Of a DNA stretch of 51,937 nt, positions 1 to 51,937 are shown one piece after another (positions within the stretch are counted from its first letter, which is position 1; the number at the start of each line of letters is the position of its first letter). A program made the position numbers and the translations under genes. Source of the DNA: an uncultured Lachnospiraceae bacterium (GTDB taxonomy: Bacteria; Bacillota; Clostridia; Lachnospirales; Lachnospiraceae); contig CANOCU010000025.1 of NCBI GenBank assembly GCA_947564645.1, positions 1 through 51,937 of the forward strand, read 5' to 3'. A model generated the notes under the pieces. The model saw only the letters and a list, made by a program, of their open reading frames with translations, searched no databases and had not been told where the DNA came from.

Positions 1-17
1 CACTTCGATACCTCTCC
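1..17 (-). tRNA. tRNA-Ser, 5' end only (cut by window edge)
   Basis: On the minus strand the last bases of the window read GGAGAGGTATCGAAGTG, which matches the acceptor strand and start of the D-arm of clostridial serine tRNAs. The anticodon and the rest lie outside the window. A consensus promoter sits just upstream with no reading frame between, which fits a stable-RNA gene. A different class II tRNA (for example Leu) cannot be fully excluded. Confidence 0.6.
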
Positions 18-58
18 GGGTTTGTTTTGCGCCTACCCTCTCGGTCAGCGCGAAACTT

Positions 59-87
59 ATTCTAGCAAAAATAAATTTCAATGTCAA
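59..87 (-). promoter_or_regulatory. Consensus sigma-A promoter for the tRNA gene
   Basis: Minus strand: -35 TTGACA (82-87), a 17-base spacer, -10 TAGAAT (59-64). Both boxes are close to consensus and the spacing is ideal. Transcription would start near 52 and run into the tRNA-Ser. Confidence 0.75.
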
Positions 88-122
88 CCTATTTTTTCAC
101 AAATTTCAAAAAAATTTTTAAA

Positions 123-171
123 GAAGCCTGCGGTGCCCGCTATACGCGGTTTTTCAAGCCAAAAAGGCTTC
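123..171 (-). terminator. Probable terminator of the ispD operon
   Basis: Minus strand: GAAGCCT (from 171) pairs with AGGCTTC (to 123), with a smaller CCGC/GCGG hairpin inside and a T-rich run after it. The upstream arm lies in the last codons of ispD, so the stop codon falls inside the structure. Confidence 0.55.
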
Positions 172-888
172 TGCCGTCAGCAGATCCTCCGGCGTGGTGA
201 TCTTGATATTTTCATAAGAACCCTGCACCAGTCTGACAGGTCTCCCCATCAGAGTCTCCACTACCATGGCGTCATCCGTGATCCGTATTCCCTCCTGTAT
301 AAGTCTTTCCTTCTCCTGCATCAGCTTTTCATAGGCTTCCATGATCAGAGCGCCCTCAAACGACTGGGGCGTCTGGATCTGCCAGACAAGGCTACGATCC
401 GGCGTCTGAGCCGCAAAACCGTTCCGATCGGCGATCTTGATCGTATCTTTCACCGGCATTCCCGTCACACAGGCCCCATACCGCTCCACCGCCTCATAAT
501 TCCGCCGCAGGATCTCTTCCGTCAGAAACGGCCTTGCGCCGTCGTGGATAAAGAGATGCCCGTCCCTGTTTGGCACCCGCAGTCTGCCCTCCCGGATCAC
601 CCGCAGCGCCTGGTAGACGGAGTCATACCGTTCCCTGCCGCCGGCTGTGATCGTATCCACTTTCCGGAAATCATAGCGTTCCACGATCTCTTCCTTCACA
701 TAGGCGATATCTTCCGCCCCCGTGACCAGAATGCAGTCGTCGATCACATCCGACTCCTCCACCGCCTGCAGCGCATACCAGATAAGCGGCTTACCGCCAA
801 GCAGCATATACTGCTTCGCCACATCGCTTTTCATCCGTCTTCCGCTCCCCGCCGCCAATACGATCGCGGTACATCTCTTCTTCCCCAT
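154..888 (-). CDS. ispD: 2-C-methyl-D-erythritol 4-phosphate cytidylyltransferase
   Basis: This enzyme joins CTP and MEP to give CDP-methylerythritol in the non-mevalonate isoprenoid pathway (cytosol). The protein is 244 aa, normal for IspD. The N-terminal nucleotide loop AAGSGRRM (residues 12-19), followed by K25, and the IHDGARPF motif are the family hallmarks. I chose ATG at 888 because a GGAGAGGGAT ribosome site precedes it; the open frame upstream adds 14 unconserved residues. It is the last gene of a leftward block with tsaD and rnz and ends in a hairpin next to the tRNA promoter. Confidence 0.95.
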   Translation of the reverse strand: MGKKRCTAIVLAAGSGRRMKSDVAKQYMLLGGKPLIWYALQAVEESDVIDDCILVTGAEDIAYVKEEIVERYDFRKVDTITAGGRERYDSVYQALRVIREGRLRVPNRDGHLFIHDGARPFLTEEILRRNYEAVERYGACVTGMPVKDTIKIADRNGFAAQTPDRSLVWQIQTPQSFEGALIMEAYEKLMQEKERLIQEGIRITDDAMVVETLMGRPVRLVQGSYENIKITTPEDLLTAEAFLA

Positions 889-946
889 TACCGATCCCTC
901 TCCGTCCGACAAAACAGTGCTTCCATACATTCATTCGTCAAAAGCT

Positions 947-1052
947 GCGTTTTCTTCCATCCGCTCGCCAAAAGCAATTCTTTAAAGCTGCATTTTCCTA
1001 CATCCACCCGCCAAAACAATTCTTCAAGCGGCATTTTCCTACATCCGCTCAC
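947..1052. repeat. 41-43 bp tandem repeat, three copies, overlapping the tsaD stop
   Basis: The block beginning GC(A/G)TTTTC..CATCC recurs at 947, 990 and 1031, with related bases (about CCAAAAG/CAATTCTT) between. The rightmost copy contains the last codons and stop of tsaD (1039-1050); the other two lie beyond it, in the gap to ispD. This looks like slippage copying of the gene's 3' end. Confidence 0.75.
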
Positions 1053-2085
1053 CCAGCTTCAAGTTCGGTACCGCATTCAGATCATAGCCATGCCGCACGC
1101 CGCTGCGATACTCATAGTAAGCCGCCGCCCCGATCATCGCGGCATTATCCGTGCACAGGATCGGAGACGGATGATAGAAAGCGATCCCCCGCTCGTCACA
1201 CGCCTTTTCCAATGCGCTTCTGAGCGCCGTATTCGACGCCACCCCGCCCGCTATGGCAAACTTGCGCATACCGCACATTTCCATGGCCTGCATGGAATGC
1301 TCCACCAGCACGTCCACCACCGCCTTCTGAAAAGAGGCCGCCACGTCCGCCTGACAGACTGCGATCCCTTTCATCTCACAGGAATTCAGATAATTCAAGA
1401 CCGCTGATTTCAGGCCGCTGAAGCTGAAATCATAGACGGAATCGGCCACCTTCGCCCGCGGAAATCTGATCGCATCCGGATCGCCTTCCCGCGAAACCTT
1501 GTCGATCTTGGGCCCGCCCGGATAGCCCAGGCCGATGGCTCTCGCCACCTTGTCAAAAGCCTCTCCCGCGGCGTCGTCCCGGGTGCGGCCCAGAATCTCA
1601 TAGACTCCGTAATCTCTGACCACCACCAGATGAGAGTGCCCGCCCGACACGACCAGACAGACAAAGGGCGGCTCCAGATCCTTGTTTTCTATATAATTGG
1701 CGCTGATATGCCCTTCGATGTGATGCACGCCGATCAGCGGGATGCCCGACGCAAAGCTGATCGCCTTGGCTGCCGACACGCCCACTAACAGCGCGCCCAC
1801 CAGTCCCGGCCCGTAAGTAACCGCCACACCGTCCATATCCGCAAGCTTTCTGTCCGCCGTCCTCAGAGCCTGTGCGATCACCTGGTCGATCCGCTCGATA
1901 TGCTTTCTCGACGCGATCTCCGGCACCACACCGCCGTACAGCGTATGTAGATCGATCTGCGAGGAGATGATATTCGACAAAACCTCTCTGCCGTTTCTGA
2001 CGACCGCCGCCGCCGTCTCATCACAGGAGCTTTCTATGGCCAGTATCGTCACATCCTCTTCCCTGCGCGTTTCTGTTGTCTGCAT
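1039..2085 (-). CDS. tsaD: tRNA N6-adenosine threonylcarbamoyltransferase TsaD
   Basis: TsaD transfers the threonylcarbamoyl group to A37 of ANN-decoding tRNAs, with TsaB and TsaE. The 348-aa protein has the ASKHA-fold start (IESSCDET), the metal-binding HHIEGH box (residues 121-126), VSGGHSH and the IAGGVASN loop. Start ATG 2085 has AAAGGA upstream. tsaB and tsaE lie about 3 kb further right in the same orientation, so the t6A pathway partners are clustered. The 3' end is part of a tandem repeat. The roughly 210-bp gap to the next gene on the right shows nothing I can name. Confidence 0.96.
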
Positions 2086-2295
2086 GTCCCTGTCCTTTCT
2101 ATCCGTTTATCCGCTCCGGCATGATCGGTAATAAGCGCCGTAACGCTGTACTGCCGTCTCCGGCGCTCCTTCTCCGGCCGCCGGTTCTTAAGCTGCGCCT
2201 GTCCTGCCCGGAAAAGCACATAAGAATGCGGCATCGCGTCCCAAACCGCCATACCGCATCAAAACCGTCCCCGAAAACGCGATCCGCCGTCACGC

Positions 2296-2865
2296 CTACT
2301 CGTTCACCAGGTCCCAGCCCAGTATCTTCCAGTGTCCCGCCTCATCCTTACGAAGAATAAACTGCTCCAGAGAAGGCACATTGCCCGCTCCCTGCTTTAC
2401 ATAGAAATTACAGTACAGTCTAGCACAGGAAGCTTCCTTCTCCGTAAAAAATTCCACGTCCGTGCTGGGCGACACCTCATAGCCCACTATCGTATACTTG
2501 TTCTCCTTCATGCTGGCGATCTCGGAACGAAGATCCTGCATATAATCTTCCTCGGACTTATTGGCGACCAGCTCCTCGTCATACAGCAGCTGGATCTGGT
2601 CTGCCAGGTCTTCCAGATCCTCCTCCGAGTACTCTTCATTGTAGAAGCACTTCGTGATCTCCGCGAAATATTTCACCACTTCCTTCGGCGTAGGCGGATA
2701 ATTACGTTCCAGATCCTTCTGCAGGACCTTCTGCACCGCCGTTGACTCCACCGCCTCTTCCCCTTTTGACCGGGACTTATGGGTGAGATAAAATGCAAAT
2801 CCCCCGATGATCACAACAAGGACCACACAGGTGATGACTATACTGATCACTCCTGAACGTTTCAT
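2296..2865 (-). CDS. Single-pass membrane protein, unknown function (possibly DUF6715-like)
   Basis: A 189-aa protein with a short basic N-terminus (MKRSG), one hydrophobic segment (about residues 6-26), then a soluble, acidic, probably extracellular domain of about 160 residues ending in LVNE. No catalytic motif is visible. I recall a clostridial family of similar size and layout (DUF6715), but I cannot confirm membership. ATG 2865 follows a GGGGG ribosome site; the 31 upstream in-frame residues look non-coding. It sits between rnz and tsaD, probably in the same transcript. Confidence 0.7.
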   Translation of the reverse strand: MKRSGVISIVITCVVLVVIIGGFAFYLTHKSRSKGEEAVESTAVQKVLQKDLERNYPPTPKEVVKYFAEITKCFYNEEYSEEDLEDLADQIQLLYDEELVANKSEEDYMQDLRSEIASMKENKYTIVGYEVSPSTDVEFFTEKEASCARLYCNFYVKQGAGNVPSLEQFILRKDEAGHWKILGWDLVNE

Positions 2866-2973
2866 AACCAATCCCCCATTCCTGTTCCATCTGCGAATCC
2901 GGGCGCAGGCACTACGATTGCTCATCGCACACAGCGCCTGTGTGAAAACCTTCCGCAATATGGGTTTCCACGG

Positions 2974-3885
2974 CTACGCCTCCTCAAACATGAGATCCAC
3001 GCTTCTGCCGTCCTTCGCGGCAACCGCATTGGGAAAGATATTGCGCACTTCCCGCATATACTCCTCGGGACGAGTCAGCGACGGACTGTAGTGTGTCAGC
3101 CAAAGCTCCTTCACATCCGCCTTCTTTGCCAGCTGCGCCGCCTCGTAGAAGGTCATGTGCTTGTACTCTCTGGCCTTCTGCTGCTTCTCCGGCTCTCCGT
3201 ACATGCCCTCACAGATAAAAAGATCCGCACCGGCCGCTGCGCGCACGATGCTTTCCGTGGGCCTGGTATCCGTACAATACGTTACCTTCAGTCCCTTGCG
3301 CGGCGCCCCTAAAACCATATCCGGTGTGAGCGTGCCTTCCTCTGTCTCTATTATCTCACCTTTTTGCAGACGATTCCAGTAATTTTTCGGAATATTTAAC
3401 TGCATCGCCCTGTTCACGTCGAACCGGCCGATCCGCTCCACTACTATATTATAGCCGTAGCAGAGCACATTGTGATTGACCCGGTAAGTCTCGATCCGGA
3501 ATCCGTCAAAAGCAATGGTCTGTTCCGCCTCCGTCAGTTCCATGCAGTTTACTTCGAAAGGAAGCTCCGGCGCGATCACCCGCAATGCGCTGACCACCTT
3601 AGTCAATCCCTTCGGCCCTATGAGCAGAAGGGGCTCTGTGCGCTCCGCGTTGCCCATCGTGAGAAGCATCCCCGGCAGACCGCTGATATGATCCGCGTGA
3701 TAATGGGTGAAGCAGATGATGTCGATCGGTTTCGGACTCCATCCCTTTTCCTTCAGGGCAATCTGTGTGCCCTCGCCGCAGTCGATCAGTATGCCTGTCC
3801 CGTTGTACCGCGCCATCATCGATGTGAGCCACCGGTAAGGCAGAGGCATCATACCCCCTGTGCCTAATAAGCAGATATCTAACAT
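2974..3885 (-). CDS. rnz: Ribonuclease Z (tRNA 3' processing endonuclease)
   Basis: RNase Z cuts the 3' trailer of tRNA precursors, especially those without an encoded CCA. The 303-aa protein is a full-length metallo-beta-lactamase-fold enzyme: the zinc motif HYHADH is at residues 61-66, and further metal ligands are seen in NHNVL, CTDTRP and LTHYSP. The AGGAG site before ATG 3885 is well placed. The neighbours (TsaB/D/E, RimI, a tRNA) make this a tRNA and ribosome maturation cluster. Confidence 0.95.
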   Translation of the reverse strand: MLDICLLGTGGMMPLPYRWLTSMMARYNGTGILIDCGEGTQIALKEKGWSPKPIDIICFTHYHADHISGLPGMLLTMGNAERTEPLLLIGPKGLTKVVSALRVIAPELPFEVNCMELTEAEQTIAFDGFRIETYRVNHNVLCYGYNIVVERIGRFDVNRAMQLNIPKNYWNRLQKGEIIETEEGTLTPDMVLGAPRKGLKVTYCTDTRPTESIVRAAAGADLFICEGMYGEPEKQQKAREYKHMTFYEAAQLAKKADVKELWLTHYSPSLTRPEEYMREVRNIFPNAVAAKDGRSVDLMFEEA

Positions 3886-3966
3886 GTGTACTCCTGTTCT
3901 GTGGTTCCATGGAGCTCTCAGGAAGTACGGGAGATTATGACCGGAATGTCCGGCAATGACAGGCCG

Positions 3967-4215
3967 TCACAACAGTTCCTCCCGCTCTTTTGTTTCCACG
4001 GGAACCACAAATCCGGCGATGATCTTCTCGTAACATTCCTCACACAGATCGAACGAATGGCTCGTGCCGTCCTTCTTCCCGAAAAAGCCGAAATCATGTG
4101 TCACGTGAACACATTCTTCCTTCAGAATTCCATTTTCTACCAATAATTTCTTGCCGCAGCAGTTGCAGACTGCCTCGGTCAACTGTATTGCTTTCTGTTC
4201 TGTATAAACGCGCAT
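3967..4215 (-). CDS. Small Cys-rich (probable zinc-ribbon) protein
   Basis: An 82-aa protein with two CxxC pairs, CNCC (about residue 17) and CEEC (about residue 58), spaced as in a zinc ribbon, plus H38 and H41 between them. An AGGAGG ribosome site lies six bases before ATG 4215, so it is surely translated. It lies between rimI and rnz on the same strand. I do not recognise a named family. A nucleic-acid or protein-binding accessory role is a guess from the Cys pattern alone. Confidence 0.75.
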   Translation of the reverse strand: MRVYTEQKAIQLTEAVCNCCGKKLLVENGILKEECVHVTHDFGFFGKKDGTSHSFDLCEECYEKIIAGFVVPVETKEREELL

Positions 4216-4311
4216 GAGAAACCTCCTATCGTGTTACACTTCTTCTATCGTTTCATCTCAATTCTATCAGACAAAACGGTCCACAACAGTGGTAATTGTT
4301 CCATGCCGTTC

Positions 4312-4746
4312 CTATCTCTTCCAGAAGATCAGCGCATCTTCCGCCGGCTTCTCATAGAACCCGGGCCGGATCCCCGCCGACTCAAACCCCAGCTTCTCAT
4401 AAACATGAATGGCGGCGGCGTTGCTGACCCGCACTTCCAGCGTGTAGGCCGTCAGGCCTTCCTTATCCCCCTCAGCCATCAGATGCCGCAGCATGGCCGT
4501 TGCGATGCCCCGGTTTCTGTCTTCCGGCGTGACGACCACATTGGTGATATTCCCTTCCCCCGCGATCATCAGGACGCCGCAGCCGCCTAAGATCCGGCCG
4601 TCTTCCTCCGCCACGTAATACCTGGCGTCTTCTTTGCCGATCATCTCCAGAAAGGAATCCGCCGACCAGGGCATGGAGAACGTCTCTTCCTCCAGCCTGC
4701 TGATCGGAGGAACATCCTCCGGAGTCATTCTTCTATAGATCACCAT
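4312..4746 (-). CDS. rimI: Ribosomal protein bS18-alanine N-acetyltransferase
   Basis: A 144-aa GNAT enzyme. The acetyl-CoA loop region (VVTPEDRNRGIATAML, about residues 71-86) and the C-terminal block EVRVSNAAAIHVYEKLGF are classical for RimI, which acetylates the N-terminal alanine of S18. GGGAGGG precedes ATG 4746 at a normal distance; a longer open frame upstream lies antiparallel-free but out of frame over tsaB and is spurious. Gene order tsaE-tsaB-rimI is a common Firmicute arrangement and supports the assignment. Confidence 0.9.
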   Translation of the reverse strand: MVIYRRMTPEDVPPISRLEEETFSMPWSADSFLEMIGKEDARYYVAEEDGRILGGCGVLMIAGEGNITNVVVTPEDRNRGIATAMLRHLMAEGDKEGLTAYTLEVRVSNAAAIHVYEKLGFESAGIRPGFYEKPAEDALIFWKR

Positions 4747-4778
4747 GTATGTATGCCCTCCCGCTGATCTGCCATCTC

Positions 4779-5612
4779 TTATTTCCCGCCGATGCCGGCA
4801 CGTTCCCGTTCCGCCTGGGAAAGCCGCAGGTACTCCGGCACGTGTTCCGCGCCGCTCACGGCCCTGCCCTGCGCATAGTAAATGCCGCCAAGGGCAGCGA
4901 TACATGCCGCAGACTGCCGGTTGCGATGCGCCGGCGCCAGCGTATAAGGAACCTGCAGAACTTCCGCCATCCTGTCCCGGAAAACGGGGATGCCGTCTCC
5001 CACGAAGACGACTTTCCTGCCGGTCCGGTTGATCTCCTGTGCGATCTCGTCGAAGGAAACGGCACACTGCGCCTTTACGACACGCATGTCATATCCCTGT
5101 TCCGCCGTTTCTGACACCGTCTTCTCCTGTCCGTTCACGGATGACACGGTCTCCTTTTCTCTCTCCGGAGATGACATATCTGTCAGAAATCCGGAAACTT
5201 CCACTGCACAGACAGCAGACCGGCTGCAAAATTCATAGAGTCCCGTGTAAACCTGGTTTCTTCTGGCATCCATGATCGGACACACCAGCGCATCCGTACC
5301 GTACATCTGGTACGCAAGCCCTTCTAAGGTGGGCACCGGAACGATCGGCTTCTCCATGGCAAAAGCAAGCCCCTTGGCCGTGGCGGAACCGATCCGCAGC
5401 CCGGTAAAGGAACCCGGCCCGGCTGCCACTGCAATGGCATCCACCGTATCCAGATCAAGTTCTACCATCCGCCTGATCTCCTCCAACATGGGGAGCAGCG
5501 TCTGGGAATGAGTCTTCTTATATTGTACGGTATATTCCGCGATCAGCTCGTCGTCTTCCGCAAGCGCCACGGAAGCCACCAACCCGGAACTGTCCAGTGC
5601 CAGTATCTTCAT
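4779..5612 (-). CDS. tsaB: tRNA threonylcarbamoyladenosine biosynthesis protein TsaB
   Basis: TsaB is the catalytically inactive partner that binds TsaD for t6A synthesis. The 277-aa protein starts MKILALDSS and carries HSQTLLP (from H35) and GPGSFTGLRIG (65-75). It is about 40-50 residues longer than usual: an insert around residues 130-170, rich in Ser/Glu/Thr, interrupts the second half. Its ATG overlaps the tsaE stop by four bases, so translation is coupled. Confidence 0.94.
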   Translation of the reverse strand: MKILALDSSGLVASVALAEDDELIAEYTVQYKKTHSQTLLPMLEEIRRMVELDLDTVDAIAVAAGPGSFTGLRIGSATAKGLAFAMEKPIVPVPTLEGLAYQMYGTDALVCPIMDARRNQVYTGLYEFCSRSAVCAVEVSGFLTDMSSPEREKETVSSVNGQEKTVSETAEQGYDMRVVKAQCAVSFDEIAQEINRTGRKVVFVGDGIPVFRDRMAEVLQVPYTLAPAHRNRQSAACIAALGGIYYAQGRAVSGAEHVPEYLRLSQAERERAGIGGK

Positions 5613-6061
5613 AACACTCTCCCCCGTTCCTCTATCGTGATCCGGCGATAGTCAAAGCCCTTACGCAGATCCTTCTCGATGGTGATCTGCCGGTACTGCC
5701 GGGGCAGAATCTCCTCGATCAGGTTCGCCCACTCGATCAGACAGACGCCCTCGCCGTAGAAACAGTCCTCATAGCCGATCTCCTCCATCTCCTCCACGTC
5801 CCCGATCCGGTACACATCGAAATGATAGAAAGGCAGACGACCCTCCTCATAGATCTGCAGGATCGTAAACGTAGGGCTGTTCACCGCCTCTTCTATGCCG
5901 AGCCCGGCGGCGACTCCCTGAGTCAATACGGTCTTACCCACACCCAGATCCCCGATCAGGGTATAGACCTCTCCCGCCTTCGCCTGCTGCCCGATCTGCC
6001 TTCCAAGCGCAAAAGTCTCCTCTGCGCTGTATGTCTCTGTTATCTTCATAACCTCAGTCAT
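5609..6061 (-). CDS. tsaE: tRNA threonylcarbamoyladenosine biosynthesis ATPase TsaE
   Basis: TsaE is the P-loop ATPase that resets the TsaB-TsaD complex. The 150-aa protein has Walker A GDLGVGKT (37-44), the SPTF motif, FDVYR and the LIEWANL segment, all typical. The ATG at 6061 overlaps the stop of the upstream ycxB-like gene (TGATG). An internal ATG four codons later has a GAGG site and may be the true start. The 3' end overlaps tsaB. Confidence 0.94.
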   Translation of the reverse strand: MTEVMKITETYSAEETFALGRQIGQQAKAGEVYTLIGDLGVGKTVLTQGVAAGLGIEEAVNSPTFTILQIYEEGRLPFYHFDVYRIGDVEEMEEIGYEDCFYGEGVCLIEWANLIEEILPRQYRQITIEKDLRKGFDYRRITIEERGRVL

Positions 6062-6540
6062 CAACCTCTGATCTTTACTTTCTTCGGCGGCATATGGGTC
6101 GAGATGATCTCGATCACCTTATACCGGTTCTCGCCCAGATCCTGCTTCGGAAAGATGCAGGCATTGGTGCGCGTCGTATACACGATGATGCTGCGGGACG
6201 TGGAAACCGCCTTGCACATGCCGTCCCAGCCCATCTTCTCCGTCGTCTCGTCCTGGGAAACCTCGATCCCCTCATCCGTCAGGCGGTAATGCAGCGGTTT
6301 CCTGAAGGCCGGCGTGTTCAGCGCCTGCTGCTTTGACCTGATAAAAAGCGTCCACGGCAGATACAGCAGGATCACCACGCCGATGATCAGGCAGACCGGC
6401 TGTCTGTTAGACGCAAAAAGCATCAGCATCAACACCCCCACCAGGGAACCCATCAGACCAGACAGGCTGCTGTAAGTATGGCGCAGCATGTAATCGTACA
6501 AAATATTGGAAGTTATCTTCACGTCAAATTCTAATTCCAT
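6061..6540 (-). CDS. YcxB-like membrane protein
   Basis: A 159-aa protein: an N-terminal segment starting MELEFDVK, two adjacent transmembrane helices (about residues 25-68), then a soluble domain with the ...WDGMCKAVSTSRSIIVYTT pattern seen in YcxB-like proteins. Function is unknown in the family. ATG 6540 follows AGAGGGA; 27 in-frame residues upstream are not conserved-looking. It is first in the tsaE-tsaB-rimI run and is coupled to tsaE by overlapping stop and start codons. Confidence 0.75.
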   Translation of the reverse strand: MELEFDVKITSNILYDYMLRHTYSSLSGLMGSLVGVLMLMLFASNRQPVCLIIGVVILLYLPWTLFIRSKQQALNTPAFRKPLHYRLTDEGIEVSQDETTEKMGWDGMCKAVSTSRSIIVYTTRTNACIFPKQDLGENRYKVIEIISTHMPPKKVKIRG

Positions 6541-6612
6541 GGTAATCCCTCTATCCGGATACGTGCGAATGCCCCATGTCGTCCCCGACACAGGAAATTT
6601 CCTATTATGATA

Positions 6613-6642
6613 AGAAAACACCTACATCGTAGGTGCTTTCTT
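6613..6642 (-). terminator. Rho-independent terminator
   Basis: CACCTAC (6619-6625), a three-base loop ATC, GTAGGTG (6629-6635), flanked by A-rich and T-rich runs on both sides. Read leftwards it ends the lipoprotein transcript before the ycxB-tsaE block; the symmetric flanks would also let it work rightwards. Confidence 0.8.
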
Positions 6643-6684
6643 CACTTACTATTCTATTATACAAATTTTCACATAAAGTGCAAG

Positions 6685-7323
6685 TTAATAATTGATCCCG
6701 CAAATTCCCAGCTTACCATCCTGCACACCGAATGTAATGCTCGGCGCATCCTCACCGCTGTAGAGCGTGAAGCCCGCCATACTGGGGCTTAGGCCCTCTT
6801 CATCCGCATCTGCGATCGACTTTACCATCTCATCTGTAAAAAGATTCTCCGCTCCCAGGGCGATAAAATCTTCCCGCGTCTCTACGACTGCCCCTTCCTC
6901 CGTCAGTCCGACATACACGGGAAATGTCGTCAGATCCGCCAGTTTCTCTATATCCTTGCCAGCCACAGCCTCCTTGATCTTCCCGCCAAAAGCTGCCGCG
7001 GTCTGTGTATCCACGGCGAAATTATCCTCGTAAGTTCCCTCTGCCGCATCTTCCTGTGCCGGCTCCTGCGCCGTCCCTGCGGCGTCGGAAAAATCTGCCG
7101 CAGCTGCGGCTCCCGTATCCTCTGCTTTCCCGTCATCCGCACTCTGCCCTGCGACATCGTCTGTGTCCGCCGTATCCTTATCCGGCTGCCCGGCCGCGTC
7201 TTCGTTATCCTGGACTGCGCTGTCCTCATACACCACATTTTCCAGCGAGTCCTTTTTCTGTCCGCATCCTGCCAGTGCCAGGACCATTGCCGTTACCATA
7301 CATACGACCACTTTCTTTTTCAT
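6685..7323 (-). CDS. Secreted lipoprotein of unknown function
   Basis: 212 aa. The signal peptide ends in the lipobox LAGC (C20), so the protein is lipid-anchored outside the cell. Residues about 30-100 are an Asp/Ala/Gly-rich disordered spacer. The C-terminal 110 residues (from about FAVDTQTAAAFG) form a compact domain ending GKLGICGINY. No enzyme motif is recognised. It follows the sigma/anti-sigma pair on the same strand after a tandem-repeat spacer, so it may belong to the sigma factor's regulon; this is inference from position. Confidence 0.75.
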   Translation of the reverse strand: MKKKVVVCMVTAMVLALAGCGQKKDSLENVVYEDSAVQDNEDAAGQPDKDTADTDDVAGQSADDGKAEDTGAAAAADFSDAAGTAQEPAQEDAAEGTYEDNFAVDTQTAAAFGGKIKEAVAGKDIEKLADLTTFPVYVGLTEEGAVVETREDFIALGAENLFTDEMVKSIADADEEGLSPSMAGFTLYSGEDAPSITFGVQDGKLGICGINY

Positions 7324-7351
7324 AATCCTTTTCCTCTTTCTCTTCTTTTCC

Positions 7352-7485
7352 CGGATTCGTTATTTTTCTTTTATTCTTCTTTCTCCTGAATCCGTTATTT
7401 TTCTTTTGTTCTTTTTTCTCCTGGATCTGTTATTTTTTATTCTTCTTTCTTCTGGATCCGTTATTTTTCTGTTATTTTCCTGTTT
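7352..7485. repeat. About 35-bp imperfect tandem repeat, four copies
   Basis: Copies of GGATCCGTTATTTTTCTTTT-like sequence have their GTTATTT cores at 7359, 7394, 7429 and 7460 (periods 35, 35, 31). The array fills the gap between rsiV and the lipoprotein gene. No frame stays open across it, so it is non-coding. Confidence 0.8.
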
Positions 7486-7490
7486 CTCAT

Positions 7491-8354
7491 TCAGTCTTCC
7501 TTCCGGATCTCGAATTCCAGCTGTCCCGCCGCTCCAGGCGCGATCTCATACTTCTCCAGGACAACGACCGGATTGTAAGCCTGATTGATATAGAAGTTCA
7601 CATCTTCATCGATTCCCTGCCATTGATCCGGCCAGTAATCCGCCACATCTTCCGCCCGCTTCTGCCCGATCTGATCGATCTGGGCGAGGATGCTGCGCCT
7701 GACGATACCGGCGTAGTCATCCCCCAGAATATCACGAAGCGTTATCCATTTACCCGTCTCCAGATCCAGATTATAGTATCTGTCCTCACTGTATGCGCTG
7801 GTCCAGCTCTCTGCCCCCTTCACCACCAAAGACAGATACCTGTCGCTCTGGGTCCGCACCTCGTACCACACTCTGATCGAGATCTCGTGCGCGGCCCATT
7901 CCTCCTTCGTGCCGCCGGTAGCCAGAAAGGCCTGCCTGTATTCTTCAGCCCTTCCCTGCGCCTCTCTGGCATACTGCGCACAGAACGCGTAAATATCTTC
8001 GTTTACTTCTTCTTCCAGATCCTGCAGATCTTCTGCGATCACCGCAATGCCGGGAATCTCCACGGAGATCTTCAGATCCTCTGTCTCCGTCTCGTAGGAA
8101 CGAAACGTGAAGATCTTTGCCAGTGTGCCTATTACCGGGATGTCACTCATTTCTTCGGCAAAAACCTCGCTAGTGTTAAGCCCTGTCACAAACAGGACTG
8201 CTACAACGGCCGCCGCGGAGACAATTCTCTTTTTCATAAGAGAAAAACGGCGTTTCTTCTCCGCACGTTCCACTTCCAGCTTCACCCGTTCTGACAGTTC
8301 CTGCGGAATCGGGATACTAAGATATTCCTGTTTTGCCTCTGTCATACGGTTCAC
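7491..8354 (-). CDS. rsiV: RsiV-like anti-sigma factor (DUF3298 type)
   Basis: 287 aa: an N-terminal cytoplasmic segment of about 40 residues that should bind the sigma factor, one transmembrane helix (about 42-60), then an extracellular domain with the DUF3298 features (WTSAYSEDRYYNLDLETGKWITLRDIL) that in RsiV senses lysozyme. The start is GTG 8354, overlapping the sigma stop (GTGA), with AGGAGG seven bases upstream; the ATG three codons later is the alternative. The ligand is not known here; lysozyme is inferred from the Bacillus/Clostridioides RsiV family. Confidence 0.82.
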   Translation of the reverse strand: MNRMTEAKQEYLSIPIPQELSERVKLEVERAEKKRRFSLMKKRIVSAAAVVAVLFVTGLNTSEVFAEEMSDIPVIGTLAKIFTFRSYETETEDLKISVEIPGIAVIAEDLQDLEEEVNEDIYAFCAQYAREAQGRAEEYRQAFLATGGTKEEWAAHEISIRVWYEVRTQSDRYLSLVVKGAESWTSAYSEDRYYNLDLETGKWITLRDILGDDYAGIVRRSILAQIDQIGQKRAEDVADYWPDQWQGIDEDVNFYINQAYNPVVVLEKYEIAPGAAGQLEFEIRKED

Positions 8355-8848
8355 GTCTCTTCCTCCTCTCCCTCAGCGATCTTTAATGCTTTCAGTCCCC
8401 TGTACAGTTTCGCCTTCACCGTATTGATGTTCAGATCCAGAACCTGGGCGATCTCCTCCAGCGTCAGTTCTTCAAAGAATCTGAGCTTTATGATCTTCTG
8501 CGCGCCCTCTTCGAGCCGGTTGATCCTGGCATACAGGTCATCGTGAATATCGAATCCCTTTTCTTCGTAAGATTGCTCCACCCACTCGTCGTCCTGTGTC
8601 AGGATTTCCCGTTTCCTCTTATGATAAAGGATGATGCTCTCGTTGAGCACGATCCGGTAGAACCATGTCCTGAGCGCCGCTTCGCTTTTCAACTCGCCGT
8701 AATGCTCTAACGCCTTACAGATGGCATTTTGTACCACATCCAGTGCATCCTCCTGATTCTTCAGATAACTGAAGGCCAGCCGGTAGAATTTCTCCTGGTT
8801 CTCAACGATATAAGCAACTAGCTTCCTGTACAGCTCCTGTTTCAACAT
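8351..8848 (-). CDS. sigV: ECF RNA polymerase sigma factor (SigV-like)
   Basis: 165 aa. Region 2 (YLKNQEDALDVVQNA, core and -10 binding) and region 4 HTH (LTLEEIAQVLDLNINTVKAK, -35 binding) are clear, and no sigma-1 or sigma-3 region is present, as in ECF factors. Start ATG 8848 has GGAGGTG upstream. The pair with the RsiV-like protein and a candidate autoregulatory promoter at 8928-8956 suggest a cell-envelope stress regulon. Confidence 0.9.
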   Translation of the reverse strand: MLKQELYRKLVAYIVENQEKFYRLAFSYLKNQEDALDVVQNAICKALEHYGELKSEAALRTWFYRIVLNESIILYHKRKREILTQDDEWVEQSYEEKGFDIHDDLYARINRLEEGAQKIIKLRFFEELTLEEIAQVLDLNINTVKAKLYRGLKALKIAEGEEEET

Positions 8849-8927
8849 CTCACCTCCATTCTGCCTCCGACTTATCCCGTTTCCGTTTCTGATGTACGGC
8901 GCCTTTGCCCTTCCGCGCCTATTAGTA

Positions 8928-8956
8928 TAGACAAACGGGAGTGGATAAAAGTTGCA
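8928..8956 (-). promoter_or_regulatory. Candidate ECF-type (autoregulated) promoter
   Basis: Minus strand: TGCAAC (8951-8956) followed by a short T run, then CGTTTGTCTA (8928-8937). This is the -35 AAC / -10 CGTC-like pattern of ECF sigma promoters, not the sigma-A pattern, and it sits 80 bp before the sigma factor start. Autoregulation is inferred. Confidence 0.6.
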
Positions 8957-8994
8957 GAATTTTACAAAAAATTCTATCGGCCGCTCAGGATGTT

Positions 8995-10206
8995 CTACAG
9001 AACTGCCGCCAGTAAAAGGAGGAGGCCCGGTACGATATACTTTCGCGGATGATGCCAGAGGTCGCTCTCCGTCTTCCACCCTCTGACCGGGCAGCGCCAT
9101 TCAAGCAGAGCGGACCCGGCCGCGCCAAGGAGTGCGAAGCAGACTGCCGTCAGAACATCCCTGCCCGATACACCGCCAAGAAGGATCTGCCGGCTGCAAA
9201 GATAGACCGTCTCCGCCGTCATATTGCACAGGAACAGGAATATCCCGTAAGGCAGGAAGAAGGCCCGTCTCTGTCCCGGCAGGAAACGAACCGCCTGCTC
9301 CAGCGCCGGATCGCAGGAGAGCAGAATGCAGATCGGCGTATTCATGGAGGCGATCGCGAATCCGGCGGAAAGGAAGAGGGATCGTCCCAGAAACACCGGC
9401 AGGACACAGGCCACGCCCCATAGAATGACCGTATTGAGCAGATAGTTTCTATGGCTTGTCATATACCGGAGCAGATACCGCCATACCAGGCCGGACGCTG
9501 CTCCCCGTCCCGCACTCTTCCTCCTGGAAGGATCGTCGTCAGTCCGGTAAAAGGCATATGCATCCGCCCCCAGCGTCATCCGGATAGCCCATGCCATATT
9601 GCCAACAAGCACCATAAAGCCGGCCGCCGGCACAAGTCCGCACGCCCGCGTTATATCCGTCCGTGGCAATAAATCTGCCGACTGCACCGCAAGACTTCTC
9701 CCGCCTTCCTGTCCCATGGCAAGAAGCACGACAAGCACGCCGCCGCACCAGATACAGCCCCTAAGCAAACCGAAACGCTTACTTTTGCTCCATGCATACA
9801 CGCAGGCGCTCATCCAGACCGCATTGACCGCACACAGCACGCTCCCCAGTATCCTTGCCGCACTCCGGTCCGACACCGCCCACACCACACAGAGCAGGCC
9901 CAGCGTTTTCGTGGCAAACGCATAAAGCCCCAGAGCCGACACATAGGCGGCGTTCAGCCTTTTTTCCTCAAACGGCATCATATACAGATTCATCCTATTG
10001 GCTCTGTTGTCCTTAGCGGATAATGTCAGCCACATCACCCCGGCGGTAAAGCTGCCGGCCATCAGATAGAGGGTGAAAGGCGCGATCTCAACCTGCACCT
10101 CGGCGATCCGCAGCCCCCAGTAAACGATCGCCCAGATCAGGACCGACTTCTTTAACCGCTCATAGTCTGCCCCCAATACCTTTTTTGCTGTCATCTGAAA
10201 TATCAT
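8995..10206 (-). CDS. ABC transporter membrane subunit (ABC-2-like, divergent)
   Basis: 403 aa, almost entirely hydrophobic, with about 10 predicted transmembrane segments in two halves joined by a basic loop (DDDPSRRKSAGRG, about residue 235). It lacks recognisable catalytic motifs. The adjacent ATPase on the same strand marks it as the permease partner. ATG 10206 is preceded by GGAGGG; an ATG four codons earlier is the ribosome site itself. The substrate is unknown; peptide, ion or drug export is typical next to LytTR systems. Confidence 0.75.
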   Translation of the reverse strand: MIFQMTAKKVLGADYERLKKSVLIWAIVYWGLRIAEVQVEIAPFTLYLMAGSFTAGVMWLTLSAKDNRANRMNLYMMPFEEKRLNAAYVSALGLYAFATKTLGLLCVVWAVSDRSAARILGSVLCAVNAVWMSACVYAWSKSKRFGLLRGCIWCGGVLVVLLAMGQEGGRSLAVQSADLLPRTDITRACGLVPAAGFMVLVGNMAWAIRMTLGADAYAFYRTDDDPSRRKSAGRGAASGLVWRYLLRYMTSHRNYLLNTVILWGVACVLPVFLGRSLFLSAGFAIASMNTPICILLSCDPALEQAVRFLPGQRRAFFLPYGIFLFLCNMTAETVYLCSRQILLGGVSGRDVLTAVCFALLGAAGSALLEWRCPVRGWKTESDLWHHPRKYIVPGLLLLLAAVL

Positions 10207-10305
10207 ATTTCCCTCCATGCCGAAGCAATCTCTTATTTTCGAATCTGCTAAAACCGCACGATCTGTCGCCGCATCTGTCTTTGTCAGGATCCGCAGGCAG
10301 AATTT

Positions 10306-11037
10306 CTAGCCAAGCGCCCGTCTGATCTCTCCGGCGTCCATATGTTCCCGATCGAAGCTCCGGTCGATCCTTCCCTTCTCCAGGACCAGCACCCGATCGC
10401 ACGTCAATGTGATGCTCTCCAGAATATGGGAGGAAAAAAGTACCGTCCCATATTGTCTGTATTCCCGGATCAGCCGGTAAAGATATTCCGTGCTCTGAAA
10501 GTCCAGTCCGTTCACCGGCTCATCTAGCAGAAGCAAGGGCGGGCGCAGGACAAAAGCCGTGATCAGGAATACTTTTTTCTTATTGCCGGTGGACAGATCC
10601 CGGATCAGCGTATCCGTGTATTCCCCGAAATGAAATCCCTCGATCAGCCGCTCTGCCTCCGGCTCATACGCTCTTTTCACCCGATAAGCCGACATCACAT
10701 AGGCCAGATACTCCCGAAAAGTAAAATACTGGAAGGAATCGTCTTCTGCGAACACGGTATAACGATTCTTCTTAAAATCAGCATCCCGTAAGGCCGCCGG
10801 CTCATTCCTAAAGCGGATGCTCTCCACCCGGAACTTCTCATGCAGACCGGACAGCGTCCTGATCAATGTGGTCTTCCCCGCGCCGTTTAAGCCGATCAGT
10901 CCGACCACCTCGTGCTCCTGCAGTTCTAAGGTATACTCCCACCATGCATTACCTGCCGCCTGGCAGGCCGCATGGCCATCCATACTCTCCTTGTGATACC
11001 ATACCCTCAGATTCCGGATCGATAACAGATTCGTCAT
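10306..11037 (-). CDS. ABC transporter ATP-binding protein
   Basis: 243 aa. Walker A is GLNGAGKTT, the signature is LSTGNKKK (a degenerate LSGGQ), Walker B LLLLDEPVNGLD, and the switch His is in FSSHILES. The degenerate signature is typical of ABC-2 exporters with small permeases. AAGGAG precedes ATG 11037. It lies between a 53-aa membrane peptide gene and the permease, all in the same direction. Confidence 0.9.
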   Translation of the reverse strand: MTNLLSIRNLRVWYHKESMDGHAACQAAGNAWWEYTLELQEHEVVGLIGLNGAGKTTLIRTLSGLHEKFRVESIRFRNEPAALRDADFKKNRYTVFAEDDSFQYFTFREYLAYVMSAYRVKRAYEPEAERLIEGFHFGEYTDTLIRDLSTGNKKKVFLITAFVLRPPLLLLDEPVNGLDFQSTEYLYRLIREYRQYGTVLFSSHILESITLTCDRVLVLEKGRIDRSFDREHMDAGEIRRALG

Positions 11038-11105
11038 GGTAAACTCCTTTCCGCAATTCTCTGACTGCCTTTCTTTCGGTAACGACACCATGTCGTTTCC
11101 TGTGA

Positions 11106-11267
11106 TCACTGCTTCTGTTTCTTCCATTCGGAATATGCCGATACGAGGCACAGGCCGCACAGAAGCAGATAGAACAGGCTCATCTGCAGATTTCCTCTTA
11201 CACCGTTCATAGTGGCTCCTGCCGCCCACACCATTGCCAGAATACTACGAATCATTATGTGACGCAT
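11106..11267 (-). CDS. 53-aa hydrophobic membrane peptide
   Basis: A short frame missed by normal length cut-offs: ATG 11267 with AGGAGG eight bases before (an in-frame ATG at 11273 is too close to the site). The peptide starts MRHIMIRSIL and holds two hydrophobic stretches (about residues 6-18 and 29-43) and a charged tail EWKKQKQ. It is the first gene downstream of the candidate LytTR-controlled promoter and precedes the ABC ATPase by about 70 bp. It may be a small transporter subunit; it has no Gly-Gly leader or AgrD-like Cys, so a signal peptide role is not supported. Confidence 0.6.
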   Translation of the reverse strand: MRHIMIRSILAMVWAAGATMNGVRGNLQMSLFYLLLCGLCLVSAYSEWKKQKQ

Positions 11268-11343
11268 ACTCATTTCCTCCTGTCATTTCTTTGTCCTGTT
11301 CCGCAGTCACTCTGTTTCCCGACTGCGTTTTCCTTATGGCTCT

Positions 11344-11432
11344 ATCATAACAGGAACCACGCCGCAGGACGGAAATGTCCGCGAATGGCAGCTTTTTGAC
11401 CGCAAAAAAATGAGAGTGGAATTGAAATGTCC
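11344..11432 (-). promoter_or_regulatory. Candidate activator-dependent promoter with two direct repeats
   Basis: Minus strand: GGACATTTC occurs at 11424-11432 and again at 11372-11380, 52 bp (about five helical turns) apart. Downstream is a good -10, TATGAT (11344-11349), but no -35 at the expected place; the second repeat lies there instead. This layout suggests activation by a bound regulator, plausibly the adjacent LytTR protein. The rest of the 320-bp gap up to the kinase shows only the 26-bp repeat. Confidence 0.4.
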
Positions 11433-11508
11433 TGAATCCGCTAAGAAAAAGGCAGCTAAGACGCCGGAGTCCTGACTGCCGTAAAAGAGTGAAAGAATAA
11501 AATAAGAT

Positions 11509-11625
11509 AGCCACAGCTAAGGATAAGATACGGCAGCTATGGCTAACGATAAAATAAGGCAGCCACGGCTAACGGTAAGATAAGACAGCCACGGCTAACG
11601 GTAAGATAAAGTAGCCACAGCCCGG
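11509..11625. repeat. 26-bp tandem repeat spanning the kinase stop codon
   Basis: AGCCACGGCTAACGGTAAGATAA-type units start at 11509, 11535, 11561, 11587 and 11613, exactly 26 bp apart. The rightmost unit encodes the last residues of the histidine kinase (VATLSYR and stop). The other four are slightly diverged copies lying beyond the stop. 26 is not a multiple of three, so extra copies cannot extend the frame. Confidence 0.85.
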
Positions 11626-13112
11626 AAAATATGCCCCTCACAGTCAACCTGCACCATGCCGTCATATTTCTGTGCCGCGGCGCAGGCGCTTTTCAGTCCC
11701 CAGCCGTGAAGGCCGCCGTCGGTCTTCGTCGTCCGAAGCTCTCCGCTTTCTGTCACTGGCAGGACGGCGCAGCCGTTTTCCACCTTCATGACAAGCATCC
11801 GGTTGATGCGGCGGATCACCAGTCTGACAAAACGCTGCTCCGGCACATCCGTCTGCGCGGCCGCCTCCAGTGCATTGTCCAGCAGGTTCCCCAGGATCGC
11901 ACACAGGTCGGCGCTGCGGATATTCGTGTTGCGCGGAAATTCCACCTGCACGTGAAAAGAGATCTTCCGCGTTTCTGCCGCCGCCCGCTTACTGTTGATC
12001 AGATAATCTGCCGTCTCGTCGCCTGTCCAGACGGTGTCCGTCATCCCCCGGACCGGTTCCTGCAGGGTATCCAGATAGCGCACCGCCTCCTCTGTCTTGC
12101 CGTGCATCAGAATCTGGCGCAGGACACCGATATGATTATGAAAGTCATGAAAAAGCTTCGCATTGACCGCATAGGCCTGATTCAATGCGGTATAATCCCG
12201 CTCCAGAAGCTCGGCCTGCGCTTCCTTTAGCTGTGCCAGTTCTTTTTCCATCCGGTACTGTCTGTTGATATGAAAGATCAGCACGGACATCATCAATACC
12301 ACTGCCAGAACCGTCCACATCATTAACGTATCGGCCGGAATGTCGATCCTCTCCTGCTCCGATAATGTGATCACCGCCACGAAGCCAAGCACCACGAAGC
12401 CGGACAGGAGACGATATGCGGCGCCGGTTCCTTCCGGCACATCCGCCTGCCTGCCTTGCCCGTCATAATACTGTCTGTCATAATACTGTCTGTCATGATC
12501 CTGCCTGTCATGATTTTGTCTGTCATGATCCTGCCCGGCGCGGACCTGTCTGCCGCTTCCCTGTCTCTCGCGGCCCAGATACCAGACCGCCGCTCCCACA
12601 GCCAGCGCAGCGTGAAGCAGCCAGACCCCCGCCTGTCCCCGCACCGTTCCCGCATCCAGAAAAGACCCGTCACCGGACAGGACCCCGAGTCCCGCCGCCA
12701 GAAGAAACTGCCCGAAAGAAACCGCGATCTCGAAGAAAATGGCGATATAAAGGCTTATCCGTACATCCTGCCTGCGGAATCTGACGACGCAAGCCGCGAT
12801 CAGGACCGCTTCCAACGCCGGACGGACAAACGCTGCATCGGCCGCCGAAACCGTAGGCAGGAAAACTGTGATCGCTGCGATCACAGCCGAACCAAGGAAG
12901 CCGGCTGCCCAGATGCCGGCCCTGTTTCCTGCAGTCCTGCTCTTCTCTGTTCCTCTGTCGGCCGCCCCTTTGTCCGTTCCGGATTCTGCCGTCCTCCTAC
13001 CCGTAGCCAACAGCTCTCGGATCAGAAAAAGGCACACCGCAATGCGCAGCGCACCCGCAAGACAGTCCGAGAAGACCACCATTTTTCCCATTCCGTATTC
13101 CAGTCCTGTCAT
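11595..13112 (-). CDS. GHKL-type (AgrC-like) sensor histidine kinase
   Basis: 505 aa. About seven hydrophobic segments fill the first 290 residues, then a helical dimer region with the phosphoacceptor HDFHNH and a GHKL ATPase (N-box LGNLLDNALEAA; G-box GLHGWGL). ATG 13112 overlaps the regulator stop (ATGA) and has GGGGG upstream, so translation is coupled. A cytoplasmic or external loop (about residues 192-220) is built of pentapeptide repeats of the DHDRQ type, an odd hydrophilic insert. The C-terminus lies in a 26-bp repeat. No AgrB/AgrD is nearby, so a peptide signal is not established. Confidence 0.88.
   Translation of the reverse strand: MTGLEYGMGKMVVFSDCLAGALRIAVCLFLIRELLATGRRTAESGTDKGAADRGTEKSRTAGNRAGIWAAGFLGSAVIAAITVFLPTVSAADAAFVRPALEAVLIAACVVRFRRQDVRISLYIAIFFEIAVSFGQFLLAAGLGVLSGDGSFLDAGTVRGQAGVWLLHAALAVGAAVWYLGRERQGSGRQVRAGQDHDRQNHDRQDHDRQYYDRQYYDGQGRQADVPEGTGAAYRLLSGFVVLGFVAVITLSEQERIDIPADTLMMWTVLAVVLMMSVLIFHINRQYRMEKELAQLKEAQAELLERDYTALNQAYAVNAKLFHDFHNHIGVLRQILMHGKTEEAVRYLDTLQEPVRGMTDTVWTGDETADYLINSKRAAAETRKISFHVQVEFPRNTNIRSADLCAILGNLLDNALEAAAQTDVPEQRFVRLVIRRINRMLVMKVENGCAVLPVTESGELRTTKTDGGLHGWGLKSACAAAQKYDGMVQVDCEGHIFRAVATLSYR
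12455..12540. repeat. 15-bp in-frame tandem repeat in the kinase gene
   Basis: GTCAT cores at 12462, 12477, 12492, 12507 and 12522 mark a 15-bp repeat, encoding (D/N/Y)(H/Y)DRQ pentapeptides between two membrane segments of the kinase. Its length can change without loss of frame. Confidence 0.85.
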
Positions 13113-13828
13113 ATGTGCATCCCCCAATACCTGTTGATCTGTTCTTTAACCCCCTGCAGATGAGCACGGCTGACCGGGAGCGAAAGGCCGTTTTGCAAGA
13201 CGGCCATCCCCTCCCTGATCTGCATGATATGGATCATATTGACGATGCAGCCTCTGTCAATATAGATAAATTCTTCCGAATCCAATTCCTCGTATACCTG
13301 CTGCAGACTCTTCCGGACTCTGGATACACCGCCTGCCGCGGTGATCGCCGCATTCTTACCGTCCCGCTCGATGTAATAGATCTCCTTATAGGGAATCTTT
13401 TCCAGCCGGCTGTTCGTCTGGATGATATAGGTCTTCCCCTCTTCCAGTCCGATCAGCCTGACCGCATCCGCTACCGCCGCGGGCAGCTTCCTTTCCACAT
13501 CGTTCTTAGGCACATACCGGAAGATCGATAATTCGTAAGCATCGATGGCATACTCGATATGGGATGTGATAAAGATGATCTTCACCTGCGGCAGGAAGGG
13601 CTTTACCTTCTCCGCGATCTCCATCCCCGTACTGCCCGGCATCTCGATATCCAACAGGATCAGATCGAAGAAAAACCGGTCGTCGGTAATATCGCACAGC
13701 AGCATATCACTGTCCGTATAAGTCTCGACCTCCCCCATGCACCGGCATTGCCGCAGCGCTTCTTTGGCGACAGCCGCGTGGGACGTCGCCGCCTCCCTGT
13801 CATCATCACAAACTGCTATCCGCAGCAT
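13109..13828 (-). CDS. LytTR-family response regulator (AgrA-like)
   Basis: 239 aa. The receiver domain has the acidic pair DDD near residue 8-10 and the phosphorylation site LILLDIEMPG; the C-terminal LytTR DNA-binding domain covers about residues 135-235 (IPYKEIYYIE, FIYIDRGCIVN). It is the first gene of the two-component operon and overlaps the kinase by four bases. Likely targets are its own operon and the ABC operon downstream, where GGACATTTC repeats are found; a GGACATTAC copy also lies just upstream of this gene. Confidence 0.9.
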   Translation of the reverse strand: MLRIAVCDDDREAATSHAAVAKEALRQCRCMGEVETYTDSDMLLCDITDDRFFFDLILLDIEMPGSTGMEIAEKVKPFLPQVKIIFITSHIEYAIDAYELSIFRYVPKNDVERKLPAAVADAVRLIGLEEGKTYIIQTNSRLEKIPYKEIYYIERDGKNAAITAAGGVSRVRKSLQQVYEELDSEEFIYIDRGCIVNMIHIMQIREGMAVLQNGLSLPVSRAHLQGVKEQINRYWGMHI

Positions 13829-13865
13829 ACTCTCACCGCCTTATTGTTTCCTAGTCCACCGTAAT

Positions 13866-13901
13866 GTCCGGCAGATTTCCTGCTTAAATCCCCTGCCGGA
13901 C
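13866..13901. terminator. Hairpin between mtaD and the LytTR operon
   Basis: GTCCGGCAG (13866-13874) pairs with CTGCCGGAC (13893-13901), nine perfect base pairs. It would follow mtaD on the minus strand, but no T run follows, so termination is only possible, and it could instead be a regulatory site of the LytTR operon. Confidence 0.4.
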
Positions 13902-13944
13902 GCATCCTGTCTTATCACGGCGCTTTCGCACTCCACACCTATCC

Positions 13945-15246
13945 TTAATATGTCTTCTGATCCAGTCCCATCCTCTCGATGATCCCCTGAATCTTCCGGT
14001 ACACCAGCTGCTCGTCGATGGTCAGAAGCTTCCGGTTCTCCATGGTCACTTTTCCATCGATGAGGACCGTATCCACTTCCGATCCGTTGGCCGAATAGGA
14101 CAGCCCCGCGATCAGATTGTTTCTGGGCGTCAGGGAAGGCGTATTCAGATCAAGAATCGCCAGGTCCGCCTTCTTGCCCACTTCGATACTGCCGATCTCC
14201 TTCTCCATGCCAAGGGCTCTGGCGCCGTTGATCGTCGCAATGCGGAAGCCCTCCCTGGCGCTGACGCACTGCGGTGTCCTGCCCGTCCCCTTATGGATCA
14301 GTGTGAGCAGGCTCAATTCATGAAACAGATTCAGACAGTTATTGCTGGCGGCGCCATCCGTGCCGAGACACACATTAATGCCCTTCGCAAGCATTCCCGC
14401 CACCGGCGCGAAGCCGTTGCCCAGCTTCATATTGCTGGCCGGGTTGGTCACCACGCTGACATGCTTTGCTTTCAGAATATCCATATCCGCCTCATCGATC
14501 TGGACACAGTGGGCCGCGATGGCCGGTACATCGAACAGGCCGCATCTGTCCGCCAGCGCGATCGGACTGCATCCGTTCTTCTCCCTGATCTGCGCGATCT
14601 CACTCTCACTCTCCGACAGATGGATATGGATTCCCATACCGTTCTTCTTCGCTTCTTCGGCCACGATCCTCAGATAGGCCTCATCGCAGGTATAGGGTGC
14701 ATGAGGTCCTAGCACAAAGGAGAGCCTGTCGCAGTCCTTCGCCGCATCCCGCTCCTCATAAGCCTGCCGCAGCCGCATCTGACCGCCCTCGTCATTGCCG
14801 TTGCCCACCAGCCCGCGGCTGATCACCGCGCGCATCCCGGATTCTTTGACCGCCCTCGTGGTCTGGTGGATATTCATCTGCATATCGTTAAAGCAGGTCG
14901 TCCCGCTCTTCATCATCTCGATGATCGCCAGATTGGCGCCCCAATACGTATCCTCATCCGTCATCTGCTGTTCGATCGGATCGATCGTGCCAAACAGCCA
15001 GTCCATAAAGGACAGGTCGTCCGCCACATTCCGCATAAACGACATATAAGAGTGGGTATGACAATTGATCAGTCCCGGGATCACCAGCTTATCCGTCCCG
15101 TCGATCACCCTGTCCTCACAAAATCCTGCCGGCGCCTGCCCGATCCCGGCAATCCTGTCCTGTTCAATGTAGATACTCGTCTCCCGTACCGCATCCTCTG
15201 CTCCCTCAGGCAAAACCGCCCGTGCATTTCTGATCACAATTCCCAT
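13945..15246 (-). CDS. mtaD: Amidohydrolase, MTA/SAH deaminase type
   Basis: 433 aa, full length for the MtaD/TrzN branch of the amidohydrolase superfamily, which deaminates S-adenosylhomocysteine, methylthioadenosine or related nucleosides. Metal and active-site motifs are present: CHTH (H63, H65), GIHIHLSES, AAHCVQ and GTDGAASNN. AAGGAGG lies before ATG 15246. Next upstream on the same strand is an SAM-dependent methyltransferase, so SAH recycling is a sensible but unproven link. Related enzymes act on other purines and guanine-like rings, so the substrate is uncertain. Confidence 0.85.
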   Translation of the reverse strand: MGIVIRNARAVLPEGAEDAVRETSIYIEQDRIAGIGQAPAGFCEDRVIDGTDKLVIPGLINCHTHSYMSFMRNVADDLSFMDWLFGTIDPIEQQMTDEDTYWGANLAIIEMMKSGTTCFNDMQMNIHQTTRAVKESGMRAVISRGLVGNGNDEGGQMRLRQAYEERDAAKDCDRLSFVLGPHAPYTCDEAYLRIVAEEAKKNGMGIHIHLSESESEIAQIREKNGCSPIALADRCGLFDVPAIAAHCVQIDEADMDILKAKHVSVVTNPASNMKLGNGFAPVAGMLAKGINVCLGTDGAASNNCLNLFHELSLLTLIHKGTGRTPQCVSAREGFRIATINGARALGMEKEIGSIEVGKKADLAILDLNTPSLTPRNNLIAGLSYSANGSEVDTVLIDGKVTMENRKLLTIDEQLVYRKIQGIIERMGLDQKTY

Positions 15247-15353
15247 GTTCTGTCTCCTCCTTACGTTTTTCCTTCTCTGTCCCTGCCGCTCGTCAGCCTG
15301 TCAGCTTACGCGCAGCCCAATTTCTTTATTTTACAATATTTTCTTACAATATA

Positions 15354-16475
15354 CTACTTCTTCCTCCCAAAACTTACCAGCAGTCCCCGATAATGCAGGC
15401 ATCGCAGATCCGCTTTGTTCTCCGTCACGTACTTCTGTATCTTCCGCTGCCTGCGGCAGTAGCTCTCCGCCTCTTTCCGTTCCAGGCCATGGTTCATAAA
15501 ACCGCGCACAATCTCTTCTTCTGCCTCCGCGCTGCTGCTCTTATCCCATCCTTTTTCCTGTAAAAGGCATTCCGCGAGTTCTTCATGATCCTCCCGCTCC
15601 GGGCAGATCAGAGACACTCTGTCGTTCATCCGCACGTCCACATCCACAAGACCTTCCTCCTGCATCATCAGCGGAAGCCGCATCCCGACGGCGTAATCCC
15701 GTCCCTGGCACTGCCGCTCTTTCTCCCACATCTTGCGAAAGCCCAGGCGGTCACACAGTTCCGTATAGGCAAGCCCCTCCAGATACAGGCCGTCGCTCTC
15801 CAGTTCCCTGTTCACATCGATCGCGATCACCAGGCCGCCCGGCTTCGTCTGTGCGATCATCTTCTGCAAAAACCCCCGGGGATCGTTCACATGCCGCATG
15901 GCACAATGGCTGATCGTCACATCATAATGCCTCCGGAACGTGTGCGTCGGAAAATCATCACAGATAAATTCCGTCTGCCATTTCTCCTGTTCCAGAAGCT
16001 TCTTTGCCTCCCGCAGCAGATTGGCACTGAAATCAATGCCCGTATAAACGCTGCCCTCCGGCAGAAAAGGCATCAGCATCTTTCCCATATAGCCAAACCC
16101 GCAGCCGCAGTCCAACACCTCCACCGGCCTGTCGATCTGCCACACCTGCTCCACCAGAAACCGCAGATAATCCGCATTCCACATGGCCCGCCTGCTGGCC
16201 TTCAGATAATCCAGCCTGTCTTCCCAGTATTCCCTCTCTCCGCTTCTGGCCGGTATATACGCTTCCCCCGCAAGCGGCACAAGCCCCAGAAGCGCATCCA
16301 CCGTCACCCGGAAAAACTTCGCGATATCCGGCAGCAGGGCAATATCTGGCATAGAGACATTATTTTCCCACTTGCTGACCGTCTGCACCGAAACGCCTAT
16401 CGCATCCGCCAGCTCCTTCTGACTCATCTGACCCGCTTTTCTCAGGTCATAGATCCTAATTCTGATCGCCGCCAT
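15354..16475 (-). CDS. XRE HTH domain fused to an SAM-dependent methyltransferase
   Basis: 373 aa. Residues about 5-62 are a Cro/CI-type helix-turn-helix (MSQKELADAIGVSVQTVSKW). A class I methyltransferase follows from about residue 80: motif I is VLDCGCGFGYMG, then a GIDFS acidic motif. The rest (about 220-373) is a helical tail with SYCRRQRKIQKY. DNA-binding and methyl transfer joined in one chain suggest a regulator that modifies or senses a small molecule, but no substrate can be read from sequence. Its start overlaps the GNAT stop by 20 bp, so the two are co-expressed. Confidence 0.85.
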   Translation of the reverse strand: MAAIRIRIYDLRKAGQMSQKELADAIGVSVQTVSKWENNVSMPDIALLPDIAKFFRVTVDALLGLVPLAGEAYIPARSGEREYWEDRLDYLKASRRAMWNADYLRFLVEQVWQIDRPVEVLDCGCGFGYMGKMLMPFLPEGSVYTGIDFSANLLREAKKLLEQEKWQTEFICDDFPTHTFRRHYDVTISHCAMRHVNDPRGFLQKMIAQTKPGGLVIAIDVNRELESDGLYLEGLAYTELCDRLGFRKMWEKERQCQGRDYAVGMRLPLMMQEEGLVDVDVRMNDRVSLICPEREDHEELAECLLQEKGWDKSSSAEAEEEIVRGFMNHGLERKEAESYCRRQRKIQKYVTENKADLRCLHYRGLLVSFGRKK

Positions 16476-17145
16476 ACACGCCTTCCCCGCTTTCCTGCAT
16501 TTCTCCGGCTTCCTGCACTTTCCCGCTTTCCTGCATTTTTCCGTTTGCTTGCATTTTCCCGTTTCCTTGCATTTTTCCGTTTTCCTGCACTTTCCCCCGC
16601 TGCTTCTCCCATTCGCTTCGAAGCAGCCGGTATTCCAGCCTCGTCTTCATCCTGCCATCGTGCCATTCCCAATCCACATGCTCCGCCTCTTTAATCAGGC
16701 CGCACCTTAGCATCACCTGCTCGGAACGCGCATTTTCCGCAAAGCATCCGGTCGTCACCCGGTAAACCCCATCCTCTTCAAACGCATAGTCCAGGACTCT
16801 GCGAAAGGCCTCCGTCACATAACCGTTATGCCAGAACTTCGGATATGTAAAATACCCGGCATGTACGATCTTGCCCACCGGCGTCCTGGCCTTCACGGTA
16901 TACCCGATGCTTCCCACCTGTTCCCGGGTACTTTTCAATTCCATATAGAGAAAGTAGAAAGTCCTGTCCTCCCGCCCGGCATCCTCCAGCACCTGCGTCA
17001 GTTCCTCATCCGCCTCCTGCCTGGAAGTAAACCTGATATCCTGCAGATAATACATCGTCTGCGCATCCGTTTTCAGCCTGTAGTAATCTTCCCTGTCGCG
17101 CTCCTCATAGTCCCGCAGGATCAGACGTTCCGTCTCCAAATACAT
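16456..17145 (-). CDS. GNAT N-acetyltransferase with a repeat tail
   Basis: 229 aa. The RimJ/RimL-type GNAT domain spans residues 1-180 (LETERLILRDYEERD; GSIGYTVKA; YVTEAFRRVLDYAFE; RVTTGCFAENARSEQVML). The last 45 residues are hexapeptide repeats of the form GKMQxN, which are not part of any GNAT fold. ATG 17145 has GGGGGAG upstream; 38 more in-frame residues upstream are discarded. Targets of this clade include ribosomal-protein N-termini, antibiotics and small amines; none can be chosen here. Confidence 0.85.
   Translation of the reverse strand: MYLETERLILRDYEERDREDYYRLKTDAQTMYYLQDIRFTSRQEADEELTQVLEDAGREDRTFYFLYMELKSTREQVGSIGYTVKARTPVGKIVHAGYFTYPKFWHNGYVTEAFRRVLDYAFEEDGVYRVTTGCFAENARSEQVMLRCGLIKEAEHVDWEWHDGRMKTRLEYRLLRSEWEKQRGKVQENGKMQGNGKMQANGKMQESGKVQEAGEMQESGEGVYGGDQN
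16490..16600. repeat. 18-bp tandem repeat, six copies, in the GNAT 3' end
   Basis: TGCA cores at 16496, 16514, 16532, 16550, 16568 and 16586 give an exact 18-bp period. Being a multiple of three, it adds or removes whole hexapeptides. It ends about 15 bp before the methyltransferase start. Confidence 0.9.
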
Positions 17146-17190
17146 ACCCTGTCTCCCCCTTCCGTATCCTGATCTTATGCTCCTACCTTC

Positions 17191-17236
17191 AGTGAATAAA
17201 GGAATACGCGTTCCTTTGTTCACTAAAGGTATTGTA
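17191..17236 (-). promoter_or_regulatory. Long palindrome at the start of the GNAT transcript
   Basis: AGTGAATAAAGGAA (17191-17204) pairs with TTCCTTTGTTCACT (17211-17224): 14 pairs with one G-T. A -10 TACAAT (17231-17236) lies seven bases upstream on the minus strand, so the palindrome would sit at the transcription start, as an operator or a 5' hairpin. The rest of the 338-bp gap (17225-17439) holds nothing else I can name. Confidence 0.5.
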
Positions 17237-17439
17237 TCAGGAAAGCGTCCTGCCACCAATCACCCGGATGGTGATTTTATTCTACCGACAGGCAAGCGGA
17301 TTCCCGTGCCCGCGGCAGCCTCGATAGTAATATGGTAGCATTTTCTTAGAAAAACAAAAAGTATGAAAAGAAAGTTCCGGTGTTCACCATGATTTACACC
17401 TTGTTTTAAGAAAAGGAATAAGAAATTACAAATAAACTA

Positions 17440-17468
17440 TTGACATTATATCAAAAAAGGAATATTTT
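17440..17468 (+). promoter_or_regulatory. Sigma-A promoter of the toxin-antitoxin remnant
   Basis: -35 TTGACA (17440-17445), 17-base spacer, -10 TATTTT (17463-17468), 16 bp before the toxin remnant ATG. Confidence 0.7.
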
Positions 17469-17483
17469 ATAAGTGAGGGAATT

Positions 17484-17628
17484 ATGTCTAACATTACATT
17501 TTATCGGATGACCGATGGAACCGCTCCCATGGAGGAATTTCTGGACACAGAAAACGCCGCGTTCTCAATTAAAGCTGGCCAGACAATATAAAGCAGATTA
17601 TGAACGCAGAGTGCAGGAAAGGAGTTGA
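17484..17628 (+). pseudogene. higB: RelE/HigB-type toxin with the middle deleted
   Basis: The first 20-odd codons (starting MSNITFYRMTDG, ...PMEEFLD) match the N-terminus of phage Gp49/HigB-like toxins. Translation then runs into junk and stops at 17589. In another frame the bases 17553-17628 encode a typical C-terminal end of the same family (TPRSQLKLARQYKADYE, then RRVQERS and stop). So the ends of one gene are joined with about 200 bp of the core missing and the frame broken. The active-site region is gone; no toxin can be made. Confidence 0.75.
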
Positions 17629-17633
17629 ATCGA

Positions 17634-17906
17634 ATGAACGACCTTCGCAGATATTTAGAGAAACAGATGAACGATCCCGCGTTTCGTGCAGAGCACGAGG
17701 CTACCAGAACCGAATTCGAAGTAGCCAGAGCACTGATCGAAGCAAGACTGTCTTCAAACATGACGCAGAAAGAACTTGCAGAGCGCTCCGGCATCCGCCA
17801 GTCCAACATCAGCCGCATTGAGAACGGAACCTGCAGCCCCACGATCGCTACACTGCAGTCCCTGGCCAGTGGATTGGGGAAGAAACTGTCGATCAGTTTC
17901 CGCTAA
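17634..17906 (+). CDS. higA: XRE-family antitoxin (HigA-like), orphaned
   Basis: 90 aa with a central helix-turn-helix (MTQKELAERSGIRQSNISRIENG, about residues 40-62). The start is ATG 17634 with AAAGGAG upstream, just after the toxin remnant; the TTG three codons earlier is not needed. In intact loci the pair follows the toxin-first order seen here, and the antitoxin represses the promoter at 17440-17468. With the toxin deleted, this gene is probably maintained only as a repressor or is on its way out. Confidence 0.85.
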   Translation: MNDLRRYLEKQMNDPAFRAEHEATRTEFEVARALIEARLSSNMTQKELAERSGIRQSNISRIENGTCSPTIATLQSLASGLGKKLSISFR

Positions 17907-18247
17907 CATTGTTTATCGCAGCAGTCATATATATTTTGTTATGTCGTTTACTATATGTCATTTACTATACTTCCTATTCCCATTGTATGATCTCCGTTTC
18001 TACCGTTCATGCAATGGGATTTGGATTTTCAGGGAAATAAAATACAGGATATTCTGCCGAAATCGATAAAATGTGAATACATTTACTTGAAATCAAATAC
18101 TTTTTCCAAGCACTACTCTAATATCCACTTTAACACATCGCAAAATAAAAGTCTAGTAATATTTTCTTTTTTTCCTTACAATAAATATGATAAACGACAT
18201 AACAAATTTCCGTTTCCGTCTCCTGCAGGAGCCATATACGGAAGCTT
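17907..18247. other. AT-rich gap without recognised genes
   Basis: About 340 bp, clearly more AT-rich than its surroundings. The open frame beginning at 18187 lacks a ribosome site and runs into helD out of frame. I see no RNA gene or repeat here; it may be remains of the element that brought the toxin-antitoxin pair. Confidence 0.5.
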
Positions 18248-18275
18248 TTGCAGAGACAAAAACGCAATTTATAAT
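18248..18275 (+). promoter_or_regulatory. Promoter of the HelD-like gene
   Basis: -35 TTGCAG (18248-18253), 16-base spacer, -10 TATAAT (18270-18275). Transcription would start about 37 bp before the gene's ATG. Confidence 0.6.
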
Positions 18276-18319
18276 GTCACAGACTATAGCAGTTCATGAA
18301 ACAATACAGGAGGTTTTCC

Positions 18320-21300
18320 ATGAGTCACAAACCAAATCAGACGCCCCCTTCCACCTCCAGGCAGGCCGAAGAGGCCTACCTGCAGCAGACGCTGGCCATT
18401 GTGAAGGACAATCTCTCCCATTATGGCAGAGAAGTTTCGCGTATGCAGGAAGATATCGACGAAATGCTGGCCCATTACCATGACAATGACGTGGAGGTCC
18501 TCACCATCCTGAACAACACGGTGACCCTCCACGACCATATGAAGCGGGCTCTGCTGCGCAATGAGAAGGCGCGAAACAAACCCTACTTCGGCAGGATCAT
18601 TTTCCGTGACGAATCCCTTGAGAAAACAGAATCCCTCTACATTGGCAAGGGCGGCATCTCCAAAGATTCCACCCACCAGATCGTCATCGACTGGCGCGCA
18701 CCGGTGGCAGGCGTCTACTATGAGAATGGCCTGGGAAAATGCAGTTACAAAGCCCCCGGTGAAGCCGAGATCGCCATCGACCTGCAGCTGAAACGCACCT
18801 ATGAGATCGAATCGGGAAAGCTGCTCGACTACTTCGACAGCGAAGTGATCGCCAACGACGACCTTCTCACCAAGTATCTGGCCAAAAACAAACAGGCGGT
18901 CTTAAGTGAGATCGTCGCCACCATCCAGAAAGAACAGAATGAGATCATCCGCAGATCCCCTTATCACAACATCATCGTACAGGGCGTGGCAGGCTCCGGC
19001 AAGACCACCGTGGCCATGCACCGGATCTCTTACATTCTCTATAACTATGCGGAACGTTTCCGCCCCGACGACTTCTACATCGTGGGCAGCAACCGCATCC
19101 TGCTCGACTATATCACGGGAGTCCTGCCGGATCTGGATGTCTACGGCGTGCGCCAGATGACCATGGAACAGCTTTTCGTGCGGCTCCTGTATGAGGACTG
19201 GGACAACAGGAAATACAGCATCCAGGAAGTGAGCCGTACCGCAGGCAGCCGCGTCAAGGGCAGCGCCGCCTGGTTCCACGCACTGGAAGACTACTGCCGT
19301 CATCTGGAGGAAAGTACCATCTCCTGCAAGTCCGTCTATCTGAACCCGAAACAGTTCGTGGAAGGGCTCCGGGACGGCAAATTCGGCATATTCGACACGA
19401 CCGAAGGGCGAAGCGATCCCCGCGACCTTATCTGCCTTCTCGAGCGGGAAGCCGTGGAGCGCTACCTGAAACAGAATCCCGCCGTCTCCATCCAGAGTAA
19501 GATCAACATGCTAAACGATCGACTGCGCAATAAGATCAAGGAAGAATTTCTGGGCAAGGGCATTAAGTACACCGATCCGGAGAAAAAGGCGATCCTCAAA
19601 GCCTACCGTCAGCATTACGGCCCCAAGATCTGGAAAAAGCCGATCTATGATCTTTACAGAGACTTTCTTGCAAAACAGAATGCCCGGGGAGCGGATGTCG
19701 CCATCCCGGAAACTGCCTTCGACGTCTACGACCTGGCCGCACTGGCTTACCTTTACAAGAGAGTCAAGGAGACGGAAGTCATCAGCGAAGCGCACCATAT
19801 CGTGATCGACGAAGCGCAGGATTTCGGCATGATGGCCTACTATACCCTGCATTACTGCATCCGCGGCTGTACCTATACGGTGATGGGAGACGTCTCCCAG
19901 AATATCCACTTCGGTTACGGCTTAAACGACTGGGAAGCCCTGCGCAGCCTGCTATTGCCGGATCCCGCCGATACCTTCGGCCTTCTGAAGAAAAGTTATC
20001 GTAATACGGTGGAGATCTCCGACTTTGCCACCCGTATCCTGCAACATGGACGTTTCTTCGTCTACCCGGTAGAACCGATCCTCCGCCACGGCAATGCCGT
20101 ACAGACCAAAAAGCTGCCGGACCGGAAGTCTCTGATCGAGTCAGCCGCCGATACCTGCAAAGGCTGGCTTGCAAACGACTGGAACACCATCGCCGTGATC
20201 TGCCGCGACCTCGCTGCGGCCGCCAAAGCGGCCAGGGAACTGTCCGCTTATCTGGACAATATCGAGAGTGATCCGGAGAAAGCAGTTTTCGGGAACGGCG
20301 TCATGGTGCTGCCGGTAGACTACACCAAAGGACTGGAATTTGACGCGGTACTGATCCTTGATCCCACGCGGGAAGACTATCCCGTGGAAGACGGCCATGC
20401 CAAGCTGCTCTACGTGGCAGCAACCCGCGCCCTGCATGAACTGTGCGTGCTCCACACCGGAGACCTGACCGGGCTGATCACGGATCCCGTGCCGGAACCT
20501 ATGGACCATGCGACCGCACATCCTGCAAGCGCCGTTGCCGATGACCGCACCGACAGAGTCATGCCGGATACCGCAAGAAGCAGCCACGCTCCATCCCCGG
20601 AGCAGTCAAAACCCGTCCGGCCATTAAAGAAAAAAGTTTCCATCGTGCAAAACAACCTGCTGCCGCACCATTCCCTCTCATCCGAAGCAGAGGCCCCCTC
20701 TGTCCGAAACGCAGGCGATGCACGGCAATCTGCCAAAGCAGCTGCCACGCGGGAAAGCGGCCACGCCAAAGCAGCGGCCACGCGGGAAAGCGGCTCTGCC
20801 AGACCAACACTTGCACGAGAAAGCAGCTCCGCCAAACCTGCACCTGCGCGGGAAAGCGGCTCCGCCAGACCGGAATTTGGCGACATGCCCGCCACGGAGA
20901 TCCTGCGTCCCGCGGGTCATGGCAAGATCGACCTGGCCGTACGTTGGAGTGCAAAACAGCAGGACGGCCTCTATCTTCACAGCCGTTACGGCATCCTGCG
21001 CCTGAGTCCCGTAGGCAGCGCCATTATAAGAGTCACTTTTGCAAAAGGCGGCCAGATCGCAGACTGCTTCCATCCCGGCATCGCCGTCCGCAGGACGGAA
21101 CGCACCTGGATGTACAAGGAATCAGCCTCAACAGTAGACCTGATGACCGACGAACTGCTCGTGCAGACAGATAAGACAACCGGCGCCATCCGCTTTATGA
21201 CGCGGGATAAGAAACTCCTTTTTGCAGAGCGCAGCAAGGAATGCCGGCAACTCGAAGCTGCTCTGAATGGCCGTATGAAAGTCTGGCTCTACCCCGAATG

Positions 21301-21658
21301 GCAGAAGCAGGAAACCGTCTACGCCATGGGCGCCGGAGAGACCAAGGGCATGAACATCCGCAAAACGGCCCGGTATATCTCTCACCGAGGTCAGACAGCA
21401 GCCGATTTACCCTGTGGTACAGCGTCTGATCAGGATGCACGGGACTCAGCTTCTTCTGCCTCTTTGCCTTTCCTGCTCTCCGAAAACGGCTACGGCATCG
21501 TTCTGGCCGCCGACAGCCCGGTAATCTGTTGTGACCTGCCCACTTATGGTACCTACCTGTATGCGGAAAACGAACTGCAGATGGATTACTATTTCATCGC
21601 CGGGAAGCGGCCAAATACGATCCTGAACGCCTGCGCTTACCTGTGCGGTAAATTCTGA
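18320..21658 (+). CDS. helD: HelD-type UvrD-like helicase fused to a GH31 N-domain-like module
   Basis: 1112 aa. Residues about 15-720 are a full HelD/superfamily-1 motor: a coiled N-terminal arm, the IDWRAPVAGVYY motif, Walker A GVAGSGKTT (222-230), Walker B VIDEAQD (about 495), GDVSQNI, KKSYRNT and the motif VI region YVAATRALHEL. HelD frees stalled RNA polymerase from DNA. Residues about 720-865 are a low-complexity linker with 11-aa repeats. Residues about 870-1112 look like the beta-sandwich that precedes the barrel in GH31 glycosidases (YGILRLSP, VYAMGAGETKGMN, LPFLLSENGYGI, MDYYFIAGKRP) but no catalytic barrel follows. AGGAGG precedes ATG 18320. Confidence 0.85.
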   Translation: MSHKPNQTPPSTSRQAEEAYLQQTLAIVKDNLSHYGREVSRMQEDIDEMLAHYHDNDVEVLTILNNTVTLHDHMKRALLRNEKARNKPYFGRIIFRDESLEKTESLYIGKGGISKDSTHQIVIDWRAPVAGVYYENGLGKCSYKAPGEAEIAIDLQLKRTYEIESGKLLDYFDSEVIANDDLLTKYLAKNKQAVLSEIVATIQKEQNEIIRRSPYHNIIVQGVAGSGKTTVAMHRISYILYNYAERFRPDDFYIVGSNRILLDYITGVLPDLDVYGVRQMTMEQLFVRLLYEDWDNRKYSIQEVSRTAGSRVKGSAAWFHALEDYCRHLEESTISCKSVYLNPKQFVEGLRDGKFGIFDTTEGRSDPRDLICLLEREAVERYLKQNPAVSIQSKINMLNDRLRNKIKEEFLGKGIKYTDPEKKAILKAYRQHYGPKIWKKPIYDLYRDFLAKQNARGADVAIPETAFDVYDLAALAYLYKRVKETEVISEAHHIVIDEAQDFGMMAYYTLHYCIRGCTYTVMGDVSQNIHFGYGLNDWEALRSLLLPDPADTFGLLKKSYRNTVEISDFATRILQHGRFFVYPVEPILRHGNAVQTKKLPDRKSLIESAADTCKGWLANDWNTIAVICRDLAAAAKAARELSAYLDNIESDPEKAVFGNGVMVLPVDYTKGLEFDAVLILDPTREDYPVEDGHAKLLYVAATRALHELCVLHTGDLTGLITDPVPEPMDHATAHPASAVADDRTDRVMPDTARSSHAPSPEQSKPVRPLKKKVSIVQNNLLPHHSLSSEAEAPSVRNAGDARQSAKAAATRESGHAKAAATRESGSARPTLARESSSAKPAPARESGSARPEFGDMPATEILRPAGHGKIDLAVRWSAKQQDGLYLHSRYGILRLSPVGSAIIRVTFAKGGQIADCFHPGIAVRRTERTWMYKESASTVDLMTDELLVQTDKTTGAIRFMTRDKKLLFAERSKECRQLEAALNGRMKVWLYPEWQKQETVYAMGAGETKGMNIRKTARYISHRGQTAADLPCGTASDQDARDSASSASLPFLLSENGYGIVLAADSPVICCDLPTYGTYLYAENELQMDYYFIAGKRPNTILNACAYLCGKF
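20735..20880 (+). repeat. 33-bp in-frame tandem repeat in the HelD linker
   Basis: The GGGAAAG/GAGAAAG core recurs at 20751, 20784, 20817 and 20850, exactly 33 bp apart, encoding 11-residue units of the type AKxAxxRESGS. Copies drift in the first half of the unit, so the array is not brand new. Confidence 0.85.
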
Positions 21659-21679
21659 CAAAAAAGGCATTCACCAAAA

Positions 21680-21706
21680 GTCAGGCTGTTATTCCGACAG
21701 CCTGAC
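21680..21706 (-). terminator. Terminator hairpin containing a stop codon
   Basis: GTCAGGCTGT (21680-21689) and ACAGCCTGAC (21697-21706) form ten perfect pairs with a seven-base loop. On the minus strand a TTTT run follows. The stop codon of the membrane-fusion-type gene (21689-21691) lies in the loop and upper stem. Convergent helD ends 22 bp away. Confidence 0.7.
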
Positions 21707-23014
21707 GATTCCTCCGTTCTCGATTGCCTTCGTAGAGGAGATGATGATCCGGTCCTCCTTATCCAAAGGCGCATTATCCAGTGCAACAAAATAATCATTC
21801 TGATCCGCGACCCGCACGCTGACCTGTTCCACATAGTATTCCATGCCAAGAATCCCTTCTCTCTCCCGTACCACATAGACATGACTGCGTCCATCCACCG
21901 TCGTCACCGCGGCGGGCGTCACGCAGCAGGGCTGCTTCTCTCCCGATTCCGCATGGCTCATGACGCCTGACATACCGGGCACCCCCGTCCCTTCCGGCAG
22001 GTTGATATAGACCTCATAACTGCCCGGCGCCGAAGCGCTCTCCGCCAGATAATCGATGGTCGCTTCCTTTTCCCTGCTGCTGCCGTCCAGTTTCAGAGAC
22101 ACCGTATCATTCAGGCCCACATACTTCTTCTGTTCCTGGGTGAGCATCGTCTTGAACTGACAGGGCACGGAATCATCGGCCAGCAGCAACGCGGCTGCAT
22201 CCGACGTCCTGCCGCCCGTAGTCACGAAGATATCCGTGACCAGTCCCCCGCGGCCTGCCCGGATCTCCCCGTTCGCATTCTTCACTTCCTGATACAGCGC
22301 CAGATCGGCCCGCAGATCGGCAAGCTCTAATTGATTTACCTGTAAGGAGGCATCTGCATTCTCCGGCGCCAGGATGTCCTCCACCTTCCGGCCTGCGTCC
22401 TTCATCGTATTTTCTCTCTGCCATTTGGCATCCGCTTCCGCATAAGCCGCCTGCTGCAGCGCATCCTTCAAGGCGTCATCCACCTCGCCGCCCAGGCCGT
22501 CATGCTGTTCTCCCAAATCGTCCTCAGCCTGACTGTAAGCTTCCGCCGCCCTCCCTACAAGCGTATCCTCATATCGTGCCAATGCATCATAATCCTCTCT
22601 GGCCCGCTGCTCTTCCAACGCTTTCTTCTGTCTGGCCAGTTCCTCGTTGGCCAGGATCGTATCAACCTGCGTCTGGACCCTGGCGATGGCATTCTGCTTC
22701 TCCTCCATGATAGAAGCCAGGTCCTGCAGATCGATGGTAAAAAGCACATCCCCCTCCTCCACCTGGTCGCCCACCTGCACCATAAGCTTCTCCACGCGCA
22801 GCCCGCCAAGCGCCGTAACCGGATTCTTCTCCCCTGCCACCACGATGCCGTCCACTTTCACGACATGCTCTATATATTTGCTCTCGATGGATTCCGTCGA
22901 AACGATCGGAAGCCTCGATGCATAGATGCTCTTCGAGATTATGGTACACAGCCACATGGCCGCCAGAAATACAAGGAATCCCGTCACGATTTTTTTCTTT
23001 CTCTTATCCTCCAA
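21689..23014 (-). CDS. HlyD/membrane-fusion-type secreted adaptor protein
   Basis: 441 aa. One N-terminal transmembrane helix (about 9-30), a biotinyl-lipoyl-like half-motif (GGLRVEKLMVQVGDQVEEGDVLF), a long coiled coil (about 105-240) and beta-barrel segments after it: the plan of HlyD/MacA-type adaptors. The start is TTG 23014, with AGGAGG eight bases upstream; no ATG fits. It is the last gene after a sugar-type binding protein and two CUT1 permeases (25-bp gap), an unusual partner for an importer. It may link the transporter to the cell wall or belong to a separate exporter. Confidence 0.75.
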   Translation of the reverse strand: MEDKRKKKIVTGFLVFLAAMWLCTIISKSIYASRLPIVSTESIESKYIEHVVKVDGIVVAGEKNPVTALGGLRVEKLMVQVGDQVEEGDVLFTIDLQDLASIMEEKQNAIARVQTQVDTILANEELARQKKALEEQRAREDYDALARYEDTLVGRAAEAYSQAEDDLGEQHDGLGGEVDDALKDALQQAAYAEADAKWQRENTMKDAGRKVEDILAPENADASLQVNQLELADLRADLALYQEVKNANGEIRAGRGGLVTDIFVTTGGRTSDAAALLLADDSVPCQFKTMLTQEQKKYVGLNDTVSLKLDGSSREKEATIDYLAESASAPGSYEVYINLPEGTGVPGMSGVMSHAESGEKQPCCVTPAAVTTVDGRSHVYVVREREGILGMEYYVEQVSVRVADQNDYFVALDNAPLDKEDRIIISSTKAIENGGIVRLSE

Positions 23015-23039
23015 CGTTTTTTCCTCCTCATTCCGTTTT

Positions 23040-23915
23040 CTATTCTTTTAAACCGGAAAAAATAATTCCCTGCTCCAGATAATCCTGACCCCAGACGAAC
23101 ACGAACACCGCCGGGATCAAGGTAATGATAGATGCCGTAAAGGCGTACCCGGCCTGCGCCCAGGTAATTTCCGGCAGATACAGAGACAACGGCCACAACG
23201 CCTTATTCTCCAGAAAAGCCATCGGCTGTTCCATCATATTCCAATATTCCAGAAAGCCCAGCACCATCGCCGACAGCAGCCCGCTTTTTCCAAGCGGCAG
23301 GCCCAGCTTCCAGAAGATCCGCCATTCCCCGGCGCCGTCGATCCGCGCCGCCTCAAACAGCTGCACCGGAATACAGCGGAATCCGCCATAGGTCAGGAAG
23401 ACCGGAAACGTGGAGAACACCGCCGGCAGAATCACCGCCGCCTGCGTATCTAACAGCCCCAGCCTGTTTAACACCAGATAGCTGGACAGCATGGTCACCT
23501 GAAAAGGAAGGAGCATCAGCACCACATAAAGCGCAAACAATGCCCTGCCGCCCCGCACCTGATAGACCGCAAAAGCCCAGGCAGCCGGCACCCCGATCAC
23601 CAGCTGCCCAAGCAGAATACAGCCCACCATCTTCATGGAATTCCAGAACAACACAAAAAACTGCGGCGTCATAAAAAGCAGCTTCCCATAGCTTTCAAAG
23701 GTAGGATAATCCGGCACCAGTTTCCAGCTTATAAAGTTAAGCGAATCCGAAAACACCGGCGCCAGATACTGCCGCAGTTCCCCGTTTCCCATCACCGATC
23801 CCGTCACCAGGAGTATGATCGGCAGACACACCAGTACCGTCGGTACGAACAGCAAACACACGGTAATGTTCCTTCTGCAATCCTTCCACCTTATTTTCGA
23901 TCTTATGAAATCCAT
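23040..23915 (-). CDS. Sugar ABC transporter permease, MalG type
   Basis: 291 aa with six predicted transmembrane helices. The EAA loop that docks the ATPase reads EAARIDGAGEWRIFWKLGLP (about residue 190). The sequence diverges from common CUT1 permeases in the region before it (periplasmic loop YLAPVFSDSLNFISWKLVPD). The ribosome site is weak (GAAGAG). It is paired with the MalF-type gene upstream; no ATPase gene is present, which is common because CUT1 systems share MsmX-like ATPases encoded elsewhere. Confidence 0.88.
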   Translation of the reverse strand: MDFIRSKIRWKDCRRNITVCLLFVPTVLVCLPIILLVTGSVMGNGELRQYLAPVFSDSLNFISWKLVPDYPTFESYGKLLFMTPQFFVLFWNSMKMVGCILLGQLVIGVPAAWAFAVYQVRGGRALFALYVVLMLLPFQVTMLSSYLVLNRLGLLDTQAAVILPAVFSTFPVFLTYGGFRCIPVQLFEAARIDGAGEWRIFWKLGLPLGKSGLLSAMVLGFLEYWNMMEQPMAFLENKALWPLSLYLPEITWAQAGYAFTASIITLIPAVFVFVWGQDYLEQGIIFSGLKE

Positions 23916-23977
23916 CTCTTCGCAATCACATCCTTTTCTATTCTGCCACTTTCACCACATACTACCGGACTGCCACT

Positions 23978-24880
23978 TTATGTCCTGCTGTCCCACATAC
24001 GCTGCAGCAGCATAATCACCGCAAACAGGAAACCGCCTACGCACACCGCCGCTGCCGCCATCTTATCGAAATCCAGATTGACGAACCAGTTGTTGAACAG
24101 ATGCTGCAGCAGGTACATGTCCTGCTGCGGATAGGCTCCCGCCACCAGATACGCCTCTCTGTAGATCTTGAACGAATTCAGGAACGAGAGGATCACGATC
24201 GTGTAGAGGCTCCCTTTCAGATTCGGCAGTATGATCTTATAGAAACACTGCCGCTCCGAGGCGCCGTCCACTCTGGCCGCCTCCAAATATTCACTGGGGA
24301 TCCCCAGGATCCCCGCCAGCCAGAGCACTACCGTGTAGCCTGTATTTTTCCAGATATAGCTGAATACCAGGACCCAGAAAGCCGCGCCGGTTCCCAGGTA
24401 ATCCGTATGCAATTCGCCCCACAGCCCTGTCCACTCTCCAAGCTTTGTCAGGAACAGATTTAAGAACCCCTGCTTGTAGAAAACCATTTTCCACACGATC
24501 ACGATAGTGGCCGTGGGCATCGCCAGCGGAAACAGATACAACGACTTGATCGTCCCCATGCTCTTTAGCTTGCTCACCGGCATGGCGATCGCAAGCCCGA
24601 TCACCACCAGCAGCGGAATACAGACCAGCGTAAACCGGAACGTATTCTTCACCGCCAGCTGAAATGCCTGATTGGCGAAGATCGTCTTATAATTCCCGAA
24701 CCAGACAAACTGCCCCGTCACCACCGTCCTAAAAGACCGCCCGAACACATCCAGGAACGGCATCAGCACAAAAACCGCCACTCCCACAAGGCTCGGCGCC
24801 AGAAATACCAGAAACGCCCGCCTGTCCTTATGCGCCCGCAGTCCGCTACGCCGCCCTTTTACACGCTTTGCCTCACGCAT
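23978..24880 (-). CDS. Sugar ABC transporter permease, MalF/UgpA type
   Basis: 300 aa, six transmembrane helices after a basic N-terminal tail (KRVKGRRSGLRAHKDRR). The EAA loop is EAARVDGASERQCFYKIILPN (two short blocks, about residue 205). Partner of the MalG-type permease. The start ATG 24880 follows AGAGG. Substrate unknown. Confidence 0.9.
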   Translation of the reverse strand: MREAKRVKGRRSGLRAHKDRRAFLVFLAPSLVGVAVFVLMPFLDVFGRSFRTVVTGQFVWFGNYKTIFANQAFQLAVKNTFRFTLVCIPLLVVIGLAIAMPVSKLKSMGTIKSLYLFPLAMPTATIVIVWKMVFYKQGFLNLFLTKLGEWTGLWGELHTDYLGTGAAFWVLVFSYIWKNTGYTVVLWLAGILGIPSEYLEAARVDGASERQCFYKIILPNLKGSLYTIVILSFLNSFKIYREAYLVAGAYPQQDMYLLQHLFNNWFVNLDFDKMAAAAVCVGGFLFAVIMLLQRMWDSRT

Positions 24881-24917
24881 CTACTAACCTCTTTTCTTCT
24901 TCAACTTACTCTTTCCT

Positions 24918-27542
24918 CTATTCCGCCATATAGATCGCCATGCTCTTCTCCACATCCGCCACCGCTTCTTCCACGCTCATCTCTCCGCGCATATAAGCGA
25001 TCCCGGCTTTATAGACTGCCTCCTCCAGCACGCTGTCTTCCACATAAGCTCTGTTCACCGACTTGATCCTGTTTCGCAGTTCATCCGCCTGACTCTCCGT
25101 AAACCAGTAAGTCTGCCACGTATGTGCCGTACCGTCCTCCTCCACGTAGGCCATATCCGAGTAAACTTCATCCGGCGATTCATAATCTTCCGGGTACAGG
25201 GAATCCTCGAAAGCCGCCTCGTTCACCGAAAAGCCTTCCGTCACAACTCCCTCCGGCTCCAGCAGCGTCTTTAACAGACCTTCCGCGCGTTCCTTGTTCT
25301 CCGATGCCGCACTGATCCCCGCCAGGGTATGTACACAGAAGGTACTGCCCTCCTCTCCGTCCATGGGAATGCTCACGCAGTCTTCAAATCCTTTCGTCCG
25401 CGGCACGCTTGTAAGGGTCGAATAGCTGTAAGGTCCTCCCAGCGTTCCTGCCAGGAACTGCCGGAATCCCATCGTATAGTTCATATCATCCAGCCCGTAG
25501 GCAAAATACTCATCATCCTCGTATGCCGTCCCATAATATTCCAGAAACTCCTCGCTGCGGCTCTCATACTCCTCTATCGTTTCCTGCGGCAGTCCGTCCA
25601 TCTGGGCATCGTAGATCCGCTTCGTCTGTATCAGGAACTGCCTGATTGCTTCCGCATCGATGCCGCCGTCCTCCGTCTTCCATGCCGGCGCATACGCCAC
25701 ACTGAAAATCCGCATGATACCTTTCTCTGAGCAGACCCGGAACAGATCCTTCTCGGGATTGTCGGCCCGCAGGCTCTCCACCGCGTCCGCGATATCCTCC
25801 AGATCCTGAATATCCGTCAGATACTTCTCCCGGCAAAGGATCATCGGCAGATTCACGTCACAGGGAACGGTATAGATCTTCCCGTCTTTCCGGAAGGCAT
25901 TTACAATATTATCAAACAACTTCTCTTCGCCTTCCAGGCTGTCGATCAGCGGGGCGACATCCTCCAGAAGCCCTTTTTCGATATAAGCGTCTACCGGCAT
26001 ATCATTTAAGATCAGGAAATCCGGTCCCTCTCCCGCCATGATCTGCGTATTCAGCTTCTTCAGCGCATCCTCCCTTGTGACAGAACCGCCCTCCTCCATT
26101 CCGATCTCGTATTCCACATAGACTTCCGGGTTCTGCGACTGATACCGGGAGATTGCCTGCCGCAGGGGACTGTTGTCCGTCAGGCTGTATGCCCGCACCG
26201 TCTCGTTCGGCACCGTCGGCACCGTCGGGTCATAGACATAGCGGACCAGCCGCGCATCCTGAAAGATCGCCATAAACTCATTATTTTCCAGCGGTATCAT
26301 CGACAACAGATGCTGTGCCGGATTGCCGAAAGAGGACAGGCTGGCGTCAATGATCAGTTCCATGGCCCCGCCGCCGATCACATGGCGGTGCACGCCTTTA
26401 TCCCCCGCCAGATAGATCACATCCTCCCCGCCGGGAAAGAAATACAGGTCACACCAGCTGCCGCCATTAAAAGTCCTGTCGGCATAATTCTCCTTCACGA
26501 AAGTATCCAGCACCTCATCCGTAACATATTCCCTGGCATCCATATCATAGATCAGCAGACTTTCAAACTCGTACCCGTCTATCACCATACGGTTTCCCAG
26601 AAAAGTGATATACTGTGGGCTGTAATCCAGTGTCAGGAAGCTGTCGCAGCTGCCGTCTTCCTTCACCTCATACAACACATTGCCGCCGCAAGTGCCCAGG
26701 AAGACCCGCCCGTTGTCCGCGATCCAGATATGCTCCGGATAGTCCTCCTCCGCTGCCGGCAATTCCACGGAAATCCGCGTGCCATCCGGTCTCACGACAA
26801 GCACCGCAGACAGCGGTGTGATCCACCAGTCGTTGGCGGAAGTTTCCGAGGCGTCTTCTATTTCATCCGTACCTGTTTCGTCATCTGTCATATCCGCAGC
26901 GTCCGTATCGTCCACGTCCACTTCGTTATCCGCCGTACCCGAGACGTCTGTATCGTCCACTGCGTTACCCGTCGTACCCGAAACGCCCGTTTCGTCATCG
27001 CTTCCCTGCTCATTCTCTGAAGCATCGTTCGACCCGGTATCGTCCTCCTGCCCGTCTCCTACAGTCTCTTCCGGCGAATCCATGTATGTATAGACGACGC
27101 CCTTCGTACCGTCCGCCCCGAAATCAATACTTGTAATATATTTGTTATCCTGTATCAAAGGCGAAAGCCAGTCATTCTCTTCCCACTCCCATGTGACGCC
27201 GTTATCCTTCGATACCAGAAGCTGCTGCATCGGCTCCGAGATTGCCAGGCTGCCGTCTGAAAGCCTGAACAGATGATTCCTGTATCCTTCCAGATAGTCC
27301 GTCAGCTTCGTTTCCTCCTCCAGATATCTTCCCATGGCCGCGCCTTCTCCGCCCTGCTCCGGCGATAAGCTGTTTCCGTCCGTAGCGGTTCCATCGGAAC
27401 TGCTCTCTTTGTCGGCTGCGCTGCCGCCTGCTCCACTGCCGCATCCACAGACTGCCGCCGCCGTCATAACAAGCGCCATCCCCGCCGCCAGCCATCTTTT
27501 CTTATGTCCATACCCGATCTTATCAAATCCATTCCCTGTCAT
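24918..27542 (-). CDS. Lipoprotein: propeller-like N-region fused to a sugar-type binding protein
   Basis: 874 aa, about twice a usual binding protein. A signal peptide ends at the lipobox AAVCGC (about residue 35). Residues about 65-430 hold BNR-like phrases (LLVSKDNGVTWEW; SIDFGADGT) and repeated beta-strand segments, as in a sensor propeller, broken by a long Asp/Glu/Thr-rich stretch (about 165-235). From about residue 450 it is a type 1 extracellular solute-binding fold (RQAISRYQSQNPEVYVEYE; GPDFLILNDMP). ATG 27542 is chosen because GGAGGG lies ten bases before it; the earlier ATG overlaps that site. It opens an operon with two permeases and an adaptor-type protein. Confidence 0.82.
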   Translation of the reverse strand: MTGNGFDKIGYGHKKRWLAAGMALVMTAAAVCGCGSGAGGSAADKESSSDGTATDGNSLSPEQGGEGAAMGRYLEEETKLTDYLEGYRNHLFRLSDGSLAISEPMQQLLVSKDNGVTWEWEENDWLSPLIQDNKYITSIDFGADGTKGVVYTYMDSPEETVGDGQEDDTGSNDASENEQGSDDETGVSGTTGNAVDDTDVSGTADNEVDVDDTDAADMTDDETGTDEIEDASETSANDWWITPLSAVLVVRPDGTRISVELPAAEEDYPEHIWIADNGRVFLGTCGGNVLYEVKEDGSCDSFLTLDYSPQYITFLGNRMVIDGYEFESLLIYDMDAREYVTDEVLDTFVKENYADRTFNGGSWCDLYFFPGGEDVIYLAGDKGVHRHVIGGGAMELIIDASLSSFGNPAQHLLSMIPLENNEFMAIFQDARLVRYVYDPTVPTVPNETVRAYSLTDNSPLRQAISRYQSQNPEVYVEYEIGMEEGGSVTREDALKKLNTQIMAGEGPDFLILNDMPVDAYIEKGLLEDVAPLIDSLEGEEKLFDNIVNAFRKDGKIYTVPCDVNLPMILCREKYLTDIQDLEDIADAVESLRADNPEKDLFRVCSEKGIMRIFSVAYAPAWKTEDGGIDAEAIRQFLIQTKRIYDAQMDGLPQETIEEYESRSEEFLEYYGTAYEDDEYFAYGLDDMNYTMGFRQFLAGTLGGPYSYSTLTSVPRTKGFEDCVSIPMDGEEGSTFCVHTLAGISAASENKERAEGLLKTLLEPEGVVTEGFSVNEAAFEDSLYPEDYESPDEVYSDMAYVEEDGTAHTWQTYWFTESQADELRNRIKSVNRAYVEDSVLEEAVYKAGIAYMRGEMSVEEAVADVEKSMAIYMAE

Positions 27543-27981
27543 GAAACTACATCCCTCCATGTCATTTACTATATTTTAATGCTAACAGCCTTTTCTCTAT
27601 TTAATCTCTAAAAACAGAAAATTTTTATAACATTATGAAAAAACGCATAAAGGGAAAAATCTACACGATAATATTACAAAGCAATCTACAATCAGCAATT
27701 TGTTTTAAACTATATTTGTAAATTTCAACAATACCTTATCTTGTAGCATTACTATATTAATCCCAGTCTCTCCAACAATATATTGTATTTTCTTCCTTTT
27801 CCCGCTTTCTTATAACTTATTTTTTTCTACACATGCACAAACAGATTTCTATTGTTTTCCATACATTCCCATGTTATAAACATCTTAAAGGAATTGATCG
27901 ATTCTATCCGCAACTTCATTCTATTTCAGATCTGCTTTACTATCATTTCTGAATGACTCTGACAAAAGAAAGGACACATCT
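27543..27981. other. AT-rich divergent intergenic region
   Basis: About 440 bp between divergent genes, very AT-rich. On the plus strand TTGTTT (27852-27857), 17 bases, TATAAA (27875-27880) may drive the Rpn-like gene. On the minus strand I see only a weak match (TTGCTG, 16 bases, TAATAT) for the binding-protein operon. No RNA gene or repeat was seen. Confidence 0.4.
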
Positions 27982-28842
27982 ATGACACAGATCAAAACAT
28001 TCGAACCATCATTTCACCAGGCAGTGTATTCTCCATACTTCCCGACATCCGGGCCTCTCCTGATTCCCATGACCAACGATTATCTGTTTCGGGCTCTTCT
28101 ACAGCGCAACAATACTGTTCTGAAAAGCCTTATCTGTTCCCTGATGCATCTTTTACCGGAAGAAGTGTCTTCCGTTGAGATCACCAACCCCATCGAACTC
28201 GGCACTGCCATCAATGACAAAACTTTCATTCTGGACATTAAGATTAATTTGAATGATAATGCGGTCATAAATTTAGAACTTCAAGTGATCAACCAACACA
28301 ACTGGATCGAACGTTCCCTGAGTTATCTCTGTAGAGCGTTTGACAGCTTGTTAGTCGGGGACAATTATCTGGACGTCAAGCCCGTCATACAGATCGGACT
28401 TTTAAATTTCACGCTTTTTCCTGAACATCCGGAATTTTATGCAACTTATCAGTTGTTAAATGTTAAAGATTATTCTTTATATAGTGACAAACTGAGACTT
28501 TCTGTGCTAGACTTAACTTGTATAGATCTCGCTACCGAAGAAGACCGGTCCTGTCAGCTTGACTGCTGGGCCAGATTCTTCAAAGCCACAACATGGGAGG
28601 AACTCAATATGCTGGCACAGGATAATGAAGCAATCAGAGAAGCATCATCAACTGTATACCAACTCACACAGGAAGAACGGATCCGCATGGAATGCGAAGC
28701 GCGGGAAGATTATTACCGAACCCAGAATGATATGCAGCTTGTTCTACGGCGAAGCGCCGAAAAAGTTGAAGCATTGGAAAAAGAAAACGACCGCCTGCGT
28801 AAATGGATCGCAGATCAGGGGCAGGATCCATCCACCATCTGA
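27982..28842 (+). CDS. Rpn-family PD-(D/E)XK nuclease (transposase-like)
   Basis: 286 aa. The opening TNDYLFRALLQ and the nuclease core (D..ILDIKINLNDNAVINLELQV, D85-E-Q pattern) are those of the Rpn/PDDEXK_2 group, often labelled transposase. The middle (IERSLSYLCRAFDSLLVGDNY) and the C-terminal coiled coil (VEALEKENDRLRKW) also fit. These proteins act as DNA nucleases and are usually found as scattered, mobile or horizontally moved copies. No terminal repeats are seen. The gene is AT-richer than its neighbours. AAAGGA precedes ATG 27982. Confidence 0.85.
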   Translation: MTQIKTFEPSFHQAVYSPYFPTSGPLLIPMTNDYLFRALLQRNNTVLKSLICSLMHLLPEEVSSVEITNPIELGTAINDKTFILDIKINLNDNAVINLELQVINQHNWIERSLSYLCRAFDSLLVGDNYLDVKPVIQIGLLNFTLFPEHPEFYATYQLLNVKDYSLYSDKLRLSVLDLTCIDLATEEDRSCQLDCWARFFKATTWEELNMLAQDNEAIREASSTVYQLTQEERIRMECEAREDYYRTQNDMQLVLRRSAEKVEALEKENDRLRKWIADQGQDPSTI

Positions 28843-28917
28843 TCAAATGCCGCCTTCACTAACCCCACGCTTCCGCTTTGCAAAATATCAAACCCGAAGA
28901 CAAGGATCACAGCCATC

Positions 28918-30192
28918 ATGCCAAAACCGGACACAGCCAAAACGACACAATCTATTCAGCGCGCCGGATCCGTTCTTCCCGGCGCACTGCTTAGGGCGGA
29001 GCGCATCCGCCAGAACAAAGGCCAGAAAGAAGTCTGCTTCGGCATCTGCGTTCCTTCTTATCTGAGTAAGATCGAACATGGCAGCGTCTGCCCGGATCGG
29101 GAGATTCTTGCCGCGCTGTTCGGGCGGCTGGAGATTCCCTATGAAACGGACGACAGGAAACTGGCGCAGGATAAGTCGATGCTAGCCCGCTACTTCTATA
29201 ACCTGCAGTACGAACTGGACACTCATACCATATATCAGGAACTACATGCTCATGAGCAGCGCCTTCGCTACAGCGAAGCTGCCATCGACTGGCTTCTGGT
29301 GAACGCCTTCGAGCAGAACACGGCAGATTATCTGCGGCTTCTTGAAGCGTTGGAAGAACACATGGATCCGAAGCAGCACGCCTACTATAGGCTCCTGCAG
29401 GCTGCCATCGCTGCGGATGCCGGCCGCAAAGTCCTGTTATGTCACGAAGCCTGCGAAATCCTCCATCATTCCTACGCCATGGTCCGCCTTTGCTATGCCT
29501 GTTTTCTGGCGGGAAACTATGCCGCTATCCACGCCATGGAGCAGCGTGTCGTAGCCGCGGCCGTGGAGGAAGGCAATACCTTCCGGCTGGCAGATTACTT
29601 TTTCATCAACGGGTCCGCTTACGCCTGCCTGAACAGGGAAGAAGCGATGATGGTCTATTATGAGCGCAGCATCCGGCTGCTGCAGAATACCGGCTGGCAG
29701 GACAGGCTCTCCACCTTATACTACAACATAGGCGCCACCTGTATCAGCCTGCATAAATACGAACAGGCGCTTGCGTATCTGCATCAAGCGGAGCAGACGG
29801 AAGGCTCTTCCATTGATATTCTGCACAAGAAGGCGATCGCCTGGATCCGCATGGGTAAGCCGGAAGAAGCCGCACCCTTTCTGGATCAATTACGCGAAGC
29901 CCTCTTTAATCCGAAAACATCTGCCGGGGCACCGCCGTGCGCCTTCTCGACTGCAGATCGTCTGAAATATGAAGAAGCCATGATGGAATGTCACGACGGC
30001 TTTCTGGACGATCCGCTCTATCTGGAACTTCTGGAACAATTGATCCAGGAGATTCGGAAAACGCGGCATTTCGGCCATCTGTACTTCTACAAGGATATGA
30101 TCATCGAGGCCTGTAAGAGACAGCGGAAATATAAGAAGGCCCTGGAATTCGAGAAAGAAATTTCCGGAAATATTATCAATCAAGGCCTTTAA
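28918..30192 (+). CDS. XRE-TPR transcriptional regulator (RRNPP-like)
   Basis: 424 aa. An N-terminal helix-turn-helix (about residues 22-70; GICVPSYLSKIEHGSV) is followed by about eight TPR-like helix pairs (ADYFFINGSAYACL; YNIGATCISLHKYEQALAYL). This is the plan of Rgg/PlcR-type regulators that bind small peptides. No cognate peptide gene is evident beside it. It stands just before an MFS pump and a two-component system on the same strand and could control them from the palindrome at 30207-30218. The ribosome site (AAGGA) is weak and the ATG choice uncertain. Confidence 0.8.
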   Translation: MPKPDTAKTTQSIQRAGSVLPGALLRAERIRQNKGQKEVCFGICVPSYLSKIEHGSVCPDREILAALFGRLEIPYETDDRKLAQDKSMLARYFYNLQYELDTHTIYQELHAHEQRLRYSEAAIDWLLVNAFEQNTADYLRLLEALEEHMDPKQHAYYRLLQAAIAADAGRKVLLCHEACEILHHSYAMVRLCYACFLAGNYAAIHAMEQRVVAAAVEEGNTFRLADYFFINGSAYACLNREEAMMVYYERSIRLLQNTGWQDRLSTLYYNIGATCISLHKYEQALAYLHQAEQTEGSSIDILHKKAIAWIRMGKPEEAAPFLDQLREALFNPKTSAGAPPCAFSTADRLKYEEAMMECHDGFLDDPLYLELLEQLIQEIRKTRHFGHLYFYKDMIIEACKRQRKYKKALEFEKEISGNIINQGL

Positions 30193-30206
30193 ATCATTTT
30201 ATAGCG

Positions 30207-30259
30207 GAGAAATTTCTCACAATTATCTGTTTTACACCATCTGACATCGTTATTATAAT
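30207..30259 (+). promoter_or_regulatory. Promoter and perfect palindrome ahead of the MFS operon
   Basis: GAGAAATTTCTC (30207-30218) is a 12-base perfect palindrome. A strong promoter follows: -35 TTTACA (30231-30236), 17 bases, -10 TATAAT (30254-30259). The palindrome sits where an activator or repressor would bind. Confidence 0.65.
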
Positions 30260-30363
30260 AGTCGCATACCCCACCGCATGCAATGATCAGGCCTGAATCC
30301 CCAAATAGGGAAACGTATGCGGGAATCATAACGGGAATACGAAAAAGATGGGAAGATAATACG
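30260..30363 (+). other. Structured 5' leader of the MFS gene
   Basis: About 100 nt from the predicted start. CCGCATGC (about 30274-30281) can pair with GTATGCGG (about 30317-30324), enclosing TCCCC/GGGA. No known riboswitch class is recognised, and the ribosome site GGGAAG lies beyond the structure. Confidence 0.4.
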
Positions 30364-31599
30364 ATGTTAAAAAGAAACAGACTCTGGACAAAAGATTTCT
30401 CCTGTATCACTCTGGCTACGGTTCTTTCCGCCGTTGGCGGGGAAGCCATGAACCTGCCGGTCAGCCTGCTTGTCTTTGACGAGACGCAGTCGGCCTTCTT
30501 ATCCTCACTGATCATGATCTGCGGAGTACTTCCGGACGTACTGCTGCCAATCCTGATCGCACCCCTGATCGACAAAGGCGGCAAGAAAAAGTGGATCGTC
30601 GGAATGGACCTCCTGTTGGCGGCTCTCTATGCCGCCATGGGCTTCCAGGCAGGCCGGCATACCTTCCGCTTCCTGCTCTACCTGCTGTTTACGCTGGCCG
30701 CAGGCACCATCTCCGTCCTCTACCGTCTCGCCTATGCCGCCTGGTATCCGGATCTGATCCCCCGCGGACTGGAGCAGAAAGGCTACGCAGTCAGTTCCAT
30801 GCTCTATCCGACGGTGATCATCGTCATGTCGCCGGCTGCCGCTTTTCTCTATGGAAAACTGGTGATGGCGCAGATCTTCTTTCTCGTCTCCGGAATCACC
30901 CTCTGCTCCGTGCTGACGGAAAGCCTGATCCGGGAAACACGAAAAGCGGCCGCAGTCTCCTCCTATACGCTGCGCCAGTACCGTACCGATATCCGGGAAG
31001 GCTTTGCTTTCCTGAAAAGGGAAAAAGGCATCCGCAACATTTACGCCAATATGAGCGTCATGCAGGGAACCTCCAACGGCATGAGCATCATCACGCAGTT
31101 CTATTATCAGACCCAGCCATATCTCGGTGCCACGATGCTTGGCTTTCTGCTCAGCGCGGAAATGACTGGCAGACTGTTTGGCGGTCTGCTACAATATAAG
31201 AAGGAGCTGCCCGTAAGAAAAAGATACCCTTTCACAAAGGCTGTCTACCTGATCTACAGCCTGGCAGATATGGCGCTCCTTTTCCTGCCCTATCCGGTCA
31301 TGCTGGCCAATCGGTTTCTCTGCGGAAGTCTTGGCATCTGCAGCGGCACCATTCGGGAAACCGCCGTGCAGTCCTATCTGCCGGAGCAGATGCGGGCCAG
31401 AGTCAACGCCTTTTTCAATGTGTTGTTCGCCGTGGGCGGTGTGTGCTTCCAGTTCCTGGCAGGCGCACTGGGACAGATCCTGCCTTACCGCGCGGTGGCC
31501 GTCCTTCTGAGCGTGGTCGCGTTAGGAAGCATCTTCCTGTTCATCGTACTTCCCGCAGCCGACAACCGGCCGGTATTTGAAGCGGAAAGAAAAGACTGA
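30364..31599 (+). CDS. MFS transporter (DHA3-like)
   Basis: 411 aa, twelve hydrophobic segments. After an N-terminal WTKDFSCITLATVLSAVG segment come the conserved loops LIDKGGKKKW (between helices 2 and 3) and the mid-loop RETRKAAAVSSY. It resembles Firmicute macrolide-type or multidrug MFS proteins. ATG 30364 is used; 27 upstream in-frame residues lack a ribosome site. The two-component genes follow at 39 and 73 bp, so one transcript is likely. Substrate unknown. Confidence 0.83.
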   Translation: MLKRNRLWTKDFSCITLATVLSAVGGEAMNLPVSLLVFDETQSAFLSSLIMICGVLPDVLLPILIAPLIDKGGKKKWIVGMDLLLAALYAAMGFQAGRHTFRFLLYLLFTLAAGTISVLYRLAYAAWYPDLIPRGLEQKGYAVSSMLYPTVIIVMSPAAAFLYGKLVMAQIFFLVSGITLCSVLTESLIRETRKAAAVSSYTLRQYRTDIREGFAFLKREKGIRNIYANMSVMQGTSNGMSIITQFYYQTQPYLGATMLGFLLSAEMTGRLFGGLLQYKKELPVRKRYPFTKAVYLIYSLADMALLFLPYPVMLANRFLCGSLGICSGTIRETAVQSYLPEQMRARVNAFFNVLFAVGGVCFQFLAGALGQILPYRAVAVLLSVVALGSIFLFIVLPAADNRPVFEAERKD

Positions 31600-31638
31600 A
31601 CAGGCAAAACAATCATCGAAATGGAACGGAGTCTGATC

Positions 31639-32319
31639 ATGAGAATCTTACTTGCCGAAGACGACAGACATTTGAACGATACACTGACTTATCAGCTGGA
31701 ACAGCAGCATTTCACGGTAGATTCCTGTTTCGACGGGGAAGAAGCGTGCTACCTCGGGGAACAGAATATCTACGACGTGATCCTGCTAGACCGGATGCTG
31801 CCCGGCATGGAGGGCACCGATGTCCTGACCGCCCTCCGGCATAAAGGCATCAAATCCCCCATCATCCTGATCACCGCCCTGGGCACGCTCACCGATAAAG
31901 TGACCGGGCTTGATCTAGGCGCCGACGACTATCTGGTGAAACCCTTTGCCTTCGAGGAACTGATGGCACGGATCCGCTGTGTTTCCAGGCGGCCCCACGC
32001 GCTGACGGTGGACGACGCTTTCACGGTGGGCGATGTCACCTGGCAGGCTTCGGAAAGCGTCCTCACCGGCCCTGCCGGACATTGTACCCTCTCTAAGAAG
32101 GAGGCCGCCCTGATGGAGATCTTCCTCCACTCCAAGGGCCAGACCCTGCCCCGGAGCATGATCTTACTGAAGGTCTGGGGCCCGGACAGCAACGTGGAGG
32201 AAGGCAATCTGGACAACTACATCCACTTCCTGCGCCGGCGCCTGCAGAATACCGGAAGCAGCCTGCAGATCAGGACCGTGCGCGGCGTCGGCTATACACT
32301 GACAGACACACATGACTGA
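31639..32319 (+). CDS. OmpR-family response regulator
   Basis: 226 aa. The receiver has AEDD and the site ILLDRMLPG; the K of VKPFAF is present. The winged helix covers about residues 125-222 (NLDNYIHFLRRRL; TVRGVGYTL). I begin at ATG 31639, which has a CGGAG site; the frame is open six codons further up. Partner of the kinase at 32393. Confidence 0.93.
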   Translation: MRILLAEDDRHLNDTLTYQLEQQHFTVDSCFDGEEACYLGEQNIYDVILLDRMLPGMEGTDVLTALRHKGIKSPIILITALGTLTDKVTGLDLGADDYLVKPFAFEELMARIRCVSRRPHALTVDDAFTVGDVTWQASESVLTGPAGHCTLSKKEAALMEIFLHSKGQTLPRSMILLKVWGPDSNVEEGNLDNYIHFLRRRLQNTGSSLQIRTVRGVGYTLTDTHD

Positions 32320-32392
32320 TCTTATAAGCCGCCTGTAACTGACGCGCGATCCGGCAGATCAGACGGACAACAAGAGAGGAACGCACCTTACT

Positions 32393-33694
32393 ATGTTTAA
32401 AAAAGTACACCTGCGGCTGACCCTGCTCTGCGCAGGCATCACCGCCGTTATCATGCTCGTCATGTCCCTCTGCTATCTGTATGTATCGGAAAAGGGACTG
32501 TACCGCAACCAGTTTCAGGCTTTTAAGAACGATATCAATACCATCTCCACCAATCTGGAACAGCAGACCGTGATCTCCATGGAGTGGCTGGCCAAGATGG
32601 AGGCGCAGGGAAATTATCGTTTCTTTGTGTTGGATAACGGCGTCCCCTTTCTCTACAATCAGTTAAGCGATCCGGATCAGGCCGCAGAGAACGACAGACT
32701 TCTTGCCGAGAGCCGGGACGCGCTTGACAATCTGCCCGCCCAGGACGTCACGGTCACGGTAAGCGACGGGATAAACGGCATTGTCTCCCACAGCGAATAT
32801 GAATTTACCCCTTCTTCCACGGATTCCAGATATTTCTGCAGTGTGATCCGAATGGGCGCAGGCGACTGTGTCCTGGAGATCATTGTTCTGTCTTCCCTGC
32901 ACAGGCTGGAGCAGCAGATCGCAGAACAGCGCCTCCGCTTTCTGTTGATCGATATCGCCGCCGTGGCGCTGCTCAGTATCTTTGCCTGGTTCTTTACCGG
33001 CATCCTGCTAAAGCCCATTGCGGAAAACCAGCAGAAGCAGGCCATGTTCGTGGCCGCCGCCTCCCATGAACTGCGCACGCCCTTATCCGTCATCCTGTCG
33101 GCCGCGGAATGCTGCCAGAATGCGGCGCCGGAGAAGCAGGCCGGTTTTATCAGGACCATTTACCAGGAGGGTCTTCGCGTCTCCTCTCTCGTCACGGATA
33201 TGCTCACCCTCTCCCAGTCGGACAGCCACCGCTTCCCCGTCAGAAAAGAACCGACAGAGCTGGACACTCTGCTGATGAATGCCTACGAAGCCTTCGGGCC
33301 GCTGGCACAGGAGAAATCCATCCGACTGACGATCACGCTGCCAGATGAGGCGCTGCCGCTTTGCAGTATAGACCCGGAGCGCATCAGCCAGGTCATCGCC
33401 ATCCTCCTGCACAATGCCATAAGCTATACCCCGGAGCAGGGCCGCATCACCCTGTCGCTTGTCCGCCACAGGGAGCGCTTCGCCGTCAGCGTGCAGGATA
33501 ACGGCATCGGCATCCCGGACGCAGAGAAGAAGCGGATCTTCGACCGCTTCTACCGGGTGGACAAGTCCAGAAGCCAAAAAGATCATTTCGGCCTTGGACT
33601 GTCCATCGCCTATGAGATCGTAAAGGCCCACGGCGGCAATATCCAGGTAACGGATGCGCCGGGCGGCGGGAGCTGCTTTACAATGCTCCTTTGA
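32393..33694 (+). CDS. Sensor histidine kinase (EnvZ/OmpR class)
   Basis: 433 aa. Two transmembrane helices (about 8-30 and 180-205) enclose an extracellular sensor of about 150 residues. The dimer box is AASHELRTPLSVI, the N-box LLHNAISYTPEQG, the G-boxes DNGIGIP and GLGLSIA. There is no HAMP domain: the second helix leads straight to the dimer box. The start ATG 32393 is preceded by GAGAGGA. The gene ends 12 bp from the convergent oxidoreductase; a small GACGCT/AGCGTC hairpin covers the junction. Confidence 0.92.
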   Translation: MFKKVHLRLTLLCAGITAVIMLVMSLCYLYVSEKGLYRNQFQAFKNDINTISTNLEQQTVISMEWLAKMEAQGNYRFFVLDNGVPFLYNQLSDPDQAAENDRLLAESRDALDNLPAQDVTVTVSDGINGIVSHSEYEFTPSSTDSRYFCSVIRMGAGDCVLEIIVLSSLHRLEQQIAEQRLRFLLIDIAAVALLSIFAWFFTGILLKPIAENQQKQAMFVAAASHELRTPLSVILSAAECCQNAAPEKQAGFIRTIYQEGLRVSSLVTDMLTLSQSDSHRFPVRKEPTELDTLLMNAYEAFGPLAQEKSIRLTITLPDEALPLCSIDPERISQVIAILLHNAISYTPEQGRITLSLVRHRERFAVSVQDNGIGIPDAEKKRIFDRFYRVDKSRSQKDHFGLGLSIAYEIVKAHGGNIQVTDAPGGGSCFTMLL

Positions 33695-33705
33695 CGCTGA
33701 CCGCC

Positions 33706-34905
33706 TTAGCGTCTCATCCACGCTCCATTGGTAAAGTCCGGAATTGCGACCGGCGCGCCGCCCATTGCGACCGACTGCTCCGTAAGCGGCGTAATGCACA
33801 TCCAGGATGCCATATCATACACATCCACAGGGGATTCGGATCCTGTCCGGATAAACCTGACAAAATCACAGAAGGTAAGCCAGTCCATTCCGTCATGTCC
33901 TTCCTTCACGCCCTCCTCTATGTACTTCTTCCACACCGGATGTTCATATTTGTCCCGGTATTCCTCCACGTTATTCCAGTGCTTGCTCCACTCAAAGTGA
34001 TCTTTGGCATGTTCCTCTCCATCCAGGAACAGCGACTTATTGTCTTCCATGTACATCCCCTTCGTCCCCTGAACGGTAAAGCCTCTGGAATAATATCTGG
34101 GCAGCGAAGTATCCAGCGTGAGCAGGATGGTCTCTCCGTTGGCACAGGTAATGATCGTATTTACCACGTCGCCCTGACAGAACTCGGTATTATTTAACGC
34201 CTCATCCTCCGGTTTCTTGTCCTTTATATACTCTTTGAGCCCCTTGGACTTCGATGCCGCCGAGGTAAGCGTCATCATCCGGTTTCCTCTGTTAATATGA
34301 AGGATCCGGGCAATAGGCCCCAACTCATGGGTAGGATAGTTGTCCGCATTTCTGTGAATATAATTATGCAATCGATAATGCCGGTTCTCCTTTCCGAACG
34401 CCACTTCCTCCCTCAGATCATGCTTATAGCCGCCTTCGCAATGTACGATGCTGCCCAGCACACCCTGCTCTGCCATGTTCAATACCATCATCTCGTCTCG
34501 TCCGTAAATACAGTTTTCCATCATCATGACGGGAACGCCTGTCTTCTCGTAGGCCTCCACCAGCTTCCAGCATTCCTGAACCGAATAGGCTCCGCCGACT
34601 TCACAGCCTATCGGTTTTCCTGCCTTCATGGATTCTATGCAAAGATCCACATGATGCTCCCAGGAAGTACAGATGATGACCGCATCCACCTCCTGCATCT
34701 TCAGGATCTCCCTGTAGTCGGTGGTGATATAAGGCCTTTTCCTGCCGCTCTTCTCTATCATATTCGCCGCCTTCTCGCACCGGTCGCTATAGCTGTCGAA
34801 TACTGCCGTAAATTCCACATCCGGATGCTGCAGATAGACTAACTCCAACAGGGTGCTTCCCCTGGCTCCTAATCCGATCATACCAATCCGTATCTTTTCT
34901 TTCAT
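33706..34905 (-). CDS. Gfo/Idh/MocA oxidoreductase, GH109-like
   Basis: 399 aa. The Rossmann motif is GMIGLGARG (residues 8-16), and the GKPIGCE block (about 95) is family-typical. The middle carries NADNYPTHELGPIARILHINRG-like sequence, which closely resembles the YPTHxLGP region of GH109 glycosidases that use NAD to cleave alpha-GalNAc. Hydrolysis is therefore possible, but plain sugar dehydrogenase activity is the alternative. GAGGT precedes ATG 34905. It is the last gene of the sugar locus, downstream of the broken permeases. Confidence 0.85.
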   Translation of the reverse strand: MKEKIRIGMIGLGARGSTLLELVYLQHPDVEFTAVFDSYSDRCEKAANMIEKSGRKRPYITTDYREILKMQEVDAVIICTSWEHHVDLCIESMKAGKPIGCEVGGAYSVQECWKLVEAYEKTGVPVMMMENCIYGRDEMMVLNMAEQGVLGSIVHCEGGYKHDLREEVAFGKENRHYRLHNYIHRNADNYPTHELGPIARILHINRGNRMMTLTSAASKSKGLKEYIKDKKPEDEALNNTEFCQGDVVNTIITCANGETILLTLDTSLPRYYSRGFTVQGTKGMYMEDNKSLFLDGEEHAKDHFEWSKHWNNVEEYRDKYEHPVWKKYIEEGVKEGHDGMDWLTFCDFVRFIRTGSESPVDVYDMASWMCITPLTEQSVAMGGAPVAIPDFTNGAWMRR

Positions 34906-34926
34906 ATTCTTACCTCACTTTCCCTT

Positions 34927-35446
34927 TTAACCCTTAATTCCTGACATCGCCACACCCTCGATAAACTGCCTCTGGAAGATCGCAAACATGACTAACAGCG
35001 GAAGTACCGCCATGACGGCGCCTGCCATCATCGTAGGATAATCCGTTGCGTATTGTCCCTGCATAAAGGACAGGCCCGCGGACAATGTCATTTTTTCCGT
35101 GGACGTGTTCACGATCAGCGGCCACATCAGGTCATTCCATGCAAAGCGCAGAGTCAGAATACCTAACGCCACTAAGCCGGAGCGAACGAGCGGAAGCATA
35201 ATGCGTGAATAGATCACGAAATGATTACATCCGTCCAGTCTTGCCGCATCCTCAAGCTCACCCGGAAGGGCCATGAAAAACTGCCGCAGCAGAAAGGTTC
35301 CGAATGCGCTGAACAGATTGGGAATCAAAAAACACCTTAAACACCGGAAAAAAATAAAAAACACCCAATCCCAAGACCAACGGGGCGATCATTCCATAGC
35401 CCCATGCGTACTCCTTCATACCGCTTTTTTTCTTTCTTTTACCCAT
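34927..35446 (-). pseudogene. Collapsed MalF-MalG permease pair
   Basis: From 35446 leftwards the frame begins like a MalF-type permease ([33 protein letters not shown]). Near 35321-35336 it changes frame and becomes the last half of a MalG-type permease ([28 protein letters not shown]) to a normal stop at 34927. Most of MalF and the first half of MalG, well over 1 kb, are missing. Neither frame makes a working permease. The join may use the short shared TTTTTTGATTCC-like stretch. A misassembly would look the same. Confidence 0.85.
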
Positions 35447-35542
35447 ACGCCATTCCTCCTTCTCTTGTTATCCGATAGCATCCGGCCGCTCCGGACAGCT
35501 TATCGCATAAAGAGGGGATGCCGCTTTGCATCCCCGTCTTCG

Positions 35543-36889
35543 CTACTCATTTGCAAGTACTTCATTCATCTGCTCCGTAAGAGTTTCACATGCTTCCTGT
35601 ACGCTGATCTCCAGGTTAAATGCTTTCTTTAAATTATCTGCCTGATACTGTTCCCACTCCGCCGTATTGGCAGATGCCGGATATGCATAGGAATACTCCT
35701 CCGAGGACTTAATAAAAGATTGTAAATTATAGCCGGGATTCTTTTCGACCCATGCCTGGGCAGTCCCTTTCAGTGCCGGGATTGCAGCTCCTGTCTCCGC
35801 CGAGAGCTTATTTGCCGTCTCACCGGCCAGAAATTCCACCCACTTCCAGGCTGCTTCCGGATACTTGGTCTCTTTATAAATACAATTTCCAAGCCCGTGG
35901 ATCACCGTGGCTTTCTTGCCGTTGATAGAGGGAAGCTCCACCACATCCACCTGATCCTTCAGATCAGAATCCAGAAGCTGCGCCAGGAACCAGGAACCGC
36001 CCCAGTACATCGCCAGACGTCCCGACAGGAATTGTACATTTGCCATGGTCTCTACCAACGATGCTGCGCTGGGCGATACGCCTGCTTCCTGCAGATCGAT
36101 CCAGCACTGTACCCCCGCCTGGGTCTCAGGCTTATCATAACCTGAAGATTTTTTATCCGCGGAGATAATCTCACCGCCCGATGCATAGATGGTATTATAG
36201 ATGCCAACCTGCGTATCATAAGGCGCCCCGATCCCATATACGCTTCCATCCGCTTTGGTCAGCTGCTTTGCTATGTCCACCATATCTTCCCAGGTCCAGT
36301 CGTCGGAAGGATAAGGCACTCCCGCTTCATCGAAGATCTGTTTGTTATACCAGACGCCCACTGTATCAAAATCTTTGGGAAGCGCATATTGTTTTCCGTC
36401 AATATGATAAAGACTTACCAGTCCCTCCGGATAATTGGATTTATCAAGATCCGATCCGGCCAGCAGGTCATCTATCGGCAGAAGAATGTCGCCCTTCGCA
36501 TATTTGGTAATGTTCGGACCGTTCATCCAGAAAACATCCGCAATGCTTCCGCCCGTTGCCCCCGCTTCGAGCTTGGTCCAGTATTCGTCCCATACACTTG
36601 GCTCAAGCGTGATCTTAATGTTGGGATAAAGCTTATTAAACTCCTCCACACATTTCTCCAGATAACTCTGCTGCGCCGCATCCCAGAAGGCATAGCGGAT
36701 CTCTCCTGCAATATCCTCTCCAGGTCCGGCAGCATCTCCCTGTGACGCCCCCTCCCCGCCGCTTTCCGTGACCGCGCTCTTAGCGGAACTGTCTTCCTTC
36801 GATGTCGCATTGGAATTGCCGCATCCCGTCAGACTGCCCGCCTCCAGTACAATCGCAAGACCAAATGCCATCAGTTGTTTCACTCTCAT
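35543..36889 (-). CDS. Sugar ABC transporter substrate-binding lipoprotein
   Basis: 448 aa. The signal peptide ends in SLTGC (about residue 23). The rest is a standard CUT1 binding protein (EIRYAFWDAAQQSYLEKC; PNIKITLEPSVWDEYW; GSIADVFWMNGP; FSEAGAAIPALK-like end). GAGGAGG lies before ATG 36889. The gene appears intact, but its permeases downstream are not. The terminator at 37015-37059 separates it from the pseudogene upstream. The sugar bound is unknown. Confidence 0.9.
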   Translation of the reverse strand: MRVKQLMAFGLAIVLEAGSLTGCGNSNATSKEDSSAKSAVTESGGEGASQGDAAGPGEDIAGEIRYAFWDAAQQSYLEKCVEEFNKLYPNIKITLEPSVWDEYWTKLEAGATGGSIADVFWMNGPNITKYAKGDILLPIDDLLAGSDLDKSNYPEGLVSLYHIDGKQYALPKDFDTVGVWYNKQIFDEAGVPYPSDDWTWEDMVDIAKQLTKADGSVYGIGAPYDTQVGIYNTIYASGGEIISADKKSSGYDKPETQAGVQCWIDLQEAGVSPSAASLVETMANVQFLSGRLAMYWGGSWFLAQLLDSDLKDQVDVVELPSINGKKATVIHGLGNCIYKETKYPEAAWKWVEFLAGETANKLSAETGAAIPALKGTAQAWVEKNPGYNLQSFIKSSEEYSYAYPASANTAEWEQYQADNLKKAFNLEISVQEACETLTEQMNEVLANE

Positions 36890-37014
36890 GATAACCCCTC
36901 CTCTTCTTTGTTTTGTGTATCTTGCGATTATGATATTAAATTCCTCCGCCATCGTCTATCGACATCGTTTACCGTTTATTGTAATATATTTTAAAATCTA
37001 TCGATGCAATAGAA

Positions 37015-37059
37015 AAAACGACGAAAAATCTGCTTTTTACGCTTCTTTTTCGCCGTTTT
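37015..37059 (-). terminator. Rho-independent terminator after the binding-protein pseudogene
   Basis: AAAACGACGAAAAA (37015-37028) pairs with TTTTTCGCCGTTTT (37046-37059): 14 pairs with one G-U. Read on the minus strand a T run follows. It isolates the kinase/regulator end from the downstream sugar genes. Confidence 0.7.
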
Positions 37060-37087
37060 TGTCAAATATCCACTTTTTTCTTGTTCT

Positions 37088-38317
37088 TTATTTACCTTTT
37101 TTCTCGATATCCTGCAAAAAATTTTCCAGGGTAATCTCCCCTTGCAGAAAATCTTCTATATTCCGGCTGTATTCCTCGATCCATTGGCTGTTCCAGCGGC
37201 TTGCCGGTATTTCTGTGAACTTCTCTGCTCCCATCACCACCTGATAAGCCTCGTAGAGATCCGGCCTCTCAGCATACACCTCCTCCAGATCGATCTGGGG
37301 ATTTGAGGGTACCTGTCCGGTCTCCCTGAGGATCCTTTTCTGTACCGGCTCGCTCAGCATATATTTCAGGAAGCGGATACAGGCCTGTTTCTTCTTCTCA
37401 TCCGCCGAATCGCCTACCAGATAGCCGGTACAGGCAGACACCATCCCCACTCCTGCGCCATCCTCCGTCGGAAACAGCGCATAGCCCACATTCAGATTCG
37501 GATGAAGCAGCTGCTGCCCCCACACGCCGTTCACACAAATGGCCGAATGGCCGATATTAAAGCTTCTCACCTTATCCCGATGCGTATAATCCTGATCCTC
37601 CACACTGGACACCGTTTTCAGTCTCTCCAGCCTGTCCAGCGCCCTGGCCAGTTCCTGGTCGCTCTCATCTCCTGCCGCCATGCCTGCAGCTGTCAGGTAC
37701 AGACAGGTTTACGGATCAAGATGCAGCGATACCGTGGAGATCCTCTCTTCGTTCGCCCAGCGGCATATCTTCTCGCAGCATTCAAAAAAGTCATTCCAGT
37801 CCTCCGGCACTTTCTCAATTCCGGCATTCTCGAAAATCGTTTTATTATACCAGTACCCGCTCAGCAGCAGCACATCCGAGACTGTATACAGCTCTCCGTT
37901 TTCATTGACCCATCGTTCCCATATCACAGGCGAAATACTCTCAAGCAGTTCCGGGTCTTCCCGGATATAAGGCATCAGATCCAGGGCGTATCCGTGATCC
38001 ACCATAAATGCGTACAGATCATCTTTGCCCTTTCCGCCGGTAAATACCAGATCCGGCACTTTACCCACCGCCAGCATATCCTGCGCTTTGGCTACCGCTT
38101 TTTCAAACGAAGGCATTGAAACCATATTCAGCCGGATATCAGGATTTTCTTTCTCGAAGTCCTGGTAGATCTGCCGCATCACCTGATGGTCCTCCTCCAT
38201 CGTCCCCCAGCCATGAAGCAGCGTGATCTCGGTCACTTCTCCCTTCTCCTTTGTCCCGCAGCCAAAGCCTGACAGACCTATGATCACAAGCATCAGCATT
38301 GTACAGCATTTCTTCAT
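37088..38317 (-). pseudogene. Sugar-binding lipoprotein with an in-frame premature stop
   Basis: The N-terminal part (MKKCCTMLMLV, lipobox GFGC, EITLLHGWG; VPDLVFTGG) and the C-terminal part (FNIGHSAICVNGVWG; FPTEDGAGVGMVSAC) form one binding protein in the same frame, interrupted only by a TAA at 37709-37711, about residue 203. The frame stays open on both sides, so one base change would restore it. No SECIS or readthrough signal is evident. Without readthrough only a half-length lipoprotein is made. The start follows GGGGG as in its relatives. Confidence 0.85.
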
Positions 38318-38416
38318 CTTGATCCCCCATTCCCGCTCAGCATACAGATCCGGGCGCAGGCTCGGATCCGTATGGAATATCTTCCACCTATGGATCTTCA
38401 CGCCAAGCCCCTGTCG

Positions 38417-39934
38417 TTACAACATGCGCTCATACTCCCTGGGAGAATAACCCGTATATTTTTTGAACATTTTTGAGAAATAAGCCGTGTCCTCCACACC
38501 TACCCGCTCCGCGATCTCCCATATCTTTCTGTTTCCCTCTGTCATCTGCCTCTTGGCCTCCTCGATCTTCTTCCGGTTAATGGCACTGAACAGATTCTCT
38601 CCGGTCTTCTGCTTATAGATTCGGCTGAGATAGCTTCTGTTTACATAGACTGCCTCCGCCACATCCTCCAGCGTAAGCTTTCGCGTATAATTATTTTCTA
38701 CAAAGGACTTTACTCTTCCTACCAGATCCTCCTCATCGGCGCTCTCTTCCTTTATCCTTTCGGCTATGGTCAGCATACTGCTTTCGAGCCATCCCACCAG
38801 TGAAGTAATGCTGCTGCCGCGAAAAACCCGCTCATCGCCTTCCTCCTGCCCGGTCTCCATGACCTCCTCTTCCTTCCATCCAAACTCTCTGCAGATCCGC
38901 CGGCATTCCGCGAGGATCATCAGACACGCCATTCTGATCTGGGTATCCGAGAAGTTTCGGATATAGGTGGAAAATTCCTCCATTTTCTGCCGGGTTGTCT
39001 GCAGGTCTCCCTGCGCCATAGATGCGAGCATAACGTTGATCACTGCCGAGATCTCTTCTCTGCCGGGCTGTGATCCTCTGCCCACCCATACCAGATTGAA
39101 CCCGCTTTCGTTCCAGTCCAGAAAGTATGTACTCAGATAACGCAGAATCTCTCTGTACGCACTGCTGATCTTATCTATGCCTGTATAGGCTCTGCCTACG
39201 ATGACCATAAGATTTTCTTTCTCTTCCTCCAGCAGGCTGCAGCAGACGGCTTTCAGCTCTTCCTCTTTCCCTTCCCCCATCGCCGCCAATACGACATATT
39301 CCATCACACTGACGGCCAGAATCTGTATTTCCCACCCTTCAAAAACAGTGCGGATCTTATCTTCCGTCTGTTCTTTCGCGGCCTCCGTGTTCTCCCCATC
39401 TCCTATGCACCCCTTGATCACCACCAGTCTGAACCGGTAAAAGCACTCTTCGAACCAACAGTATACACTGTTCTTGCTCTCCTGCAGCGGATCCATATAT
39501 TCTGATTCATACAGCAGGAAACGGAGCATATCCTTCTTTTCTCTATTCCCTTCATGTGTCCGCTTAAGCTGCTCTTTCATCTTAAGCAGGACCTCCGGAA
39601 GCTCCTCCAGCACATTTCGCTTCATCACATAGCTCTTCACCTGATAATCGATCGCCTGCTTCGCATACTGGAATTCCGAATGTGCCGTCAACAGGATGAC
39701 CGCTATATCCGGCCACTTTTCATTGATGATCCGGGCCGCCTCCAGACCGTCCACCACAGGCATACGGATATCCAGTATCACCACATCCGGCTGCACCGCC
39801 GGAATATGATCCAGGATCTCCCTGCCGTTTTTATACCACCCTGCCAGTGTGTATCCCATCTCTTCCCATGAGATCAGCTCCTTCAGCCCTTCTCTCACAA
39901 AAGGTTCGTCATCTGCCAACATTACTTTCCACAT
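38417..39934 (-). CDS. AraC-type response regulator (YesN-like)
   Basis: 505 aa. A receiver (MLADDEP; VVILDIRMP with the phosphorylated Asp) is followed by a long helical middle and a C-terminal double HTH (KLTLEDVAEAVYVNRSYLSRIYK ... VGVEDTAYFSKMFKKYTG). Such regulators, with YesM kinases, control sugar transporters. ATG 39934 is the first that begins at the receiver. It pairs with the kinase 23 bp upstream and sits before the sugar-binding genes, its likely targets. Confidence 0.9.
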   Translation of the reverse strand: MWKVMLADDEPFVREGLKELISWEEMGYTLAGWYKNGREILDHIPAVQPDVVILDIRMPVVDGLEAARIINEKWPDIAVILLTAHSEFQYAKQAIDYQVKSYVMKRNVLEELPEVLLKMKEQLKRTHEGNREKKDMLRFLLYESEYMDPLQESKNSVYCWFEECFYRFRLVVIKGCIGDGENTEAAKEQTEDKIRTVFEGWEIQILAVSVMEYVVLAAMGEGKEEELKAVCCSLLEEEKENLMVIVGRAYTGIDKISSAYREILRYLSTYFLDWNESGFNLVWVGRGSQPGREEISAVINVMLASMAQGDLQTTRQKMEEFSTYIRNFSDTQIRMACLMILAECRRICREFGWKEEEVMETGQEEGDERVFRGSSITSLVGWLESSMLTIAERIKEESADEEDLVGRVKSFVENNYTRKLTLEDVAEAVYVNRSYLSRIYKQKTGENLFSAINRKKIEEAKRQMTEGNRKIWEIAERVGVEDTAYFSKMFKKYTGYSPREYERML

Positions 39935-39957
39935 AACTTTCCATTTCCCTAATCCGC

Positions 39958-41700
39958 TTATATCTTTGTTCCTGCCTGCTGCTCGATGCATGGAAGCTGC
40001 AATTCGATACGGGTTCCCTTACCCGGTTCGCTTTTTATGGTCATTCCATATGACTTCCCGTATAAATTCTGCACCAGACGCTGGATATTCATGATCCCGA
40101 CCCGCGGGTGCTCCCCTTCCTCTTTGATCTGAAGATTCCATTTCTCTATGTCAAATCCCACACCGTCATCTTCCACCAGGATCCACAGTCTTCTTTCGCC
40201 CTGCTCATCCGGCCTAAGCGTGCGGATCTCCACCCGGATGAATCCGGCCTCTCCCTTCGGCTCCAGGCCATGGATCATGGCATTCTCGACCAGCGGTTCC
40301 ACACTGAGTCTCGGTATCTTACATGTTTTAAGGCTCTCGGATTCCCAGACAATATCATATCGGACCATATCACAAAAGCGCTGCCCCTGCAGATAAAGAT
40401 AGAACCCCACGATCTCCATTTCCTCAGCCAGCGGGATCTCTATCTCTCCGTCGCGAAAGATTTTTCCCTGCATCAGTCCCGAGAATGCCGTGACCATCCG
40501 GTACAGTTCCTCATCCTTATTTCTTTTCATCCGCATACTGATCATCGCCAGCACATTAAACATGAAATGCGGATTCATCTGCGATTGCAGATACTGGATC
40601 CTGGCCTCCCGCGCCAGGATCTGATTTTCATATACTTCCTTGATCAGTTGATCGATCTTACGGGTCATTTCATTGAAAGAATCACTTATCTCATGAAATT
40701 CCCGGATTCTGTATTCTTCTAAGCTGGTCTCGAAGTCGCCTGTTCCTACCTGCTGGATCCTCAACGCTATGTTTCCCAGCGGTTTTGCCGTGCGAACGGA
40801 GAAAAACAGAACTGCCCCCAGCACAGCGGCAAAGGACACGAGGAAGATCCCCCAGCACAGTAAAAGCATCGGCCTAATCGATAAATACAGCATCTTCTTG
40901 GGAAGCACGATATACGAGGTCACTCCAAAGCTGCCCGCCCTTCTGCTGTAAAAATATTTCTTCCCTTCAAGATCGATCATCCCCTCCCTGTCGGTCAGCG
41001 CATCCGTGTCAAGTCCTGCCAGAGCACCGCCTCCCACCACCTTTCCCCCGGTGTCCTCCAGCATCCAGTAATAGCTCCTGTACTTTTCCAGCTGCCGGAA
41101 GATCCGCTCCAGGCTTGCTTTCTCTATGGCGGCTGCGCAATAGCCGATGACCTGCATGTCATTATCATAAAGCGCAAAACACAGATCGATAAAGTCCCCG
41201 TGCTGCCGGTAATAAAAAATCTGATCCTGATTTCCATAACTCTGTACACAATCCTGAAAATAATGATCCATGGACTCCCGTGCCGACATGCTCTCCGGAT
41301 AAAAATGCGTCCCCACAAACCGCATATCCTTGTTGAATACATAGAAGTCCCGTACCACCGGATAACTCCCGGCGATCCTGTTCCTCTCGGAAAACAGGTT
41401 CACACCCTGTTCTAACTGATACAGTATATCCTCTTCCGCCCCCCTGTTTTGCTCAAAAAAATCCAACAGGATCTCATTTCTCCTCAAATAGGCCACCACT
41501 TCTTCAAGAAATTGCTGTTTCCCGGCGAATTGCTCCTGAATACTCTGCATATAGAAATCCATATTTTCCTTTTCCTGGAGTGTCATTTCCTGAAACACGA
41601 TCACGGTGAAAATAAGCCCCAGAATGCATGTGACCGCAATATTGGATGTTATGACCAGCCGGACCAGTTCCGAACAAAGGGTTCTCTCTTTCTTTCTCAT
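39958..41700 (-). CDS. Sensor histidine kinase (YesM/LytS type)
   Basis: 580 aa. An N-terminal helix (about 13-35), an extracellular sensor of about 250 residues, a second helix (about 275-300) and a HAMP-like linker precede the His-kinase domain (SQMNPHFMFNVLAMIS) and the ATPase (LSVEPLVENAMIHGL; DDGVGFD). GGCGGAG lies before ATG 41700. It heads the sugar-sensing pair and is read from the promoter at 41726-41753. It is intact although the transporter it should serve is broken. Confidence 0.92.
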   Translation of the reverse strand: MRKKERTLCSELVRLVITSNIAVTCILGLIFTVIVFQEMTLQEKENMDFYMQSIQEQFAGKQQFLEEVVAYLRRNEILLDFFEQNRGAEEDILYQLEQGVNLFSERNRIAGSYPVVRDFYVFNKDMRFVGTHFYPESMSARESMDHYFQDCVQSYGNQDQIFYYRQHGDFIDLCFALYDNDMQVIGYCAAAIEKASLERIFRQLEKYRSYYWMLEDTGGKVVGGGALAGLDTDALTDREGMIDLEGKKYFYSRRAGSFGVTSYIVLPKKMLYLSIRPMLLLCWGIFLVSFAAVLGAVLFFSVRTAKPLGNIALRIQQVGTGDFETSLEEYRIREFHEISDSFNEMTRKIDQLIKEVYENQILAREARIQYLQSQMNPHFMFNVLAMISMRMKRNKDEELYRMVTAFSGLMQGKIFRDGEIEIPLAEEMEIVGFYLYLQGQRFCDMVRYDIVWESESLKTCKIPRLSVEPLVENAMIHGLEPKGEAGFIRVEIRTLRPDEQGERRLWILVEDDGVGFDIEKWNLQIKEEGEHPRVGIMNIQRLVQNLYGKSYGMTIKSEPGKGTRIELQLPCIEQQAGTKI

Positions 41701-41725
41701 AAAGTATCTCCGCCTCTTTGTCTAC

Positions 41726-41753
41726 AGTATATCTGGTTTTTTCCGAAAATCAA
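41726..41753 (-). promoter_or_regulatory. Promoter of the YesMN-type kinase
   Basis: Minus strand: -35 TTGATT (41748-41753), 16 bases, -10 TATACT (41726-41731), immediately after the terminator of the upstream MacB-like operon; its T-rich tail forms part of the -35. Confidence 0.55.
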
Positions 41754-41755
41754 TA

Positions 41756-41792
41756 AATCCTGCCGGGGTTCCCAATGGGATCCGGCAGGATT
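41756..41792 (-). terminator. Terminator of the MacAB-like operon
   Basis: AATCCTGCCGG (41756-41766) pairs with CCGGCAGGATT (41782-41792), eleven perfect pairs. On the minus strand it is followed by TTATTGATTTT. Confidence 0.8.
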
Positions 41793-41815
41793 CATGTCCT
41801 GTCACCTGTCTTTCT

Positions 41816-43036
41816 CTATTCATGCCGAAGCGCTTCGATCGGGCTCAGCCGCGCGGCCTTTCTGGCCGGGTAGATACCGAAGAAGATACCCACGGCCGAG
41901 GAGAAGAGCGCCGCGAACAATACCGTCGTCGCTTTCACTTCCGCCGGAAATCCCAGCATACCGCAGATACCCACGGCGCCCACGGAACCGATGGCGATCC
42001 CCACCAGCCCGCCGATCAAGGTAATGATGCCTGCCTCCGCCAGAAACTGCAGCAGGATCGAGTGGGTCCTGGCGCCCAGCGCCTTCCGGATACCGATCTC
42101 CCTGGTGCGCTCCGTCACGGACACCAGCATGATATTCATCACCCCGATGCCGCCCACCAGCAGCGATATGGCCGCCACGAAAGAGATAAACACCGTGACA
42201 ATGCCCAGGATGCTGTCGAACTGTGACTGCACATCGGCAAAGCTCTGCATCAGGATCTTATTCTCGCCGCGCACATTGTGCCTGCTCTCCATCAGACGGA
42301 TGGCGTCCGCCGCCACCTGCGCGGAATACTCCGCCTTCTCCGCCACAATATAGAACTGCTCGAAATCTTCCACCCAGAAGCCATATCCGACCCCCATCGT
42401 GGAGATCGGCATCTCGACCTGCAGATTGCCGCCCCCGTTCATGGCGGAGATCAGCGTCGCCTTGCTGTCCTCCCTGACGCCGACGATGGTCATCTCCTGG
42501 GTCACGTTATAGATCGTCAGATCAAAGTTCATGCCTACCACATCCGTTGTGCCAAAGAGCATCCTGGCGCTGCTCTCATTGATCACACACACCTTATGCG
42601 CGGACAGATAGTCGCTCTGTGTAAAATACCTTCCTCTTGCCAGCGGCTCCGTGGCCGCACAGTACTCCAGCGCTTCATTGCCCGCATATACGATCGCTTC
42701 GAAGTTGCCTTTCTTCCCTTCCGCATTCGCCCACATGGTGTACTGCGGTGTAGCGCCCTTCACATGCTCCACCTTTTCCTGGATCAGTTCAAAATCCTCG
42801 TCCGTGAACACCACCTCATTGCCCTCCACGGAATCGTTCGTATAGAGCGCCACCTGTCCGCCTGCCATACTCTCCAGCTCGTCATTGATCTCGCTGCGCA
42901 TCCCGTTACCGATGGATATGATCAGAATAACGGAGGCGATACCGATGATGATACCCAACATGGTGAGGATGGAGCGGCCCTTGTTGCTCTTGATATTCAT
43001 CAGGGCGATCTTGATATATTCCCATATTTGTGCCAT
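41816..43036 (-). CDS. MacB-like ABC transporter permease
   Basis: 406 aa. One N-terminal transmembrane helix (SILTMLGIIIGIASVILIISIG), a MacB periplasmic-core-like domain of about 220 residues, then a FtsX-type trio of helices (VGGIGVMNIMLVSVTERTREIGIRKALGA). This is the standard plan of MacB/YknZ exporters. The start is uncertain: ATG 43036 begins at the conserved MAQIWEYIKIAL; an ATG 13 codons earlier is possible. It follows the ATPase and adaptor in the same operon and exports an unknown peptide, drug or lipid. Confidence 0.9.
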   Translation of the reverse strand: MAQIWEYIKIALMNIKSNKGRSILTMLGIIIGIASVILIISIGNGMRSEINDELESMAGGQVALYTNDSVEGNEVVFTDEDFELIQEKVEHVKGATPQYTMWANAEGKKGNFEAIVYAGNEALEYCAATEPLARGRYFTQSDYLSAHKVCVINESSARMLFGTTDVVGMNFDLTIYNVTQEMTIVGVREDSKATLISAMNGGGNLQVEMPISTMGVGYGFWVEDFEQFYIVAEKAEYSAQVAADAIRLMESRHNVRGENKILMQSFADVQSQFDSILGIVTVFISFVAAISLLVGGIGVMNIMLVSVTERTREIGIRKALGARTHSILLQFLAEAGIITLIGGLVGIAIGSVGAVGICGMLGFPAEVKATTVLFAALFSSAVGIFFGIYPARKAARLSPIEALRHE

Positions 43037-43140
43037 TCCTACAACCTGTACCTTTCTTTCCCGTGATGCTGTCACGGCTTTCGGGCCGGAGCCTTTCCGG
43101 CCTGCTGTGTATGCATCCTCCGGTTTCCCGGCTGCTCTCC

Positions 43141-44760
43141 CTACTCAGTCATACCCGGGTTCTGCGGCAGCACCGTCACCGGCGTTCCCTCCTCCAGTTC
43201 CTGTCCGGTGGTCATGATCACTGCCTCGCCTTCTGCCAGTCCCTCCTGTATCTCAATATCGGTATCCGAGGAAATACCGGTGGTGACACGTTTCTTCTTC
43301 ACCACGCCTTCCTCTGCCACAAACACGAAGTCGCCTTCCCTGTCCGTATTCACCACTTCCACCGGCACGGTCACAACCCCCGTCGCCGTGGCCATATGGA
43401 CTTCCACTTTCGCTTCCACACCGAGGAAGATGGACTGATCGGGGTTCTCGATCCCCACCTCGGCGCCTACCACTGCCGCGCCGCTGGCGTTGGTCGTGGC
43501 CATGCGGTCGATCTTGGTCACCCTGCCCTCATAATCCTTCCCGGCGATGGTGATCTTCGCGGTCTGCCCGACTGCGATCTTATCCAGATCATATTTGGAA
43601 ACGGTGATCTCCACCTTGACCTTCTCCGTGCTCTCCACGGTCAGCAGCTTCTGCCCTTCCTGGGGCGTGGCGCCTTCCACGATCTCCACTTCCGTGACAA
43701 CACCGTTGAAATCCGCCGTCATGCCGCCTTCCACTCCCTCGATGGCCGTCAGTGTATCCTGGTTGTTTATTTTCTCCATCTCGGTATTGGCCTCCAGCTG
43801 GCTTCTGCTGCCGCTGTCCATGGAACCGCCCTCGGACGCGCTCTTCTGGGATTTCATCTCGGAACGGTACTCTTTATATGCGGCGATCATCTCCTGATAA
43901 GTATCAATCTCCCTCTGCCATGCCGCCACCTCTTTGTTGTTCTGCTGCTCATAGCTGTTGTACTGGACCAGCTTCTGCAGGTTCAGGTATTCCTCCGAGT
44001 CCGGCTGATCCGCCCAGTCTAACAGAGAGATCTGCAGAAGCGTCCCCTCGTGGGCGAGCGCCGCCTTCTTGTCATTGATCTTCTGCTCCAGTTCCTTCAC
44101 GTAATTCTCGCTGTCCGAAATCTGCTGCTCCAGAACTTCCAGATTCACGTTCGCTTCGCCCAGCTCTGCTATGTATTTATTGTTCTTGTAGATGGAACTC
44201 TCGTAGCCGCCCTCATTGGCCTGCAGCTTTAACTGCGCCATCTGCTTTGCTTCCGCAAGGGCATCCGGATCAAACTTAAGCAGGGACTGTCCTTTCTTCA
44301 CACTGTCTCCCGCCGTCGCATCCACCGTACCCACCTTCACTGCTACGGGTGCGAAATAGGTCTTTACCTCTTCGCTCTTCACCGTGCCGCTGGTGCTCAG
44401 GTTCTGCTCCAGATCCTGCACCGTGGCCGTTACCGTGCTGACCATCATCCCCATGCTCTGTGCCGCCAGGGAATTTCTGATAAAGAAAAGCACGATCACA
44501 AGCGCCACGCCGCCCAGGATGCTGCGCCGTATGATCTTCTTTTTCCGTGCTTTGTCCATAGGCTTCTTCGGCTCCTTTGTTTTCTTCTTCCTGCCTTTCC
44601 CGGTATCTGTTCCGGTCTCCATCGTCCCGGTCAGACCGTTTTGTGTCGTTGTCACATCCTGAACGTCCTTTGCTGCCATAATTGTCTCTCCCTTGCTTCC
44701 CGCTGCGCCGTTGTTTGTATCGATCTCGTGATCCGCCATCTTCTTTGCCGCCCTGCTCAT
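43141..44760 (-). CDS. MacA/YknX-like membrane-fusion adaptor
   Basis: 539 aa. A long, charged cytoplasmic N-terminus (about 75 residues, ending KPMDKARKKKIIRR), one transmembrane helix, then lipoyl-like (KVGTVDATAGDSVKKGQSLL), coiled-coil (about 185-330) and beta-barrel domains. GGAGGAAAAGGGAGA precedes ATG 44760. The cytoplasmic tail is longer than in usual MacA-type proteins. Middle gene of the ATPase-adaptor-permease operon. Confidence 0.88.
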   Translation of the reverse strand: MSRAAKKMADHEIDTNNGAAGSKGETIMAAKDVQDVTTTQNGLTGTMETGTDTGKGRKKKTKEPKKPMDKARKKKIIRRSILGGVALVIVLFFIRNSLAAQSMGMMVSTVTATVQDLEQNLSTSGTVKSEEVKTYFAPVAVKVGTVDATAGDSVKKGQSLLKFDPDALAEAKQMAQLKLQANEGGYESSIYKNNKYIAELGEANVNLEVLEQQISDSENYVKELEQKINDKKAALAHEGTLLQISLLDWADQPDSEEYLNLQKLVQYNSYEQQNNKEVAAWQREIDTYQEMIAAYKEYRSEMKSQKSASEGGSMDSGSRSQLEANTEMEKINNQDTLTAIEGVEGGMTADFNGVVTEVEIVEGATPQEGQKLLTVESTEKVKVEITVSKYDLDKIAVGQTAKITIAGKDYEGRVTKIDRMATTNASGAAVVGAEVGIENPDQSIFLGVEAKVEVHMATATGVVTVPVEVVNTDREGDFVFVAEEGVVKKKRVTTGISSDTDIEIQEGLAEGEAVIMTTGQELEEGTPVTVLPQNPGMTE

Positions 44761-44803
44761 TCTCCCTTTTCCTCCAACCTGTTATCGTTAACGACATTGG
44801 AAA

Positions 44804-45520
44804 TTATGCCATTGCCCTTTGCGCGTTCTCCTGATAGAAATCTTCCACGATCTGGCCGTCCATGATCTTCACCACCCTTTTCGCCTGCGCGGCGATATCA
44901 TTGTCGTGAGTGATCAGGATAACGGTCCGCCCTTCCTCATGCAGGCTCTTAAGAATATCCATGATCTCTCTGGTAGAGTTGGAATCCAGATTTCCGGTAG
45001 GCTCATCGGCCAGTATGATCGGCGGCGCCTGCGCTATGGCTCTGGCGATTGCCACTCTCTGCTGCTGTCCGCCGGACATCTCTGATGGCTTGTGGCTCTT
45101 GCGGTTGCCAAGTCCCACCTTTTCCAGCGCCCGGTCGGAAAGTTGCAGCCGTTCCCTTTTCCCCACGCCCCGATAGATCAGCGGCAGTTCCACGTTCTCT
45201 AAGGCCGTCAGGCTGGGGATCAGATTAAATCCCTGGAACACGAAGCCGATCTCCTGATTCCGGATATCCGAAAGTTCGTCGTCCGACATACTGGCCACAT
45301 CATGCCCGTGCAGATAATATTCACCACTGGTCGGCACATCCAGACAGCCCAGCATATTCATCAGTGTGGACTTCCCCGATCCGGAATGGCCGATGATCGC
45401 CACAAATTCCTTCTCATAGATCGTCAAGCTCACATGGTCAAGCGCCCTCACCTCATTCTCACCGGGATTATAAGTCTTGCAGATATCCCGGATCTCCACC
45501 AAAGCATTCCTTGCCTCCAT
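44804..45520 (-). CDS. MacB/LolD-like ABC ATPase
   Basis: 238 aa. Walker A is GHSGSGKST, signature SGGQQQR, Walker B ILADEPTGNLDS; the sequence is closely MacB/YknY/LolD-like. First gene of the operon, transcribed with the adaptor and permease. ATG 45520 is the only sensible start. Confidence 0.94.
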   Translation of the reverse strand: MEARNALVEIRDICKTYNPGENEVRALDHVSLTIYEKEFVAIIGHSGSGKSTLMNMLGCLDVPTSGEYYLHGHDVASMSDDELSDIRNQEIGFVFQGFNLIPSLTALENVELPLIYRGVGKRERLQLSDRALEKVGLGNRKSHKPSEMSGGQQQRVAIARAIAQAPPIILADEPTGNLDSNSTREIMDILKSLHEEGRTVILITHDNDIAAQAKRVVKIMDGQIVEDFYQENAQRAMA

Positions 45521-45740
45521 CTTCGTCCCATGCCCCTTTCACTCTCTGCAGATCTGTCTGCACTCCAGAACGCGCCGGATTCGATAATAGCGCCCCGGCT
45601 CTGCCGCCCTTCCTGCAGGCTTCCATTACTTGTAACGGACCTGTCCTTGCATTTTCTTCAAAATATATTGCACTCTTTGTCCAAAAATAACTTTCAAACA
45701 ATAAAATAGCATTTATTTCTTAAAAAGTTCCCCGCAAAAC

Positions 45741-45756
45741 CTTAAAATAATCTTAA
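45741..45756 (-). promoter_or_regulatory. Candidate OmpR-type binding site before the MacAB-like operon
   Basis: CTTAA occurs at 45741-45745 and 45752-45756 (period 11), a direct repeat like those bound by OmpR-family regulators. It lies about 35 bp upstream of an AT-rich TATTTT on the minus strand. The rest of the 417-bp gap holds a terminator and unassigned sequence. Confidence 0.3.
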
Positions 45757-45771
45757 AAAAGGCCATAAAAA

Positions 45772-45808
45772 ATCTGCATCATGGGCACATATCGTTCACG
45801 ATGCAGAT
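45772..45808 (-). terminator. Terminator of the ribU gene
   Basis: ATCTGCATC (45772-45780) pairs with GATGCAGAT (45800-45808), nine perfect pairs, and a six-base T run follows on the minus strand. It lies about 130 bp beyond the ribU stop. Confidence 0.75.
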
Positions 45809-45937
45809 CTTCAAAACAGTCCAGCCTTCGGTTTTCCTGTTACAGCTTTTCTCTTATCTACTGATCTGTCTTTTCCCTTGTTCCTTCTCTGAGTGCGTTC
45901 ACTTTTCGCTTCGCCTCCTCAATATCTTTACACCCTT

Positions 45938-46717
45938 CTACCGGGTCACATTCTTCACGTTGTCCGTCACCTTCCGGCCTGTCGGGACATGAGCGTTCTT
46001 TAAGATCGGGCTCAAAGGTTTGTAGATGACCAGCGTAACCCCGGAAGCCGCCACGCTCTTGATGATATTGATCGGGGCTACCGCAAAGCATACGAAACTG
46101 GTGATATTGTTGATATTTCCGTTGATCTCAGCCCCTGCCGCAATGATAGCGTCAAGCGGCATACCGAACAGCTTGGAGAAGGCCGGCAGCAGATACACGC
46201 CGTTAAAAGCCGTTCCGAACACCGTCATCACCAAAGACCCTGCCAGACAGGCGATGACCGCATTTTTCCTGGTCTTCTTAAACATATAGATGATGGAGGC
46301 CGGCAGCACCAGACTACAGCCGATCACAAAATTAGCCAGATCTCCCACGAAAGCGGTGCTTGTTCCCTTCACCACCAGCTTCAGCAGAATCTTACAGAAT
46401 TCGATCATCACGCCTGCCACCGGCCCGAAGGCAAAGGTGCCCACCAATGCCGGAATCTCACTGAAATCCAGCTTATAGAAGCCGGGCGCCAGAAACAATA
46501 CCGGAAAATCAAAGATATGTAAGATCATCGCCAGCGCCGAAAACAGACCGATCATCGTGATCTTCCTGGTACTCAGGATCCGCTCCGTGATCCCGTCCCT
46601 CTTATACACATACTTCTCCGCCGCATACGCGATGGCAAACAGCCCCACTGCCACCCCCACACATACCAGCACAAACACCACATTGTCCGCAATACTCTGT
46701 AATAATCCGTTACCCAT
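45938..46717 (-). CDS. ribU: ECF transporter S component, riboflavin (RibU)
   Basis: 259 aa, membrane-spanning. The riboflavin-binding region FLAPGFYKLDFSEIPALVGTFAFGP (in two blocks) and the following helices are RibU hallmarks. An N-terminal extension of about 50 residues adds one helix and a basic loop, longer than the roughly 200-aa norm. AAAGGAG lies before ATG 46717. An FMN riboswitch and terminator upstream confirm the vitamin B2 role. The A/A'/T subunits must be encoded elsewhere. Confidence 0.92.
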   Translation of the reverse strand: MGNGLLQSIADNVVFVLVCVGVAVGLFAIAYAAEKYVYKRDGITERILSTRKITMIGLFSALAMILHIFDFPVLFLAPGFYKLDFSEIPALVGTFAFGPVAGVMIEFCKILLKLVVKGTSTAFVGDLANFVIGCSLVLPASIIYMFKKTRKNAVIACLAGSLVMTVFGTAFNGVYLLPAFSKLFGMPLDAIIAAGAEINGNINNITSFVCFAVAPINIIKSVAASGVTLVIYKPLSPILKNAHVPTGRKVTDNVKNVTR

Positions 46718-46761
46718 TTTACTTCTTTCTCCTTTCTTCCCTGGAAAAAGTTCTAAAAAAT

Positions 46762-46783
46762 CCCCGGAACATAAGCTCCGGGG
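46762..46783 (-). terminator. Riboswitch-controlled terminator
   Basis: CCCCGGAAC (46762-46770) pairs with GCTCCGGGG (46775-46783; one mismatch near the loop). On the minus strand a T run (46755-46761) follows. It lies between the FMN aptamer and ribU, so FMN binding should stop transcription here. Confidence 0.8.
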
Positions 46784-46847
46784 ACCATAGACAAGGCAAA
46801 CAATCCGACACATAGCCGCATCATGCATGTGTCACACTGTCGTTTCT

Positions 46848-46992
46848 TCTCTCATCCAGACTTTACTGTCGGTTTTGGAATCTCACCAAATCAGCCGCCG
46901 CAGTTTCGCATGATACGCATCTATGTATCATCGACACCGAAGCAGGTCGCGGACTATACCGCCGGTAGGGAATTGCACCCGACCCCGAAGAA
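46848..46992 (-). ncRNA. FMN riboswitch (RFN element)
   Basis: Minus-strand blocks follow the RFN consensus in order: TTCGGGGTCGGGTGCAATTC, CCTACCGGCGGTA, AGTCCGCGAC, then GATTTGGTGAGATTCCAAAAC, CCGACAGTAAAGTCTGGATG and AGAAG. Key aptamer pieces (CCGGCGGTA, GGTGAGATTCC) are all intact. Promoter 47070-47098 is upstream and the terminator and ribU downstream. Confidence 0.95.
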
Positions 46993-47069
46993 CTTTTTCT
47001 TTGATTAAATTAAAATTATGATATTCTGTGAGAAAGCCGAACGGACAGATCCGCTGTCCCACAAGAAAG

Positions 47070-47098
47070 AGTATACAACGTAACGGCCGGTTATGCAA
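47070..47098 (-). promoter_or_regulatory. Promoter of the FMN riboswitch-ribU unit
   Basis: Minus strand: -35 TTGCAT (47093-47098), 17 bases, -10 TATACT (47070-47075). A small GGACAG/CTGTCC hairpin (47042-47058) lies between the start site and the aptamer. Confidence 0.7.
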
Positions 47099-47112
47099 GT
47101 AAAATTTCGTGG

Positions 47113-47712
47113 TTACTTCCTGCCGAAATCAGCAAACTCGTACTCGCCAAAATCAATGAAGAAATCCTCATAGATGCCGGCCCTGACCTGATCGGAAAAG
47201 GAATAAACTTCCGGCCCGTCCTTTTTCTCCATCCTATATACCGTGATGCACTTCCGTACGGGATCCACCAGCCAGTACTCTCTCACCCCTGTCCTCTGAT
47301 ACAGTGCAAGCTTTCTCACATAATCCATATATTTACTTGACGGGGAGACGATCTCGACAGCCCAGTCCGGCGCCCCATGGCATCCTCTCTCATCCAGCTT
47401 ATCGCGGTCGCAGATCACCACAACATCAGGCTCCACATAGTTGTGCTCATCGTTTGCGATATACACGGCGAAAGGCGCCGGCACTACCTCGCAAGGACCT
47501 CCTTTTTCCGCGATATATCGCGCTATTCTCACGCTTATCCATATAAGCAGATTCTGATGCGTAAACATGGGCGATGCCATCATAAACATCTCACCGTCGA
47601 TCAGTTCGGCCCTCTTTCCTTCCGGAAGCGCCTCGATATCCGCCACCGTACAGGTTCTCTTTCCTTCGATCAGCATAAACAATTCCTCTTTCTCTGGTAC
47701 TGCGTATTCCAT
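47113..47712 (-). CDS. Uma2-family PD-(D/E)XK endonuclease-like protein
   Basis: 199 aa. Signature pieces of Uma2/DUF820: LIDGEMFMMA, EPDVVVICD (catalytic Asp), DWAVEIVSPSS (E in VEIVSP), KLALYQRTGVREYWLVD. These nuclease-fold proteins are widespread and mostly uncharacterised. The start is ATG 47712, six bases after AGGAGG; the ATG six bases before it overlaps the ribosome site. A consensus promoter lies about 200 bp upstream, leaving a long structured leader. Confidence 0.88.
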   Translation of the reverse strand: MEYAVPEKEELFMLIEGKRTCTVADIEALPEGKRAELIDGEMFMMASPMFTHQNLLIWISVRIARYIAEKGGPCEVVPAPFAVYIANDEHNYVEPDVVVICDRDKLDERGCHGAPDWAVEIVSPSSKYMDYVRKLALYQRTGVREYWLVDPVRKCITVYRMEKKDGPEVYSFSDQVRAGIYEDFFIDFGEYEFADFGRK

Positions 47713-47934
47713 ATTCATCCTCCTTTTTGACAGAGGATCTTCCCAGGATGTCAGATATTTTGTTTTCCTTAACAAATCCAATACATCGTACAATTACATT
47801 TTCTCCGGATGATCTCTGCCGTAATTTAATTGTTTAAATGAGTAAAACGGCAGAAACTGCCAGAATGTGCGATCGCACGGTTCATTGATTACTCTTGTTG
47901 GATTAATCATACAACAGGCTTGAATTTATGTCAA
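47713..47934 (-). promoter_or_regulatory. Promoter and structured leader of the Uma2 gene
   Basis: Minus strand: TTGACA (47929-47934), 17 bases, TATGAT (47906-47911), near-perfect sigma-A. Within the ~190-nt leader are the palindrome GTGCGATCGCAC (47867-47878), a hairpin GGCAG-AAA-CTGCC (47849-47861) and a wider TGCCGT/ACGGCA pair. The rest of the gap (47935-48042) shows nothing I can name. Confidence 0.65.
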
Positions 47935-48042
47935 GATTTTTTTGTAAATTCGTAAAAATTTCTAATAGCAATTCAGCCATGAAATAGAAATCAGACCACA
48001 GGGCAGCTTCGGACAAGGCTGAAAGCTGTTCCTAATAACAAA

Positions 48043-48082
48043 CGCCTCCGAATCCCTGCCTGTAGCATGGGATCCAAAGGCG
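48043..48082 (-). terminator. Terminator of the flagellin gene
   Basis: CGCCTCCGAATCCC (48043-48056) pairs with GGGATCCAAAGGCG (48069-48082), 14 pairs including G-U; TTTGTTATT follows on the minus strand. Confidence 0.65.
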
Positions 48083-48120
48083 CGTTCATTGTATGTTGTC
48101 ATTGTCAGAAAGACAATCCT

Positions 48121-48882
48121 CTATTGAAACATTCTCAGCATAAAATGCTGCTGGTTCATCTGTTCCCTCATCATGAAATTCTTATAATTAACCAGAACTT
48201 CTTCCTTCTTCTTCTCGGAAACCGCCTTCGGCAGATCCAAATCTTCCAGACGGCTTCTGGAACCAAGCTGCTCTAAAGACGCCCGCGTATTATAATTAAA
48301 AGTATGCTCCAGACGATTAGTATAAGCTCCCAGGCTGCTTCTCTGTGATGTCACCATCTTAAGGGCATCATCTATGGATTTCAAATCGAAATCATCTGCC
48401 GTCACGTCAAGATCCGCAATCCCCAATGCTTCCAGAGTGGAATTGGCCATCTGGATCTTCATACCACCGCCATTGGGATTCGTTGCTAATCCCATGTCAG
48501 CCATACTGCCGTCCAACAGCTTCTGCTCATTCAGTGACGTATCTTTGGCCAGCGACTGAATGCCCTCCTTCAGCTGGTCGATCTCATTCTGATAAATCTG
48601 CTTATCCTCGTCGGAATTCAGTCCGTTCATAGACCGCAGTGCAAGCTCTCTAATCCGCTGCAGATAATCCGTCACACCGCCTAACGCACCATCCGCTACA
48701 TTCAGAGCGCCGATCCCGGCCTGCGCGTTCTCGGCTCCGACCCGAAGACCGGTCTCCTCCCGCTGCATCTTCTTCGCTATCGAAAGTCCCGCCGCATCAT
48801 CTGCCGCCGAATTAATCCTCTTACCACTGGCGATATGAGAATATGAATCCAAAAATCCGCCCTTAATCATCATCGTACTCAT
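48121..48882 (-). CDS. Short flagellin with a divergent N-terminus
   Basis: 253 aa. The conserved flagellin core is present: SGKRINSAADDAAGLSIAKKMQREETGL near residue 21, the long D1 helices, and a C-terminal D0 helix (VLVNYKNFMMREQMN; HFMLRMFQ). The usual N-terminal helix (MxxNHNxxAxxxxxxL) is missing; it starts MSTMMIKGGFLD, so the first D0 helix is shortened. There is no variable D2/D3 region, which is normal for small Clostridial flagellins. GGAGG precedes ATG 48882. No other flagellar gene is in the window. Confidence 0.85.
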   Translation of the reverse strand: MSTMMIKGGFLDSYSHIASGKRINSAADDAAGLSIAKKMQREETGLRVGAENAQAGIGALNVADGALGGVTDYLQRIRELALRSMNGLNSDEDKQIYQNEIDQLKEGIQSLAKDTSLNEQKLLDGSMADMGLATNPNGGGMKIQMANSTLEALGIADLDVTADDFDLKSIDDALKMVTSQRSSLGAYTNRLEHTFNYNTRASLEQLGSRSRLEDLDLPKAVSEKKKEEVLVNYKNFMMREQMNQQHFMLRMFQ

Positions 48883-48999
48883 ATCCTTCCTCCTTCCCTG
48901 CAAACCTTCCTCTTCTTACTATATATTATATATCTTATTCCAAAGACCGTTTCTGCAATCATAAGATCAACCTAATATCACCGTCTCCTCTATACCTTA

Positions 49000-49028
49000 A
49001 TCATAAGCTTAAACCTTACCGTCGTCAA
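49000..49028 (-). promoter_or_regulatory. Sigma-A-like promoter of the flagellin gene
   Basis: Minus strand: TTGACG (49023-49028), 17 bases, TATGAT (49000-49005). I found no sigma-28 type TAAA..GCCGATAA in the leader. The transcript would carry a leader of about 110 nt. Confidence 0.5.
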
Positions 49029-49075
49029 GATATTTTTCAAGGTACGTTATCATCGATATGCCCTGAATCGTATTC

Positions 49076-50848
49076 CTATTTTCTCTTGAAATCAATCCAG
49101 CCATATCTTCTTAATTCTTCGCGAAATGCACTTCTTCGCGAATACTGATCCCTATACGATGTCATAAGCCTCTGTTTCGCGCCCATCTCTCCCCCGGACT
49201 CCAGTACTTCACCCAAAGCGGCGATATACGCTGCGCATTCTCCGTAATAATTTCTGCGGTTTGCATCCATAATCCCTGCCGTCCGCTTTTCCAACAGCGC
49301 CGTGATCCTTTCTACCGCACGTTCTCTAAGAGCAGCCTCCATTTGCACCATAGACTTCCATTTTAAGAATAAGCTGCAGAACAGCTCGTTTTCGTCTATC
49401 TCCTCAAGCCCGCTGGTGCCTTTTCGATATTCTTCCGCGGAAAAATTCATTGCGCTTCCGGCTGTCTTTGCCATGGCGCAGATCCCGCTGCTATTCCATT
49501 CCCCCTCATATAAATACAGCAGATACAAGGCAATTCCCTGTTTCATAAAAGAACCCGTCCAGCCTAACGCCTCCGACTTGTTCAGTCCCTTAGCCAATAC
49601 GTCCGCAAACTGCCCATCCAGAAACTTGAGCAGTAAGATCATATTGCTGTCCAGTCTGTTTTCTTCCCTCTCAGAGCCTGTATGACTTCTTTCATACATA
49701 CCATAAGAGTCTTCGCTTTTATGTACGGAAATCCCCATAAAGATTTTCCGGAGCTCTTCTCTTTTCTTTCCGTTTTCGCCGCCATTTAACAGCGCCCGAA
49801 GATAATTCGGGGCGGATGTATCGGATTCATATGCGGCCAGATAACACTTTTCCAGTATAAGGGGATCTCTCTTTGCCGCAATAGCATACTCAGCCGTTTT
49901 CAATGCCAATTTACTGCGTATACGATATTTCTTCGGTATCATCTCCATCGCTTTCAATCCTATGGCTACCATATCATCCGCCGTGCCATATTTCCCGGTT
50001 TCCAATAGATTCAGATATAATCCCGGATGGACGGCGGCATACTTTTCCGCATACCGAACCTCCAAAGAAACATCGTTTAACAACCCAACGGCTTCCAGGA
50101 TCAGACGATCAGCCATGCGTCCTGTCCGATCACCAAGATATGCGGTCCAAAGCGGCAGGAACGCTTCAAGCGCAGGTAATTCTTCATCACCATGCTGCAT
50201 GACCGCCTCTAATGTGACCTCGTCCCTTCCCGCATTTACAATGACCTCATACAAGATCTCCGGGCGTTTTGCAGGCGTCGCTGCATGATATGCGCAGTAT
50301 GCCATATCCAAAATAACCTGTTGCAAGTCACAATCCAAAAGTCCCTGATTCACCATATCCTTAAGTGAAAATTCTTCACCACCATACTCGCTATCGCATA
50401 AGATCTCCATTGCCAGCATTTGCTCTCCGACCGCAAAGCCTTCCTGATATCTCTCCCGATCCATACAGATATGCACAAAATCACAGGCCTCTTTCAGCAT
50501 ATCTGAAATACCGCTGTCATCCTCATAATAATATTCCTCGCCGCAGTCGTCATACCAGTCGTCATATTCCTCGTTAATTATACCCGTAATAGAAACCTCC
50601 TGCGAATCGATACTCTTTAAATTCTCTCTGACACGATGATACATTTCATTGAAATCAATGTCTTCTGCCTCGTTTTTATTTGTTGCATTTTCCGCTTTAT
50701 TCCCGACAGATCTCAGCTTTTCCAGAAAATCTTCCCTGCAATGTTCCGGACATCCCCTGCCGATCTCATGAATAAAAGTCCTGAGCTGCTCTGTCGAATA
50801 CTGCGCCGCAAGGGCATCTGTCTGTCTTAAAAAGTTTGTCAGATTCAT
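49076..50848 (-). CDS. 590-aa protein of unknown function
   Basis: I do not recognise a family. The protein is soluble, with no signal peptide. An N-terminal helical part (1-75) is followed by an acidic Tyr-rich stretch (EEYDDWYDDCGEEYYYEDD, about 93-112), then many helix pairs that look like a TPR/ARM-type array. The end (ECAAYIAALGEVLESGG ... YSRRSAFREELRRYGW) recalls the helical tail seen in some SWIM-finger-associated proteins, but no SWIM Cys/His pattern is found. ATG 50848 is the first start. Base composition is AT-richer than the operons to the left. Confidence 0.7.
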   Translation of the reverse strand: MNLTNFLRQTDALAAQYSTEQLRTFIHEIGRGCPEHCREDFLEKLRSVGNKAENATNKNEAEDIDFNEMYHRVRENLKSIDSQEVSITGIINEEYDDWYDDCGEEYYYEDDSGISDMLKEACDFVHICMDRERYQEGFAVGEQMLAMEILCDSEYGGEEFSLKDMVNQGLLDCDLQQVILDMAYCAYHAATPAKRPEILYEVIVNAGRDEVTLEAVMQHGDEELPALEAFLPLWTAYLGDRTGRMADRLILEAVGLLNDVSLEVRYAEKYAAVHPGLYLNLLETGKYGTADDMVAIGLKAMEMIPKKYRIRSKLALKTAEYAIAAKRDPLILEKCYLAAYESDTSAPNYLRALLNGGENGKKREELRKIFMGISVHKSEDSYGMYERSHTGSEREENRLDSNMILLLKFLDGQFADVLAKGLNKSEALGWTGSFMKQGIALYLLYLYEGEWNSSGICAMAKTAGSAMNFSAEEYRKGTSGLEEIDENELFCSLFLKWKSMVQMEAALRERAVERITALLEKRTAGIMDANRRNYYGECAAYIAALGEVLESGGEMGAKQRLMTSYRDQYSRRSAFREELRRYGWIDFKRK

Positions 50849-50961
50849 ATCTGTTCTCCGTTCCTAATATCATTCTGTTTGACATTCTAAAAATGTATGA
50901 TCCGCTCTGCATATCAGTATTTTTCTTCTCTGATCTTTCTCATTTCCTTCCACACATTATC

Positions 50962-51375
50962 TCAATAATTGCTGACCAGAATAGAAATGATCCCATTGTT
51001 CGGATTATATTCGGAAAGAAAACTGACCCCCGGATCGCAACCCTGAAAATACGCAAAATCCTCCCCACCCGGATTATCGATGATCCACATGCCGTAGCCG
51101 TAGTACCCTTCTTCTGCGTCGTGCCCGTCCCTGCTGCTTACATAGATCTCATGTTTCGATATCTCTTCATACTCAGGCAAGGTCCCGATCGCGCTTCTTA
51201 TAATATATTTTCCCATCAGGTTATAGGTATCACCTTCTGATCTCTTGCCATTTGACAATTTACCGGTGATCCACCCTCGCCACAGCAGCCCCGGCAGCCA
51301 TACTTTCTTCTGCCTTATCAGTTCTTTGGTTTGCTCGTTATTAATATCAGTAAATGCCATCAGCAAATATGACAT
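50962..51375 (-). pseudogene. C-terminal remnant of a serine hydrolase (beta-lactamase-like)
   Basis: 137 codons open. The end reads YYGYGMWIIDNPGGEDFAYF, GCDPGVSFLSEY and ILVSNY, the C-terminal pattern of class C beta-lactamase/esterase-type serine hydrolases. The catalytic SxxK and YxN parts, which lie in the first half, are missing. No ribosome site precedes the first ATG. It overlaps the next frame (51360-51569) by 16 bp. Most likely a truncated gene. Confidence 0.6.
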
Positions 51376-51569
51376 AGGTATGCCCTGTTGAATTGCCGCT
51401 TGTCCGTTTCTACTTTCGCCTTCATACGCCTTTTATATTTTGAGACTTCTTCCTGATCGCATACCCCATCCAGTAAAAGAGATACAGCTTCCTCTTTTTC
51501 AGTATCTGGTATTTCTTCTCCAAATACTATTCTTCTGTTCATTTCCATCAGTATCTGATACTTTTCCAT
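51360..51569 (-). CDS. Small hypothetical protein or gene fragment
   Basis: 69 aa starting MEKYQILMEM and ending YLCHIC. Charged in the middle (KYKRRMKAK), no motif. It overlaps frames on both sides (51548-51703 and 50962-51375), which is typical of gene debris. No good ribosome site is seen. Confidence 0.35.
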   Translation of the reverse strand: MEKYQILMEMNRRIVFGEEIPDTEKEEAVSLLLDGVCDQEEVSKYKRRMKAKVETDKRQFNRAYLCHIC

Positions 51570-51703
51570 TTAAAATCCTCGGCCTGCAAAATAATATCAA
51601 CGAGCCTGATTTCTTCGCAAATATTCTTGTCCACATTCACTATCCCATGATCGATATAAGAAAAGTCTGCTCTCTCTATAAATTCTGAGTTGTCTACATC
51701 TGT
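51548..51703 (-). pseudogene. Open-frame remnant without a start codon
   Basis: 51 codons between in-frame stops read like protein (DVDNSEFIERADFSYIDHG and LVDIILQAEDFKW) but there is no ATG; only GTG is possible. It overlaps the next small frame by 22 bp. Probably the tail of a gene whose front is gone. Confidence 0.35.
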
Positions 51704-51827
51704 TTAACACTTCAATCCTATACGTTCTGATTATATCATTCATATCATCCACTTGCCACCATATTCTGAGGCAATCTTAAATACAATCGAAACGGCTTAG
51801 TAAATTTGCCAAATATACGTTCCAGGA

Positions 51828-51892
51828 TGTGCATTTTCGGTTTTTAGAACGAATCTGATGCAAAGTTTCGATTGAAAATTCCTAAATGCACA
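51828..51892. repeat. Inverted repeat near the window edge
   Basis: TGTGCATTT (51828-51836) and AAATGCACA (51884-51892) are perfect reverse complements around a 47-bp AT-rich core. It could be a hairpin or the end of a mobile element that continues beyond the window. The remaining bases to 51937 show no gene. Confidence 0.4.
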
Positions 51893-51937
51893 CCCCATAA
51901 AAATCAATTTGTTTCTGTATAGGTTAGAATTGACTAT

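Follow-up and report, generated by a model that had tools for sequence, protein, structure and literature searches.

A predicted HelD-type motor fused to a tail resembling the N-terminal domain of GH31 glycosidases, without the catalytic barrel, in Lachnospiraceae

HelD proteins recycle stalled RNA polymerase, and to our knowledge it is an open question how they are targeted or switched. This question takes a concrete form at a locus of an uncultured Lachnospiraceae bacterium (assembly GCA_947564645.1), where one reading frame joins a HelD-like motor to what resembles an accessory part of a glycosidase: what could such a domain do on a recycling motor? The window analyzed here is a whole stretch of 51,937 nucleotides of contig CANOCU010000025.1, and the genome to which it belongs comprises 4.15 Mb in 140 contigs (91% complete). 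The gene (18320..21658, + strand) is an intact ORF of 1112 amino acids, consisting of the motor, a linker and a GH31 N-domain-like tail; it starts with an ATG at 18320, preceded by AGGAGG a few bases to the 5' side, and ends with the stop codon at 21656-21658. Upstream, a motif scan detected a sigma-70-like promoter candidate (TTTGCA-17-TATAAT, 18247..18275, + strand), which is weak taken alone, since four promoter-like sites were counted against a mean of 2.6 in shuffled sequences.

In the sequence-only reading, the N-terminal ~720 residues had been taken for a complete HelD-like motor, and this was borne out by profile searches. Residues 1-725 matched the NCBIfam model HelD_BACSU (E 6.5e-100, 335 bits, i.e., below the equivalog cut-off of 419 bits), and the motor was aligned with the solved structure of Bacillus subtilis HelD (6wvk) at E 2e-72 over query residues 64-287 and 471-722. 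An unfused relative (L161) likewise fell below the HelD_BACSU cut-off, with 352 of 419 bits, so the shortfall does not come from the tail alone. The putative secondary channel arm occupies residues ~1-192 (18320..18895, + strand), as judged from its correspondence to residues 1-203 of B. subtilis HelD, from the 6wvk alignment from residue 64 on, and from the domain map presented in PMC7749167. On the same alignment and map it is followed by the first part of SF1 domain 1A (residues ~193-280, 18896..19159, + strand) with the Walker A motif GVAGSGKT, and, further on, by the second part of 1A and the 2A head (residues ~490-725, 19787..20494, + strand), which contain DEAQD at 497-501, match PF13538 and PF13361, and can be subdivided into 1A (~490-561) and domain 2A (562-725). 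The clamp arm region (residues ~281-489, 19160..19786, + strand) was assigned from its position between the two parts of 1A; nearly this whole stretch, as well as residues 1-63, is unaligned to 6wvk. The lengths and order of the arms fit HelD, and the acidic residues D45, D47, E48, D55 and D57 are found near the expected acidic tip. W125, K228 and DEAQD are invariant in the 55 aligned motor rows, the first two corresponding to W137 and K239 of the B. subtilis protein according to the 6wvk alignment and the residues named in the relevant part of PMC7749167; W125 is thus the Trp that HelD conserves between arm and 1A. Judged by sequence, residues 1-725 are a class I-like HelD motor, which is probably functional, given that its ATPase residues do not vary among the 55 proteins aligned. 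A search of the contigs of the same genome (91% complete) gave no other strong HelD match; the C95 match (E 5.8e-16), inspected by eye over the part covered, looks like a PcrA-type helicase, and that at C33 had an E-value of 2.3e-9.

The boundaries given previously (~720 for the motor, 870-1112 for the tail) had to be shifted: the motor extends over residues 1-725, the tail already begins at residue 853 and continues to 1112, and between them lies a variable linker of 127 residues (726-852; 20495..20875, + strand), which contains 33-nt tandem repeats (20732-20871, + strand) and varies from 76 to 186 aa across 78 members. The tail itself (20876..21655, + strand) was examined by profile, model and alignment. 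Searched alone, the window tail matched the alpha-xylosidase model PRK10658 at E 5.4e-4 and the PDB entry 5jou at E 0.027, and gave no Pfam match, PF13802 included. With a profile built from 78 tails, the similarity of the last ~240 residues to a GH31 N-domain, as had been suspected, became clear: the alpha-xylosidase BoGH31A (5jou) was matched at E 6.9e-16, and of the ten PDB sequences found at E<=1e-3 eight are named alpha-xylosidase, alpha-glucosidase or GH31. The remaining two (the Lmo2446 protein and a cycloalternan-forming enzyme) we take to be GH31 as well. Additionally, PF13802, the GH31 N-terminal galactose-mutarotase-like domain, was matched by 57 of the 78 tails at E<=0.1 (best 4.4e-9), and the tail profile recognized a GH31 enzyme of the same genome (at C17; Pfam PF01055, PF21365, PF13802) at E 1.2e-44. 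A confident AlphaFold2 model of the tail (pLDDT 89.6, pTM 0.88) is beta-rich, consisting of 18 strands and one C-terminal helix.

That the barrel never follows the tail, as the earlier reading also held, was confirmed: PF01055, the TIM barrel, was found in three GH31 controls and gave no match in the 1112-residue protein, the stop codon stands right after the tail, and the protein end (..YLCGK.) aligns with GH31 ..RxLTGK. just before LPKWAFG, where the barrel starts. By sequence profile and alignment, the tail shares ancestry with the beta-sandwich found at the N terminus of GH31 glycosidases and ends where the barrel would begin; lacking the barrel, it does not constitute a GH31-type enzyme. 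In the window, the tail also carries an insert of ~25 residues (1022-1046; 21383..21457, + strand) where GH31 enzymes have the hQ.N loop, as defined from the tail alignment, most columns of which are empty in 86-96% of the 78 tails; it is shared by few relatives.

The same architecture was found elsewhere when other genomes were searched for it. A scan of 84,980 species genomes yielded 331 relatives, and among the best 80 of these, which were kept, 79 carry the fusion as a single closed ORF, a count from a scan that favours fused matches, since two of its six search peptides lie in the tail. The remaining locus (L110) is truncated within the tail by the end of its contig, and in all 79 closed loci the ORF stops no more than 12 residues away from the query end. 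An assembly artefact is ruled out by these closed fused ORFs in separate records (79 among the best 80 of 331). In a sample of 61 genomes the tail was matched in 17, including 13 of the same genus (the own genome among them) with an open frame of 1059-1149 aa, one (G027) with a frame of 241 aa near a contig end and three with GH31-length frames only. Of 150 genomes drawn evenly from the family, 13 had a HelD-type tail. It belongs to a fused ORF in eleven of them, is broken up over two contig ends in one (G098) and is encoded by two ORFs that overlap in different frames in another (G187).

In 57 of these 150 genomes HelD was matched at E<=1e-20; 44 of the 57 are without a HelD-type tail, so HelD works without the tail there. 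In eight of the 13 tail-bearing genomes, the own one included, no second HelD match was found at this threshold, and hence the core role there seems to fall to the fused form; the other five have a second HelD. Beyond the family, no fused ORF was found among 245 genomes of the order and 299 of the phylum, samples that cover rare or highly divergent cases only sparsely. In the order sample the tail was matched in 32 genomes at E<=1e-12, with a fused ORF in six, all of the window's family, and with GH31-length frames (784-833 aa) in nine genomes of other families, seven of which were read in one check and one in another; among the 13 matching genomes of the phylum sample only the window's own is fused, and two short frames (364 and 413 aa) continue into a GH31 barrel.

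The fusion apparently arose within the family. In a 48-row tree of the HelD core, the 31 fused rows fell on one side of a single branch (support 100/99), and of the 17 unfused ones three proteins of the window's family are nearest to them; 19 fused rows came from the window and the scan and 12 from the family draw, and among these 31 two are truncated where the contig or locus stops and one is the split G187. The 57-row N-domain tree likewise put its 23 tails on one side of one branch (100/100), opposite 34 GH31 rows, three of which were named by Pfam and most by frame length and barrel motif; its deeper forks are weak, so that the donor GH31 group is not settled. Because the fused HelDs form one group and the tails another, one event suffices, and a single fusion in Lachnospiraceae is the simplest account of both trees. 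The tail might have been a family-wide HelD domain under another name; this is ruled out by the single fused group and by the alignments of the 17 unfused relatives with the query, which reach only to residues 708-722 in 16 cases and to 575 in one.

The tail is evidently maintained. For 12 hand-picked pairs, dN/dS was 0.03-0.18 in the tail and 0.05-0.12 in the motor, the tail being higher in seven of the 12, and in the linker it was 0.28-0.83 in eight pairs and saturated in the other four; some ratios are rough, as some dS values exceed 1. By these ratios, purifying selection acts on the tail to a degree comparable with the motor. A decaying glycosidase is ruled out by the low dN/dS together with the nearly constant ORF ends of the 79 closed loci. 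What is maintained differs from the enzymes. The GH31-common residues of the GLGQ..EG and hQ.N stretches, which probably face the active site in the enzymes, survive in just 3-15% of the 78 tails (at Q1005, E1008, Q1022 and N1024 in 3%, 14%, 6% and 10%, respectively, vs 86-100% of 14 GH31 N-domains). At the same time, 21 positions are conserved in at least 85% of the 78 nearer tails and in less than 25% of the 14 GH31 N-domains: D871, L872, W876, D882, G883, Y885, R889, Y890, S900, T906, Y932, E945, R976, W989, K996, A1017, R1018, S1021, L1049, A1063 and C1071. In more distant fused proteins outside the 78 (L126-L134), part of this set varies, e.g., W876 and C1071, and ARYIS-like motifs are still recognizable in most. 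On the alignment, the tail has mostly lost the GH31-common residues and conserves a set of its own, which could serve folding without the barrel; the loss of enzyme-typical residues in a domain kept nearly as strictly as the motor suggests a new job.

We consider, with about even confidence, that the tail has no catalytic activity and serves a HelD-type recycling motor as a tethered module for docking or regulation. Such a role is favoured by the layout, in which an SF1 motor, a fast-changing tether and a conserved domain follow each other as in PcrA, whose Tudor-like C-terminal domain binds RNA polymerase, as described in a passage of PMC5397179. By analogy with B. subtilis HelD, the motor would pry open stalled RNA polymerase with its secondary-channel and clamp arms, and ATP use would let it release the polymerase; the tethered tail might extend to a partner protein, be it RNA polymerase, some other transcription factor or the motor to which it is attached, and this contact could target or gate recycling, much as the Tudor-like domain brings PcrA/UvrD to RNA polymerase. 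A more specific version, in which a glycosidase N-domain has turned into a ligand- or partner-sensing device gating RNA-polymerase recycling in Lachnospiraceae, i.e., a ligand-controlled HelD, is put forward as a long shot worth naming.

The tail-specific residues bear on a further reading, in which the tail would keep DNA or RNA close to the motor and aid displacement or loading. Conserved basic and aromatic positions found in tails only (R889, R976, K996, R1018, W876, W989) and a mean net charge of +4.2 over the 78 tails would suit it. However, this charge is modest, being +3 in the window tail (32 K+R, 29 D+E), and we know of no nucleic-acid binding by a GH31 N-domain, so that we hold this reading unlikely.

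The sequence-only reading had suggested a sugar-binding-like domain that could tie transcription to a carbohydrate or polymer ligand. As a sensor of this kind, the tail would bind a sugar, an oligosaccharide or a cell-wall fragment and alter HelD activity, so that recycling follows carbohydrate supply. The tail does descend from a glycosidase domain, D1072 and the D.YF..G stretch are common to tails and GH31, and what looks by eye like a sugar-type ABC transporter is encoded close by in the window. Nevertheless, this proposal did not hold up well: the residues of GLGQ..EG and hQ.N are those mostly lost, the N-domain by itself is not known as a sugar-binding module, and the neighbourhood is not widely conserved, the commonest neighbour family being present in 19 of 81 loci at scattered positions, which also rules out a conserved neighbour that would name the function. 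Genes presumably of histidine biosynthesis lie upstream in up to about a dozen of the 81 loci, and presumably MoxR-like and following genes downstream in 8-11, neither being present in the window; the combined setting recurs in about 6-12 loci. No plasmid match was obtained at E<=1e-5, and the single match in the phage collection, an unverified faecal scaffold with the fused HelD and ABC-transporter-like genes, looks bacterial, which rules out carriage on mobile elements. A carbohydrate sensor seems rather improbable.

A still fainter prospect is that the tail stands in for the delta subunit, with which B. subtilis HelD works, replacing help missing in most Clostridia. It would agree with the presence of helD without rpoE in Clostridia, two exceptions apart (survey part of PMC8655204), with the aid of delta in DNA release (as stated in a passage of PMC7749165), and with the absence of a HARE-HTH (PF05066) match from the own genome (91% complete), whereas three of 14 controls, B. 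subtilis among them, were matched. However, near unfused HelD relatives occur in the same family, so HelD can persist without a tail. Finally, the tail could be a functionless leftover of an accidental fusion, a reading to which its lower identity relative to the motor across the family might point, but which is very improbable in view of the tail dN/dS near that of the motor, the closed, uninterrupted frames in 79 of the best 80 loci and the residue set that the tail keeps.

No published description of a HelD with a GH31 N-domain was found in the literature searched, mostly as titles, abstract starts and passages. The HelD survey PMC8655204 gives lengths of 704-745 aa for Clostridia in the part considered, and in the main text covered there the terms 'carbohydrate', 'fusion', 'C-terminal extension', 'extension' and '1100' are absent. 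HelR relatives of HelD in Actinobacteria are reported, in an excerpt of PMC10719064, to help against rifampicin. The HelD motor and the GH31 N-domain are each known; what appears new is a HelD with one added, repurposed domain. As that domain was gained apparently once, the unfused sisters are natural controls, and HelD targeting becomes testable by domain deletion; the case is also one of an accessory domain of glycosidases being retained, apparently in a different role, outside an enzyme. If true, the tentative ligand-controlled HelD would couple the free polymerase pool of these gut bacteria to a signal from metabolism or the cell wall.

Compared with B. subtilis HelD (6wvk/6zca), part of the N-terminal arm, the W in the DWRAP stretch, Walker A, DEAQD and the 2A head align, whereas the B. 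subtilis protein has 774 aa and ends with domain 2A (as mapped in PMC7749167), and here the 127-residue linker and the GH31 N-domain come after it. With the GH31 N-domain (PF13802; BoGH31A 5jou, YicI-type alpha-xylosidases) the tail shares G891, R894, P897, R904, E970, E998, Y1019, S1054, D1072, D1089, Y1091, F1092, G1095 and L1108; unlike the enzymes, it has no TIM barrel and C-terminal domains, about 30 residues of the comparators (32 columns) are absent from the tails, and the GLGQ..EG and hQ.N residues are mostly gone. PcrA/UvrD, as portrayed in the relevant part of PMC5397179, share with the fused protein an SF1 motor, a poorly conserved spacer and a conserved beta-sheet C-terminal domain, but there this domain has 52 aa and belongs to another family than the ~240 aa here, and its binding to RNA polymerase was tested, whereas for the HelD tail it is a proposal.

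Within the linker of the fused HelD gene, i.e., the variable stretch between the motor and the tail, tandem repeats with a 33-nt unit occupy positions 20732-20871. Downstream, a hairpin followed by a T-rich stretch (21680-21706, minus strand) lies immediately ahead of the point where the convergent gene 21689-23014 ends; the count of such sites was within chance. Among the minus-strand genes upstream, the product of 15354-16475 looks, by eye, like a SAM methyltransferase joined to an XRE-type helix-turn-helix, while 16456-17259 is a candidate GNAT-like acetyltransferase gene, the protein tail being repetitive by the same inspection (GKMQxxGKMQ).

In the genome G187 (completeness 96%), frame reading placed the HelD part and the tail in two different, overlapping frames (42-1274 and 1162-2133 of the locus record L131; also L170), the HelD frame being 750 aa long and the tail frame 323 aa. 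This arrangement could reflect a sequencing error, a split gene or a frameshift.

A fused HelD of 1077 aa is also encoded at 982-4215 of MT836747.1 (human faeces), alongside ABC-transporter-like genes. Though labelled Bacteriophage sp., this record is probably a bacterial scaffold.
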